Notes under the pieces: model-generated
The model's input: only the letters and a program-made list of their open reading frames with translations
What the model was told of the DNA's origin: nothing
The model's database searches: none
Assembly: GCF_016894385.1 (NCBI RefSeq)
Contig: NZ_CP069812.1
Coordinates: forward strand, 2,046,001-2,110,000
Direction: 5' to 3'
Length of the DNA stretch: 64,000 nucleotides
Source of the DNA: Cupriavidus oxalaticus
GTDB lineage: Bacteria; Pseudomonadota; Gammaproteobacteria; Burkholderiales; Burkholderiaceae
Position numbers and translations under genes: made by a program
Shown here: positions 1 through 64,000 of the stretch, piece after piece
Position numbering within the stretch: the stretch's first letter is position 1
How the letters are laid out: each line of letters opens with the position of its first letter

Positions 1-303
1 CGTCCCTGCGCCCTCGCCCGCCGAGGTTTGCACCTGCAGTTGCAACGGGCGGGCGCGCAGCACATCTGCCAATCGCCCAAGGGCTTCGGCAATCAGCTTC
101 GCATCCTCGGCGTAGTCGTGGACAGGCAGCCAGGCCAGATCGATATCCACCGACAAGCGCGGCAGGTCGTGCTCGAAGAGGTTGATGGCCGTGCCGCCCT
201 TGAGCGCAAAGCGCGGCTCCTGCGCGAGCACCGGCAGGATATCGACCAGCAGCCGCACCCGGTCGGTGTAGCGCCGATCCCAATGGTCAAGCCAGGTGCT
301 CAT
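1..303 (-). CDS. abiEii: AbiEii-type nucleotidyltransferase toxin (partial, runs off left edge)
   Basis: Toxin half of an AbiE (type IV) toxin-antitoxin or phage-abortive pair; family members are nucleotidyltransferases of the DNA polymerase beta fold. From the ATG at 303 on the minus strand, 101 codons stay open to the window edge, so only the N-terminus is present. FALKGGTAINLF (residues 32-43) and RLSVDIDL (49-56) give the Gly-Gly and Asp-x-Asp motifs expected of the catalytic core. A GGGAGA ribosome-binding site lies about 6 nt before the ATG. The start overlaps the end of abiEi by 17 nt, which suggests translational coupling. Whether the toxin is intact cannot be judged here. Confidence 0.85.
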   Translation of the reverse strand, partial: MSTWLDHWDRRYTDRVRLLVDILPVLAQEPRFALKGGTAINLFEHDLPRLSVDIDLAWLPVHDYAEDAKLIAEALGRLADVLRARPLQLQVQTSAGEGAGT

Positions 304-1111
304 CGAGGTCTCCCGGTAGGGTGATCTGGTAAGTCGGATGCAAGCGCCCGCCGGGCACCAGCGCGCGCTTGCCCCGGCCCAGCTCGACCCCATCGAGGGG
401 CACATGAGACAGCCACGCATGCTTGTGGCGTTCGGCCAGGGCCAGGAACAGCCGCTTCGCCTTGATGCTGCGGCAGTGGCGCAGCATCAGACCGACACGC
501 TGCGGCCGCAGCGTCGTCATCGCCTGCATCAGCGCATCAGCCTCATAGACCAGCGCCGCATCCGACACGCCATCGCACAGCTCCAGCATGGCCCGCTCGG
601 GCGTGGAGCACACCAGTGCCGACTCGGCACCCGAGTCCATCCGATGCCACGCCAGCCCCTGCCCGGCCAGCACGGACTCGGACACCTCGGCCGTGAACGA
701 CACGGCAGGCAAATCGAACGGACCCTTGCCCAGGAACGCGAAGCGCTCCTGCAGCGGCAGCTTGCTCATCCAGCCTGGCGGCCGCTCCGGCCCATAGAGG
801 GTAATCGTCCCGGCATCGCCCAGGCGCAGGTAGTGCTCGTGCCCCTGCAGGGTCAGCGCGAAGCGCCCACCCACATGCAGCGGCATCCCTTCCCCGGCCT
901 GCAGGCTGCGCACCACACCATCCCACTGCAGACGCCCGCCCTGGCGCATATACACGCCACGGGCCGGCGACACCAGCCAGCCACTGCCCACATAGCGTGC
1001 GACGAGGCTGTTCGAGTAGCTGTGCGCCCGTAGCCAGCGACTGGAAACCAGGCGCGTGTCGCCCAGATCAGCCAATAGGCGGTTCAGTTTTCCTGCATTT
1101 TGGTCACTCAT
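287..1111 (-). CDS. abiEi: AbiEi-type antitoxin / transcriptional regulator
   Basis: Antitoxin partner of the overlapping AbiEii gene, 274 residues. AbiEi proteins have an N-terminal winged-helix DNA-binding domain and a C-terminal antitoxin domain, and repress their own operon. The N-terminus (MSDQNAGKLNRLLADLG, then a stretch ending SPARGVYMRQGG) matches this architecture. The reading frame stays open upstream to 1816, but that part is integrase remnant and spacer, so I place the start at the ATG at 1111. No strong Shine-Dalgarno is visible there. An inverted repeat 66 nt upstream could be the operator. The gene sits on a degraded guaA-linked island and looks intact itself. Family assignment is from recognition of the sequence and the gene pair. 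Confidence 0.8.
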   Translation of the reverse strand: MSDQNAGKLNRLLADLGDTRLVSSRWLRAHSYSNSLVARYVGSGWLVSPARGVYMRQGGRLQWDGVVRSLQAGEGMPLHVGGRFALTLQGHEHYLRLGDAGTITLYGPERPPGWMSKLPLQERFAFLGKGPFDLPAVSFTAEVSESVLAGQGLAWHRMDSGAESALVCSTPERAMLELCDGVSDAALVYEADALMQAMTTLRPQRVGLMLRHCRSIKAKRLFLALAERHKHAWLSHVPLDGVELGRGKRALVPGGRLHPTYQITLPGDLDEHLA

Positions 1112-1176
1112 AGTGCTCAAAATACAGCTTTCTCGAACTTCTGCCAAGACTCGATGGTTCGGCAAACGAAAAATTC

Positions 1177-1193
1177 GATCACTTACGGTGATC
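1177..1193. promoter_or_regulatory. Inverted repeat upstream of abiEi, candidate operator
   Basis: A perfect 6-bp inverted repeat GATCAC-N5-GTGATC is flanked by A-rich and T-rich runs (about 1169-1198) and lies 66 nt before the abiEi ATG. AbiEi proteins of other bacteria bind inverted repeats in their own promoter, so an operator is the simplest reading. The flanking A/T runs would also allow a weak bidirectional terminator separating the integrase remnant from abiE. Confidence 0.4.
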
Positions 1194-1266
1194 TTTTTAC
1201 GACAATGGCAAACCACCCGCCGTCCATCAGCGGCACATTCCAAGAGGATCTGCATGCGCCCCCCTG

Positions 1267-2118
1267 TCACACGGTCGCACTCAGTACCGGCACCACCACG
1301 TTCTCCGGCATCAGCTTCGGCACGTAGGTCTGGCCATCGATCCAGGCATCGATCATGTTGGCCCACTCCTGCAGCATGTGGCGCCGCTGCTCGGCGTACT
1401 CGGCCTTGTTGTAGATCGAGCGCGAGGAACCGCAGCGCCAGCCGGATGGTCGGATAGGTCGCCACCGATTCCATCTGCCGCGCCATCAGCCGGATCTCTA
1501 GCGGCGACAAGGCGCGATCCTTCGGCACGAATGTCGCAATCGACGCGGCCCTTACATCCTCAGCCGGGTTGTCCACCTTCTCGCCGTGCAGGATGGCGAA
1601 GGCATAGACCTGCTTCACGATGTCGCGGACGTGTACCGCAGTGGCTGGAGCACCGCGCGCCTTCACCTTATTGCAGAGGGCGCGCAGGTCATCAGCGGTG
1701 ATTTCGTTGAGCTGCCTGTTCTGGAAGGCCGGCAGGATGTCCCGATCGACGATGCTCTTGCGCATCGCCTTGGTGCTGTCGGCCATCCGGGCGCCAACCA
1801 GCCATTTCTCGGTCACGTCGCCAAAGGTCTTGGCGGCGGTCAGCCGGCGCTTCTCGCGCTGTTTCTCCAGAGCGGGGGCTTGCCCTGAGCAACGGCCTTT
1901 TTGGCGTCGATCAGCTTTTCGCGGGCCATCACCAGCGAAATACCCGCCGGCCCGTAACGGCCAATGGTCAGGGTCTCACGACGACCGTTGAGACGGTAAT
2001 CGTATCGGAAGGTGACGGTACCGGTGGGCGATACCGTCACGTACATCCCATCACGGTCAGAAGCCTTATAAGTCAATGACTTAGGCTTCAAATTACGCAG
2101 TGCGGTGTCGGTAAGCAT
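1267..2118 (-). pseudogene. P4-type tyrosine integrase, frameshifted and internally deleted
   Basis: Remnant of a P4-family site-specific integrase of the kind that inserts genomic islands. It starts at the ATG at 2118 behind a strong AGGAGG (2128-2133); MLTDTALRNLKPK opens the DUF4102 arm-binding domain. In a run of five C near 1880 the frame breaks and reaches a stop at 1840. The downstream reading (EKQREKRRLTAAKTFGD, then TEKWLVGARM) continues in another frame to about 1425. There the sequence jumps to SIYNKAEYAEQRR, the normal tail of these integrases, back in the first frame, ending with TGA at 1267-1269. Most of the catalytic domain (the Arg and His-x-x-Arg region) is therefore missing. 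It cannot encode an active recombinase. Confidence 0.88.
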
Positions 2119-2407
2119 CGAGGTTTTCCTCCTGTTGGTGACGGCTTTTACCGTCAAGGGTCAGGAGACCTGCTGATGCCCGGAAAGCCGCATGAAATCA
2201 GCTTTCCAGACGAGACTTTTACCGTCAAAGACCGGTTTGGTCTCAATAGTGAACGGGAGGGTCTTAATCCGGCCTCCGGTTCTTACCGCCACATTTACCG
2301 CCAACCTGTTCCGCTGGCCGGCGATAGCTGCCGTAACGTATTTCTTTTTAAATCAATATGTTACGGCAGTTTTTCGATAACTGGCGATAGTCCCGAAGGA
2401 CGTCAAC
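2119..2407. repeat. Repeat-bearing spacer between integrase remnant and guaA, candidate att/arm sites
   Basis: This spacer has no gene. It holds a 13-bp direct repeat, CTTTTACCGTCAA, at 2145-2157 and 2216-2228, with a related TTTACCGCCAA near 2294. It also holds a 10-bp inverted repeat, CTGCCGTAAC at 2328-2337 and GTTACGGCAG at 2360-2369, with a 22-nt AT-rich loop and a following T run. Position between an integrase gene and guaA suggests integrase arm-binding sites and an attachment junction, but no second att copy is in the window. Confidence 0.45.
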
Positions 2408-4001
<1,594 letters not shown>

Positions 4002-4027
<26 letters not shown>

Positions 4028-4613
4028 GATGGGCCGATGGCGTGTCTTCCGTTGCGGGCTCGGCCATGACTTCCGTGCCGGGGCCATAGCCCGGCGGCGG
4101 CGTGATGACCGGCTCGCGCCGGTATTCTGGGGGTTTCGTTGGGCGCGCCGCGGGGGCGACGCCGGGTTCCTTCCTGGTTTCCTGTTCCTTCAGCGCGCGT
4201 TCCATCTTCAGCTGCTGCTCGCGCACGCGCACGCGTTTCGCCGCGGGGATCTGCACCGCGGCAAAAAACAGCAGCACCACCGCCATGGTCGGCAGCCAGA
4301 TCTTGCCGGCGCCTTCGAGCGGCAGCTCCAGGAACACCATCCAGGCAATGATCAGCATCGCGCTGGCCAGGTTCACATAGCCGGCCGTGCGTGCCACCGG
4401 TACCGTCAGCTGGCCGTTGAACGCGGCCTGCCACAGCAGCACCGACAGGCCGGCCAGCGCCACGCCCAGCAGTTGCCCGAACAGCGCGGGCTGCGGCTGC
4501 GGCAGTTGCAGCGCCGCGTACAGCGTGGTGAACGGGGACATCAACAGCAGGACGCCCAGCAGCAGGTCCACCAGGGCATCCAGAAACAGCACGGCTCGCA
4601 GCAACACCTTCAT
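4002..4613 (-). CDS. Small membrane protein between guaB and guaA
   Basis: Protein of 203 residues with four hydrophobic segments (about residues 3-25, 40-60, 74-95 and 107-127) and a charged, proline-rich cytoplasmic-looking tail ([20 protein letters not shown] and beyond). I do not recognise a functional family. The start is the ATG at 4613, 7 nt after an AGGAG. It lies between guaB and guaA on the same strand and overlaps guaA by 26 nt, so it is probably a member of the guaBA operon. Nothing in the sequence ties it to purine metabolism, and the association may only be positional. Confidence 0.75.
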
Positions 4614-4828
4614 TGGCGCTCCTTGTCTTGGGCCCCGCCGGTGGTGCGGCTGGCAGCAAGGCACGCCGGGACAGGCAACGCCGGCGTGGCGCGCGGCCGG
4701 GGCCAGGGTCGGGGCCGGCTTGTATTCCGGTCAGACCAGGGCGGCGCTGCGCGACGCGCGCCCTGCTCCCGATGATCGCGGGTTGGCGCCCCGCCGCCGC
4801 GGCGGACGGCGGGCGCAGCCGCTGCGCG

Positions 4829-6324
<1,496 letters not shown>

Positions 6325-6424
6325 CAGGAATGCACGGCTGGCTGATGCACGGCAACGGGTTTTCCGGCGCTCTTCCGGCGTGGTCTGCTATGCTCGTCGT
6401 CCTTTTAACCGGGCGTTGAAAAGC

Positions 6425-7384
6425 ATGGGAATCGGCGTATTGTGCGGGCTGCTGGCGGGCGCGTTCTGGGGCATGGTCTTTATCGCGCCCAAGCTGCTGC
6501 CGGTGTTCTCGCCGTGGGAGCTGGCGATCGGGCGCTACCTGGCGTATGGCCTGGTCGCGCTCGTTGCCGCCCTGCCGCTGATGAAGCGCATCGCCCGCAA
6601 GCTGACCCGCGCCGACTGCGTGGCACTGCTGCGCCAGGCCTTTACCGGCAACCTGCTCTACTACGTGCTGCTGGCCTTCGGCGTGCAGCTGGCCGGGGTC
6701 GGACCGACCTCGCTGATCATTGGCATCCTGCCGATCTCGGTCACCATCATGGGCCGGCGCGACCACGGCGCGGTGCCGCTGTCGCGGCTGCTGTGGCCGC
6801 TGCTGGTGGTGGCAGTGGGCATCGCCTGCATCAACATCGACCTGTTCGGCGGCGGCCAGAGCGCACATGCCGCCGCGGCCGGCGACGCCGTGCGGCCGGG
6901 CTGGCAGAAGCTTGCCGGCGTCTGCGCCGCCGCCGGCGCGCTGGTCTGCTGGACCCTCTACGCGGTCGACAACGCGCGCTACCTGCAGCGCAACCCGCAC
7001 TACAGCGGCAATGAATGGTCGGCGCTGTACGGGCTGTCGACCGGCGCGGTATCGGCCGTGCTGGCCGTGATCGGCTGGCTGGTGGCGGGCGACGCCCTCA
7101 CCTCCGGCGACAGCGGCCGCGACTGGCAGTGGTTCTGGATGGTCAACGCCGCGGTGGCGCTGGGCGCGTCGCTGATCGGCAACAACCTGTGGAATATCGC
7201 CAGCCGGCGCCTGCCGCTGACGCTGTCGGGCCAGATGATCGTGTTCGAGACGCTGTTCGCGCTGGCCTATGGCTTTATCTTCGACCACCGCTGGCCGCGG
7301 CCGCTGGAAATCGCCGCCATTGTGTTGCTGATGGTCGGCGTGGCCTGGTCGGTGCGCTTGCACGCCAGCGACAAGTCTGCGTAG
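6425..7384 (+). CDS. EamA/DMT-family inner-membrane transporter
   Basis: Probable metabolite exporter of the drug/metabolite transporter superfamily, 319 residues. The N-terminus MGIGVLCGLLAGAFWGMVF is a typical first EamA helix. About ten hydrophobic segments are arranged as two EamA repeats, the second ending in a hydrophobic stretch around IVLLMVGVAWSVRL. The ATG at 6425 opens the first helix directly; the frame extends upstream through the antisense of guaB, which I regard as a shadow. It is divergent from guaB. Substrate cannot be inferred. Confidence 0.85.
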   Translation: MGIGVLCGLLAGAFWGMVFIAPKLLPVFSPWELAIGRYLAYGLVALVAALPLMKRIARKLTRADCVALLRQAFTGNLLYYVLLAFGVQLAGVGPTSLIIGILPISVTIMGRRDHGAVPLSRLLWPLLVVAVGIACINIDLFGGGQSAHAAAAGDAVRPGWQKLAGVCAAAGALVCWTLYAVDNARYLQRNPHYSGNEWSALYGLSTGAVSAVLAVIGWLVAGDALTSGDSGRDWQWFWMVNAAVALGASLIGNNLWNIASRRLPLTLSGQMIVFETLFALAYGFIFDHRWPRPLEIAAIVLLMVGVAWSVRLHASDKSA

Positions 7385-7416
7385 ACTAGCGGACGATGGC
7401 GCGGGGGTCACACGCG

Positions 7417-7458
7417 CCACATCAGAACAGCCACATCAGAACAGCCACATCAGAACAG
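7417..7458. repeat. Three perfect 14-bp tandem repeats
   Basis: Three adjacent copies of CCACATCAGAACAG, followed by a partial CAGAACAG, occupy the 229-nt gap between the EamA gene and the DUF4124 gene. The rest of the gap shows no recognisable element. The array could vary by slippage. Confidence 0.85.
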
Positions 7459-7613
7459 CAGAACAGAAACACCAGGGTCAAACCGGCGCCATGCCTTGGC
7501 GCCAAGCCATCGCCCGCGGCAGGCCTGCCGCGGCATTGCCTCGCGCGCAGCCGGCGGCCCAGCAGTCTTCCAGCCGCACCCGTTCCTTACCAGCCACTTT
7601 GAGACGCCTCGCC

Positions 7614-8147
7614 ATGAAACGATCGTCCGTGCTGTGCCTGCTTGCCGCCGCCGTCACGGCTACCGCCTCGGTCCACGCCCATGCCTACTGGCAATGGCGC
7701 GATGCCAACGGCCGCATGGTCTACAGCGACGTGCCGCCGTCCGGCGCAGCCCCAAGGGCGCTGCGCGCCCCTGGCCGTTTTGCCGGCGAGTACCAGCCGG
7801 TAGCGGCGGCCAGCGCGGAAAGCGCCAATGTCCCCGCAGCCGCGCCAGCCCATACCAAGGCCGCAGGCAAGCCCAAGGAGGCCGCCCCGCCGCCGACGGC
7901 CGAAGAGGCCTTCCAGAAGCGCCGCGAATCCCGCCTGAAAGCCGCGGCGGAAGAGGCGCGCAAGGAAACCGAGGCTGCCGACCGCGAGGCCCGCTGCGCC
8001 CAGCTGCGCAACTACGCCGCCGGCCTGCAGCAAGGGATGCGCGCGGCGGTAGCGGGTCCGGATGGCTCGCTGCAGCACCTGAACAGCGATCAGCGCCAGG
8101 CCGAGCAGGTCAAGACCAGCGCCAGCCTCGACAAGAACTGCAGCTGA
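7614..8147 (+). CDS. DUF4124-domain exported protein
   Basis: Protein of 177 residues with an N-terminal signal peptide (MKRSSVLCLLAAAVTATASVH, cleavage probably near HAHA) followed by YWQWRDANGRMVYSDVPP, the DUF4124 signature. DUF4124 proteins are common periplasmic proteins of beta- and gammaproteobacteria whose function is unknown. The middle is alanine- and proline-rich; the C-terminal half is charged and probably helical (EARKETEAADREARCAQL). The ATG at 7614 opens the signal peptide; the frame reads open upstream without signal features. It is followed by a hairpin terminator and convergent with ratB. Confidence 0.85.
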   Translation: MKRSSVLCLLAAAVTATASVHAHAYWQWRDANGRMVYSDVPPSGAAPRALRAPGRFAGEYQPVAAASAESANVPAAAPAHTKAAGKPKEAAPPPTAEEAFQKRRESRLKAAAEEARKETEAADREARCAQLRNYAAGLQQGMRAAVAGPDGSLQHLNSDQRQAEQVKTSASLDKNCS

Positions 8148-8160
8148 ACCGAAAGCAAAA

Positions 8161-8179
8161 ACGGGGCGTCATGCCCCGT
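8161..8179 (+). terminator. Hairpin terminator after the DUF4124 gene
   Basis: ACGGGGC-GTCAT-GCCCCGT forms a perfect 7-bp GC-rich stem 13 nt after the stop codon. It is preceded by an A-rich run (useful to minus-strand transcripts from ratB) and followed only by CTTG, so it may work best for the minus strand or in both directions. Confidence 0.6.
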
Positions 8180-8220
8180 CTTGCTGTCAGTGTTGCCATC
8201 AGCGGCGCAAGCCTTCCGGC

Positions 8221-8565
8221 TCAGCCATTGCCGCGCAGCCATTTCTGTCCTTCCCGCGCCCCGCCCTCGCGCAGCTTCTGCACGCGCTTGCGCCGCGCCT
8301 GCTTGGGGTCGGCAGTCAGCGGCCGGTACACCTCCACGCGGTCGCCCTCGCGCACCACGGTATCGGGCGTCTTGAGCTTGCCGAAGATGCCCACCCGCAT
8401 GGTCGACGGATCCACTTCCGGGCACGCCTGCTGCAGCCCCGAGCCGACGATGGCCGCGGCGATCGTGGTACCCGCGGGCACGTCGATCTCCTTCAGGAAT
8501 ACCGCATCGGGCCGCGCATAGCACACCGCGACATGCACGGTGCCCGCGCCTTCAGCTGGCGCCAT
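8221..8565 (-). CDS. ratB: RnfH/RatB family protein (UPF0125)
   Basis: Small beta-grasp (ubiquitin-like) protein of 114 residues, second gene of the conserved ratA-ratB pair. VHVAVCYARPDAVFLKEIDV near the N-terminus and VGIFGKLKTPDTVVREGDRVEVYRPL are family-typical. The cellular role is poorly defined. I chose the ATG at 8565 (MAPAEGAGTVHV), which overlaps the end of ratA by 14 nt and implies coupled translation; a longer frame begins at 8595 inside ratA. The C-terminus is basic (ARRKRVQKLREGG). Confidence 0.85.
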   Translation of the reverse strand: MAPAEGAGTVHVAVCYARPDAVFLKEIDVPAGTTIAAAIVGSGLQQACPEVDPSTMRVGIFGKLKTPDTVVREGDRVEVYRPLTADPKQARRKRVQKLREGGAREGQKWLRGNG

Positions 8566-8989
8566 ATACCACCTCGGCGCGCTTGACGAAGGCATCGACG
8601 AAGGTATTCGCGATCATGCTGAACACCGGGCCGATGAGTTTTTCCAGCAGCAGGCTCGAAAACTCATAGTGCAGGTGGAATTCGATCTTGCAGGCGTCTT
8701 CGCGCAGCGGCGTAAAGCGCCACGCGCCATTGAAGGTCTTGAAGGGCCCGTCGGCAAAGGTCATGTCGATGCGGGTCGGGCGCTCCTGCGTATTGCGGGT
8801 GTGGAAGAACTGCTGGATGCCCTTGAAATGGATATGGATCTTGGCGTCGAGCGTGGTTTCGGTCTGCTCGAACACCTCCACGCCACCGCACCATGGCAGG
8901 AACTTGGGATAGTCCTCCACGCGCGTGACCAGGTCGTACATCTGCGCGGCGGAATAGCCGAGCAGCACGGATTTATGGACGTCTGCCAT
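8552..8989 (-). CDS. ratA: RatA / coenzyme Q-binding (COQ10, START-like) protein
   Basis: Protein of 145 residues of the polyketide cyclase/START-like fold. MADVHKSVLLGYSAAQMYDL and the YPKFLPWCGG motif are family hallmarks. Related proteins are described either as ubiquinone-binding chaperones (COQ10) or as RatA, reported in E. coli to block 70S ribosome association; this sequence does not decide between them. The ATG at 8989 matches the family N-terminus. It is divergent from smpB, a strongly conserved arrangement in proteobacteria. Confidence 0.88.
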   Translation of the reverse strand: MADVHKSVLLGYSAAQMYDLVTRVEDYPKFLPWCGGVEVFEQTETTLDAKIHIHFKGIQQFFHTRNTQERPTRIDMTFADGPFKTFNGAWRFTPLREDACKIEFHLHYEFSSLLLEKLIGPVFSMIANTFVDAFVKRAEVVYGAS

Positions 8990-9166
8990 GTATTGGGAAA
9001 TCTGGCTCCCGGCCATGCCGCGCGTATCGCGCCAGGACATCAGCCGGTGCCGGGGCTGGTTTGCTAGAATTCCGATTTTAGCCGACGCTGGTCGCTGGCG
9101 GCACTTCGCCATGCGGCACTGCAGCGATCCGGCCTGCTTTCACCCATTGCTCCCCTACCCGCACGC

Positions 9167-9619
9167 ATGACCATCGCTGACAACAAGAAGGCCTTTTTCG
9201 ACTACTTCATCGAAGAGCGATATGAGGCCGGGATCGTGCTGGAAGGCTGGGAAGTCAAGGCGATCCGCGCCAACCGCGTACAGATCAAGGAAGGCTACGT
9301 GGTGGTGCGCGACGCCGAGATGTTCCTGATCGGCGCCCATATCAGCCCGCTGCAGAGCGCCTCCACGCACGTCAAGCCCGACCCGGTGCGCACGCGCAAG
9401 CTGCTGCTCAAGGCCGACGAGATCAAGAAGCTGATCGGCAAGGTCGAGCAGCGCGGCTACACGCTGGTGCCGCTGAACCTGCACTACACGCGCGGCCGCG
9501 TGAAATGCGAGATCGGCCTGGCCAAGGGCAAGAAGCAGTTCGACAAGCGCGAGACAGAAAAGCAGCGCGACTGGCAGCGCGAGAAGGCGCGCATCATGAA
9601 GGGCGACACCAAGGAGTAA
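9167..9619 (+). CDS. smpB: SsrA-binding protein SmpB
   Basis: Binds tmRNA and is needed for trans-translation, rescuing ribosomes stalled on broken mRNAs. The length of 150 residues is normal. The N-terminal OB-fold sequence ([27 protein letters not shown]) and the basic C-terminal tail ([22 protein letters not shown]) are characteristic. The ATG at 9167 gives the usual N-terminus. It is transcribed divergently from ratA across a 177-nt spacer. Confidence 0.97.
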
Positions 9620-9646
9620 CGGCGCGCCCCGCCCGCGCCTGCCCGA

Positions 9647-10579
9647 TCAGGCGCCGGCCTTCTGCCCCTTCACGATCTGCAGCGCAGATGCAATCATGCT
9701 GCTCATCTCGCCCATATTCCCCGGCACGATCAGCGTATTGCCCTGCTTGGCCAGGTTGCCGAACGCGGCGACATACTCTTCGGCCACCTTCAGGTTGACC
9801 GCATCCATGCCGCCTTCGCTGCGGATGGCGTTGCCCACCTTCTGGATCGCCTGGGCATTGGCTTCTGCCACTGCCAGGATCGCCGCCGCCTCGCCCTGCG
9901 CCTTGTTGATCGCGGCTTGCCTCTCGCCTTCCGACTTCTGGATCGCCGCTTCACGCGCGCCCGTAGCCAGGTTGATCTGCTCCTGGCGCTTGCCCTCGGA
10001 CGCGGCGATCAGCGCCCGCTTTTCGCGCTCGGCGGTGATCTGCGCCTGCATGGCGTGCAGGATTTCCTTGGGCGGGGTCAGGTCCTTGATCTCGTAGCGC
10101 AGCACCTTGACGCCCCAGTTGGCGGCCGCTTCATCGAGGGCGTTGACCACGCTGTGGTTGATGAACTCGCGCTCCTCGAAGGTCTTGTCCAGCTCCAGCT
10201 TGCCGATCACCGAGCGCAGCGTGGTCTGCGACAGCTGCGTGATCGCCACGACGAAATTGCTCGAGCCGTAGGATGCCTTCATCGGGTCGGTCACCTGGAA
10301 GTACAGCACGCCGTCCACCTGCAACTGCGTGTTGTCCTTGGTGATGCAGACCTGGCTGGGCACGTCCAGCGGGATTTCCTTGAGCACGTGCTTGTAGGCG
10401 ACGCGGTCGACGAACGGCACCACGATCGACAGCCCCGGCGTCAGCGTCGCATGGTAGCGGCCCAGGCGCTCGAGCACCCAGGCGTGCTGCTGCGGCACGA
10501 TCTTGATGCCCCTGGCGATCAGCACGATCACGGCAATAAGGATGATCAGCGGCAACAGGCCAAGCTGAAAAGCGAGCAT
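9647..10579 (-). CDS. SPFH/stomatin-like membrane protein (QmcA type)
   Basis: Inner-membrane scaffold protein of 310 residues. One N-terminal transmembrane helix (residues 5-24, LGLLPLIILIAVIVLIARGI) precedes the SPFH domain (VPQQHAWVLERLGRYHATLTPGL onward). An alanine/glutamate-rich coiled coil (about 190-245) follows, then a short hydrophobic C-terminus. Such proteins oligomerise and often act with membrane proteases and NfeD partners, and the neighbouring upstream gene is an NfeD protein. The ATG at 10579 directly opens the membrane helix. It is convergent with smpB. Confidence 0.92.
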   Translation of the reverse strand: MLAFQLGLLPLIILIAVIVLIARGIKIVPQQHAWVLERLGRYHATLTPGLSIVVPFVDRVAYKHVLKEIPLDVPSQVCITKDNTQLQVDGVLYFQVTDPMKASYGSSNFVVAITQLSQTTLRSVIGKLELDKTFEEREFINHSVVNALDEAAANWGVKVLRYEIKDLTPPKEILHAMQAQITAEREKRALIAASEGKRQEQINLATGAREAAIQKSEGERQAAINKAQGEAAAILAVAEANAQAIQKVGNAIRSEGGMDAVNLKVAEEYVAAFGNLAKQGNTLIVPGNMGEMSSMIASALQIVKGQKAGA

Positions 10580-10676
10580 GTAACAACCCTCCGGTCAGGA
10601 AACAGCGGTACGGCGCCGCCGGAACGGCGGCAGGCGGATGGTTGCACGGCTGGCGCCGGGCAACCCTTGGATACGG

Positions 10677-11099
10677 TCAGCGCGGCGAAACGACCAGCGT
10701 GCTGCCGCGTATTTCGACGATACGGTAACGGCCCGGTGCCGCGGCGCAGTTCGGCGCGAGCTCGACGGTCCAGTCGGCGCCACGATACGGGACGCGTGCG
10801 CGCCCGTTGGCGTCCCAGGCGGGGACGTCGAGTTCCTGGCCGATATCGAGATTGACGGCGGGGTCGGCTGAGGCATTGCCGCGCCGCAGCTTGCCGAAAC
10901 GGGTACGACGCAGTGCGGCGATCAGCACCGCGGCGACCAGCGCCGCGGTCACGGTCTGCGCGGCGGGCGACAGGCCCAGCAAGGCGGCGATGCCGCCGGC
11001 GGCCAGCCCCACGGCCACCATCAGCAGGTAGAACGTGCCGGTATTCAGCTCGACGATCACCAGCGCGACCGCCGCCACGAACCAGATGTAGTACGCCAT
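10677..11099 (-). CDS. NfeD-family membrane protein
   Basis: Partner of the stomatin-like protein encoded just downstream. Of 140 residues; the first 70 form membrane helices (MAYYIWFVAAVALVIVELNT, then FYLLMVAVGLAAGGIAALLG and TVTAALVAAVLIAALRR). The rest forms an OB-fold soluble domain (DPAVNLDIGQELDVPAWDAN onward). This is the short NfeD1b-like form without a serine protease domain. I chose the ATG at 11099; the frame runs open upstream to 11189 through the ppsA terminator. Confidence 0.88.
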   Translation of the reverse strand: MAYYIWFVAAVALVIVELNTGTFYLLMVAVGLAAGGIAALLGLSPAAQTVTAALVAAVLIAALRRTRFGKLRRGNASADPAVNLDIGQELDVPAWDANGRARVPYRGADWTVELAPNCAAAPGRYRIVEIRGSTLVVSPR

Positions 11100-11140
11100 C
11101 CGAACTCCCCGTCCAATCGATCTCTGAAAACGATTCCCGA

Positions 11141-11177
11141 AAACAAAAACCCCGCAGCGCCAGAGGCGCCTGCGGGG
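11141..11177 (-). terminator. Rho-independent terminator of ppsA
   Basis: On the minus strand CCCCGCAGGCGCC-TCT-GGCGCTGCGGGG forms a stem with one mismatch (hairpin 11150-11177). It is followed immediately by TTTTTGTTT (11149-11141). It lies about 90 nt beyond the ppsA stop and just before nfeD. Confidence 0.9.
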
Positions 11178-11263
11178 CCGATTCAACACCTGACGCAGGG
11201 GCCGGTGCCAGCCGGCTGCCCGAAGGCGCGCCGGCTAATGTCGTTATTGTGACGTCAAAAGCC

Positions 11264-13648
<2,385 letters not shown>

Positions 13649-13800
13649 GAGAGCCTCAAAACAAAGTAGAAAACTTGCTGCGCATGCCCGGTATGTTGTT
13701 CGTGTTCTGGTCCCGGACCGATCGCTTGGCTAAGCAACCCCATGCTCGTGGTGCTGCAATGTTGCGGACGCGGCGCTACGGCTCTCATCGCGCAGCGCAT

Positions 13801-13854
13801 ATTGTCGACAATTCCGGGCCTGAGTTGGTACAAAAGGGGCCCCTCGCGGAATTG
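13801..13854. promoter_or_regulatory. Nested palindromes in the ppsA/ppsR spacer
   Basis: The 289-nt divergent spacer contains a perfect 12-bp palindrome ATTGTCGACAAT (13801-13812), the inverted pair CAATTCCG (13809-13816) / CGGAATTG (13847-13854), and between them the palindrome AGGGGCCCCT (13835-13844). This density suggests regulator binding or a structured leader for ppsA. Minus-strand TAGAAT at 13876-13881 is a possible ppsA -10 box. The regulator is unknown. Confidence 0.4.
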
Positions 13855-13937
13855 CTTAGCGAAAAGATCGCCGCTATTCTACCGTGCTGCGCCGCACTTT
13901 TCTGCGGAAGATTGAATCTATTTATTGCGCAACCCTC

Positions 13938-14867
13938 ATGTCCCAGCCAGAAGCGCCCGGTACAGCCAATTCCGGGACCCAGCCTGGAACGCAGCCTGCC
14001 TCCCCGTCCACCCAAGCGACCGCGGCGGCGCCCGCCGCAGCGGATCGCCCGCCGGTGCGAACGGTCTTTATTGTCTCGGATGGCACCGGGATCACTGCGG
14101 AAACCTTCAGCCACTCGATCCTGGCGCAGTTCGAAATGCGCTTCCGCAAGGTGCGGATGCCATTTGTCGATACCCCGGAAAAAGCACATATCGCGGTCGG
14201 CAAGATCAACGAGGCTTTCCACAACGAAGGCGTGCCGCCCATCGTCTTCACCACGCTGGTCAACCAGGAAGCGAACAAGGCACTGCGCCGTGCCAAGGCG
14301 ATGATCCTGGACATGTTCCAGACCTTCATCGAGCCGCTCGAGAAAGAACTGGGGCTGAAGTCGACCCACGCCATCGGCCGTTTCCACCAGAATGCCGATA
14401 CCGAGGCGTACAAGAACCGGATCGAGGCGATCAACTTCTCGCTCGCGCACGATGACGGTCAGTCCCACAAGAATCTCGAAGAAGCCGATGTGATCCTGGT
14501 GGGCGTGTCGCGCAGCGGCAAGACCCCGACCAGCCTCTACCTGGCGATGCAATACGGCCTGAAGGCGGCCAATTACCCGCTGATCCCGGACGATTTCGAG
14601 CGCGGCAAGCTGCCGTCGGCGCTGTACGCGTTCAAGAGCAAGATCTTCGGGCTGTCGATCGACCCGCAGCGCCTGACCGAGATCCGCAACGAGCGCCGCC
14701 CCGGCAGCAAGTACGCGGCGGTGGAAAACTGCCGCTACGAGGTCAACGAGGCCGAAGCGATGATGCGGCGCGAAGGCATCAAGTGGCTGTCGTCGACGCA
14801 CAAGTCGATCGAAGAGATTGCGACCACGATCCTGCAGGAGATCAAGGTCGATCGCGACAACTACTAA
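13938..14867 (+). CDS. ppsR: PEP synthase regulatory protein (bifunctional kinase/pyrophosphorylase, DUF299)
   Basis: Controls PpsA by ADP-dependent phosphorylation and phosphate-dependent dephosphorylation of a threonine near the catalytic histidine, as known for the DUF299 family. Of 309 residues. The first 38 or so are a low-complexity Ala/Pro/Thr extension; the domain then begins RTVFIVSDGTGITAETFSHS. The nucleotide-binding P-loop is GVSRSGKT (189-196). I chose the ATG at 13938 (MSQPEAPGTA); an upstream in-frame start at 13884 would add 18 residues. It sits divergent to its target ppsA. Confidence 0.95.
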   Translation: MSQPEAPGTANSGTQPGTQPASPSTQATAAAPAAADRPPVRTVFIVSDGTGITAETFSHSILAQFEMRFRKVRMPFVDTPEKAHIAVGKINEAFHNEGVPPIVFTTLVNQEANKALRRAKAMILDMFQTFIEPLEKELGLKSTHAIGRFHQNADTEAYKNRIEAINFSLAHDDGQSHKNLEEADVILVGVSRSGKTPTSLYLAMQYGLKAANYPLIPDDFERGKLPSALYAFKSKIFGLSIDPQRLTEIRNERRPGSKYAAVENCRYEVNEAEAMMRREGIKWLSSTHKSIEEIATTILQEIKVDRDNY

Positions 14868-14940
14868 AAAATTGGCCGCCGATTTGCGGAGACGGTGATG
14901 CGTTACCCTTTGGGCACTGCGGTGGCCCAATCGTGCCGAT

Positions 14941-14981
14941 TGTTTGCTCCCTCTCCCGCTTGCGGGAGAGGGGAGCAAACA
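14941..14981. repeat. REP-like palindrome, single copy (A)
   Basis: Near-perfect palindrome with arms TGTTTGCTCC-CTCTCCCGC and GCGGGAGAGGGGAGCAAAC. It lies between convergent ppsR and trmH, where it could also terminate both. The same core recurs at 37014-37142, 57515-57648 and 61532-61573. Confidence 0.9.
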
Positions 14982-15034
14982 GGCAGGAAGATCCAGGCAA
15001 CAGGCACACCAGCGGCGACGCCCAGCCCTTTATT

Positions 15035-15811
15035 TTATCGCCGCTGCCGCACCGCCTCGAACAGGCAGATCGCGGTGGCAGCCGCCACGTTCAGCGATTC
15101 CAGGCCGCCCGGCTGGGGAATGCCGACCTTGCGCTTGACGTGCTGCATCCACGCATCGCTGACGCCGGCGCCTTCATTGCCGACCACCCAGGCCACCGGT
15201 GCGCGCAGGTCGGTATCGAACACCGCGGCGTCGGCATGCGAGGACGTCGCCAGCAACGGCAGCGCCAGCCGCGGCGCCAGCGACTCCACGGTGCAGTGCT
15301 CGACGATGTTCAGGTGGAAATTGGCGCCCATGCTGGCGCGCAGCGTCTTCACCGACCAGGCGAACGCACAGCCCGTCGCCAGGAATGCATGGCGGATGCC
15401 CGCCGCCGCGGCGCTGCGCAGGATCGAGCCGACATTGCCGGCATCCTGCACGCCGTCGAGGATGATGCAGTCCTCCTCGATGCGCGCCGGCAGGTGGCCG
15501 GCAGGCGTCTCGATCACCAGCATCAGGTCGATGCCGTTGACCACGCCGGAAATCTGGGTGAACAGCGTGTCGGCCAGCACTACCAGCCGCTCCGCGTCGA
15601 TGCGCGCCAGCAAGGGCGCCACCTCGGCATGGTCGTAATGACGCTCGGACACCACGCAGGTGACTGGCTGTCCCAGTGCATCCACATAAGCCTCGGCCAG
15701 GTGCACGCCGTCGAGCAGCGACTGCCCGGCCTTGCGGCGCTGGTGGGTGGAGGTGGCGAGCGCCTTCAGGTGCTTGAACAGCGCGTTGTCGCGCGAGGTG
15801 ACGTGCTTCAC
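15035..15811 (-). CDS. TrmH/SpoU-family RNA 2'-O-methyltransferase
   Basis: SPOUT-class methyltransferase acting on rRNA or tRNA, 258 residues. An N-terminal substrate-binding domain ([21 protein letters not shown]) is followed by the knotted SpoU domain. The motifs are [34 protein letters not shown] and [20 protein letters not shown]. The target nucleotide cannot be read from sequence. It starts at GTG 15811, overlapping the rnhB stop by 4 nt (GTGA), so it is the last gene of the lpx-rnhB series. The 167-nt spacer downstream carries a REP-like palindrome. Confidence 0.92.
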
Positions 15812-16572
15812 GGTGCGTCGGTTTGCAGGGTGCCTGACGGCGCCGCCTGGATCGGGGTGGTGAGTTCGCTGACTTCGATGCTTTCGATATTTTCGACGAC
15901 CTCGGCAACTGCCGTCACCGCGGTAAACATCGGACGCTGCGCCAGCGCCTCGCGCACCGGCGCGAACGAGCGGCGGTGATGCGGCGTCGCGCCGAATTCG
16001 GCCAGCGCGGCCAGATGCTGCGGCGTGCCATAGCCGACATGCGAATCGAAGCCGTACTGCGGATAGCGCTCGTGCAGCGCCATCAGTTCGCGGTCGCGCG
16101 CCACCTTGGCCAGGATTGACGCAGCCGAGATCGCCCTGACCAGCGCGTCACCCTTGACGATGGCTTCCACCGGGAACGGCACCTGCGGGCAGCGGTTGCC
16201 ATCGACCTGCACCAGGTCCGGCACCACGCCGCTGGCGGCCAGCCCCTGCACCGCGCGCTGCATCGCCAGCATGCTGGCGTGCAGGATATTGATCGTATCG
16301 ATTTCCTCGACCGTGGCGAAGGCGATATGCCAGCCCAGCGCACGTTCGCAGATCTTCTCGTACAGCGCCTCGCGCCTGGCGGCGGTCAGGATCTTGGAGT
16401 CGGCCAGGCCGCGGATCGGGCGCTTCGGATCGAGCACCACCGCGGCGGCATACACCGGCCCCGCCAGCGGGCCGCGGCCCGCTTCATCGACGCCGCACAG
16501 CCGCTGGATCGCTGCGGCGGCCGGCGCCAGGTCCAGGCCCATCTGCGGTGAAGCCGCATTGCGACGCGCCAT
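15808..16572 (-). CDS. rnhB: Ribonuclease HII
   Basis: Cleaves RNA in RNA-DNA hybrids and removes misincorporated ribonucleotides. Of 254 residues, about 50 longer than E. coli RnhB because of a C-terminal extension after the catalytic domain (from about [20 protein letters not shown] on). The core motif [20 protein letters not shown] carries the Asp-Glu pair, and VDGNRCP and the [12 protein letters not shown] region follow as usual. The ATG at 16572 overlaps the lpxB stop by one nucleotide (TGATG), implying coupled translation. Confidence 0.96.
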
Positions 16573-17780
16573 CAGACGGTCCCCCGGCTGTGCATCAGGT
16601 CCACCACCACATCGGCGGCCAGTTGCGCGGTGTTGCACTTGAGCGTCTCGTGCATGCGGGTGAAATGCTCGTACAGGAAGGCAATGTTGCCCTCGTCGTT
16701 GAGCTGCAGCAGCGTTTCGCGGGCCAGCGCCTCGGGCGTGGCGTCGTCCTGCAGCAGTTCGGGCACGACAAAGCGCCCTGAAAGGATATTAGGCAATCCC
16801 ACGTACGGCAGGTAACCCTGGCGCTTCATGATCTGCGCGGTCAGCCAGGGCACCTTGTACGAGATCACCATCGGCTTCTTGTACAGCGCCGCCTCCAGCG
16901 TCGCGGTGCCGCTGGCCAGCAGCACCACGTCGGCGGCTTCCATGGCCTGGTGCGACTTGCCGTCGACAATGGTCAGGCGCAGTTCCGGATACTGCCGGTG
17001 CAGGTCTTCGACGATGGCGCGCAGCGGCGCGCTTGCCGCCGGCAGCACGAACGCCAGGTTCGGGTCCATGCGCTGCATCTGCGCCATCGCGGCAAAGAAG
17101 GTGGCGCCAAGGTTGCGCACCTCGGACTGCCGGCTGCCAGGCAGCACCGCGACCACGCGGTGGCCGGCAGGCAGCCCCAGCTCGGCGCGCGCCCCCGCGA
17201 CGTCAGGCACCATCGGGATCACGTCGGCGAGCGGATGCCCGACATAGGTGGCGGGAATGCCGGCCTTGGCGTAGATCTCGGGCTCGAACGGGAACAGGCA
17301 CAGGATGTGGTCCACCGCGCGCGCGATGGTGCGGATGCGCCCGCCGCGCCAGGCCCAGATCGACGGGCTGACGAAATGCACCACCGGAATGCCGGCGCGG
17401 CGCAGCGGCACTTCCAGGCCGAAATTGAAATCCGGGGCATCGACCCCGATAAAGCACTGCGGCGGCTCGGCCAGCAGCCAGTCGCGCACCGCGCGCCGGG
17501 TGCGCAGGATCTCGCGCAGCGAGCCCAGCACCTCGACATAGCCGTTGACCGACAGCGTTTCCATCGGCCAGCGCGAGGCGAAGCCCTGCGCCATCATGCG
17601 CTTGCCACCGATGCCGGCGTACGCCATGGTATCGCCCAGGCGGGCCTTGAGCCCGCCCATCATCAGCGATGCCAGCAGGTCGCCGGAGGCCTCTCCGGCC
17701 ACCATGGCGATGGTGCCGCGCCTGGCGGCGGCAGAACCGTTGCCCGTGGGCAAGCCACCCCGAATCGCGGCGTCGACCAT
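16572..17780 (-). CDS. lpxB: Lipid-A-disaccharide synthase
   Basis: Glycosyltransferase joining UDP-diacylglucosamine and lipid X into the lipid A disaccharide; peripheral inner-membrane enzyme. Of 402 residues. The core starts [20 protein letters not shown] after a short Gly/Ala-rich leader. [26 protein letters not shown] and the [12 protein letters not shown] motif are typical of GT19. I place the start at ATG 17780, 13 nt after the lpxA stop; the frame stays open into lpxA. Order fabZ-lpxA-lpxB-rnhB is the classic proteobacterial one. Confidence 0.96.
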
Positions 17781-17793
17781 GTGGAGCCCGGTC

Positions 17794-18597
17794 TCAGCGC
17801 ACGATGCCGCGCTGGGTGGCGGCAAGGAAGTCGACGAAGGCCTGCAGCGGCACCGCGGTGCCGGCATCGGACTGGCCCAGCAAGGCGGAGATCTCGTTGC
17901 GTGCCTCGTCGAAGCTGAGGTCGGACTTGTAAAGCAGCTTGTACGCCTGGCGCAGCGCGGCGATCTGGGCCGCATCGAAGCCGCGGCGGCGCAGCCCCTC
18001 GACGTTGATGCCGTGCGGCGTGGCCTTGTTGCCGCCCTTGTCGCTGGCCGCGATCACGAACGGCGGCACGTCCTGCACCAGCGCCGAGGCGCCGCCCAGC
18101 ATCGCGTGGGCGCCGATGCGCACGAACTGGTGCACACCGCTCATGCCGCCGAGGATGGCCCAGTCGCCCACGTCGACGTGCCCGGCGATCTGCGCGTTGC
18201 TGGAAAACACGGTGTGATTGCCGACCGAGCAGTCATGCGCGATATGCACATAGGCCATGATCCAGTTGTCGCTGCCGATGCGGGTCAGGCCGCGATCCTG
18301 CACCGTGCCGGTGTGGATCGTGGTGAATTCGCGGATGGTGTTGCGGTCGCCGATCTCGAGCCGGGTCGGCTCGTTGCGGTACTTCATGTCCTGCGGCACG
18401 CCACCGACCGACGCATAGGGGCCGATGTTGTTGCCCTCGCCGATCGTGGTATGGCCCTCGACCGTCGTATGCGAGCCGATCCGGGTGCCGCTGCCGATCC
18501 GCACGTTGGGGCCGACGATGGAGAATGGGCCGACGGTCACGTCGGAGCCCAGTTCGGCCTTCGGGTCAACCAGTGCGGTAGGGTGGATTTGCGTCAT
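17794..18597 (-). CDS. lpxA: UDP-N-acetylglucosamine O-acyltransferase
   Basis: First step of lipid A synthesis: transfers a 3-hydroxyacyl chain from ACP to the 3-OH of UDP-GlcNAc. Of 267 residues, normal. The N-terminal two thirds is a left-handed beta helix of hexapeptide repeats ([20 protein letters not shown] onward), and the catalytic His lies in the [11 protein letters not shown] stretch. The C-terminal helical domain follows ([20 protein letters not shown]). The start ATG at 18597 matches the family N-terminus. It lies between fabZ and lpxB. Confidence 0.97.
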
Positions 18598-18696
18598 ACG
18601 TCTGTCCTGTGTGTGTCTGGTGAAGAATGGGGCCTCCTGCGCGGGGCAAAGGTTCCCGTCGGTGCCGCCGGGCTGGCCAGCCTGCGGCGGCCGGCC

Positions 18697-19146
18697 TCAC
18701 TCAGCCTGCTTCACGGTGCACATCAGCTCCGCCTCGCAGGCGACCTTGTCGTCCACGGTGGCGAATGCCTTGAATTTCCAGATGCCGCGGATATAGCGCT
18801 CGACCGTCACATTCATGTGCAGCTGGTCGCCCGGGTACACCACCTGCTTGAAGCGGGCGCCGTCGATGCCGACGAAGTAGTACAGCGCGCCTTCCTTGCG
18901 CTCCATGTCGGCACCGAACGTCAGCAGGCCGGCCGACTGCGCCAGCGCCTCCAGGATCATCACGCCCGGCATCACCGGCTGTTCCGGGAAATGGCCCTGG
19001 AAATACGGCTCGTTGATGGTGACGTTCTTCAGGGTCTTGATCCGCTTCTGCGCCTCGAACTCCAGCACGCGGTCGACCAGCAGGAACGGGTACCGGTGCG
19101 GCAACAGCTTGAGGATCTTGCGGATATCGATTTCGGCCGCGCTCAT
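18697..19146 (-). CDS. fabZ: 3-hydroxyacyl-ACP dehydratase FabZ
   Basis: Dehydrates 3-hydroxyacyl-ACP in fatty acid elongation; competes with LpxA/LpxD for hydroxyacyl-ACP, which explains its place among lpx genes. Of 149 residues with a hot-dog fold. Catalytic His52 lies in [11 protein letters not shown] and Glu66 in [11 protein letters not shown]. The ATG at 19146 gives [20 protein letters not shown]. The gap to lpxD is 12 nt; about 100 nt without features separates it from lpxA. Confidence 0.97.
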
Positions 19147-19158
19147 GATGATTTCTCT

Positions 19159-20250
19159 TTAGTCTTGTGAGGTTTGGGACCCGGCGGACTGGCCGCGCAG
19201 GCGACGTTCCAGCGCCACCACCCGTTCGCGCAGCTTGCTCAGGCCGCGCACGATGGCTGCGTTGCGTTCCCACTCGCCGTGCGGCAGGAACGGGAAGACG
19301 CTGGTGAAATGGCCCCCGGGCTTGGTAATGGATTTGGTAATCGAAGTACCGCCGGACACTGTGGTCCGGTCGGCAATGGTCAGGTGGCCGGCAAAATTGG
19401 CCGCGCCCCCGATCACGCAGAAACGGCCGATGCGCGTGCTGCCCGAAACCGCGGCACAGCCAGCGATGACCGTATGGGCCCCGACCCGCACGTTATGCGC
19501 GATCTGGACCTGGTTGTCGATCTTGCAGCCGTCTTCGACCACGGTGTCGGCCATGGCGCCGCGGTCGATCGCCGTATTGGCGCCGACCTCCACGTCATGG
19601 CCCAGCACGGCGCGTCCCGTTTGCGGGATCTTCACGTATTCGACGCCGGTGGCGCTGATATCGGGCGCGAAACCGAAGCCATCGGCGCCGATCACCACGC
19701 CGCTGTGCAGGATGGCGCGCGCGCCGATCACGCATTGATGGTAGACCGAAACGTTCGCGTACAGCAGCGAATCGTCGCCGATCTCGGCCCCGGCACCGAC
19801 GTAGCCGTTGGCCAGGATGCGGACGCGCTCGCCCAGCCGGGCGCCGCGCTCGATGACCACGTTCGGGCCGATATAGCACGACGCCGGCACCACCGCGTCG
19901 GGCGACACGCTCGCGCGCGGATCGATGCCGACGCGTGGGTCGGCATTGGCCTCGCGGTCAAAGCGCTGCGCCACGCGGGCAAAGCAGACGTAGGGATTGC
20001 GCGCCACCAGCCAGTTGCGGCCGTCGGCACGGCCCTCGGCACGGATGCGCTCGAGGTCGGCCTGCGACACGATCACGGCGCCGGCTTGCGAATCCAGCGC
20101 CTGCTGCAGGTAGAGCGGATTGGACAGGAACGAGAGTTCGCCCGCCGAAGCCTGGTCGAGAGGAGCCAGGCCAACGATCGCCAGGTCGGGATCACCCACA
20201 ACCTGCGCGCCGTTCTCGGTGGCGAGCTGACCCAGTGTGGGTGTCTGCAT
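19159..20250 (-). CDS. lpxD: UDP-3-O-acylglucosamine N-acyltransferase
   Basis: Third step of lipid A synthesis: N-acylation of UDP-3-O-acylglucosamine. Of 363 residues. An N-terminal uridine-binding domain (about residues 1-105) precedes a left-handed beta helix of hexapeptide repeats (IGPNVVIERGARLGERVRI and so on). The catalytic His lies in the QIAHNVRVGAHTVIAGC segment. The C-terminal helix (RGLSKLRERVVALERRL) is typical. The ATG at 20250 gives MQTPTLGQLATENGAQVVGD. It follows skp by 42 nt and precedes fabZ by 12 nt. Confidence 0.97.
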   Translation of the reverse strand: MQTPTLGQLATENGAQVVGDPDLAIVGLAPLDQASAGELSFLSNPLYLQQALDSQAGAVIVSQADLERIRAEGRADGRNWLVARNPYVCFARVAQRFDREANADPRVGIDPRASVSPDAVVPASCYIGPNVVIERGARLGERVRILANGYVGAGAEIGDDSLLYANVSVYHQCVIGARAILHSGVVIGADGFGFAPDISATGVEYVKIPQTGRAVLGHDVEVGANTAIDRGAMADTVVEDGCKIDNQVQIAHNVRVGAHTVIAGCAAVSGSTRIGRFCVIGGAANFAGHLTIADRTTVSGGTSITKSITKPGGHFTSVFPFLPHGEWERNAAIVRGLSKLRERVVALERRLRGQSAGSQTSQD

Positions 20251-20292
20251 GGCGGTACTTCCTGAAAAAGGGACGAAACGAACAGCGGCGGC

Positions 20293-20820
20293 TTAGCGGG
20301 CGCCGGCGTTCAGCGCCTTCATCACGTCGTCGGTGATGTCGATGCGCGGGTTCACGTAGACCGCTTCCTGCACGATCAGGTCGTACTTGCGCTGCTCGGC
20401 CAGCTGGCGGATCACGCGGTTGGCGCGCTCCAGCACCTGCGCCAGCTCTTCATTGCGGCGCTGGTTCAGGTCCTCGCGGAATTCGCGCTGCTTGCGCTGG
20501 AATTCGCGATCGAGGTCGGCCACCTCGCGCTGGCGGCGCTGGCGGTCGGAATCGGCCAGCACAGCGGTGTCCTTGTCGAGCTTGTCGGCCATGCCCTTGA
20601 TCTTCTGGGCCATGTCCTGCAGCTCACGGTCGCGCTTGGAGAATTCCTGCTCCAGCTTCACCTGGGCCTGCTTGGCCGGCTGCGAATCGCGCAGGATGCG
20701 CTCGGAATTGACGGCGGCAATGCGCGCCTCCTGGGCCATGGCCGGCATCGCGGCGCACAGCGCAGCGGTGGCGAATGCGGCGGCGCCCAGGGATTTGACC
20801 AGTTTGGATGTTGTCATCAT
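20293..20820 (-). CDS. skp: Periplasmic chaperone OmpH/Skp
   Basis: Trimeric holdase that carries unfolded outer-membrane proteins to BamA. Of 175 residues. The signal peptide (residues 1-29, ending AAMPAMAQ) precedes EARIAAVNSERILRDSQPAK, and the rest is an alpha-helical tentacle rich in Gln/Arg/Glu (FQRKQREFREDLNQRRNEEL). Two adjacent ATG codons (20820 and 20817) could start it. It lies directly after bamA, 22 nt away, the usual order bamA-skp-lpxD. Confidence 0.93.
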   Translation of the reverse strand: MMTTSKLVKSLGAAAFATAALCAAMPAMAQEARIAAVNSERILRDSQPAKQAQVKLEQEFSKRDRELQDMAQKIKGMADKLDKDTAVLADSDRQRRQREVADLDREFQRKQREFREDLNQRRNEELAQVLERANRVIRQLAEQRKYDLIVQEAVYVNPRIDITDDVMKALNAGAR

Positions 20821-20842
20821 GAAAACAGATCCTTTTACAGAA

Positions 20843-23152
20843 TCAGAATGCCGTCCCGATCTGGAACTGGAAGCGCTGAACCTTGTCGGTCTCTTCCCGG
20901 TTGAGCGGGAAGCCCATGCTGATCTTCAGCGGGCCGATCGGCGACAGCCACGACATGCCGAAGCCGGTCGAGTACTTGAGATCGCTGAACGAAATCGGCG
21001 CGCCTTCCTGGTAGACGTTACCGAAGTCGAAGAACGTGAACAGGCGCAGCGTGCGGTCGACGCCCGAGCCCGGCAGCGGGAAGATGAATTCCACGTTACC
21101 GATCATCTTGGACGCACCACCCACCGGGTTGCCGTTCTGGTCCTTCGGGCCCAGCGTGCTGGTCTGGTAGCCGCGCACCGAGCCGATACCGCCGGCGTAG
21201 AAGTACTTGAACACCGGGAACGGCGTGCTGCCGTAGCCGTGGCCGTAGGCCACTTCACCGTTCAGCGCCAGCGTGAACGCCTTCGAGATCGGGTAGAAGT
21301 ACTGCTGCTGCACGCTGGCGCGGTAGTACTGCGTATCGCCGCCCGGCAGGCCGACTTCCAGGTTGGCCTGGGTGTACGGGCCCTTGGTCGGGACCAGCGC
21401 GCTGTCGCGGCGGTCGCGTGCCCAGCCGATCGTGAACGGGAAGTTGTTGATGCCGTCGCCGCTCTCCTTGCCGATCGCGTTCAGCCACTGCGTGTACTGG
21501 CTCGGCGTGTTGACCGAGGTGTAGACCTGCGTGCGCTCGTAGCCGATACCGAAGAACACGGTGTCGACTTCCGAGAACGGCACGCCGAACTTGAAGCCGC
21601 CGCCGGCGGACACGATCTTGTAGTCCTGGTCACCGGTGTAGTACAGCGGCCGCGAGGTACGGTAGTAGATGTCGGTCGAGCGGCTGATGCCGTCCACCGT
21701 GAAATACGGGTCGTACTGCGTCAGGGCAATGGTACGGAACGACTTGGCGGTGTTCACGTCCAGGCCCAGGCTGGTACCGGAACCGAACACGTTGTCCTGG
21801 CGCAGGCCGGCCTGCAGCACCAGCTTGTCGGTGGACGAGAAGCCCACGCCCAGGCTGATCTGGCCGGTGGGCTTTTCAGTCACGTTGACGTTCACATCGA
21901 CCTGGTCGGGCGCGCCCGCCACGTCCTCGGTGGTGATGTTGGTGTCGGTGAAGTAGCCGGTCCGGTTGATACGTGCCTGCGACTGCTGCAGCTTCTCGCT
22001 GTCGAACCACGAGCTTTCCATCTGGCGCATCTCGCGGCGCACCACTTCGTCGCGGGTCTTGCTGTTGCCCACCACGTTGACGCGGCGCACGTAGACGCGC
22101 CGTCCCGGGTCGACCATCAGCGTCAGCGCGACCTCGCGCTTTTCCTGGTCGATGTTCGGCTGCGGGTTGATCGTGGTGAAGGCGTAGCCATAGGTGCCCA
22201 GCAGGTCGGTAATGGCCTTGGTGCTGGCGGTCAGCTTTTCGGACGAGAAGATGTCGCCCTTCTTCAGCTGCAGCAGCTTTTCCATTTCCTCCTGCTTGCC
22301 CAGCAGTTCGCCGGCCAGGCGGATGTCGGACACCTTGTACTGCTCGCCTTCCTTGATGTTCAGGGTCAGGTAGATATCCTTCTTGTCCGGCGTGATCGAC
22401 ACCTGGGTCGATTCGATCGCGAACTCGAGGTAGCCGCGGTTCAGGTAGTAGGAACGCAGCGCCTCCAGGTCGGCCGTCAGCTTCTGCTTCGAGTACAGGT
22501 CATTCTTGGTGTACCACGACAGCCAGTTCGGCGTGGACAGCTGCATCTCGTCGCGCAGCGTGCTTTCCTTGAATGCCTTGTTGCCGACGATATTGATCTG
22601 GCGGATCTTGGCGACCGGGCCTTCCTCGACGTTGAACACGACCGAGACGCGGTTGCGGTCCACCGGCGTGACCGTGGTCTGCACGTCGGCGGCATAGTAG
22701 CCGCGCGCGACGTACTGGCGCTTGAGCTCCTGCTCCGCCTTGTCGATCAGCGCCCTGTCGTAGTAACGCGCTTCGGCGACGCCGACCGCGCGCAGCGAGC
22801 GGCGCAGCGTGTCCTTGTCGAATTCCTTGATGCCGACGAATTCCAGCTGCGAGATCGCCGGGCGTTCTTCCACCTGCACGACCAGCACACCGTCTTCGGC
22901 GCGGATCTGCACGTCCTTGAAGAAACCGGTATTGTAGAGGGCACGGATCGCATCGGCGCCCTTGTCGTCGGTGAAGGTTTCACCGACGCGCACGGGGAGG
23001 TAGCCAAACACCGTACCCGGCTCGACGCGCTGCAGGCCCTCAACGCGGATGTCCCTGACGACGAACGGATCGGCAGCCCAGCCCGCCGGGCTCCAGGCTG
23101 CAATAACGGCACTCGCCAGCAAGCCCAGCGAAATGCGCTTATGTCTGATCAA
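20843..23152 (-). CDS. bamA: Outer membrane protein assembly factor BamA
   Basis: Essential beta-barrel insertase of the outer membrane. A signal peptide ([18 protein letters not shown]) is followed by five POTRA domains (from [20 protein letters not shown] to about residue 430) and a C-terminal 16-strand barrel ending in FQFQIGTAF with the terminal aromatic residue. I place the start at a TTG (23152) behind AGAGGGGATC, giving 769 residues; an in-frame ATG at 23176 would add eight residues (MESKRGST). The gene follows rseP and precedes skp, as in most proteobacteria. Confidence 0.95.
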
Positions 23153-23273
23153 TGTTGATCCCCTCTTTGATTCCATCCAGGATTTTCCGATGCCTCGTGG
23201 GACTGCGCTTGGCAACGGCGTCCCCGGCGACGGTGTCCGACGACACGACCGCCCCTTTTGCCGACATGCGTTT

Positions 23274-24677
23274 CTAGCCGTTCGCCAGAAACATTCGGCT
23301 GACGTCATTGAACAAAGCGAGCGAGGTCAGGAGCAAGATGCAGGCGATGCCAACCTTCTGCAGCATTGCCTGCCAGTGGTCTGGGACGGGCCGGCCAGTC
23401 AAAAATTCCACGCAATAATACAGCAAATGCCCCCCATCCAGAACCGGAATAGGTAACAAATTCAGTACACCGAGGCTGACGCTGACCAGTGCCAGGAAGC
23501 TGACAAAGGCCTGCACGCCGAGGTTTGCGGCACGCCCGGCGTAGTCCGCCACGGTCAGCGGACCGCTCAGGTTCTGCAGCGACGCCTGCCCCACCAGCAT
23601 CTTGCCCAGCAGCTTCAGCGACAGCGCGCTGGTGTCCCACACCTGGCCGAACGCACGGACCATCGCTTGGTCTGGACGGTAGCGCACCGTCTCCATCTCC
23701 ACTGCCTGGCTGAGCGCCGCACCCAGCTTGCCCGCCGGCGGCGCCGGGGCGCCGCTGGCATCCTTTTCGCCGTCGCGCGGGGCGGCAGCGTCCAGCGTCA
23801 CCGGCACGTCCAGGCGCTTGCCGTCGCGCTCGATGCCGAGCGTCACGGCCTGCCCGGGCTGGCTGCGCACCGCCTTGATCAGCTCGCTGGCCTGGGTCAG
23901 CGGGGTGCCCTGCCACGCGACGACGCGGTCGCCCTTCTTCAGCCCGGCGCGCTCGGCGGCCGAGTCCGGCAATACCTCAGTGATGGTGACCGGCCCGCCC
24001 TTCAGATGCAGGCCGAGCGTGCTGAGCGGATCCTGCTCCGGGTTGCCGCCGGTATTGGGCAGGCGTGCCAGCGTGACGTCCCGCTCGGCACCGTCGGCGG
24101 CGCGCACGCGCAGCACGGCGCGCGCATCGCCGAAGCCCCCGGCGAAGACCGCCATGCGCAGGTCGTTCCAGGAACGCACCGCTTCGGTATGGCCGTTGGC
24201 GGTCAGCGACAGCACCCGGTCGCCTTCGCGCACGCCGGCCTGCTGGGCCATGGTGCCGGCCGCCGGTGCGGCGACGATCGGTGCGGGTTCGCGCATGCCG
24301 CCGGCGAACAGCGCGAAGTAGAGCACGATCGCCAGCAGGAAATTGGCCAGCGGCCCGGCCGCGACAATGATGAAGCGCTTGCCGACCGGCTGGCGGTTGA
24401 ACGCGCGCGGCAGGTCGGCCGGATCGATCCGGGCGTCGCGATCGGGGTCAAACTCGCGCTCGTCGAGCATCTTGACGTAGCCGCCCAGCGGAATGGCCGC
24501 CACCGTCCATTCGGTGCGGTCGCGGCTCTTCGAGATCCAGCGCAGCAGTGGCCGCCCGAAACCGATCGAAAAGCGCAACACCTTCACGCCGCAGGCGCGC
24601 GCGGCGAGGTAATGCCCCATCTCGTGCACGTAGATGAGCACGCACAGGGCAACAATGAAAGCGAGTACGGTTTGCAT
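23274..24677 (-). CDS. rseP: Site-2 intramembrane zinc protease RseP
   Basis: Cleaves the anti-sigma factor of the envelope stress response within the membrane. Of 467 residues. The zinc motif HEMGH (18-22) lies in the first transmembrane helix. Two PDZ domains follow in the periplasmic part ([20 protein letters not shown] and [20 protein letters not shown]). The second metal-binding motif, [12 protein letters not shown], and two further helices close the protein. The ATG at 24677 opens helix 1. It lies between dxr and bamA, the conserved order. Confidence 0.97.
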
Positions 24678-24697
24678 GGCGTCGGGACGTCAGTAAC

Positions 24698-24729
24698 AGT
24701 GGCTGGACCGGTGAGTGGCTGGACCGGTG
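24698..24729. repeat. Two tandem 16-bp repeats between dxr and rseP
   Basis: AGTGGCTGGACCGGTG occurs twice without a gap in the 131-nt spacer upstream of rseP. It is a short slippage-type repeat without recognised function. Confidence 0.8.
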
Positions 24730-24808
24730 CGCCGGCTCCGGGGGTTCCGGCATGTCCGGGGCCGCCGCAACCGCTATTGTCGCAGATGCGGCAGGCGGGC
24801 CCGCAGGA

Positions 24809-25990
24809 TCAGTGGCGCAGCGCCAGTCCGGCAACGGCCGCGCGCGCTGCCGCGCGCGCCATGCGGTCGGCATCGAGGATGGCGTCAAGCGTGTCCGCCG
24901 CGCCGGCTGGTGCTGCCTGGAGCACCTGAGCCACCAACTGCGCGATATCGGTGAAGCGCACTTTCCCGCCCAGGAATGCCTCGACCGCCACCTCGTTGGC
25001 CGCATTGAGCACGGTCGGCGCCACGCCGCCGGCGCGCAGGGCGTCGAAGGCCAGTCCCAGGCACGGGAAGCGCTGCAGGTCCGGCTTCTCGAAATGCAGC
25101 CCGCCTGCCAGCGTCAGGTCGAGCGGCGTCACGCCGGCATCGATGCGCTCGGGATAGGCCAGGCCGTAGGCGATCGGCGTGCGCATGTCCGGGTTGCCCA
25201 GCTGCGCCAGCACCGAGCCGTCGTGGTAGGCCACCATCGAATGCACGATGCTCTGCGGGTGGATCAGCACCTCGATGCGCTCGGCCGGCGCGCCGAACAG
25301 CCAGTGCGCCTCGATCACCTCGAGGCCCTTGTTCATCATGGTGGCCGAGTCGACCGAGATCTTGCGGCCCATGACCCAGTTCGGGTGGGCGCAGGCCTCG
25401 TCGGGAGAAATGTCGTGCAGCGTGTCGGGATCGCGCGTGCGGAACGGCCCGCCCGAGGCGGTCAGCAACACCCTGGCCACCCCGCCGCCGTAGCGCGGGT
25501 CGTCGGCAGGCAGGCACTGGAAGATAGCGTTGTGCTCGCTGTCGATCGGCAGCAGCGTGGCGCCGTGCTCGCGCACCGCGTCCATGAAGATGCGGCCGGA
25601 CATCACCAGCGCTTCCTTGTTGGCGAGCAGCACGCGCTTGCCGGCACGCGCGGCAGCCAGCGTCGGGCGCAGACCGGCGGCGCCGACGATCGCGGCCATC
25701 ACGGCGTCGGTCTGCGCATCGGCGGCGACCGATTCCAGCTCGGCCTCGCCGTGGCTGACTTCGGTATCGACACCGGCATCGCGCAGCAGCGCCTGCAGCT
25801 CCCCGGCCGCCTCGGCGCTACCCACCACGGCGCGCGCCGGGCGGAACGCAATGCATTGCTCGGCCAGCTTGCGCACTTGCCGATGCGCCGTCAGCGCGTG
25901 CACGGTGTAGCGGTCGGGATGGCGGCGGACGACATCGAGCGTGCTTTCGCCGATCGAGCCGGTGGCGCCCAGGATGGTAATGCGCTGCAT
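24809..25990 (-). CDS. dxr: 1-deoxy-D-xylulose 5-phosphate reductoisomerase
   Basis: Second enzyme of the MEP isoprenoid pathway: DXP to MEP using NADPH. Of 393 residues. The N-terminal Rossmann motif is [20 protein letters not shown]. The substrate and metal region contains [13 protein letters not shown], and [21 protein letters not shown] follows. The ATG at 25990 gives MQRITILG; the frame stays open upstream into cdsA. It lies 23 nt downstream of cdsA. Confidence 0.97.
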
Positions 25991-26013
25991 ATCAGACCGC
26001 TTCAGAGAAGGCT

Positions 26014-26835
26014 TCAGAAAAAAATCAGCATCAGGGCCGCCAGCGGGAACACCGGCAGCAAGGCATCGATCCGGTCCAGCACGCCGCCATGGCCCGGCAG
26101 CAGCCGGCTGCTGTCCTTCATGCCGACCTGGCGCTTGAGCAGCGACTCGAACAGGTCGCCGATCACGCTCGCCGCCACCAGCAGCGTGGTCAGCCCGGCC
26201 ACATAGCCCAGCCCGCCGCGGTCGCCCAGCACCGAGAACCACGTGGGCGCGAAGGCATGGGTGGCGGCCAGCACCAGGCCGATGATGAGCGCCAGCAGCC
26301 AGCCGCCGATGGCGCCCTCCCAGGACTTGCCCGGGCTGATGGACGGTGCCAGCTTGCGCCGGCCGATGGCCTTGCCGGTGAAATAGGCGCCGATGTCGGC
26401 TGCCCACACCAGCACGGCCGCGGTCAGCAGCACGCCGATGCCGGCGCCGCGCAGGACCATCGTGGCATGGGCAAACGCGGGCAGCATGACCAGGCCCAGG
26501 ATGGCCCCCAGCACGGCAAAGCCCGGCGTCGCGGTGCGCACGCCGCGCGCCAGCAAGACCAGCGCCACGCCCCAGCACACCACCGCCGCCTCCAGCAGCC
26601 AGGTGGTGGCGTGCCGCAGCGGCATGTCATGCCAGGCGATGGTGGCGATCAGGCAGGCCAGCGCATAGACATAAGGCCAGGGCCCGCGCAGCCCGATCAG
26701 GCGTCCGAATTCCCAGCCCGCCAGCAGCACGATCACCCCGAGCAGCCCCGCCAGGCCGGCCGGCGGCGCCAGGAACAGGATCGGAAGGATCAGCAGCAAC
26801 AGGCACAGGGCGGTGATGACGCGGGTGAGGAGCAT
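26014..26835 (-). CDS. cdsA: Phosphatidate cytidylyltransferase
   Basis: Makes CDP-diacylglycerol from phosphatidate and CTP, the branch point of phospholipid synthesis; integral membrane enzyme. Of 273 residues with about seven or eight transmembrane helices. The C-terminal CDS signature is present: [20 protein letters not shown] followed by [16 protein letters not shown], preceded by [20 protein letters not shown]. The ATG at 26835 opens the first helix ([20 protein letters not shown]); the frame is open further upstream into uppS. It is the uppS-cdsA-dxr arrangement. Confidence 0.96.
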
Positions 26836-26888
26836 GCGCTGCGGTCCCGTGGGAGTTGTTGTTGGAGTAGCCTGGAACGACCAGGGTG

Positions 26889-27659
26889 TCAGGCCGTGCC
26901 CGATAGCCCCGGCGCAACCAGTTGCGCGCTGGTGCGGCCGAAACGGCGTTCGCGCTGGCGGTACGAGGCAAAGGCCTTGTCCAGCTCGGCGGCGTCGAAA
27001 TCCGGCCAGTACACGTCGGTGAAATACAGCTCGGAATAGGCGAGCTGCCACAACAGGAAATTGCTGATGCGCTGTTCGCCGCCGGTGCGGATGAACAGGT
27101 CGGGCTCCGGCGCGTAGGCCATGGCCAGGTGCGGCGCGAGCATGGATTCGTCGATCGACTCCGGATCGAGCATCGGCGAGCGCGCCAGCATCTTGCGCAT
27201 GGCCTGCAGCAGGTCCCAGCGGCCGCCATAGTTGGCGGCGATGGTCACGGTCAGGCCGGTGTTGCCGGCGGTGCGCGCCTCGGCATCCTTGATCAGCTGC
27301 TGGATGCGCGGGCTGAAGCGGCCCAGGTCGCCAACCACCCGCAAGCGGATGTTGTTGGCGTGCATCTTTACCACTTCGCGCCGCAGCGACATCATGAACA
27401 GCCGCATCAGGAACGACACCTCGTCCGCCGGCCGGCGCCAGTTCTCGGAACTGAACGCGAACAGCGTCAGGTACTGCACGCCCCGCGCGGCGCTGGCTTC
27501 CACCACCGCGCGCACGGCATCCAGGCCCCGGGAGTGCCCGGCAACGCGCGGCAGGTGCCGCTGGGTCGCCCAGCGGCCGTTGCCGTCCATGATGATGGCA
27601 ACGTGGCGGGGCACGTAGGAGGAATCGGGTACGGCGAGCGTTGAACTGATGTGCTGCAT
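26889..27659 (-). CDS. uppS: Undecaprenyl (isoprenyl) diphosphate synthase
   Basis: cis-Prenyltransferase that makes the C55 lipid carrier for peptidoglycan and O-antigen. Of 256 residues. The signature [16 protein letters not shown] carries the catalytic Asp25; [13 protein letters not shown] and the C-terminal [20 protein letters not shown] motif are present. The ATG at 27659 gives [20 protein letters not shown]. It follows frr by 45 nt. Confidence 0.97.
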
Positions 27660-27704
27660 GATGGCAGACGGTCTCGGGCAGCCCCGGCAGGTGCCGGGAC
27701 GGCG

Positions 27705-28265
27705 TCAGACCGTCATGATCTCCTTCTCTTTTTCGGCGACCATCCTGTCGATCTCGGCGACGTACTTGTCGGTCAGCTTCTGCACCTCGTCCTGGCCGCG
27801 GCGCTCGTCGTCCTCGGAAATGGCCTTGTCCTTGACCAGCTTCTTGAACTGCTCATTGGCATCGCGGCGCAGGTTGCGCACCGCGACCTTGGCACCCTCG
27901 GCCTCGCCCTTGACGACCTTGGTCAGCTCCTTGCGGCGCTCTTCGGTCAGCGCGGGCATCGGTACGCGGATCACGTCGCCCATGGTGGCCGGATTCAGGC
28001 CCAGGTCGCAGTCGCGGATCGCCTTCTCGACCGCACCCACCATTTTCTTTTCCCACGGCTGCACCGTGATGGTACGCGCATCGGCCAGGCCGACGCTGGC
28101 GACCTGGCTGATCGGCACCATCGAGCCGTAGTAATCCACCTGAACGTGGTCGAGCAGGCCGGTGTGGGCACGGCCAGTGCGGATCTTCGCCAGATCGGCC
28201 TTGAAGGCTTCGATCGACTTCTGCATTTTCTGCTCGACGCTCTTCTTTGTGTCGGCGACGCTCAT
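27705..28265 (-). CDS. frr: Ribosome recycling factor
   Basis: With EF-G splits post-termination ribosomes. Of 186 residues, the family length. A long three-helix bundle begins [20 protein letters not shown] and contains the conserved [20 protein letters not shown] and [15 protein letters not shown] segments; the C-terminus is the helix [20 protein letters not shown]. The ATG at 28265 gives MSVADTKKS. Upstream lies pyrH, 118 nt away. Confidence 0.97.
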
Positions 28266-28383
28266 GTTAACCTCCGGAAATCAGCCAACCAGGATCCCGC
28301 CGGGCGGGATCGAAAATGAATCATTCTACTCTTTGCCCGGCCAGACACCAGCGCCGTGGCGCGGAATCGGGGGGGCGCCGGGC

Positions 28384-29094
28384 TCAGACGTGGACCAGGG
28401 TACCCTCGTCTTCGCCCAGGATCACGCGCTTGAGCGCGCCCGGCTTGACGATCGAGAACACCCGGATCGGCAGCTTCTGGTCGCGGCACAGCGCGAAGGC
28501 GGTGGCGTCCATCACCTGCAGGTTCTTCGAGATCGCCTCGTCGAAGCTGATGGTGGTGTAGCGCGTGGCACTCGGGTCCTTCTTGGGGTCGGCGGTGTAG
28601 ACGCCGTCCACCTTGGTCGCCTTGAGCACGACCTCGGCACCGATTTCCGAGCCGCGCAGCGCGGCGGCGGTGTCGGTGGTGAAGAACGGGTTGCCGGTGC
28701 CGGCCGCGAAGATCACCACCTTGCCCTCTTCCAGCTGGCGGATGGCGCGCGGGCGGATGTACGGCTCGACCACCTGGTCCATGCGCAGCGCGGACTGCAC
28801 GCGGCCTTCGATATTGGCGTGGCGCATCGCGTCCTGCAGGGCCAGCGCGTTCATCATGGTGGCCAGCATGCCCATGTAGTCGGCCGTGGCGCGATCCATG
28901 CCGGCCGCGCCGCCCGCGACGCCGCGGAAGATATTGCCGCCGCCGATGACCACCGCGACCTGGACGCCGAGCTTCACGATCTCGGCAATGTCGTTCACCA
29001 TCGCCTCGATGGTGGAGCGGTTGATGCCAAAGGCATCGTCGCCCATCAGGGCTTCACCGGACAGTTTCAGAAGGACGCGCTTGTAGGCTGGCAT
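28384..29094 (-). CDS. pyrH: UMP kinase
   Basis: Phosphorylates UMP to UDP; bacterial amino-acid-kinase-fold enzyme, GTP-activated and UTP-inhibited in the family. Of 236 residues. Motifs: [15 protein letters not shown] at the N-terminus, [13 protein letters not shown], and [21 protein letters not shown] chose the ATG at 29094 ([13 protein letters not shown]); upstream open frame to 29295 lacks family sequence. It lies in the conserved order rpsB-tsf-pyrH-frr. Confidence 0.97.
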
Positions 29095-29299
29095 GTTTAC
29101 CCTCGGGCAGGAGCAAGTCGCTCGTTTGGGACCGAACACAAATGAGACGATTGATTTTTTGACACCGGCGACGCGGATCGGCGCGCCGCCAGCGGGAGAA
29201 AGCCGGTTTTCGGGGTCGCCCCACCCCTGGCGGCAGGCGACAGGAAGACGACCGCGAAAACTGACTGCTGCAGTGCAACGTGCTGCAAGGTGCAATATG

Positions 29300-29338
29300 C
29301 ATCACCGCACTACATCACCGCACTACATCACTGCACTA
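29300..29338. repeat. Three 13-bp tandem repeats in the tsf-pyrH spacer
   Basis: CATCACCGCACTA occurs twice and CATCACTGCACTA once, head to tail, in the 331-nt spacer between tsf and pyrH. Apart from this array and a hairpin at 29349-29368, I see nothing convincing in the spacer. Confidence 0.85.
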
Positions 29339-29348
29339 CTTATGCAGA

Positions 29349-29368
29349 GGGGCACCTTGCGGCGCCCC
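29349..29368 (-). terminator. Hairpin after tsf
   Basis: In the minus-strand transcript GGGGCGCC-GCAA-GGTGCCCC forms an 8-bp stem with one G-U pair, about 57 nt after the tsf stop. No T run follows, so it is at best a partial terminator or an RNA-processing/stability hairpin between tsf and pyrH. Confidence 0.4.
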
Positions 29369-29425
29369 TGCGGCATTATAGGCGCCCGACCCCGCCCGCA
29401 AGGGCCGGCCGGCGCGCCCCGGACA

Positions 29426-30304
29426 TCAGCCCTTCTGGGCAGCGGCCACCTGGGCGGCCACTTCAGCGGCGAAGTCGTCCTGCTTCTTCTCGATGCCTTC
29501 GCCCACGACATACAGGGTGAAGCCCTTCACGGTCGTGTTGGCAGCCTTGAGCATCTGCTCGACGGTCTGCTTGTCGTTCTTCACGAACGGCTGGTTGAAC
29601 AGCGACACTTCCTTCAGGTACTTCTGCACCGAGCCCTCGACCATCTTGGCGACGATCTCGGCCGGCTTGCCCGACTCGGCAGCCTTCTGCTCGGCGATGC
29701 TGCGCTCCTTGGCGATCAGGTCGGCGGGGACCTGCTCGGCCGACAGCGACACCGGCTTCATGGCGGCCACGTGCATGGCGACGTCCTTGGCGGCGGCTTC
29801 GTCGCCGTCGAACTCGACCATCACGCCGATACGGGTGCCGTGCAGGTACGAAACCAGCTTGCCGCCGTTGGCGTAGCGGACAAAGCGGCGGATCGTCAGG
29901 TTCTCGCCGATCTTGCCGATCAGGGCCGTGCGGGTGGCTTCAACGCTGGCGCCGTCGAGGTCCAGCGCCGACAGGGCAGCCACGTCGGCCGGGTTCTGCT
30001 TGGCGATCAGTTCGGCAACCTTGGCCGAGAACGCCAGGAAGTCGTCGTTCTTGGAGACGAAATCGGTCTCGCAGTTCAGTTCGACAAGCACGCCGGTGGT
30101 GCCGTCGATGAACGAGGCGACCACGCCTTCGGCGGTCACGCGCGATGCGGCCTTGCTGGCCTTGTTGCCCAGCTTGACGCGCAGCAGCTCTTCGGCCTTG
30201 TTCAGGTCGCCGTCGGCCTCGGTCAGGGCCTTCTTGCATTCCATCATCGGCGCGTCGGTCTTCGCGCGCAGTTCTGCAACCATGCTTGCGGTAATTGCCG
30301 CCAT
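29426..30304 (-). CDS. tsf: Elongation factor Ts
   Basis: Guanine-nucleotide exchange factor for EF-Tu. Of 292 residues. The N-terminal UBA-like domain begins [20 protein letters not shown] and contains [20 protein letters not shown]; the [10 protein letters not shown] segment is part of the conserved core, and the dimerisation and C-terminal modules follow. The ATG at 30304 follows GGAG. It is 296 nt from rpsB, with an attenuator-like hairpin in between. Confidence 0.98.
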
Positions 30305-30426
30305 TTGTCACTCCTTGAATGGTTCGCGCCGGGCCCCGGCAGTCTTGCCCGCGGCACCCGGTCGGTGGGTCTACAGCGCACCCGCGGCAGATATTGCCTG
30401 CGGCGGATGACAACAATTCAAATTCG

Positions 30427-30459
30427 AAAAAAGGGGGCGCCAGATGTGCCCCCCTTTTT
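30427..30459 (-). terminator. Attenuator-like terminator between rpsB and tsf
   Basis: On the minus strand AAAAAGGGGGGC pairs with GCCCCCTTTTTT around a 9-nt loop, giving a GC stem extended by A/T pairs and ending in a T run. It lies within the rpsB-tsf operon, about 140 nt after the rpsB stop. E. coli also has a partial terminator between these genes, so incomplete termination that lowers tsf relative to rpsB is likely. Confidence 0.8.
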
Positions 30460-30600
30460 GCCCTGCTGCCGAAGTGCCCCGGCTTGCGCCCTGCGCGCTG
30501 CCCGGCGTGCCGGGCGGCAAGCGATGCCTGCCTGTCGTGTGTTGACGTGCGCGCTATCGGGTTCCTTTCGGGTTCCTTTCAGGCAGCGGGCCGGAGGCTA

Positions 30601-31347
30601 TCAGCCTTCCTGCACTTCGACGAATTCGTCGTCACCGCCGCGGGCGGCTTCAACGACTTCCTGCACCGCGTTGGCACGGCCTTCCAGGATCGCGTCAGCC
30701 ACGCCGCGCACGTACAGGGCCACGGCCTTGCTCGAGTCGTCGTTGCCCGGGATCACGTAGTCGATGCCGTCCGGCGAGTGGTTGGTATCGACCACGCCGA
30801 TGACCGGCACACCCAGCTTCTTGGCTTCGGTCACGGCAATCTTGTGGTAGCCGACGTCGATCACGAAAATGGCGTCAGGCACGCCGCCCATGTCCTTGAT
30901 GCCGCCGATCGACTTTTCCAGCTTGATCATCTCGCGCTCGAACATCAGCGCTTCCTTCTTGCTCATGGTTTCCAGCGCGCCGGCTTCCTTGGCGGCTTCC
31001 ATGTCCTTCAGGCGCTTGATCGAGGTCTTGACCGTCTTGAAGTTGGTCAGCATGCCGCCGAGCCAGCGGGCGTCGACGTAAGGCATGCCGGCGCGGCCGG
31101 CTTCTTCAGCCAGGATTTCGCGCGACTGGCGCTTGGTACCCACGAACAGGACGGTGCCGCGATTGGCTGCCAGCTGACGCACGTACTTCATGGCGTCCTG
31201 GAACATCGGCAGCGTCTTTTCGAGGTTGATGATGTGGATCTTGTTGCGATGACCGAAGATGAAGGGGGCCATCTTCGGGTTCCAGAAGCGGGTCTGGTGG
31301 CCGAAGTGGCAACCGGCTTCCAGCATTTCGCGCATGGTAACGGACAT
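30601..31347 (-). CDS. rpsB: 30S ribosomal protein S2
   Basis: Structural protein of the small ribosomal subunit, last to assemble and needed for S1 binding. Of 248 residues. The N-terminus [36 protein letters not shown] and [16 protein letters not shown] are canonical. The ATG at 31347 is the family start; the open frame upstream to 31497 is leader. It heads the rpsB-tsf operon with a leader of about 170 nt, long enough for S2 autoregulation, which is known in E. coli. Confidence 0.98.
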
Positions 31348-31525
31348 GTGATTCTCCAAAGGGTTAGGTCTGAAGCCCGCCCCGACATTCCTGAAAAGGA
31401 ACACCCCGGATAGGCGGGCCAGCGATTTCCAAAAACGATTTCCAAGAAACCGTGCAGCAGATGCAGATGCTGCAAAATACCGGCCTGGCGGGTGCAATGC
31501 TGCGCCGCAACCAAGTCAGCCCGCT

Positions 31526-31555
31526 ATTCTAGCAAGAAAAGCATCGGGCGCTCAA
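31526..31555 (-). promoter_or_regulatory. Candidate sigma-70 promoter of rpsB
   Basis: On the minus strand TTGAGC (31555-31550) is followed after 18 bp by TAGAAT (31531-31526). Transcription would start near 31519 and give a leader of about 170 nt. The rest of the 366-nt rpsB/map spacer shows a GATAAT at 31645-31650 that could be the map -10 box, without a clear -35. Confidence 0.5.
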
Positions 31556-31713
31556 GCCGCCCAGATCCCCGCCGCGGGACAAGCATTGGAGGCGCGCCGC
31601 CCAAAAGCGCCTCGGCACAGGCTGCTATCAGGCTCCGATGGTGCGATAATCCCACATTGACCTTTCGAATTCGGCGCGGCCAGTGGCCCCGCCATCACTT
31701 TTGGCGACGCAGC

Positions 31714-32532
31714 ATGAGCATTTACCTGAACACCGCCGAAGACATCGCCCAGATGCGCGTGGCTTGCCGCCTTGCCTCCGAAGTCCTCGACTACATCACG
31801 CCCTTCGTCCAGCCGGGCGTCACCACGGGCGAACTGGACCGCCTGTGCCACGCCTATATGCGTGACGTGCAAGGCACCGTGCCGGCGCCGCTGAACTACG
31901 CGCCCCCGGGCTACCCGCCCTTCCCCGGCGCGATCTGCACCTCGGTCAACGACGTGATCTGCCACGGCATCCCCGGCGAGCGCGTGCTCAAGAGCGGCGA
32001 TGCGGTCAACCTGGACATCACCGTCATCACCAAGGAAGGCTATTACGGCGACACCAGCCGCATGTTCATCGCCGGCGAGGGCTCGATCCTGGCCAAGCGC
32101 CTGGCGCAGGTGACGTACGAATGCATGTGGAAGGGCATCGCGCAGGTGCGCCACGGTGCGCGCCTGGGCGATATCGGCCATGCCATCCAGGGGCACGCCG
32201 AAGCCGCCGGCTACAGCGTGGTACGCGAATACTGCGGCCACGGCATCGGCAAGAACTTCCACGAAGACCCGCAGATCCTGCACTACGGCCGCGCCGGCAC
32301 CGGCGCCGAGATCAAGGCCGGCATGATCTTCACCGTGGAGCCGATGATCAACGCCGGCAAGCGCGATATCCGCACCATGCCAGACCAGTGGACGGTCAAG
32401 ACCCGCGACCGCAGCCTGTCGGCGCAGTGGGAGCACACCGTGCTGGTCACCGAGACCGGATATGAAGTGCTGACGGTATCGGCCGGCACCCCGGCGCCGC
32501 CGGCCTTCATTACGGAATCCGTCGCGGCCTGA
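31714..32532 (+). CDS. map: Methionine aminopeptidase, type I
   Basis: Removes the initiator Met from nascent proteins; dimetal enzyme. Of 272 residues. Metal ligands and active-site residues appear in order: CHGIP (His), [20 protein letters not shown] (two Asp), [13 protein letters not shown] (His), FTVEPMI (Glu) and QWEHTVLV (Glu). The ATG at 31714 gives [20 protein letters not shown]. It is divergent from rpsB, the usual proteobacterial arrangement, and is followed by glnD. Confidence 0.97.
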
Positions 32533-32608
32533 GGTCGCACACCTGCCAGGGCGCCTGACCGGCGCCCTTATTTTTCCAGCCGTGCCGACGAACCACCCCG
32601 CCCTCTCC

Positions 32609-35200
32609 ATGGACACCACGCCGGAACTGCTGCTGGCCGCGCGCGTGCGCGACCAGCTCAAAGCCGACAAGCAGGCCCTGTTTGCCGACTTCAACGCCAG
32701 CGCCCACGTCGGCACGCTGATCACGCGGCTGCGCCGCGCCGTCGACGCCGCGCTGGTGGAAGCCTGGCGCGGCCTGGGGATGCCCGCGGGCGCCGCGCTG
32801 GTGGCGGTGGGCGGCTACGGCCGCGGCGAGCTGCTGCCTTTTTCGGACGTCGACGTGCTGCTGCTGCTGCCCGCCGAGCCCGACCACGACACCACCGGCC
32901 GGCTGGAGCGCTTTATCGGCCTGTGCTGGGACCTGGGGCTGGAGATCGGGTCTTCCGTGCGCACCGTGGACGATTGCCTGCGCGAGGCGCGCCAGGACAT
33001 CACCATCCGGACCTCGCTGCTGGAGGCGCGGCTGGTGACCGGCAGCCGCAAGCTGTTCGAGTCGATGCGCACGCGCTACCTCGCCGACCTGGACCCGGCC
33101 GCGTTCTTCCAGGCCAAGCTGCTGGAGATGCGCCAGCGCCATGCCAAGTACCAGGACACGCCCTACGCGCTCGAGCCCAACTGCAAGGAGAGCCCGGGCG
33201 GCCTGCGCGACCTGCAGGTGATCCTGTGGATGACCAAGGCCGCGGGCCTGGGCGACAGCTGGAAAGAACTGTTCGAGCGCGGCCTGCTGACGCAGCGCGA
33301 AGCGCAGGAGCTGGCGCGCAACGAGCGCCTGCTCAAGACCATCCGCGCGCGCCTGCACCTGGTGGCGGGCCGGCGCCAGGACGTGCTGGTATTCGACCTG
33401 CAGACCGCGCTGGCGGAATCCTTCGGCTACCGGCAGACCACCAACAAGCGCGCCAGCGAGCAGCTGATGCGGCGCTACTACTGGGCGGCGAAGGCGGTCA
33501 CGCAGCTCAACAGCGTGCTGCTGCTGAACATCGAGGCGATGCTGTTCCCGAGCGAGTCGCAGGTCACGCGCGTGCTCAACGAACGCTTCGTCGAGCGCCA
33601 GGGCATGCTGGAAATCACCAGCGACGACGTCTACGAGCGCGATCCGCACGCGATCCTGGAAACCTTCCTGCTGTACCAGCGCACGCCCGGCGTGAAAGGC
33701 CTGTCGCCGCGCACGCTGCGCGGGCTGTACAACGCGCGCACCGTGATGACCGCAAGCTGGCGCAACGACCCGGAGAACCGCCGCCTGTTCCTGGCCATCA
33801 TGCAGGAACCGCAGGGCATCACCCACGCGCTGCGGCTGATGAACCAGACCAGCGTGCTGGGCCGCTACCTGATCAACTTCCGCCGCATCGTCGGCCAGAT
33901 GCAGCACGACCTGTTCCACGTCTACACCGTGGACCAGCATATCCTGATGGTGGTGCGCAACATGCGCCGCTTCGCCATCGTCGAGCACACCCACGAGTTC
34001 CCGTTCTGCAGCCAGCTGATGGCGAGCTTCGACAAGCCGTGGGTACTGTGGGTGGCGGCGCTGTTCCATGACATCGCCAAGGGCCGCGGCGGCGACCATT
34101 CCAGGCTCGGCACGCACGACGCGCGCCGCTTCTGCAAGCAGCATGGCATCGCGCGCGAAGATGCCGACCTGATCAGCTGGCTGGTCGAGCACCACCTGAC
34201 CATGAGCCACGTGGCGCAGAAGCAGGACCTGACCGATCCGGAAGTGGTGCATGCCTTCGCGCGCGTGGTCGGCAGCGAACGCTACCTGACCGCGCTGTAC
34301 CTGCTGACGGTGGCCGATATCCGCGGCACCAGCCCCAAGGTCTGGAACGCGTGGAAGGGCAAGCTGCTCGAGGACCTGTACCGGATCACGCTGCGCGTGC
34401 TCGGCGGCGCCAGGGTCGATTCGCACTCGCTGTGGGCGCAGCGCAAGGAAGAAACCATCTCGACGCTGCGGCTCAAGGCGTTCGACCCGGAGCTGGGCAA
34501 GCCGCTGTGGGCGCAGCTCGACGTGGCTTTTTTCCTGCGCCATGATGCGCGCGATATCGCCTGGCTCACGCGGCACCTGTACGACAAGGTCGACAGCCCC
34601 ACGCCGGTGGTGAAGGCACGCATCTCGCCTGCGGGCGAAGGCCTGCAGGTGGCGGTCTACGTGCAGGACCAGCCCGACCTGTTCGCGCGCATCTGCGGCT
34701 ATTTCGAGCGCAAGGCGTTTTCGATCCAGGACGCCAAGATCCACACCACCCGGCACGGCTACGCGCTGGACACGTTCCAGGTCACGGACCCCGGCATGGC
34801 GGGTAATGACAACTACCGCGGCAACTACCGCGACATCATCGCGCTGGTGGAACACGAGCTTTGCGAAAAGCTGGGCCAGCCGGGCGCGCTGGCCGAACCG
34901 ACGCAAGGACGCCTGTCGCGCCAGTCGCGCAGCTTTCCGATCAAGCCGCGCGTGGATCTGCGCCCGGACGAGCGCGGCCAGTATTACCTGCTGTCGCTGT
35001 CCGCCAACGACCGCACCGGCCTGCTGTACGCCATCGCCCGCGTACTGGCACGGCATCGCGTGTCCGTGCATTCGGCACGCATCAACACCCTGGGCGAACG
35101 CGTCGAAGACGTGTTCCTGGTAGACGGCAGCCGCCTGGCCGCCGACAACCGATTGCAGATTCAGCTTGAACAGGACTTGCTCGCCGCCCTCGCGATCTGA
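32609..35200 (+). CDS. glnD: Bifunctional uridylyltransferase / uridylyl-removing enzyme (PII)
   Basis: Primary nitrogen sensor: uridylylates PII proteins when glutamine is low and deuridylylates them when it is high. Of 863 residues from the ATG at 32609; a GTG at 32582 would add nine. Order: nucleotidyltransferase domain with [20 protein letters not shown]; a linker helical region; HD hydrolase domain with [12 protein letters not shown]; two C-terminal ACT domains ([20 protein letters not shown] and [20 protein letters not shown]). It lies in the conserved map-glnD order. Confidence 0.97.
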
Positions 35201-35222
35201 GGCGGCGGACAGCATCAACGAT

Positions 35223-36932
35223 ATGACCGACAGCAATTCGCCGAAGCGCAAGACGCTAGGCATCAAGGCCGCCAGCGATACCGGCACGGCCGCGCGCAAG
35301 ACCGGCAACCGCCCGGTGCGGGTTTCGGACCTGAACCGCAACCGCGTGCGGGCCGTGACCGAAGGCATCAAGCGTGCGCAGCAGAGTGACGGTGGCAAGC
35401 GTGACGGCCGCCGCGCCCCAGTCGAAGCGCAAGCCGGCGGCGACGTGCGCAAGCCGCGGCCGCCGCGCCCCGCTGACGGCGAGCGCCAGGCACGGCCGCG
35501 CCGTGCCGAAGGTGAAGCCCGGCCGCCGCGGCGCTTTGGCGATGACGACAACCGTCCCCGCCGCTATGGCGACGATCGCGGCGAAGCCCGTCCGCGCCGC
35601 TTCGAAGGCAATGAATCGCGGCCGCCGCGGCGCTTCGGCGATGACGATAACCGTCCGCGCCGCTATGGCGACGACCGCGGCGAAGCACGTCCGCGCCGCT
35701 TCGAAGGCAATGAATCGCGGCCGCCGCGGCGCTTCGGCGATGACGACAACCGTCCGCGCCGCTATGGCGACGACCGCGGCGAAGCGCGTCCGCGCCGCTT
35801 CGAAGGCAATGAATCGCGTCCGCCGCGGCGCTCTGGCGATGACGAAAACCGCCCGCGCCGCTATGGCGACGACCGCGGCGAAGCGCGTCCGCGCCGCTTC
35901 GAGGGCAATGAATCGCGGCCGCCGCGCCGCTTCGGCGATGACGACAACCGTCCGCGGCGTTACGGCGACGACGAAAACCGTCCCCGCCGCCCTGCCCCCG
36001 CCGGCGAACGCCGCCGCGAGGGCTCGGCGCCGGCACGCCGCTTCAGCGATGCCGCCGACCGCATCCGCACCGCCGGCACCTCCGGCACCTCCCGGCCGCA
36101 GGCACCGGCCCCGCGCCCGCAGAAGCCCGCACGCGACGCCACGCCTCAGGCTACCCATGACGACGGCCTGGTGCGCCTGTCCAAGCGCATGTCCGAACTC
36201 GGCTTGTGCTCGCGCCGCGAAGCAGATGAATGGATTCCGCGCGGCTGGGTGCTGGTCGACGGCAAGCCGGTGACCGAGCTGGGCAGCCGTATCCGCCCGG
36301 ATGCCGAGATCGAGATCCTGCAGGAAGCGCGCTCCGAACAGGGCGAGCGCGTCACCGTGCTGCTGCACAAGCCGGTCGGCTACGTCTCCGGCCAGGCCGA
36401 GGACGGCTACGAGCCCGCCGCAGTCCTGTTCACCGCCGAGAACCAGTGGGAAGGCGACCCCTCGCGCAAGCGCTTCGCGCCGTGGCAACGCAAGAGCCTG
36501 GCGCCCGCCGGCCGCCTCGATATCGACTCCACCGGCCTGCTGGTGCTGACGCAGGATGGCCGCGTCGCGCGCGCGCTGATCGGCGAGGATTCGAACGTCG
36601 AGAAGGAGTACCTGGTGCGCGTGGTCTGGCACGGCCCGCAAGGCGCGGTCGAGCGCAATGTCAGCGAGGCATTCCCGGCCGACCAGCTCGAGCTGCTGCG
36701 TCATGGCCTGTCGCTGGATGGCGTGCTGCTCAAGCCGGCCAAGGTCAGCTGGCAGAACGAAGAGCAGCTGCGCTTCGTGCTGCGCGAAGGCCGCAAGCGC
36801 CAGATCCGCCGGATGTGCGAGCAGGTCGGGCTGGAAGTGGTTGGCCTGAAGCGCGTGCGCATGGGCCGCGTGGTACTGGGCGACCTGCCGCCGGGGAAGT
36901 GGCGGTTTTTGGGGCAGTTTGAGAAGTTCTGA
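35223..36932 (+). CDS. rluB: RluB-type 23S rRNA pseudouridine synthase with repeat-rich N-terminal extension
   Basis: Isomerises a uridine in 23S rRNA (RluB/RluE/RluF family; RluB best fits). Of 569 residues, about twice the catalytic size because of a basic, disordered-looking extension of some 315 residues. Residues 104-235 are four 33-residue repeats ([20 protein letters not shown], then [13 protein letters not shown]), with a partial fifth. The S4 RNA-binding domain starts near 317 ([20 protein letters not shown]), and the catalytic Asp433 lies in [19 protein letters not shown]. The ATG at 35223 follows glnD by 22 nt. A strong terminator follows. The extension could bind RNA like other Arg-rich low-complexity tails; this is inference. 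Confidence 0.93.
35532..35990 (+). repeat. 99-bp coding tandem repeat within rluB
   Basis: Unit starts at 35532, 35631, 35730 and 35829 give four complete 99-bp units, with a partial fifth from 35928. The units differ at only a few bases and keep the frame (33 codons each). This is a minisatellite-type array that could change length by slippage or recombination without a frameshift. Confidence 0.95.
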
Positions 36933-36936
36933 TGTG

Positions 36937-36967
36937 AAAAAAGCGGCCGGGATGGCCGCTTTTTTTT
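36937..36967 (+). terminator. Rho-independent terminator of rluB
   Basis: AAAAAAGCGGCC-GGGAT-GGCCGCTTTTTTTT is a perfect stem with a long T run, starting 4 nt after the rluB stop. The A run on the other side would let it also serve minus-strand transcripts reading out of def. Confidence 0.95.
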
Positions 36968-37013
36968 GACAGACTTTGGCAAATTGCCACAGCCTCATAT
37001 CTGTACCGATTGC

Positions 37014-37142
37014 GTGCTCCCTCTCCCGCTTGCGGGAGAGGGTTGGGGTGAGGGCCGGAGTATCGACGAAGTAAAGCCGTCAGTATGCCAGCGCCTGCCC
37101 TCACCCCCTGCCCCTCTCCCGCGCGCGGGAGAGGGGAGCAAC
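37014..37142. repeat. REPIN-like doublet of palindromes (B)
   Basis: Two palindromes (CTCTCCCGC-TT-GCGGGAGAG at the left, CTCTCCCGC-GC-GCGGGAGAG at the right) are joined by inverted inner arms, GGGTGAGGGC and GCCCTCACCC in relaxed form, around about 40 unique bases. The whole element can fold back on itself. It lies between convergent rluB and def. Confidence 0.9.
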
Positions 37143-37168
37143 CCACCGCCAGCGATCAGTCGTCGCGA

Positions 37169-37702
37169 TCAGTCGTCGCTATTGGCCGGCAAATCCGGGA
37201 ACAGGATCTCGGTAAACCCGAACCGCGAAAAATCCCTGATCCGCATCGGATAAAGAATCCCCTGCAGGTGGTCGCACTCGTGCTGCACCACGCGCGCATG
37301 GAAACCCTCGGCAACCCGGTCGATCCGGTTGCCCATCAGGTCATGCCCGCTGTATTTCAGCCGCACATGCCGCGGCACCACCCCACGCAGGCCAGGCACC
37401 GACAGGCAGCCTTCCCAGCCGTCTTCCTGCTCATCCGACAGCATCTCCAGCACGGGGTTGATCAGCACCGTCTTGGGCACCATCGGCGCATCCGGATAAC
37501 GCGGGTTGCGGTCGAAGCCGAAGATCACCACCTGGAGGTCCACGCCGATCTGCGGCGCGGCCAGCCCGGCGCCGTTGGCATGGTCCATGGTGTCGAACAT
37601 GTCTTCGATCAGCGTGCGCAGTTCCGGCGTATTGAAACGCTCCACCTTCCGCGCCACCTGCAGCAGGCGCGGATCGCCCATCTTGAGAATCTCGCGGATC
37701 AT
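37169..37702 (-). CDS. def: Peptide deformylase
   Basis: Removes the N-formyl group from nascent proteins; Fe(II) enzyme. Of 177 residues. All three motifs are present: [10 protein letters not shown] (45-53), EGCLSVPG with metal ligand Cys99, and QHECDHLQG with ligands His141 and His145 and catalytic Glu142. The ATG at 37702 gives [20 protein letters not shown]. It follows ligA by 21 nt and is probably cotranscribed with smc-zipA-ligA. It lies away from map and far from fmt, so it may be one of several def paralogues. Confidence 0.97.
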
Positions 37703-37723
37703 GGCTGTTTCTATTTCCCCGGT

Positions 37724-39865
<2,142 letters not shown>

Positions 39866-41242
39866 CTAGACGCTGAACAAGCGCAGCGCCACCGGCGAGC
39901 CGGCTGGCATGCCGCGCGCTTCCAGCTTCTGGTACAGGGTTTCCAGCTGGCTGAAGATGGCGATGAACGAAGCCTCGGTCAGCGGACGCATGTTGTCGTC
40001 GACCAGCTGCGCGCCCATGCGCTGGGCCAGCGTGTTGCCGTACTCGCATACCGTCTTGAACGGCCTGGCGCCCTGGTCCGCCAGCGGCACGTCGAGCAGC
40101 AGCGTGATCTGGCGCCCCGACTTGACCGTCAGGTCGTCGCGCAGGAAGTTGGTATCGCCGAACTGCAGCGTGAACAGCGGGCGCTGCACGCCTTCGGCAT
40201 TGGCCTGGTAGCGGATAAAGCGCGTGCCGTCGCGCGACAGCACCAGCCCGTCCTGGGTGGCCACGTTCTGCACGTAGGCGGCCGACCACGGCGCGCCGTC
40301 GGAAATCACGTTGACGCCCAGCTGCACGTCGCTGCCGGCAGCAAAGCCATCGAGCTCGCGCGCGTTGGCCACGGTCTCGCTCATGTCGGGCAGGTCGGCG
40401 GAAGCGTCGAGCGCCTCGGCCAGCGATTCCACCGCCGTGATGAACTCGGAGAACTCCAGCGCATTGAGCGGGCCGCTGCGGTTGGCCAGCTGCACGCCGA
40501 CCTGCAGGTCTTCGTACTGGTGGCCGGCGGTGACCGGTTCCCAGGCATTGGCTTCGGCGCGCAAACCCTCGATATGGACCTGCTTGGTGCCGGCGCGGCG
40601 CAGCCGGCCGGTCAGCGGCAGGATGCGGTCGCCGGAGGCCTTGCGCTCCAGGTGCAGCGGCACGATGCAGTCGATCAGCGGATCGACCACGGCCGGCGCG
40701 GGCTGGCCATCGGGGACAGCGGCGACTGATGCAGGCGCAGGCGCAGGCACGGGCGCAGGCGCCGCAGCGGGCACCGGCGCAGCGGCCACCGCAGGGCTCG
40801 GCGCCGGAACGGATACGGCCTCGCCCTCGTCGCCCTCGTCGCCCTCGTCGCCCTCGGCGCTGGTGGGCTCGGCCTGTGCCACGCCGGCAGCCACCGCGAC
40901 TTCTTCCGCCACGGCCTCGTCGGCATCGGCGGTACTGGCTGCGGCCGCGGCAGCGGCGGCCACGTGGTTGGGCTGCGACGATGCTGCCGGCGTGCCCGGC
41001 GCCAGCGTCGGCTCGCGCCGCTGCACCGAATCGGCGGCAGCCTCGTGCAGCCGCGCCGCGGTTTCCGGCGCGGTGGCCTGGCCGACCACCGGCTCGCGCA
41101 TCGGCGGCAGGTCGTCCTCGGCGCTCAGCTCGCGGGGACGGCGCGCCTTGCGGATCTGCCACTGGTTGTAGCCAAACAGCAGCACCAGGAAGACCAAACC
41201 CGCGACGATCAGCGCGGTCTGCAGGTCCATGTTCAGCGTCAT
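39866..41242 (-). CDS. zipA: Cell division protein ZipA homologue
   Basis: Membrane anchor for FtsZ at the division site. Of 458 residues. One N-terminal transmembrane helix (about residues 8-25, LQTALIVAGLVFLVLLFGYN) is followed by a basic segment (QIRKARRPREL) and a long Ala/Pro/Glu-rich linker. The linker contains a GDE repeat (EGDEGDEGDEGE, from a 9-bp DNA repeat near 40822-40857) and an Ala/Pro run. The C-terminal FtsZ-binding domain is recognisable (RPLFTLQFGDTNFLRDDLTV). The ATG at 41242 opens the helix. The position between smc and ligA is typical of betaproteobacteria. Confidence 0.92.
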   Translation of the reverse strand: MTLNMDLQTALIVAGLVFLVLLFGYNQWQIRKARRPRELSAEDDLPPMREPVVGQATAPETAARLHEAAADSVQRREPTLAPGTPAASSQPNHVAAAAAAAASTADADEAVAEEVAVAAGVAQAEPTSAEGDEGDEGDEGEAVSVPAPSPAVAAAPVPAAAPAPVPAPAPASVAAVPDGQPAPAVVDPLIDCIVPLHLERKASGDRILPLTGRLRRAGTKQVHIEGLRAEANAWEPVTAGHQYEDLQVGVQLANRSGPLNALEFSEFITAVESLAEALDASADLPDMSETVANARELDGFAAGSDVQLGVNVISDGAPWSAAYVQNVATQDGLVLSRDGTRFIRYQANAEGVQRPLFTLQFGDTNFLRDDLTVKSGRQITLLLDVPLADQGARPFKTVCEYGNTLAQRMGAQLVDDNMRPLTEASFIAIFSQLETLYQKLEARGMPAGSPVALRLFSV

Positions 41243-41309
41243 GCTGCAATCTCCAAAGCGCCCATATTGGTCACAGCACGGCCCGCTGCGCGGCCCCCCT
41301 GCTTACTCC

Positions 41310-44300
41310 TCATGCTGCCTCCGCCATCGAAACCGCCGCGTCCATATCCACGGCCACGATCCGCGAAACGCCCTGCTCCTGCATGGTTACGCCAATGAGT
41401 TGATGAGCCATTTCCATGGCGATCTTGTTATGTGAGATGAAAACGAATTGAGTCTTGTCCGACATGCGCGCCACCATGTTGGCATAGCGCTCGGTGTTGG
41501 CATCGTCCAGCGGCGCGTCCACCTCGTCCAGCAGGCAGAACGGCGCCGGGTTGAGCTGGAACATCGCAAACACCAGCGCGATTGCGGTCAGCGCCTTCTC
41601 GCCGCCCGACAGCAGGTGGATGGTCGAGTTCTTCTTGCCCGGGGGCTGCGCCATCACCTGCACGCCGGCATCGAGGATTTCCTCGCCGGTCATGATCAGG
41701 CGCGCCTGGCCGCCGCCGAACAGCGACGGGAACAGCTCGCCGAAATGGTGGTTGACCTGGTCGAAGGTGCCCTGCAGCAGCGCACGGGTTTCCTGGTCGA
41801 TCTTGGCGATCGCGTCTTCGAGCGTGTTGATGGCGTCGTTCAGGTCGGCCGACTGCGCATCGAGGAAGGTCTTGCGCTCGCGCGCCGCCGCCAGTTCATC
41901 CAGCGCGGCCATGTTGACCGGGCCCAGCGCATTGATGGCGTTGTTGATGCGCGTGACTTCGCCCTGCAGGTATGACGGCTTCAGGTCGCCGGTGAGCTTG
42001 TGCGCCAGCCCTGCCTCGTCGACCTGCGCCGTGGTCAGCTGCTCGCTGAACTGCTCCTGGTTCAGGCGCGCGGCCTGTTCCTTGAGCTGCAGTTCGGTGA
42101 TGCGGTCGCGCAGCGGCTGCAGGCTGCGCTCGGCGGCCAGGCGCTGCTCGTCGAACTGGCGCAGCTGCGCCGACAGCGCATCGAGTTCGGTGCGCGCGAC
42201 GGTGAGCTTTTCTTCCTTCTCGGCGCGCAGCTCCAGCGCGTCCTGCAGGCCGGTATGCGCGGTCTGCTCGTTGATGGTTTCCAGCTCGGCGCGCGCGTTT
42301 TCCAGCGATTCGGCGATGCGCTCGGCCTGGTCGGCCGCGACCTGGATATTGCGGCGCAGCTCTTCGATGCGGCTCGCCAGGTTGCGCTCGGCAAAGAGCG
42401 CTTCCTGCGCGGCGCGCTCGAAGTCGCGCAGCTGGTGGCGCGCGCCCGACAGCTTGCTGTCCAGCGCCTCGAAGGCCATCTGCTGGTCTTCGTGCGAGGC
42501 CTGCATCTCGGCCAGCGCGGCGTCGTGCTGCTCGAAGCTGGCTTCGGATTCGGCGCGGATCGCGCGCTGCTCTTCGATCTGCGCGTGGATTTCTTCCAGC
42601 TCCTCGCGGATCTGGCCGCTGCGCGCGGCATAGCGCTCCATCGCCTGCGACAGCTTGAGCACGTCCATCTGCAGCGCATGCACGCGGCGCGTGGCCTGCT
42701 CGGCGCGCGTGCGGGCCTCGCCCAGCGCCTGGCTGGCCTGCGTGTAGGCGGCCTCGGCGCGCACGGCCTGGGTCTTGGCCTCGTCCGACAGCAGCGCCTG
42801 CGCGCGCGCCTGCTTCTGCAGGTTTTCGATTTCCTGCTCGCGCGCCAGCATGCCGGCCTGCTCGGAATCCGCGGCGTAGATCTGGATCGCGTTGCGGCCG
42901 ACCAGATGGCCCTCCGCCACCACGAACGACGCGCCTTCGGGCAGCGTGCCGCGCGCGGCCAGCGCCTGCGCCACGTCGGTGGCGACGAAGATATCGGCCA
43001 GCCAGTCCTGCATCACCGCGCGGATGCCCGGCTCGGTGATCTGCACCAGCGACATCAGCGGACGCAGCCCCGCCGGCGTTTCGAGCGGACGGGCCGCGGC
43101 CGGGGGCGAGTAGAACGCCAGCTTGGCCGGCGGCGCGTCGCTCAGGAAGGCCTTGACCCAGTCCAGGTTGGACACTTCCAGCGCGTTCAGCTTCTCGCGC
43201 AGCACGGATTCCAGCGCGTTTTCCCAGCCCGGCTCGATATGGACCTTCTTCCACAGGCGCGGCAACTCGGCCAGTTCGTGCTTCGCCAGCCAGGGCTGCA
43301 CCTTGCCGTCGGTCTGCACGTTCTCCTGCAGCTGGCGCAGTGCATGCAGGCGCGCTTCGAGCGCGGCAATCGCGGCGGCTTCGCTGTGCACGCGCGCCTG
43401 TGCGGCGCGTCGCTCTTCATCGAGGCGCGGCACGCTTTCCTCGGCATCGGCCAGCACGGCCTGGGCTTCCTCGACCAGCGCTTCCTGCTCGGCCAGCTCG
43501 GCGCGGGCCTGTTCCAGGCGAGTCTCGTCGGGACGATCCAGGCCCTTCTCTTCCGCCGACAGGCGTTCGCGGCGCTGTTCCAGCTGCTGCAGCATCTGGT
43601 CGGCGCTGCGCTGCTGCGCGGCTTCGAGCTTGAGCGCCTGCTCGGCCTGCATGATGCCGGCGCGCTGCTCGTTGAGCAGCTGCTGGGCATCGCGCCACTG
43701 CGCTTCCAGCGTCGGCAGCTCGTCGTTCTTGTGCGCGACGGCCTCCTGCGCCTCGACCGTGCGGCCTTCGGCCACGGCCAGGTTTTCCTCGGCCTGCGCC
43801 AGTTCGTCGGTGGCCTGCTCGGCCTTGCCCTGCCACTGCTCCCGCTGCGCGGTCAGCGCGGCGATCTGCGCCTGCACGCGGTTGCGCGATTCCACCACGT
43901 AGCGGATCTCGGCCTCGAGCTTGCTGACCTCGGCATTGGCTTCATACAGCGCGCCCTGCGCCGCGTGCATGCCGTCCGATGCGGCATAGTGCGCGGCGCG
44001 CATGGTTTCCAGCTCGGCCTCGACGTGGCGCAGCTGCGCGGTCTGCGCTTCCAGGTCGATCTGGGCCTGCTCGATGGCGCGCTGGTGGCGTTCCTGCTCG
44101 ACCTGTGCCTCGCGCTTGCGCAGCAGCCACAGCAGGTGCTGCTTTTCTTCGCCATCGGACTGCAGCGTCTTGAAGCGCTGGGCGACTTCGGCCTGGCCTT
44201 CCAGCTTTTCCAGGTTGGTGCCGAGTTCGCGCAGGATGTCCTCGACGCGGGTCAGGTTCTCGCGCGTGTCGGACAGGCGGTTCTCCGTCTCGCGGCGGCG

Positions 44301-44825
44301 TTCCTTGTACTTGGATACTCCCGCCGCTTCTTCCAGGAAGATGCGCATGTCATCGGGCTTGGCCTCGATGATGCGCGAGATCATGCCCTGCCCGATGATG
44401 GCGTAGGCGCGCGGGCCCAGGCCCGTGCCCAGGAAGATGTCCTGGATGTCGCGCCGGCGCACCGGCTGGTTGTTGATGTAGTAGGACGAGGTGCCGTCGC
44501 GGGTCAGCACGCGCTTGACCGCCACTTCGGCGTACTGGCTCCACTGGCCGGCGGCGCGGCCCTCGGCGTTGTCGAACACCAGTTCGACGCTGGCGCGGCC
44601 CGCCTGCTTGCGGGCGGTGGAACCGTTGAAGATGACGTCCTGCATGGACTCGCCACGCAACTCCGAGGCGCGTGACTCGCCCAGCACCCAGCGCACCGCA
44701 TCGATGATGTTCGACTTGCCGCAGCCGTTGGGCCCTACGATGCCGACCAGCTGGCCGGGCACTTGGAAATTGGTGGGATCGACAAATGACTTGAAGCCCG
44801 CCAGCTTGATCGAGGATAGTCGCAC
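41310..44825 (-). CDS. smc: Chromosome segregation ATPase SMC
   Basis: Core of the bacterial condensin that compacts and segregates chromosomes. Of 1171 residues from a GTG at 44825, the standard family length; the frame is open farther upstream but without homology. The N-terminal Walker A is GPNGCGKSN (31-39). Two long coiled coils (Glu/Gln/Ala/Arg-rich) flank the hinge (about residues 515-640, including VEGHLVGRNAIQIYA in approximate form). The C-terminal signature LLSGGEKALTAIALVFA and Walker B FCLLDEVDAPLDD close the ATPase head. It is first in the smc-zipA-ligA-def series and divergent from the respiratory cluster. Confidence 0.97.
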   Translation of the reverse strand: MRLSSIKLAGFKSFVDPTNFQVPGQLVGIVGPNGCGKSNIIDAVRWVLGESRASELRGESMQDVIFNGSTARKQAGRASVELVFDNAEGRAAGQWSQYAEVAVKRVLTRDGTSSYYINNQPVRRRDIQDIFLGTGLGPRAYAIIGQGMISRIIEAKPDDMRIFLEEAAGVSKYKERRRETENRLSDTRENLTRVEDILRELGTNLEKLEGQAEVAQRFKTLQSDGEEKQHLLWLLRKREAQVEQERHQRAIEQAQIDLEAQTAQLRHVEAELETMRAAHYAASDGMHAAQGALYEANAEVSKLEAEIRYVVESRNRVQAQIAALTAQREQWQGKAEQATDELAQAEENLAVAEGRTVEAQEAVAHKNDELPTLEAQWRDAQQLLNEQRAGIMQAEQALKLEAAQQRSADQMLQQLEQRRERLSAEEKGLDRPDETRLEQARAELAEQEALVEEAQAVLADAEESVPRLDEERRAAQARVHSEAAAIAALEARLHALRQLQENVQTDGKVQPWLAKHELAELPRLWKKVHIEPGWENALESVLREKLNALEVSNLDWVKAFLSDAPPAKLAFYSPPAAARPLETPAGLRPLMSLVQITEPGIRAVMQDWLADIFVATDVAQALAARGTLPEGASFVVAEGHLVGRNAIQIYAADSEQAGMLAREQEIENLQKQARAQALLSDEAKTQAVRAEAAYTQASQALGEARTRAEQATRRVHALQMDVLKLSQAMERYAARSGQIREELEEIHAQIEEQRAIRAESEASFEQHDAALAEMQASHEDQQMAFEALDSKLSGARHQLRDFERAAQEALFAERNLASRIEELRRNIQVAADQAERIAESLENARAELETINEQTAHTGLQDALELRAEKEEKLTVARTELDALSAQLRQFDEQRLAAERSLQPLRDRITELQLKEQAARLNQEQFSEQLTTAQVDEAGLAHKLTGDLKPSYLQGEVTRINNAINALGPVNMAALDELAAARERKTFLDAQSADLNDAINTLEDAIAKIDQETRALLQGTFDQVNHHFGELFPSLFGGGQARLIMTGEEILDAGVQVMAQPPGKKNSTIHLLSGGEKALTAIALVFAMFQLNPAPFCLLDEVDAPLDDANTERYANMVARMSDKTQFVFISHNKIAMEMAHQLIGVTMQEQGVSRIVAVDMDAAVSMAEAA

Positions 44826-45148
44826 GGTTTCTCGTGTGGTATCGGCCTGGTATGGGCCTGGTATGGGCGATGGCCAGTGTTCAGACGCCGGACTATGCGG
44901 GAGCCGGCGCGGCGTGACGACTGCGCCCCAAAATACCCCCCAAGCCCGAGAATTGGGGCTAATCATACCATCGCAAATGCCCTCTCCGGCCCGTTTGGCG
45001 GTCGCGCCCGCGTCATATTTTCGGGCGATTTCCCTTGCTTTTCCGTCCCTTACACGCGCTTCCGCATGCACTTTGGCAAGCAGCGCCCGCGGCGCCCGGC
45101 CATGGCCGCGCGATGTGCCGGGCCTTTGCACGAGATATCAGTTACGCC

Positions 45149-45176
45149 TTGCGCTGGGCAACTCGCGTACTATCAT
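45149..45176 (+). promoter_or_regulatory. Candidate sigma-70 promoter of the respiratory cluster
   Basis: TTGCGC (45149-45154), 16 bp, TATCAT (45171-45176) on the plus strand would start transcription near 45183, about 120 nt before the first gene. I see no FNR/Anr-type TTGAT-N4-ATCAA box in the 477-nt spacer. Confidence 0.35.
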
Positions 45177-45220
45177 TCAGGCAAAATGGATAGTTCCGGG
45201 CTGTGCCCTGAATGTCCTTT

Positions 45221-45240
45221 AATGGCGCCTTTGCGCCATT
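45221..45240. promoter_or_regulatory. Inverted repeat in the leader of the respiratory cluster
   Basis: AATGGCG-CCTTTG-CGCCATT is a perfect 7-bp inverted repeat about 60 nt before the first gene of the cluster, within the predicted leader. It could be an operator or an RNA hairpin. The rest of the 44826-45302 spacer shows nothing else I can support. Confidence 0.45.
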
Positions 45241-45302
45241 TGACGCTCGGGGGAAAATAAAAGAGTGCCCCACCCACGCGGTGCTCGGAGGCAGGAAGCA
45301 TT

Positions 45303-46031
45303 ATGGGTTCCTTTCTTCGCAACGCTCGCTGCCTGCAACTGGCAGTACTCAGCCTGCTGAGTGTTCCCGTTTTTTCCGTTTTTGCCTATGAAGTCGCCCC
45401 GGTCAGCGGCGGCGGCAAGATCGAGGGCAAGGTCACCTTCCAGGGCACGGTCCCGATCCGCAAGATCATCCCCACCAAGGATCGCGAGGTCTGCGGCGGC
45501 CCGCGCGACGAACCCCAGGTTCGCGTCGGCGCCGGCAAGGGGGTCCAGGATGCCGTCGTCTATCTCAAGGAAGTCCCCAAGGGCAAGCCCTGGGGTGCGG
45601 CGGACAAGGTTCCCGTGCTCGACCAGGAACACTGCATCTTCAAGCCCGCGGTGCAGGTGATCCGGCCCGGCAAGCTGGAAGTCGCCAACTCCGATCCGGT
45701 CCTGCACAACACCCACGGTTTCTACGGCCAGCGCACCGCGTTCAACCTGGCGCTGCCCGAGAAAGGGGTCAGGATCACGCGCGAGCTGCCGCGGCCCGGG
45801 CTGGTCCGGGTCGAATGCGACGCGCATGGCTGGATGCTGGCCCACATCTATGTGGCGGACAGCCCGTACTACGCGCTGACGGGCGAAGACGGCAGCTTCC
45901 GCATCGATGACATTCCACCCGGCAACTACACCCTGGTCGCCTCGCAGCACTACACCGGCGACACCGAGACGCCAGTCACGGTCACCGGCGGCCAGACCGC
46001 GAAACTGACGATCGAACTCAAGAAGAAATAG
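45303..46031 (+). CDS. Exported cupredoxin-like protein with CarboxypepD_reg-like domain
   Basis: Protein of 242 residues with a signal peptide (about residues 1-28, LQLAVLSLLSVPVFSVFA). The centre resembles a cupredoxin: NSDPVLHNTHG supplies His135, and ECDAHGWM supplies Cys172, His175 and Met178, spaced much like a type 1 copper site. The C-terminus (YALTGEDGSFRIDDIPPGNY) is a carboxypeptidase-regulatory-like beta sandwich. It is probably periplasmic and copper-binding, so it could donate electrons or copper to the oxidase encoded downstream; neither role is shown by sequence alone. The ATG at 45303 follows GGAGGCAGGAAG. It is the first gene of the cluster. Confidence 0.75.
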   Translation: MGSFLRNARCLQLAVLSLLSVPVFSVFAYEVAPVSGGGKIEGKVTFQGTVPIRKIIPTKDREVCGGPRDEPQVRVGAGKGVQDAVVYLKEVPKGKPWGAADKVPVLDQEHCIFKPAVQVIRPGKLEVANSDPVLHNTHGFYGQRTAFNLALPEKGVRITRELPRPGLVRVECDAHGWMLAHIYVADSPYYALTGEDGSFRIDDIPPGNYTLVASQHYTGDTETPVTVTGGQTAKLTIELKKK

Positions 46032-46088
46032 AGCGCCAGGCTTCGCCGCAGTACTTTCATCACCCCCCGGGGGGCGGAGGACCGCCAG

Positions 46089-47216
46089 ATGAACTCTCTC
46101 GACAGCGAACGACGCGAATTGCACCGGACCCTCGCCGGTTCGGGCGATCGCCCGGAAGGCGGCGCGGTGTGGACACGCCGCACCTTCCTGCACCATGCCC
46201 TGTTCAAAGGCGTGGCAGGCGCGGCCGCATGCGGGTTTTTCCCGCTCCTGAACACGCTCGACGTGGCCTACGGGCAGACCGGCCAGAGCTTCCGCTTCGC
46301 CTGGGTCTCCGACACGCACCTCTACCCCAAGGAGCTCAACTCCCGCTTCGTGGAGAAGACCGTGCGCGCCTTCAGGGAGGTGCAGGCCATGAACCCGCCG
46401 GCCGACTTCATGATCTTCGGCGGCGACCTGGCGCAGCTGGGCGACCCCGTCGAACTGCAGCTCGGCTCGGAACTGCTGAAGGAGGTGAAGATCCGCAAGG
46501 TCTTCATCCCCGGCGAGCACGACTGGTATCTCGACATGGGCTCGACGTGGAACAAGATGTTCGGCGCCTCGCCCTGGACCTTCGACCACAAGGGCGTGCG
46601 CGTGATCGGGCTGAACACGATCGCCGGCGCGCCGGACTTCTGGACCGCGCGCAAGATGACGCCGAAGGAACGCATGGGCCATATGGCCACGCTCGACGGC
46701 ACGCTGGGCGGCGCGTGGTCGGTCATCGGCGAGAAGCAGCTGCGCTGGCTCAATTCGACGCTGTCGAACTGGCCCAAGAGCAGCCCGGTCATCCTGTTCA
46801 CCCATACGCCGCTGTACGAGTACTACCCGCCGTGGAATTTCTGGATCCGCGACTGGCGCGAGGCGCATGAAATCCTCAAGCCCTACGCCAACGTCACCAA
46901 CGTCCACGGCCATACGCACCAGGTGCTCTACAACGAGATCGGCAAGGTGCGCTCGATCGGCATGCTGGCCACCTCCTGGCCGTGGCCGTATGCGCCGGAA
47001 GGCGTGCCGCTGCTGACCAAGCCGATGGTCCGCGCCGATCCGGGCGACCACTTCGACGGCGTGGGCTGGAGCATCCTGACCATGACGCCGCAGGGACGGG
47101 TGGAAAACGAGTACAAGATGTGGCGCAAGACGGTGTTCGCCGACCAGCCGGCGGATTCCGGCACCGAGGACAACCGCAACCAGGTCCTCAGCCCGCGCAT
47201 CGCCGACCGGATCTAG
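46089..47216 (+). CDS. Tat-exported metallophosphoesterase
   Basis: Calcineurin-like phosphoesterase of 375 residues. A twin-arginine signal (TRRTFLHHALFKGVAGAA, Arg30-Arg31) implies folded export, probably with cofactor. Metal-site motifs follow in order: SDTH (Asp75, His77), GGDLAQ (Asp113), GEHD (142-145), THTP (His239) and GHTH (274-277). The third motif is normally GNHD; here Glu143 replaces the metal-binding Asn. The substrate is unknown. It lies 57 nt after the cupredoxin-like gene, behind a GGGGGGCGGAGG stretch, and 44 nt before a SoxA-like cytochrome, so it looks like an integral member of the respiratory operon. Confidence 0.85.
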   Translation: MNSLDSERRELHRTLAGSGDRPEGGAVWTRRTFLHHALFKGVAGAAACGFFPLLNTLDVAYGQTGQSFRFAWVSDTHLYPKELNSRFVEKTVRAFREVQAMNPPADFMIFGGDLAQLGDPVELQLGSELLKEVKIRKVFIPGEHDWYLDMGSTWNKMFGASPWTFDHKGVRVIGLNTIAGAPDFWTARKMTPKERMGHMATLDGTLGGAWSVIGEKQLRWLNSTLSNWPKSSPVILFTHTPLYEYYPPWNFWIRDWREAHEILKPYANVTNVHGHTHQVLYNEIGKVRSIGMLATSWPWPYAPEGVPLLTKPMVRADPGDHFDGVGWSILTMTPQGRVENEYKMWRKTVFADQPADSGTEDNRNQVLSPRIADRI

Positions 47217-47260
47217 TCCGGCCGGCCCCTCATCCGGCGCAGCAATGCGTGAGGAGAGAC

Positions 47261-47722
47261 ATGATGAAAAACGACAAATGGCATGCCCGCGCCCTGACGG
47301 CGGGCGTCGCCGTGCTGCTGCTGGTCGGCTATGACAGCGACCAGCCGATGGCACACAAAGAACCCCACACCGCAGAACAGTTGAAGGCGTTCGAGGACGT
47401 CTTCATGGAACAGGTGAGGACTGGCGACCTGCTGTTCCACGGCGACGCCGCCACGGAGAAACAGCTGAACGTCAAGCTCTCGAACACCGGCATGGCCTGC
47501 GCCATGTGCCACCCCTTTGCCTCCGACACGCATCCGCACGAATTCCCCAAGTTCCAGGAGCAGATGAACGAATTCGCCACGCTGCGCGACATGATCAACT
47601 GGTGCATCGAGAAGCCCAATGAAGGCGAGAAGATCGACCCCAACGGGCCGGCCATGAAAGCGCTCGAAGCCTACACGTACTACTCGAACCGCAACAGCAA
47701 GCTGGACCCCGGCAGGCACTGA
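47261..47722 (+). CDS. SoxA-like monoheme cytochrome c
   Basis: Exported c-type cytochrome of 153 residues. The hydrophobic start (residues 8-22) is a signal peptide or anchor. One heme motif, CAMCH (80-84), follows. The region after it (FQEQMNEFATLRDMINWCIE, then KPNEGEKI and MKALEAYTYYSN) resembles the C-terminal half of SoxA/TsdA-type cytochromes, including the conserved Asn-x-Cys, here NWC, although no other sox genes are present. A role as electron carrier for the downstream oxidase is inferred from context. The ATG at 47261 follows GAGGAGAG; the stop is 37 nt before ccoN. Confidence 0.75.
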   Translation: MMKNDKWHARALTAGVAVLLLVGYDSDQPMAHKEPHTAEQLKAFEDVFMEQVRTGDLLFHGDAATEKQLNVKLSNTGMACAMCHPFASDTHPHEFPKFQEQMNEFATLRDMINWCIEKPNEGEKIDPNGPAMKALEAYTYYSNRNSKLDPGRH

Positions 47723-47759
47723 GCCGCCGCCCTGCTGACGGAACCAACGGAGCAAGGAT

Positions 47760-49190
47760 ATGACCGCCGCCCGCGCGACATCGGCCGCATCCGAGGCCTT
47801 TCCCGACCTGGATTCGCTGATCGACCGCGGGCTTGTCCTCAAGTGGCTCTACTGGGGACTGTTCTGGCTGATGTTCACGCCCAGCATCGGCGTGACCATC
47901 TCCAGCCTGTTCAACTTCCCCGACTACCTGGGCACCTCGCAATACCTCACCTTCGGCCGCTTGCGGCCGATGCATGTCAATGGCGTGATCTTCGGCGCCT
48001 TCTCCACGCTGTTCATCGGGCTGTGCCACTACCTGCTGCCGCGCCTGTGCGGCGTGCCGGTCTGGAAGGGCCACTGGGGGCACTGGCTGGTGTGGATCTG
48101 GAACCTGGGACTGATCGCCGGGATGGCGTCGCTGATGCTCGGCTACAACCAGGGACTGGAAGCCGGCGAGTTCCCGCTGGCGATCGACGCGGTGATCTTC
48201 TTCGTGGTCTCGGTCACGACCGTGCAGTTCCTGATGACCATCGCCCACCGGCGCGAACCCCAGCTCTACGTGGCGGTGTGGTACCTGATCGGCGCCTTTG
48301 TCTGGACCGTGATGAACCTGGTGCTGGGCAGCTTCATCCTGCCCTACGCCATCACCGGCATCAACAGCGCCGCCTTCCACGGCCTGTTCATCCACTACAT
48401 CGTGGGCTTGTGGATCACGCCGGCGGGCTACGTGCTGATCTACTACTTCCTGCCGGCGAGCGTGCAGAACCCGGTCTACAGCCACAAGCTGTCGCTGGTG
48501 GGGTTCTGGTCGCTGGCCCTGTTCTACCCCTTCGTCGGCATCCATCACTACCTGTACAGCCCCATCGCCGACTGGGCCGAGACGCTGGCGATCATTACCT
48601 CGATGCTGCTGATCGTGCCGGTCTGGACGGTGCTGCAGAATTTCTTCGGCACCATGATCGGCCGCTGGCACACCTTCACCCAGAACCTGACCGCCAAGTT
48701 CCTGATCATGGGCTCGCTGATGTACCTGGTGGGCTGCTTCCAGGGCTCCACCGAGGCGCTGCGCTCGATCCAGCAGCCCACGCACTTCAGCGACTTCGTC
48801 ATCTCGCACTCGCACCTGACGGTGTTCGGCACCTTCGTGGTGTGGGCCATCGGCGGCACCATCTATGTGCTGCCCAAGCTGGTGAAGCGGCCGCTCTGGT
48901 CGCCCAGGCTGGGCAACTGGTCGTTCTGGCTGATCACCTTCGGCATCAGCCTGATGGGACTGGACCTGACCATGGCCGGCCTGCAGCAGGGCTACATGCT
49001 GATGGCGGGCGTGGAATGGCTGGACTCGCTGGTGGCGATCCGGCCCTACTGGCTGGTGCGCACCATCGCCGGCATCTCGATGGACATCGGCATGTCGCTG
49101 CTGGTCTATAACCTGATGCGCACCGCGCTCTCGGCCGAGCCGGCCACGGCACCGGGCGCGGCCGGTGCCGTACGAGGGGCGTCGACATGA
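47760..49190 (+). CDS. C-family (cbb3-like) heme-copper oxidase catalytic subunit
   Basis: Membrane subunit I of 476 residues with about twelve helices. Ligands can be placed by comparison with CcoN: low-spin heme His72 (RPMHVNG) and His352; high-spin heme His350 (SHSH); CuB His212, His262 and His263 (GIHHYLY). The active-site Tyr256 sits six residues before the His pair, as in cbb3 oxidases, which argues for oxygen reduction rather than NO reduction. His212/262/263, Tyr256 and His350/352 keep a constant offset of five from Pseudomonas stutzeri CcoN numbering. At the equivalent of its Glu323 there is Gln328 (FQGS instead of FEGP). The ATG at 47760 follows GGAGCAAGG. The stop overlaps the next gene by 4 nt (ATGA). 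Confidence 0.88.
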   Translation: MTAARATSAASEAFPDLDSLIDRGLVLKWLYWGLFWLMFTPSIGVTISSLFNFPDYLGTSQYLTFGRLRPMHVNGVIFGAFSTLFIGLCHYLLPRLCGVPVWKGHWGHWLVWIWNLGLIAGMASLMLGYNQGLEAGEFPLAIDAVIFFVVSVTTVQFLMTIAHRREPQLYVAVWYLIGAFVWTVMNLVLGSFILPYAITGINSAAFHGLFIHYIVGLWITPAGYVLIYYFLPASVQNPVYSHKLSLVGFWSLALFYPFVGIHHYLYSPIADWAETLAIITSMLLIVPVWTVLQNFFGTMIGRWHTFTQNLTAKFLIMGSLMYLVGCFQGSTEALRSIQQPTHFSDFVISHSHLTVFGTFVVWAIGGTIYVLPKLVKRPLWSPRLGNWSFWLITFGISLMGLDLTMAGLQQGYMLMAGVEWLDSLVAIRPYWLVRTIAGISMDIGMSLLVYNLMRTALSAEPATAPGAAGAVRGAST

Positions 49191-50893
49191 CCCGGCGCCG
49201 CCCGGACGGCCGCTACGGCCTGCGCTACTATGCCCTGGTCGCGGGCTTCGGCTGCATCTCGCTGGCGGCCTTCGTGCAGGGCGTGCTGCCGATGCTGGAG
49301 CCGCAGTCGCGCACCGACAAGGTCACCCAGGTGGTGCGCACCGACCTGGGCGAGCTCAAGTGGACCGAGGCTCGTGCCACCGACTACTCCCCGTTGCAGC
49401 TGCGCGGCCGCGAAGTCTATACGCGCGAAGGCTGCTGGTACTGCCATTCGCAGTTCGTGCGCCCCGTCACTGGCGAGACCCGGCGCTGGGGCCCGGTGTC
49501 CCAGGCCGGCGAATACGCCTTCGACCTGCCGCACCTGTTCTCGACCCGCCGCATCGGCCCCGACCTGTCGCGCGTCGGGCTGAAGTACAGCGACGCCTGG
49601 CACCTGGCGCACTTCTGGGATCCGCGCATGCTCTCGCCCGACTCGATCATGCCGCGCTTCTCCGCGCTGTTCTCCGGGCCGCATACCGCGAAGCTGGTGA
49701 CCGACCCGCAGAGCCGCCGCACCATCGAGAACACGCCCGAGACCCGGCTGCTGTTCGATTTCGGCAGCAGCGAAACCATCGCGCTGACCCCCAATTCGGC
49801 CGGCCTGCTCTATGTGCCGGAACGCGGCAAGTACCCGGTGATCCTGACCCCGAACAAGGAATTCGAAGGCGAGACCGTGATCCTGATCGCGGACACCGAA
49901 GACCTGCGCGCGCTGGTGGCCTACCTGCAGAAGCTCGGCACCAACCGCGGCAAGTGGCGCGACCGCTTCGAGCCCCAGCAGATGGAAGCATCGCAGACCA
50001 GCCTGCCGCGCTCGGAGGAATGGATCGCGCACGGCAAGAACGTGTACGAGCGCCGCTGCCTGGGCTGCCATGGCGTCAAGGGCGACGGCAACGGGCCGGC
50101 GGCCGCCTTCATGCAGCAGGATCGCCCGCGCAACTTCACGCTGGGCGTGTTCAAGTTCCGGCTCACGCCGTCAGGCTCCATGCCGGACGACGGCGACCTG
50201 CTGCGCACCATCACGCGCGGCGTGCGCGGCACGGCGATGCCCAGCTGGCACGAACTGCCGGAAAAGGACCGGCTGGCCGTGATCCAGTACATCAAGTACG
50301 TGCTGGCGGCCGACCGCAGCAACCCCGACAAGCCCTATTACTATTTCCTCGAAGAGCCGCCGCTGGCGCCGATCTTCATCGGGGTGCCGCCCAAGCCGTC
50401 GGCCGAAACCATCCAGCGCGGCAAGCAGGCCTGGGACCGCGCCAAATGCTGGGAATGCCACGGCCGCGGCGGCAAGGGCGACGGGGAGAAGGCAGCGGGG
50501 CTCAAGGACGATTTCGGTTTCCCGATCCCGCCGGCCAACCTGACCACCGGCCAGTTCAAGTCCGGGGCCTCGGTAAAGGACATCTTCCGCACCATCAGCA
50601 CGGGCCTGTCGGGCACGCCGATGCCGTCGTTCAGCGACACGGTGTCCGAGGAGGACCGCTGGGCGCTGTCCTACTTCGTCCTGTCCCTGTCGGCCTACAC
50701 CGATCCGCTGACCGGAGAGCCGCTGCCGATTCCGCCCGGGCAGAAGGCGGCACTGAATGACCCCGCCCTGCGCGCCGACGAATCGCACCACGCCTATCGC
50801 CCGGCGCCGGCCGGACAGCCGGCGGAGCACGGCACCTATGCCGGCGAGGCGTGGGCCAGGCGGCATGGTTTCGTCTTCGCCGACGAGCGCTAG
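49187..50893 (+). CDS. Triheme CcoO-like/diheme cytochrome c fusion subunit
   Basis: Protein of 568 residues combining functions that cbb3 oxidases split between CcoO and CcoP. One N-terminal membrane anchor (about residues 13-33) precedes a CcoO-like domain with GCWYCHSQFVRP (heme motif 83-87) and RIGPDLSRVG. A domain of about 120 residues without heme motif follows. Then come two class I cytochrome c domains with CLGCH (291-295) and CWECH (421-425), each with a distal Met candidate (TAMPSW, TPMPSF). It overlaps the catalytic subunit gene by 4 nt. No separate ccoO or canonical ccoP is present, so this protein probably supplies the whole electron-entry path. Confidence 0.85.
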   Translation: MTRRRPDGRYGLRYYALVAGFGCISLAAFVQGVLPMLEPQSRTDKVTQVVRTDLGELKWTEARATDYSPLQLRGREVYTREGCWYCHSQFVRPVTGETRRWGPVSQAGEYAFDLPHLFSTRRIGPDLSRVGLKYSDAWHLAHFWDPRMLSPDSIMPRFSALFSGPHTAKLVTDPQSRRTIENTPETRLLFDFGSSETIALTPNSAGLLYVPERGKYPVILTPNKEFEGETVILIADTEDLRALVAYLQKLGTNRGKWRDRFEPQQMEASQTSLPRSEEWIAHGKNVYERRCLGCHGVKGDGNGPAAAFMQQDRPRNFTLGVFKFRLTPSGSMPDDGDLLRTITRGVRGTAMPSWHELPEKDRLAVIQYIKYVLAADRSNPDKPYYYFLEEPPLAPIFIGVPPKPSAETIQRGKQAWDRAKCWECHGRGGKGDGEKAAGLKDDFGFPIPPANLTTGQFKSGASVKDIFRTISTGLSGTPMPSFSDTVSEEDRWALSYFVLSLSAYTDPLTGEPLPIPPGQKAALNDPALRADESHHAYRPAPAGQPAEHGTYAGEAWARRHGFVFADER

Positions 50894-50906
50894 CCGGAGA
50901 CCTGAT

Positions 50907-51101
50907 ATGGCCGAACTCACCTTCCTGCAATTCGTGGTGGCCTTCTTCATGAGCCTGGGCGCGGTCTGCCTGTTCATCTGGGCCGTGCTCTCGGGGCTGT
51001 TCGAGGATGTCGAGGCCATCAAGTACAAGGCCTACCGGGCCGAAGTCGATGACGACGAGAACGACGAGAACGACGAGACGGAGACCTCCAGCCATGCCTG
51101 A
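50907..51101 (+). CDS. CcoS-like small membrane protein
   Basis: Protein of 64 residues. One transmembrane helix (about 8-28) is followed by IWAVLSGLFEDVEAIKYKAY and a very acidic tail (VDDDENDENDETE). The layout helix, then WAV-x-SG-x-F-x-D, then acidic end matches CcoS, a cbb3 assembly factor needed for cofactor insertion. The ATG at 50907 follows a GGAGA 13 nt after the preceding stop. It overlaps the next gene by 8 nt. Confidence 0.7.
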   Translation: MAELTFLQFVVAFFMSLGAVCLFIWAVLSGLFEDVEAIKYKAYRAEVDDDENDENDETETSSHA

Positions 51102-51303
51102 CGAACCTGAAAACACCCCCGCCGGACAGGACGTTCCGCATCACCAGCAGACCGAAGACTACGGCGGCGGCCATATCCAGGCGCGGCACGGCCGCATCAA
51201 CGCGTGGCTGCTGGTCGTCTACCTGGTGCTGTTCGTCTGGGCGCTGTACTACGGCTACACCTATTGGGGCGGGCTCGGGCCGGGCCTGGACCTGACGCGC
51301 TAG
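51094..51303 (+). CDS. Small single-helix membrane protein of the oxidase cluster
   Basis: Protein of 69 residues: a hydrophilic His/Gln-rich N-terminus (to about residue 35), one membrane helix (INAWLLVVYLVLFVWALYYG) and a short glycine-rich end. The layout is reminiscent of the heme-free N-terminal part of CcoP, which in canonical oxidases carries the membrane anchor, but the similarity is too weak to name it. The ATG at 51094 lies inside the preceding gene, implying coupled translation. Confidence 0.7.
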   Translation: MPDEPENTPAGQDVPHHQQTEDYGGGHIQARHGRINAWLLVVYLVLFVWALYYGYTYWGGLGPGLDLTR

Positions 51304-51338
51304 GCCTTTTACCCACAGGAGCCTCACAGGAGACCACC

Positions 51339-51434
51339 ATGGCACCGAGACTGCTGCTGGCGCTTGCGCTGCTGAACCTGGCGTTCCTGTTCGGCGAGCT
51401 CGCGCTGAACGTGCTCGGCGTGGGCCTGCTGTAA
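51339..51434 (+). CDS. 31-residue hydrophobic peptide of the oxidase cluster
   Basis: A 32-codon frame encoding a single membrane helix (MAPRLLLALALLNLAFLFGE, then LALNVLGVGLL). CACAGGAGACC just before the ATG is a good ribosome-binding site, and the frame lies in a tightly packed operon, which supports translation. It could be a small oxidase subunit of the CcoQ/CcoM kind. I find no sequence similarity that proves it. Confidence 0.55.
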   Translation: MAPRLLLALALLNLAFLFGELALNVLGVGLL

Positions 51435-51446
51435 CGGGAGCCCGCC

Positions 51447-51539
51447 ATGACCCTTGCCGAATCGATCGCCTTCTGGATCTTCGTCGTCATGACGGTTGGC
51501 TTCTTTGCCTGGGTGCTCTATCTGGCGCTACGCAAGTAG
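51447..51539 (+). CDS. 30-residue membrane peptide of the oxidase cluster
   Basis: A 31-codon frame starting at ATG 51447, 12 nt after the previous stop and behind ACGGGAGCC. It encodes MTLAESIAFWIFVVMTVGFF followed by AWVLYLALRK, a single helix with a basic end pointing to the cytoplasm. It is too short for most gene finders. As with its neighbour, a role as accessory oxidase subunit is inferred from position, size and ribosome-binding site only. Confidence 0.5.
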   Translation: MTLAESIAFWIFVVMTVGFFAWVLYLALRK

Positions 51540-51549
51540 CGTGGATGCC

Positions 51550-52314
51550 ATGAGCGACCTGTGGCTGATCTTCCTGGCAGGCACCGCGGGCAGCATGCAT
51601 TGCGTGGGCATGTGCGGCGGCTTTGCCTGCGGCCTGGGCCCGGCGTCCGGCGGCAGCCTTGCCACCCTGCTGCGGCACCTGGCCTACAGCCTGGGCCGCA
51701 TCGGCAGCTATGCCTTCCTTGGCACGCTGGCCGGCTACCTGGGCATGCTGCTGGTCGGCCATGCCGGCGACTCGGGTGCAGGCAGCGCTGCCGGCATGGT
51801 GCAGCGCGGCCTGGCGATCCTGTCCGGCGGGCTGATGCTGCTGATCGGGCTGAACCTTGCCTGGCGCCTTGGCCGCGGCGGCCATGCGCTCGGCGGCGCG
51901 GGCGCGCAGTGGCTCGCGCAATCGCTGCGCACGCTGCTGCGCCAGCCGGGCTTGGGCGCGCCGCTGGCCTTCGGCGTGCTGAACGGCTTCCTGCCCTGCC
52001 CGCTGGTCTACGCCTTTGCCGCGCAGGCGGCTGCCAGCGGCACCGCGCTGCACGGCCTGCAGATCATGGTCGCGTTCGGGCTCGGCACCTTGCCCGCGAT
52101 GCTGGCGATGGGCGGCCTGGGCCTGTGGTGGCGCGCGCGCCGCGGGCCGGCGGCGGTCCCGGCGCAGCCCGTCGTGGCGAGCTTCCTGCCGGCGCCGGCG
52201 GCGCGCCTGAACTGGCGCATGCAGGGCGTGCGCGCGGCCGGCGCGTTCATCGCCGTGCTCGGCCTGATCACGCTGGCGCGCGGGATCGTGCCGATCGGCG
52301 CCCACCTGCACTAG
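51550..52314 (+). CDS. SafE/DsbD-like membrane protein (TauE/SafE family label)
   Basis: Polytopic membrane protein of 254 residues with about six helices. The first helix ends GSMHCVGMCGGFACGLGP, the Cys-rich motif (MHCxGMCGG) of the DsbD_2 group, often annotated sulfite exporter TauE/SafE and commonly found beside ccoI/ccoS. A copper-import or copper-delivery role is likely from context but not proven. The ATG at 51550 opens the first helix; a GTG at 51541 is an alternative. It is followed 8 nt later by the copper ATPase gene. Confidence 0.82.
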   Translation: MSDLWLIFLAGTAGSMHCVGMCGGFACGLGPASGGSLATLLRHLAYSLGRIGSYAFLGTLAGYLGMLLVGHAGDSGAGSAAGMVQRGLAILSGGLMLLIGLNLAWRLGRGGHALGGAGAQWLAQSLRTLLRQPGLGAPLAFGVLNGFLPCPLVYAFAAQAAASGTALHGLQIMVAFGLGTLPAMLAMGGLGLWWRARRGPAAVPAQPVVASFLPAPAARLNWRMQGVRAAGAFIAVLGLITLARGIVPIGAHLH

Positions 52315-52322
52315 CGGCGGCC

Positions 52323-54503
52323 ATGGACACTTCACACACCTGCAGCCACTGCCAGTTGCCGGTCGGGCGGCTGGGCCAGCGGCGCGAGCTGGACGGGGCA
52401 GCGCACTGGTTCTGCTGCTATGGCTGCTGCCTGGCCTACCAGGTCCACCATGGCGAACACGAAGAGCCGCAGGCGGCGGCCGCGCTGATCCGGCTCGGCG
52501 TGGGCGGCTTCCTCGCGATGAATGTCATGCTGTTCAGCTGGCTGCTCTATGCGGACGCCTTCACCGGTGACGAAGCCTGGCTGCGCGGCCCGGTGCACTG
52601 GCTGCTGTGGGTGCTGGCAACGCCGCTGGTGCTGCTGCTGGGCCGGCCCTTCGCCGAAGGCGCCTGGCAGGCCGCGCGGCAGGGCCGGCTGTCGACCGAC
52701 ACGCTGGTCTGCATCGGCGTGCTGGCGGCCTACTGCTATTCCGGCTGGCAGGTATTGCGCGGCTCGGAGCTGGTCTATTTCGACACCGCTGCCATGGTGC
52801 TGCTGCTGTTCACGCTGGGGCGCCTGCTGGAAGCGCAGGTGCGCGTGCGCACGGCACGCCGGCTCGCGCCCATGCTGGCGGCCGCGCGCGCCGAGGCGCG
52901 CGTGGTCGATGGCGGCACGGAAAGCTGGCGCCCCGTCGTCGCGATCGGGCCGGGCGAACTGGTGCGGATCCTGCCCGGCGAGCGCGTGCCGGTCGACGGC
53001 ATCGTCGTGGACGGCCGCTCCGAATGCGACGAGGCGGTCCTGACCGGCCAGAGCGAGCCGCAGTTCAAGCCACCGGGCGCGCTGGTCCACGCCGGCAGCA
53101 TCAACGGCAGCCGCCCGCTGCTGGTCCGCGCCACCGTGCCGGGCTCCCGGACCCGGTGGCAGCAGATCGGCCGGCAGGTGCGCGAAGCGCTGGCGCGCAA
53201 GTCGCTCGCGGGCGACACCATCGACCGCATCATCGCCGTGTTCATTCCCGGCGTGCTGGCGCTGGCCGCGGCCAGCGCATGGTTCTGGGGCAGCCGCGCC
53301 GGCGACCTGGCGCAGGCGGCCGACGCCGCCATGCTGGCGGGGCTGGCGGTGCTGGTGGTGGCTTGTCCGTGCTCGCTGGGCCTGGCAGCGCCGCTCACGC
53401 ATGCGCTGGCCATCGGCCAGGCCGCGCAGCGCGGCATCCTGGTGCGCGGCGGCGACGCGCTGGAACGGCTGGCGCGCCTCCGGGGCATTGCCTTCGACAA
53501 GACCGGCACGCTGACCGCGGACATTCCGCACCCGGTCGGCATGCAGGCCGAAGGCGCCAGCCCCGCGCAAGTGCTGGAGGTGGCCGGCGCCCTGGCGCGG
53601 GCGTCGGACCACCCGGTGGCACGGGCCATCGCCATGATGGCGCGCGCCGCGGGCACGCCAGGCACGGTGCCCAGCGCAACGCCAGCCTCCGGCGAAGTCG
53701 AGACCAGCACCGGCGAGGGCTTGTCGGGGCAGGTCGGCGACCGGCATTGCGCAATGGGCTCGCCGGCCTTTTTCGGCACGCTGGGCTGGCACGTCCCGCC
53801 CGCCCTGCTCGCCACCGCGCCGCTGGGATGCACGCTGGTGCTGGTGGGCTGGGCCGGCCAGGCGCACGGGCTGATCGCGTTGCGCACGCTGCCCATGCCC
53901 GAGGTCCGCGACGTGATCGGCGCAATGCAGCGCCAGGGCCTGCGCACGCGGCTCCTCAGCGGCGACAATCCGCATGCGGTGGCAGCCATGGCCAGCGCGC
54001 TGCAGATTGCCGAATGGCAGGCAGCGCTGCTGCCGCAGGACAAGGTGCGCGCGCTGCGCGACTGGGCCGCCGGCACAGGCCCGGTCGCCATGGTCGGCGA
54101 TGGCCTCAACGACGGGCCGGTGCTGGCTGCGGCCTCGGTCGGCATCGCCGTGGGCAATGCCTCCGACCTGGCGCGCGAAAGCGCGGATATCGTGCTGCCG
54201 CGCACGGGGCTGGCCAGCCTGCCGTGGCTGCTGCGGCAAGCGCGGACGGTGCACCGCACGGTCCGCGCCAACCTGGCATGGGCCTTCGGCTATAACGCCA
54301 TTGCGCTGGCGCTGGCTGCCAGCGGCCTGCTGCAACCGGTGCTGGCGGCCGTGCTGATGGGCGGCTCCAGCATCCTTGTGGCGATGCGCTCGTGGCGCGC
54401 CAGCGCGATGGCCGATCCCTATCCGGGAACAACGGGCAGCGCCGCTTCCACCGCGCCGGCCCGGCCGGCCGCGTTGCCCTCAGGCCACGGGGTGGCACCA
54501 TGA
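52323..54503 (+). CDS. ccoI: CcoI-type copper-translocating P1B ATPase
   Basis: Exports Cu(I) to the periplasm or membrane for CuB-site assembly of cbb3-type oxidases. Of 726 residues. The N-terminus lacks an ordinary HMA domain and instead has a Cys-rich knuckle (CSHCQLPVG, then FCCYGCCLAY, residues 7-43), as in CcoI/FixI proteins. The transmembrane metal site is ACPCS (Cys348, Cys350). The phosphorylation site is DKTGTLT (Asp392), the HP motif is SDHPVARAI, and the hinge is GDGLND (592-597). The ATG at 52323 follows the SafE gene by 8 nt. The stop overlaps the Sco-like gene by 4 nt. Confidence 0.93.
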   Translation: MDTSHTCSHCQLPVGRLGQRRELDGAAHWFCCYGCCLAYQVHHGEHEEPQAAAALIRLGVGGFLAMNVMLFSWLLYADAFTGDEAWLRGPVHWLLWVLATPLVLLLGRPFAEGAWQAARQGRLSTDTLVCIGVLAAYCYSGWQVLRGSELVYFDTAAMVLLLFTLGRLLEAQVRVRTARRLAPMLAAARAEARVVDGGTESWRPVVAIGPGELVRILPGERVPVDGIVVDGRSECDEAVLTGQSEPQFKPPGALVHAGSINGSRPLLVRATVPGSRTRWQQIGRQVREALARKSLAGDTIDRIIAVFIPGVLALAAASAWFWGSRAGDLAQAADAAMLAGLAVLVVACPCSLGLAAPLTHALAIGQAAQRGILVRGGDALERLARLRGIAFDKTGTLTADIPHPVGMQAEGASPAQVLEVAGALARASDHPVARAIAMMARAAGTPGTVPSATPASGEVETSTGEGLSGQVGDRHCAMGSPAFFGTLGWHVPPALLATAPLGCTLVLVGWAGQAHGLIALRTLPMPEVRDVIGAMQRQGLRTRLLSGDNPHAVAAMASALQIAEWQAALLPQDKVRALRDWAAGTGPVAMVGDGLNDGPVLAAASVGIAVGNASDLARESADIVLPRTGLASLPWLLRQARTVHRTVRANLAWAFGYNAIALALAASGLLQPVLAAVLMGGSSILVAMRSWRASAMADPYPGTTGSAASTAPARPAALPSGHGVAP

Positions 54504-55096
54504 GACGATGGCTGGCCAGGCTGGCCGCCGGCCTCTTCGCTTGCTTGGCCTGGTCGCTGGCGGGCCTGGCGCCCGCCGCGCATCACGAGACCCAGCGCAC
54601 CGACCTGGCGTCGCACGGCTGGCCGGTGGGCGACTTCAGCCTGACCGACCAGGACGGCCGCGCCTTCACCCAGGCACGGCTGCAAGGCCACTGGACCCTC
54701 GTGCTGCTGGGCGACACCCATTGCGGGAATCCATGCCGCGCGGCGCTGGCGGCGCTGGCCGGGCTGTACCAGCGCCTCAGCCCCACGCAGAAGCTTGCCA
54801 CCACGCAGGTGCTGTTCGTCTCGCTCGACCCGCAACGCGATACGCCGGACGCGCTGCGGCGCTATCTCGCGCCGTTCGATGCGCGCTTCGTCGGCGCCAC
54901 CGGCAGCCCGCAGACGCTGGCCAGGCTCCTCGACGACCTGGGCGCCGGGCCGGACATGCCGCCCGCCGCCAACGCGGACTATCCCGGCTCGCTGATCCTG
55001 GTCGGGCCGGACGCCACCGTGCGCGCGCAGTTCCTGCCCCCCTTCGATGTGACATTGCTGACCGCGGCCTACCTGAAGGCGCGGGTACGCAAGTGA
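54500..55096 (+). CDS. Sco1/SenC-like protein lacking the usual copper His
   Basis: Thioredoxin-fold protein of 198 residues with an N-terminal signal or anchor (residues 4-27). The CxxxC copper/redox motif is present (Cys75-GNP-Cys79 in GDTHCGNPCRAAL). The His normally found in a DHS context near residue 160 is not there: the segment reads ADYPGSLILVGPD. It may act as a thiol reductase rather than a copper donor, or use another ligand. The ATGA overlap with ccoI places it as the last gene of the cluster. Related SenC proteins help assemble CuB or CuA sites. Confidence 0.82.
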   Translation: MRRWLARLAAGLFACLAWSLAGLAPAAHHETQRTDLASHGWPVGDFSLTDQDGRAFTQARLQGHWTLVLLGDTHCGNPCRAALAALAGLYQRLSPTQKLATTQVLFVSLDPQRDTPDALRRYLAPFDARFVGATGSPQTLARLLDDLGAGPDMPPAANADYPGSLILVGPDATVRAQFLPPFDVTLLTAAYLKARVRK

Positions 55097-55137
55097 TGGG
55101 CAGCCGGCGTCAGCCGCCCGCCGAAATACCCGCCTGC

Positions 55138-56100
55138 TCAGGCCGCCGCGCCCTCGCAAGCCTGCCCGGCCCGGGCCGGGCGCGCCCGGTGGACCACCCC
55201 GGAGAGCGCCCCCGCGGCAACGATGCACAGGCCGCCCGCGGCTTCCTTCCAGCTCAGCACTTCGGTCGCCAGCCACCACGACGACACCGCGGCGATGACG
55301 ATCTCGAACAGCATCAGCAGCGATACCCGGTTCGCCGGCAAGCGCTGCAGCCCGTACTGCACGACCGAATTGCTGACCACCAGCACGGCCGCCAGGCCCA
55401 GCACCAGCATGGCCGCGCTGACCTGCGCACCGGGCACGATGGCCAGCGCCGGGCCGTCCAGCAGCAGCGCCGCGGGCACGCCGACCACCGTGCAGCCGAG
55501 GTACACCACCACCGTGCGCGCACGCGCATCCATGTCGGGGAAGCGCTGGCCGGCACGCCGCGACAGCACGTTGTTGACGGCAAAGCCCATGCCGCCGACC
55601 AGCCCGGACCATTCCGCCGCGCTGCCCGGCAGCGGCACGCCCACCTCCGGCGTCCACAGCATCAGCCCGGCACCGGACAGCGCCAGCGCCACCAGCCCCA
55701 GCCCGGCCGCCGACAGGCGTTCGCCCAGGAACAGCCGGGCAAACAGCGCGGTCCAGACCGGCGTCAGGTAGAACAGCAGCAGCACGCGCATCACATGGCC
55801 GTTGACGCTGCCCCAGACAAAGCCGGCATTGGTCACGCCCGCGGCCAGGCCGATCGCGGCGAACAGCCAGTGCGGGCGCAAGCCGGCCAGTTGCCGGCGG
55901 AATGCCAGCAGGGACAGGATGGCAGCGACCGCGCTGACCAGCGCCGCCGCGTGCATGCCGCCCAGGCCCCAGCCGGCCAGCACCCGGTACGGAAACCACG
56001 CGATGCCCCAGACCGAAGCGCCAAGCAAGATCGAAAGTGATGCCTTGACCGCATGACGGTCGGCCAGCGCAGGCTGCGCCGCAACAGTATTAGTACTCAT
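55138..56100 (-). CDS. EamA/DMT-family inner-membrane transporter
   Basis: Putative exporter of 320 residues with about ten hydrophobic segments in two EamA repeats (first helix LSILLGASVWGIAWFPYRVL; second repeat near MGFAVNNVLSRRAGQRFPDM). The ATG at 56100 gives MSTNTVAAQPALADRHAVKA. It is convergent with the respiratory cluster, 41 nt from the Sco-like stop, and divergent from dapC. Substrate unknown; it is only distantly similar to the EamA protein at 6425. Confidence 0.85.
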   Translation of the reverse strand: MSTNTVAAQPALADRHAVKASLSILLGASVWGIAWFPYRVLAGWGLGGMHAAALVSAVAAILSLLAFRRQLAGLRPHWLFAAIGLAAGVTNAGFVWGSVNGHVMRVLLLFYLTPVWTALFARLFLGERLSAAGLGLVALALSGAGLMLWTPEVGVPLPGSAAEWSGLVGGMGFAVNNVLSRRAGQRFPDMDARARTVVVYLGCTVVGVPAALLLDGPALAIVPGAQVSAAMLVLGLAAVLVVSNSVVQYGLQRLPANRVSLLMLFEIVIAAVSSWWLATEVLSWKEAAGGLCIVAAGALSGVVHRARPARAGQACEGAAA

Positions 56101-56294
56101 GAAAGGAATCTGTATGAGGGAGCCCCGGGGCCGCCCGCCGTGGATGACGGGCAAGTCCGGACGGCGCCGGCGGCATCACCGTGGCGTGATGCCCGCCATC
56201 CGTGCCGGCGGCCGGCCGCGCGGGCCGGTCCGGCGCACGGTAACCCGCGCCGTTCCTCTATAATGCGTCGTTTCAACCGGCCCCGACTGACAAC

Positions 56295-57494
56295 GTGAAT
56301 CCGCGCCTCGACCTGCTCCAGCCCTACCCGTTCGAGAAACTGCGGGTGCTCTTTACGCAGGTGAAGCCTGCCGACAAGCCAGCCATCAGCTTCGGCATCG
56401 GCGAGCCCAAGCACCCGACGCCCGAATTCATCAAGCAGGCGCTGGCCGAGTCACTGGCGGGGCTGGCGAATTATCCCACAACGGCCGGTTCCGATGCACT
56501 ACGACAGTGCATTGCCGGCTGGCTGGAACGCCGCTACGGCCTGCCCAGGGTCGACCCCGCCACCGAGGTGCTGCCGGTGACCGGCTCGCGCGAAGCGCTG
56601 TTCGCGTTCGCGCAGACCGTGGTCGACGGTACCCGCCCTGGCGCGCTGGTGATGTGCCCCAACCCGTTCTACCAGATCTATGAAGGCAGCGCGCTGCTGG
56701 CCGGCGCCACACCCGTGTTCGCCAACAGCGACCCGGCGCGCAACTTTGCTCCGGCCTTCGACCGCATCGGCGACGAGGTCTGGCAGAACGTGCAGCTGCT
56801 CTTCGTGTGCAGCCCGGGCAACCCGACCGGCGCGGTGCTGTCGCTGGACGACTGGAAGCAGCTGTTCGCGCTGTCCGACCGCTACGGCTTCGTGATCGCC
56901 TCGGACGAGTGCTACTCGGAAATCTATTTCGACGAGGGCCGCGCGCCGCTGGGTGCGCTGGAAGCCGCGCACAGGCTCGGCCGCAGCTTCGAGCGGCTGG
57001 TGATGTTCTCCAGCCTGTCCAAGCGCTCCAACGTGCCGGGCCTGCGCTCGGGCTTCGTTGCCGGCGACGCCGCGCTGCTGAAGACATTCCTGCTATACCG
57101 TACCTACCATGGCGGCGCGATGAACCCGGCGGTGCAGGCCGCCAGCATCGCCGCCTGGAACGATGAGACCCACGTGCGCGAGAACCGCGCCGCCTACGTG
57201 CGCAAGTTCAGCGAAGTGACGCCGATGCTGGCGGAAGTCCTGGACGTGGCGCTGCCCGACGCCGGCTTCTACCTGTGGGCCGATGTCTCGCGCACCGGCC
57301 TGAGCGACACCGAATTTGCCGCGCGGCTGCTGGCCGGGCAGAACGTGACCGTGCTGCCCGGCAGCTACCTGGCGCGCGAGGCCGATGGCATCAACCCTGG
57401 CGCCAACCGCGTGCGCATGGCACTGGTGGCGACGCCGGAGGAATGCCTGGAGGGGGCGCGGCGGATCGTGGAATTCTGCAAGGGGCTGGGCTGA
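56295..57494 (+). CDS. dapC: Succinyldiaminopimelate transaminase
   Basis: PLP-dependent class I aminotransferase in the succinylase route to diaminopimelate and lysine. Of 399 residues. The start is a GTG at 56295 (MNPRLDLLQPYPFEKLRVLF). The PLP Lys243 lies in SSLSKRSNVPGLRSGF; VCSPGNPTGAVLS and ASDECYSEIYFDEG are also typical. It is placed before dapD and dapE, which supports the specific DapC assignment over other class I aminotransferases. Confidence 0.93.
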   Translation: MNPRLDLLQPYPFEKLRVLFTQVKPADKPAISFGIGEPKHPTPEFIKQALAESLAGLANYPTTAGSDALRQCIAGWLERRYGLPRVDPATEVLPVTGSREALFAFAQTVVDGTRPGALVMCPNPFYQIYEGSALLAGATPVFANSDPARNFAPAFDRIGDEVWQNVQLLFVCSPGNPTGAVLSLDDWKQLFALSDRYGFVIASDECYSEIYFDEGRAPLGALEAAHRLGRSFERLVMFSSLSKRSNVPGLRSGFVAGDAALLKTFLLYRTYHGGAMNPAVQAASIAAWNDETHVRENRAAYVRKFSEVTPMLAEVLDVALPDAGFYLWADVSRTGLSDTEFAARLLAGQNVTVLPGSYLAREADGINPGANRVRMALVATPEECLEGARRIVEFCKGLG

Positions 57495-57514
57495 GCGGCC
57501 TGGCTTGTTCGATT

Positions 57515-57648
57515 GTGTTCCCCCTCTCCCGCAAGCGGGAGAGGGTCGGGGTGAGGGCCGGCGTGTCAACCAAGTTGCGTGTGTCGGCATGCCACCGCCC
57601 GCCCTCACCCCCGGCCCCTCTCCCGCAGGCGGGAGAGGGGAGCAAACA
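57515..57648. repeat. REPIN-like doublet of palindromes (C)
   Basis: Same architecture as the element at 37014-37142: palindrome CTCTCCCGC-AA-GCGGGAGAG, GGGTGAGGGC-like inner arm, about 40 unique bases, GCCCTCACCC inner arm, palindrome CTCTCCCGC-AG-GCGGGAGAG and an AGCAAAC end. It lies between co-oriented dapC and dapD. Confidence 0.9.
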
Positions 57649-57708
57649 AGAGGTCGGGGCTGAGACTCGACACATGAGCATCAACATTCAACACCTGAGA
57701 AACCAACC

Positions 57709-58536
57709 ATGACGCAAGCACTGCAAGCCCTGATCGACCAGGCCTGGGAAGACCGCGCCAGCCTGTCGCCCAAGTCCGCCCCCAATGACATCCGCGAGGC
57801 CGTCGCCAACGTCATCGGCCAGCTCGATTCGGGCGCGCTGCGCGTGGCCGAGAAGCAAGGCAAGGACTGGATCGTCAACCAGTGGATCAAGAAGGCCGTG
57901 CTGCTGTCGTTCCGCCTGGAAGACAACGCGCCGATGAGCGCCGGCGGCTTCGCCCAGTTCTACGACAAGGTGCCGACCAAGTTCGCCAACTGGAGCGGCG
58001 ACGACTTCGCCCGCGCCGGCTTCCGCGTGGTGCCGCCCGCCGTGGCCCGCCGCGGTTCGTTCATCGCCAAGAACGCGGTGCTGATGCCGTCGTACGTCAA
58101 CATCGGCGCCTATGTCGATGAAGGCACCATGGTCGACACCTGGGCCACCGTCGGTTCGTGCGCGCAGATCGGCAAGAACGTGCACCTGTCGGGCGGCGTG
58201 GGCATCGGCGGCGTGCTGGAGCCGCTGCAGGCCAACCCGGTCATCATCGAAGACAACTGCTTTATCGGCGCCCGTTCGGAAGTCGTGGAAGGCGTGATCG
58301 TGGAAGAGAACTCGGTGATCTCGATGGGCGTGTACCTGGGCCAGTCGACCAAGATCTACGACCGCGAGACCGGCGAGATCCACTATGGCCGCGTGCCGGC
58401 CGGCTCGGTGGTGGTGGCGGGCAACCTGCCGTCCAAGGATGGCAAGTACAGCCTGTACTGCGCCGTGATCGTGAAGAAGGTCGACGCGCAGACCCGCGCC
58501 AAGACCAGCCTGAACGACCTGCTGCGCGGCGACTGA
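57709..58536 (+). CDS. dapD: Tetrahydrodipicolinate N-succinyltransferase
   Basis: Succinyl-CoA-dependent acylation of tetrahydrodipicolinate, the first step of the succinylase route. Of 275 residues. The N-terminal helical domain ([20 protein letters not shown]) is followed by a left-handed beta helix ([20 protein letters not shown]) with [20 protein letters not shown]. The ATG at 57709 gives [21 protein letters not shown]-like element separates it from dapC, so a separate promoter is possible. Confidence 0.97.
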
Positions 58537-58636
58537 GCCCGCGCAAGGCGCATGCCCCGAGGGGCTGCGCCGGACCATCCCGGGGCGGTGCCCCGGGACC
58601 GCACTCCCGCTGTCACCCCGCCTGGCCAGGCTGAAC

Positions 58637-59020
58637 ATGCCTTCCCTCCGCAAGCGACTCATGGCCCTGGATCCCGCCACCGTCAGTACCGTGCTCTCCC
58701 TGTTGCCCACCATTCTCGACCAGGCCAACAAGACCATCGAGAAATTCAAGAAAAGCAAGCGCAAGGACGAAGCGCCGGACGGCGCCGTGCCGGAGCCGCG
58801 CGACCCGGCGGCCCGCATCGCCGAGCTGGAAGCGGCCGTGATGCAGCAGGCCGAGGCGGTCAAGCTGCTGGCCGAGCAGCATGCGATCACCATCGAGGCG
58901 CTGCGCAAGGAAGCCGCGCGCCTGGACCGCCGCCTGCGCCTGATGACCGCGGTCGCCATGGGCGGCGTGGCGCTGGGGCTGGGCGGCCTGGTGATTGCGC
59001 TGAATGTGCTGTTCCGCTGA
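58637..59020 (+). CDS. Coiled-coil protein with C-terminal membrane helix
   Basis: Protein of 127 residues that I cannot assign to a family. The N-terminal helix (LDPATVSTVLSLLPTILDQA) is followed by a basic stretch (KKSKRKDE). A heptad-like coiled coil comes next (ARIAELEAAVMQQAEAVKLL and onward, about residues 60-98), and a C-terminal transmembrane helix (MTAVAMGGVALGLGGLVIAL). The ATG at 58637 is the first in the frame. It lies between dapD and the ArsC-like gene, co-oriented with the dap genes, and is probably cotranscribed. Confidence 0.7.
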   Translation: MPSLRKRLMALDPATVSTVLSLLPTILDQANKTIEKFKKSKRKDEAPDGAVPEPRDPAARIAELEAAVMQQAEAVKLLAEQHAITIEALRKEAARLDRRLRLMTAVAMGGVALGLGGLVIALNVLFR

Positions 59021-59026
59021 CCGGTT

Positions 59027-59053
59027 CGTCGTTCCCGCGCAGGCGGGAATGAC
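59027..59053. repeat. Short palindrome of the CCCGC/GCGGG type
   Basis: CGTCGTTCCCGC-GCAG-GCGGGAATGACG is a near-perfect palindrome starting 6 nt after the stop of the coiled-coil gene. It resembles a separate small interspersed repeat family common in betaproteobacteria and is different from the CTCTCCCGC elements. Confidence 0.7.
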
Positions 59054-59078
59054 GGCAAACATATCGAGATCCCAAGCC

Positions 59079-60600
<1,522 letters not shown>

Positions 60601-60623
60601 TTTTTTCGCCGAAAGACACTGAC

Positions 60624-61517
60624 ATGGCAACACCCTCCCCCCTGCGCACCGTGCGCGACCTGCTGCGTCTCGCAGTCTCGCGCTTCACCGCCGCGCGCCT
60701 GTCCTTCGGCCACGGCAGCGCCAACGCCTATGACGAGGCGGCCTACCTGGTGCTGCACACGCTGAACCTGCCGCTCGACACGCTCGACCCGTTCCTGGAC
60801 GCACGCCTGCTGCCCGAGGAAATCGACGCCGTGCTGAAGGTGATCGACCGCCGCGTCAACGAGCGCGTGCCTGCGGCCTACATCACGCACGAGGCCTACA
60901 TGCACGGCCTGCGCTTCTACGTCGACTCGCGCGTGATCGTGCCGCGCAGCTTTATCGGCGAACTGCTGCAGGAAGGGCTGGAGCCGTGGGTCGGCGAGAC
61001 GGACCAGATCGGCCCGGTGCTGGAGCTGTGCACCGGCTCGGGCTGCCTGCCGGTGCTGGCGGCACACGTCTGGCCGCACGCCAGGATTGACGCCGTCGAC
61101 ATCTCGCCCGACGCCCTGGCGGTGGCACGCCGCAATGTCGCCGATTACAAGATGGAGGACCGCATCCACCTGTACGAGGGCGACCTGTATGCCCCGCTGC
61201 CGCACGGCGCCACCTACGACGTGATCCTGACCAACCCGCCATACGTCAACGAAACGTCGATGCAGGCGCTGCCGCCCGAATACCTCGCCGAACCGCGCAT
61301 TGCGCTGGCCGGCGGGGACGACGGCATGGACGTGGTGCGGCGGATCATCGCCGGGGCCAAGGCGCGGCTGAATCCCGGTGGCGTGCTCGTGGTGGAGATC
61401 GGCAACGAGCATGCCAATGTGGAGGCCGCCTTCCCCGAGCTGGAAATCGTCTGGCTGCCGGTCAGCGCGGGCGAGGAGCAGGTGTTTTTGCTGACGTACG
61501 ACGCGTTGCCGGGGTAA
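60624..61517 (+). CDS. prmB: Ribosomal protein L3 N5-glutamine methyltransferase
   Basis: SAM-dependent methyltransferase modifying a Gln of ribosomal protein L3. Of 297 residues. The N-terminal helical domain (LRTVRDLLRLAVSRFTAARL) and ERVPAAYITHEAYMHGLRFY are typical of the PrmB subgroup. The SAM site is LELCTGSGCLPVLAA, and the catalytic NPPY begins at Asn204 (LTNPPYVNE). The ATG at 60624 is the family start. It is the last gene of the dap series. Confidence 0.95.
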   Translation: MATPSPLRTVRDLLRLAVSRFTAARLSFGHGSANAYDEAAYLVLHTLNLPLDTLDPFLDARLLPEEIDAVLKVIDRRVNERVPAAYITHEAYMHGLRFYVDSRVIVPRSFIGELLQEGLEPWVGETDQIGPVLELCTGSGCLPVLAAHVWPHARIDAVDISPDALAVARRNVADYKMEDRIHLYEGDLYAPLPHGATYDVILTNPPYVNETSMQALPPEYLAEPRIALAGGDDGMDVVRRIIAGAKARLNPGGVLVVEIGNEHANVEAAFPELEIVWLPVSAGEEQVFLLTYDALPG

Positions 61518-61531
61518 ATCAGCTCACCAAA

Positions 61532-61573
61532 TGTTTGCTCCCCTCTCCCGCTCGCGGGAGAGGGAGCACACAA
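61532..61573. repeat. REP-like palindrome, single copy (D)
   Basis: TGTTTGCTCCCCTCTCCCGC and GCGGGAGAGGGAGCACACA flank a CTC loop region, the same core as at 14941-14981. It begins 15 nt after the prmB stop and may terminate the dap-prmB transcript. Confidence 0.9.
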
Positions 61574-61679
61574 TCTGCACAGAGAGCGGGCCGCGCAATC
61601 TGGGCGAACACCGGCCAACCGTTGACCAGGCAACGCGCGCAGCCTCTACACTCGCTGCAGATATTGCGCCACTGACGCC

Positions 61680-62948
61680 GTGACCCCCAGCAACACCCCC
61701 CTTCCCGGATCCCCACCCGGTTCCAACGCCCTGCCCGCCCGCGCCGCGGCCACGTATGCCGTGCGCGGCATCGCCATCCTGACCTTCGCCTTCGCGCTCA
61801 GCCAGTTCTTCCGTTCCTGCCTGGCGGTGATGGCGCCGGAGCTGCAGCACGATTTCGGATTGTCCCCGGCAGGATACGGCGCGCTCTCCTCATCGTTCTT
61901 CCTCGCGTTCGCCGTGGCGCAGATTCCCGTGGGCATTGCCTTCGACCGCTATGGCGTCGGCCGCCCCACCGCACTGCTGCTCGCCGTTGGCGCGCTGTCG
62001 TCGATCCTGTTCGTGCTGGCGCCCAACGGCACCGCGGCCACGCTGGCGCAGGTGGGACTGGGGCTGGCCTGCGCTCCGGTATTCATGGGGCTGCTGCATT
62101 TCGCCTCGGAACAACTGTCCGAACGCGACTATACGCGCGTGGTCAGCCGCTCCAACGCCACCGGCATGATCGGCTCGCTGTGCGCCACCGCGCCGCTGGG
62201 CTGGGCCATCTCGCTGGTCGGCTGGCGGCCGTCGATGGCGGTATCGGCGCTGGGCATGGTGGCGGCCTGCTATGGCGTGTGGCGCTTCGTGCGCGACCAT
62301 GGCCATGCCGAGGCACGCAGCGCCTCGTGGCCGGCGATGCTGTCGGAAAGCGCGCAGCTGCTGAAGCTGGCGCCGCTGTGGACGCTGATCCCCCTGTGCG
62401 TGGCCATGGCCGCCGGCACTGCCTTTCGCAATGCCTGGAGCGGCCCCTACCTGGCTGAGGTATTCGGCCTGGGTTCGGCACCGCGCGGCGTGGCCCTGAC
62501 GCTGCTCAGCCTGGCCGGCTTCCTGACGGCCTTCCTGCTGCCGGTGCTGGTGCGGCGCAGCACGCTCAAGACCGCCATCGCCGGCTGGTCGTGCGTTGCC
62601 ATGTCGGGGGCGATCCTGCTGGCGCTGTGGCCGGACACCGGCATCGGCTACGCCGTGGCGATGATGGCGCTGCTGTCGACCATCGGCATGCTGCATCCGC
62701 TGGTGATGGCGCAGGGGCGCGGGCTGATCCCGCCGTCGCAGCGCGGCCGGGGGCTGGGACTGCTCAATACCTTCGTGTTTCTCGGCTCGGCGTTGACCTC
62801 ATGGGCGTTCGGCCTGATCGCCAATGCGGGGCATGTGCGGCAGTGGCCGGTGGCGTCGACTTACACGGCGATCTTTGTGTCCGCGGCGGTGCTGGTCGCG
62901 GTGTCGCTGATCCCGTATTTCTTCAGTCCGCCGCATCCGACCAACTGA
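61680..62948 (+). CDS. MFS transporter
   Basis: Major facilitator protein of 422 residues with about twelve helices. Motif A (DRYGVGRP) lies between helices 2 and 3. The N-terminal leader is Pro/Ala-rich and the first helix begins near VRGIAILTFAFALSQFFRSC. The start is a GTG at 61680; no ATG lies before helix 1, so the true start is uncertain within that leader. Substrate unknown. It stands alone between prmB and the Bug-type gene. Confidence 0.85.
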   Translation: MTPSNTPLPGSPPGSNALPARAAATYAVRGIAILTFAFALSQFFRSCLAVMAPELQHDFGLSPAGYGALSSSFFLAFAVAQIPVGIAFDRYGVGRPTALLLAVGALSSILFVLAPNGTAATLAQVGLGLACAPVFMGLLHFASEQLSERDYTRVVSRSNATGMIGSLCATAPLGWAISLVGWRPSMAVSALGMVAACYGVWRFVRDHGHAEARSASWPAMLSESAQLLKLAPLWTLIPLCVAMAAGTAFRNAWSGPYLAEVFGLGSAPRGVALTLLSLAGFLTAFLLPVLVRRSTLKTAIAGWSCVAMSGAILLALWPDTGIGYAVAMMALLSTIGMLHPLVMAQGRGLIPPSQRGRGLGLLNTFVFLGSALTSWAFGLIANAGHVRQWPVASTYTAIFVSAAVLVAVSLIPYFFSPPHPTN

Positions 62949-63134
62949 GCGCCATTTCGGTCGGAGCCTGCCATGAAAGCGGACCGCCCTGGGCTTCGCC
63001 CCAAAAAAGCCAGACTTATCAATTTAAGAATTCCGCTGCCGCGCATCCCGTTTTACCGTTTGTGACATCCACGTCCCAGCCTGCTGCATGGGACGCCGGC
63101 CGCGCCCGCGGCCGCATAACAAGGAGACACATCG

Positions 63135-64000
63135 ATGGCATCTTCCCTGCACCCCGTCCGGGGCCGCCGCGCATGGCTCGTCCGCGGCCTGGCCGGCATG
63201 CTGGCCGCCGGCTCGCTGGCCGTACCGTTCACTGCCGGCGCCGAAACCTGGCCGGCGCGACCGATCCAGCTGCTGATCCCCTACCCGCCCGGCGGCAGCG
63301 CCGACCTGCTGGCGCGCCCGGTGGCCGCCAGGCTGCAGGAAAAGCTGGGCCAGCCGGTGGTGCTCGACTACCGGCCCGGCGCCGGCGGCACCATCGCCAC
63401 GCAGGCGCTGGCGCGCGCCAAGCCGGACGGCCACACGCTGATCATGGTGCTGGCCGCGCATGCCATCAATGCGAGCCTCTATCCCAAGCTGCCGTACGAC
63501 ACCCGCAAGGACTTCGCACCCGTGTCGCTGGTGGCCAACCTGCCGATGATCCTGGCCGGCAGCTCGTCGCTGCGCGCGAACAACGTGCAGGAGCTGATCG
63601 CGGAAGCCAGGGCCAATCCCGGCAAGCTGACCTTTGCCTCGGCCGGCAACGGCAACACCGGCCACCTGGCGGGCGAACTGTTCGATTCCGTGGCCGGCAT
63701 CAGGATGACCCATGTCCCGTACAAGGGCAGCGCGCAGGTGGTGACGGCGATGCTGTCGGGCGAGGTCCAGCTGACCTTCGACAGCATCTCCACCACGCTG
63801 CCGCACGTGAAGAGCGGCAAGCTGCGCGCGCTGGCGGTGACCGGCAGCCAGCGCGCCGCGGTCGCGCCTGATGTGCCGACGCTGGCCGAAGCGGGCGTGC
63901 CGGGCATCAGCATCACCGGCTGGTACGCCGTGCTGGCGCCGGCCGGCACGCCGCAGCCGGTGGTCGACCGCCTCAGCACCGAGATCTCGACCGTGCTGCG
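63135..64000 (+). CDS. Bug/TctC-family periplasmic solute-binding protein (partial at right edge)
   Basis: Substrate-binding protein of the tripartite tricarboxylate transporter type, a family hugely expanded in Cupriavidus and Bordetella. The signal peptide spans about residues 1-36 (GLAGMLAAGSLAVPFTAGAE). WPARPIQLLIPYPPGGSADL and PVVLDYRPGAGGTIATQALA form the first ligand loops, and THVPYKGSAQVVTAML the second. The ATG at 63135 follows AAGGAGA. About 289 codons are present; the last part of the second lobe lies outside the window. The ligand is unknown, and no TctA/TctB genes are adjacent here. Confidence 0.92.
   Translation, partial: MASSLHPVRGRRAWLVRGLAGMLAAGSLAVPFTAGAETWPARPIQLLIPYPPGGSADLLARPVAARLQEKLGQPVVLDYRPGAGGTIATQALARAKPDGHTLIMVLAAHAINASLYPKLPYDTRKDFAPVSLVANLPMILAGSSSLRANNVQELIAEARANPGKLTFASAGNGNTGHLAGELFDSVAGIRMTHVPYKGSAQVVTAMLSGEVQLTFDSISTTLPHVKSGKLRALAVTGSQRAAVAPDVPTLAEAGVPGISITGWYAVLAPAGTPQPVVDRLSTEISTVL

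Follow-up and report, generated by a model that had tools for sequence, protein, structure and literature searches.

The window is a 64,000-nt stretch of the Cupriavidus oxalaticus genome, and its positions 45303-55096 hold 12 ORFs, all on the + strand, as revealed by window ORF and domain searches and by locus comparison. The first-pass annotation had described twelve co-oriented genes with overlaps of 4-8 nt in this region; both observations were confirmed, as neighboring ORFs overlap by 4 nt (49187-49190), 8 nt (51094-51101), and 4 nt (54500-54503). Profile searches identified COX1, DsbD_2 (SafE type), copper P-type ATPase, SCO1/SenC, Metallophos, and SoxA-TsdA cytochrome domains, in agreement with the previous product calls (CcoN-like, SafE-like, CcoI, Sco-like, metallophosphoesterase, and SoxA-like). 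The cluster comprises the following genes:

45303..46031, +, exported type-1 copper (cupredoxin) protein with likely Cu ligands and a C-terminal carboxypeptidase-regulatory-like domain, 242 aa (PF13620, 43 bits)
46089..47216, +, metallophosphoesterase with a twin-arginine-type N-terminus and a GpdQ/Rv0805-like fold, not SoxB, 375 aa
47261..47722, +, SoxA/TsdA-family monoheme cytochrome with CxxCH and a Cys (C115) as the likely sixth heme ligand, 153 aa (PF21342, 34.9 bits)
47760..49190, +, CcoN-like catalytic subunit, assigned by tree and residues to a separate clade of C-family heme-copper oxidases, 476 aa (PF00115, 237.3 bits)
49187..50893, +, fusion of CcoO with a CcoP-type diheme cytochrome c, three c hemes, 568 aa (PF02433, 149.9 bits; two cytochrome c stretches)
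50907..51101, +, CcoS-like small membrane protein, 64 aa (PF03597 FixS, 24.3 bits, cut-off 23.1)
51094..51303, +, probable stand-alone CcoP N-terminal membrane anchor, FixP_N-like, 69 aa (tblastn, 72/76 loci)
51339..51434, +, single-helix protein, 31 aa (tblastn, 13/76 loci)
51447..51539, +, single-helix protein, 30 aa (tblastn, 27/76 loci)
51550..52314, +, SafE/DsbD_2-type membrane protein, 254 aa (PF13386, 121.6 bits, on the longer reading 51496-52311)
52323..54503, +, CcoI-like copper P-type ATPase, 726 aa (TIGR01511, 416.1 bits, cut-off 397)
54500..55096, +, Sco/SenC-like copper chaperone, 198 aa (PF02630, 92.3 bits, on the longer reading 54392-55093)

That the 12 genes go beyond chance is shown by tblastn across 76 related loci (threshold E 1e-3), where every protein except the 31-aa one was matched in 27 to 76 loci. 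In the Sco/SenC-like protein, C75 and C79 belong to the invariant residues of a 32-row alignment. The 69-aa proteins of two related loci (L054 and L082) carry a C-terminal segment that by eye resembles the 30-aa protein. No FNR/Anr box with at most 2 mismatches was found upstream of the cluster (45100-45303), although the window as a whole has 58 matches to the degenerate pattern (29.6 expected).

The cbb3 oxidases are high-affinity O2-consuming enzymes, and the best solved relative of the CcoN-like subunit is the cbb3 structure 3mk7, through which heme and CuB ligand roles were assigned by alignment. Residues H72, H212, H262, H263, H350, H352, and Y256 are present in all 44 aligned clade members. 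Because none of the 44 relatives in the tree departs from these His ligands or from the helix VII Tyr, the enzyme is predicted to be a C-family enzyme of the O2-reductase type, and we infer that O2 is its substrate. A nesting of the subunit inside ordinary CcoN had been named as a finding that would overturn the initial reading. The CcoN/NorB tree proposed at that stage instead recovered the 44 rows as a clade of their own (UFBoot 99), with 26 canonical CcoN rows grouped without it (support 100) and three cNOR rows outside the C-family rows (support 100). The subunit is an unusual, deeply branching relative of the cbb3 oxidase and lies outside ordinary CcoN. It scores 231.6 bits with the canonical cbb3 equivalog TIGR00780, below the curated cut-off of 583.15. 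The position of 3mk7 E323 (numbering from the 3mk7 alignment) is Gln in 44/44 clade rows and Glu in 26/26 canonical rows, and both Q328 and Y213 deviate from canonical CcoN in 44/44. The Gln (Q328) is also common to two other divergent C-family groups.

The second large subunit matches FixO over residues 65-253 (cut-off 29.6 bits), and two c-type heme domains are joined after the CcoO part. Its three CxxCH motifs, together with M155, M351, and M479, are present in 75-76 of 76 rows, and in the alignment all three c hemes retain His/Met ligands. The protein is a fusion of CcoO with the CcoP-type diheme part. The membrane anchor of CcoP has probably been split off as the 69-aa protein: hhalign against FixP_N gives a probability of 65% and E 5.9e-5 for one comparison, and of 13 family members scanned, 5 resemble FixP_N (best E 3.3e-4); the copy in the window did not reach significance. 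The 64-aa protein passes Pfam FixS as listed, scores 18.8 bits against the TIGR00847 cut-off of 28.35, and is a CcoS, so that the cluster does contain ccoS. Neither ccoG nor ccoH was found within the cluster; judged by eye from ORFs, both sit in the canonical cco cluster of the same genome. The earlier statement that canonical ccoO, ccoP, ccoG, and ccoH are absent thus stands for the latter two and fails for ccoO and ccoP, because CcoO and CcoP-type heme domains occur as a fusion. It had also been considered that ccoO and ccoP elsewhere in the genome might serve the catalytic subunit; the only other FixO gene in this genome is the canonical one, and the cluster brings its own.

Among 59 related loci with at least 6.5 kb of upstream DNA, 46, spanning several phyla, contain all three exported genes, and seven, all from Rokubacteria MAGs, contain none of them. 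The flanking exported genes are therefore conserved, contrary to the remaining objection raised at the outset. The initial idea that this is a non-canonical C-family enzyme accompanied by exported proteins of its own holds, because the subunit falls outside canonical CcoN, the cluster has its own FixO, and the exported genes are kept. The likely copper ligands of the cupredoxin (H135, C172, H175, and M178) are found in 57/58 aligned rows. The SoxA-like cytochrome exceeds the PF21342 (SoxA/TsdA cytochrome c domain) cut-off of 27 bits, scores 28.5 bits with TIGR04484 (SoxA; cut-off 110), and has TsdA and SoxA as structural neighbors. Its CxxCH motif and C115 are present in 53/53 rows, and C115 is a likely heme ligand. 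Four residues ahead of this Cys, a Met occurs in 52/53 rows, at a position where SoxA of the same genome has Arg; in TsdA, Arg119 with the same spacing is among the residues shown to be important for thiosulfate (PMC4423706).

The esterase is GpdQ-like by structure comparison. Its assignment as a SoxB orthologue was dropped on this ground and because a TIGR04486 search of the genome (E 0.001) hit nothing but the canonical SoxB gene, far from the cluster. In Foldseek, SoxB (4uwq) ranks 39 with E 6.5e-3; it is not among the 50 VIA entries listed for the esterase, which alone excludes nothing. A common housekeeping enzyme was also rejected as an explanation: at E 1e-30 the esterase was found in 3/299 phylum genomes, one being the window's own and all three having SoxY, and, among 385 genomes of the class of G224, in G224 itself only. 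In one case, locus L154, the esterase and SoxA-like pair stands without the oxidase and adjoins two di-heme peroxidase-like genes and an apparent pmoCAB, which suggests a wider role for the pair.

Comparison of the related genomes revealed an association with sulfur oxidation. SoxY was found in 35/37 carrier genomes vs 103/299 in the phylum sample (Fisher p 5e-13, phylogeny not corrected for), the two carriers without a match being MAGs, and in 14/37 carriers it sits no more than 12 kb from the oxidase, where ~0.3 would be expected. SoxY, SoxZ, or SoxYZ occurs in 32/76 related loci. Two arrangements were seen: (i) SoxY, SoxZ, and flavocytochrome c (FCSD) near the cluster in rhizobia and SAR324, and (ii) a SoxYZ fusion near the cluster in Rokubacteria, Tectomicrobia, Binatia, and others. 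All of these genes fit into ~17 kb on S. meliloti pSymA. The adjoining SoxY proteins have the likely carrier Cys at their end in 16/16 cases, GGC is visible in 12/13 SoxYZ fusions, and both Cys motifs of FCSD are retained in 20/22. The window locus itself has no adjacent sox gene, the sox genes of its genome, including SoxY, being ~1.55 Mb away, and no SoxY, SoxZ, or SoxYZ was found in the examined locus DNA of its nearest beta- and gammaproteobacterial relatives (L011-L019, L067, L080, and L081). The SoxYZ/flavocytochrome c neighborhood, seen in relatives and invisible from the window alone, is the strongest clue and had been missed in the first-pass annotation. SoxYZ-like carriers are known in other settings too (TIGR04557, 'quinoprotein dehydrogenase-associated'). 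The tie of this cluster to periplasmic sulfur oxidation is new here; no title or abstract describing the cluster was found in searches of full-text papers, mostly from outside subscription journals and preprint servers.

Since the cluster adjoins sulfur-oxidation genes in many related bacteria, it probably burns sulfur compounds with O2. We put at about one in two the probability that this C-family O2 reductase is the dedicated electron sink of periplasmic, carrier-bound sulfur oxidation. In the proposed pathway, the membrane part would consist of the CcoN-like subunit with heme b and heme b3-CuB, the CcoO-CcoP fusion with three His/Met c hemes, the probable split-off anchor, and CcoS; CcoI, SafE, and Sco would provide its copper. 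The exported blue-copper protein, SoxA-family cytochrome (with its likely Cys-ligated heme), and dimetal esterase would act on the sulfur adducts of SoxYZ, either oxidizing or resolving them. The SoxYZ genes adjoin the cluster in rhizobia, SAR324, Rokubacteria, and others, and in Cupriavidus they are found elsewhere in the genome. Flavocytochrome c may provide a second entry, for sulfide, in some lineages. Electrons would pass from the cupredoxin and/or the SoxA-like heme to the triheme subunit and then to O2. Several of the findings above speak against this reading: the window and its nearest relatives have no sox genes next to the cluster, seven loci are devoid of the exported set, the pair at L154 stands apart from the oxidase, the SoxA-like protein has Met at the Arg119 spacing of TsdA, the esterase is GpdQ-like, SoxYZ-like carriers also occur in other settings, and two carriers have no SoxY match.

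Other explanations of the same gene set were weighed. The exported proteins could be assembly or repair factors for the Cu and heme centers of a general-purpose cytochrome c oxidase, the sulfur link being ecological. Biogenesis genes are indeed abundant in the cluster (CcoI, Sco, and SafE), relatives add hemA (19/76 loci), groEL (21/76), and CtaG (23/76), and in one genome the esterase and SoxA-like pair adjoins another apparent copper enzyme, pmoCAB. However, the proximity of SoxY is far over chance, FCSD and SoxYZ retain redox or carrier cysteines, and we know of no role of either as a biogenesis factor; we consider this explanation rather unlikely. Another possibility is an ordinary cbb3-type branch that receives its electrons from bc1 and soluble cytochrome c and has hitch-hiking neighbors, in agreement with the His/Met ligands of all three c hemes and with the seven loci devoid of the exported set. 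It is unlikely given the separate clade of the catalytic subunit and the retention of all three exported genes in 46/59 loci across several phyla; moreover, a canonical CcoN scoring over the cut-off coexists in 17/37 carriers, where a second ordinary copy would be redundant.

A nitric oxide reductase or another non-O2 enzyme is very improbable, even though CcoN and NorB are related and Q328 and Y213 differ from canonical CcoN: the helix VII Tyr256 is replaced by Ser or Thr in the three cNOR rows, these rows lie outside the C-family, and the closest solved structure is a cbb3 oxidase. The NO reductase identity was dropped on the retained Tyr and the tree; the helix VI His was left out of this argument, since the alignment has the three cNOR rows out of register at that position.

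The sulfur-linked O2 reductase is thus our preferred reading. A farther-reaching version, offered tentatively and in itself doubtful, is that of an undescribed, widely transferred 'sulfur oxidase' chain, in which SoxYZ-bound sulfur would be oxidized by a minimal module (the SoxA-like Cys-heme cytochrome, a GpdQ-like esterase replacing SoxB, and the blue-copper carrier) and electrons would be delivered directly to the module's own deep-branching C-family oxidase, with no involvement of quinone, bc1, or general cytochrome c. Such a chain would work in carriers without SoxB and would be present on rhizobial symbiosis plasmids. The C-family oxidases are usually regarded as a single uniform group that receives its electrons from bc1 and cytochrome c. 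In the clade described here, the subunit design is rearranged, and a conserved set of periplasmic partners shows a tie to sulfur carriers. Its members come from Proteobacteria, SAR324, Rokubacteria, and others, among them nodule-forming Sinorhizobium, where the cluster is on pSymA. If the link is true, it joins sulfur oxidation to O2 use and offers a testable route for SoxYZ-containing organisms in which no SoxB is found.

Comparison with known systems revealed both shared and distinctive features. The cluster shares with the cbb3 oxidase CcoNOQP (PDB 3mk7) the catalytic ligands, the Tyr, the CcoO monoheme domain, the CcoP-type diheme part, and the CcoS and CcoI helpers, whereas its catalytic subunit forms a separate clade far below the TIGR00780 cut-off, CcoO and the diheme part are fused, the CcoP anchor is probably split off, E323 is replaced by Gln, and ccoG and ccoH lie outside the cluster. 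The bifunctional cbb3 subunit II/cytochrome c proteins (PRK14486, NF011054) likewise join CcoO to cytochrome c; however, the fusion described here is longer, has two c-type domains behind CcoO, and scores 192.2 bits vs the cut-off of 447. Unlike the TsdA thiosulfate dehydrogenase, the SoxA-like cytochrome lacks a second heme domain and has Met at the Arg119 spacing. With the Sox system (SoxAX, SoxYZ, and SoxB), the cluster shares a SoxA-family cytochrome, an exported dimetal esterase, and, in many relatives, an adjoining SoxYZ; in contrast to that system, its SoxA-like protein is a single short domain well under the TIGR04484 cut-off, its esterase is GpdQ-like rather than SoxB, and the set is linked to an oxidase of its own.

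All 12 genes attributed by the first-pass annotation to a non-canonical C-family oxidase cluster were found (45303-55096, plus strand), with starts set by sequence; neighboring genes overlap at three points, by 4, 8 and 4 nt. The window corresponds to bases 2046001-2110000 of contig C2 in a two-contig genome of 6.69 Mb, and the best relative found for the catalytic subunit is that of Cupriavidus necator A5-1 (95% identical). A profile search identifies the catalytic subunit as COX1 (237 bits); its best solved relative is 3mk7, a cbb3 catalytic subunit. In the product of the following gene, a CcoO domain (PF02433) is joined to a pair of cytochrome c domains; its three CxxCH motifs and three Met ligands are conserved in 75-76 rows of the 76 aligned. 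The 64-aa protein is CcoS by Pfam. The 69-aa protein is probably a FixP_N-type CcoP membrane anchor: 5 of 13 scanned family members match FixP_N (best E 3.3e-4), the window's own protein yields a chance match only, and the family profile aligns with 12 canonical CcoP N-termini at 65% probability (E 5.9e-5 for that single comparison). CcoP, previously listed as absent, thus seems not to be missing but to be split and rearranged, with CcoP-type cytochrome c domains fused to CcoO and a probably separate anchor. The only other CcoO of this genome belongs to a canonical cluster ~220 kb downstream (ccoSNOQPGH plus a second SafE, by eye from ORFs). Canonical CcoN scored over the cut-off in 17 of the 37 genomes carrying the non-canonical cluster.

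The G+C content of the copper-handling end (window 52001-56000) is 73-74% vs 64-66% for the exported and catalytic genes, and the two halves may have separate histories. In Cupriavidus sp. amp6 (L086, 8767-9654), the start of the cupredoxin gene reads in frame into the middle of a CcoN-like gene; this cluster is degraded through internal deletion (or misassembly).

Phylogenetic analysis (IQ-TREE, LG+F+R5, 461 columns, 78 sequences, with groups assigned beforehand from their scores against the window protein) placed the catalytic subunit outside canonical CcoN, as had been proposed. The 44 rows of its clade form one group (UFBoot 99), separate from an assemblage (support 99) that comprises 26 canonical CcoN (100), four sequences from a different divergent group, and a single representative of a third type. 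Because the outgroup is made up of three nitric oxide reductase (cNOR) sequences and joins through a long branch (3.8), the precise position of the root is uncertain, but the clade does not fall within canonical CcoN. Residues H72, H212, H262, H263, H350, H352, and Y256, the last aligned with Y251 of the 3mk7 chain, are invariant in all 44 rows. At the positions of E323, Y237, and N208 of 3mk7, all 44 rows have Gln, His, and Tyr, respectively; this Gln is common to both other divergent groups and this His to one of them.

Additional C-family variants were observed. A second divergent group includes a locus (L201, genome G117) with a half-size CcoN-like protein nearby (10237-10749, ~170 aa, HxH motif), adjoining c-type cytochrome-like and thioredoxin-like ORFs; similar short matches were also found. 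A third divergent subunit (L200, 9047-10708, genome G292 of the same genus) has 553 aa and an N-terminus resembling a fused CcoS by eye. A Rokubacteria locus (L063) contains two ORFs of the catalytic-subunit family, at about 200 and 9001.

To survey gene neighborhoods, ORFs were grouped over 76 related loci and the window and then assigned by Pfam. In rhizobia, SoxY, SoxZ, a flavocytochrome c sulfide dehydrogenase (FCSD) flavoprotein, and a monoheme cytochrome adjoin the cluster; SoxY, SoxZ, and the flavoprotein do so in SAR324 (L020). In Rokubacteria, Tectomicrobia, Entotheonella, one Binatia MAG, and others, a fused SoxYZ gene separates the SoxA-like gene from the oxidase. By tblastn, SoxY, SoxZ, or SoxYZ was detected in 32 of 76 loci, or 39 including the flavoprotein, many loci being close relatives. 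All 16 neighboring SoxY have a Cys near the C-terminus, GGC can be seen in 12 of 13 SoxYZ fusions (the inspected segment of L049 does not show it), and 20 of 22 FCSD sequences retain both Cys motifs. Genome-wide, SoxY was found in 35 of 37 carriers vs 103 of 299 genomes sampled from the phylum, the window's own genome among them, and within 12 kb of the oxidase in 14 carriers (~0.3 expected). SoxB exceeded the cut-off in only 17 carriers; 16 had no match at E 1e-40, and absence is not proven because many are drafts.

On pSymA of Sinorhizobium meliloti ml56, the order soxY-soxZ-cytochrome c-flavoprotein is followed by SoxA-like-esterase-cupredoxin on the opposite strand, SCO-hemA-groEL, and oxidase-SafE-ATPase. 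The SoxA-like gene is 61% identical and annotated as hypothetical. The hemA and groEL genes (L220, 11938-14948) thus separate the sulfur genes from the oxidase; they occur in 19 and 21 of 76 loci, respectively. A second SoxA-like gene survives directly upstream of the oxidase as a 40-aa remnant (15725-15844, 55% identical), hinting that the exported set was formerly contiguous with the oxidase. Among 212 plasmid records matching at E 1e-50, 38 fall within the 60-80% identity band of the clade.

The components, their active sites, and the association between genes are observed directly. Our preferred reading, at about an even chance (0.5), is that the oxidase serves specifically to take up electrons from the oxidation of carrier-bound sulfur. 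We infer the sulfur compound and all electron-transfer steps: (i) SoxYZ/FCSD would reduce the SoxA-like heme and cupredoxin, (ii) these would pass electrons to the triheme CcoO-P subunit, and (iii) electrons would then reach O2 via heme b and heme b3-CuB. Three main observations stand against this role. Seven loci lack the exported set. No sox genes adjoin the cluster in the window or its nearest relatives: tblastn found no SoxY, SoxZ, or SoxYZ in L011-L019, L067, L080, and L081, and soxY and soxB of the window's own genome lie ~1.55 Mb away. Moreover, an esterase (37% identical) paired with a SoxA-like gene occurs in the same phylum (L154, 1-10658; G224:C6) with no oxidase of the clade within the 19 kb read; genome-wide, the one C-family gene detected is of the canonical kind. 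Neighbors at this locus, by eye, are two MauG/peroxidase-like di-heme proteins and pmoCAB-like genes with CopCD.

In a full-text literature search, with preprints and most subscription papers outside its scope, no title or abstract among the results described the subunit rearrangement, the separate clade, or the sulfur association. The enzyme itself is a heme-copper oxidase of the C-family type and belongs to a known superfamily.
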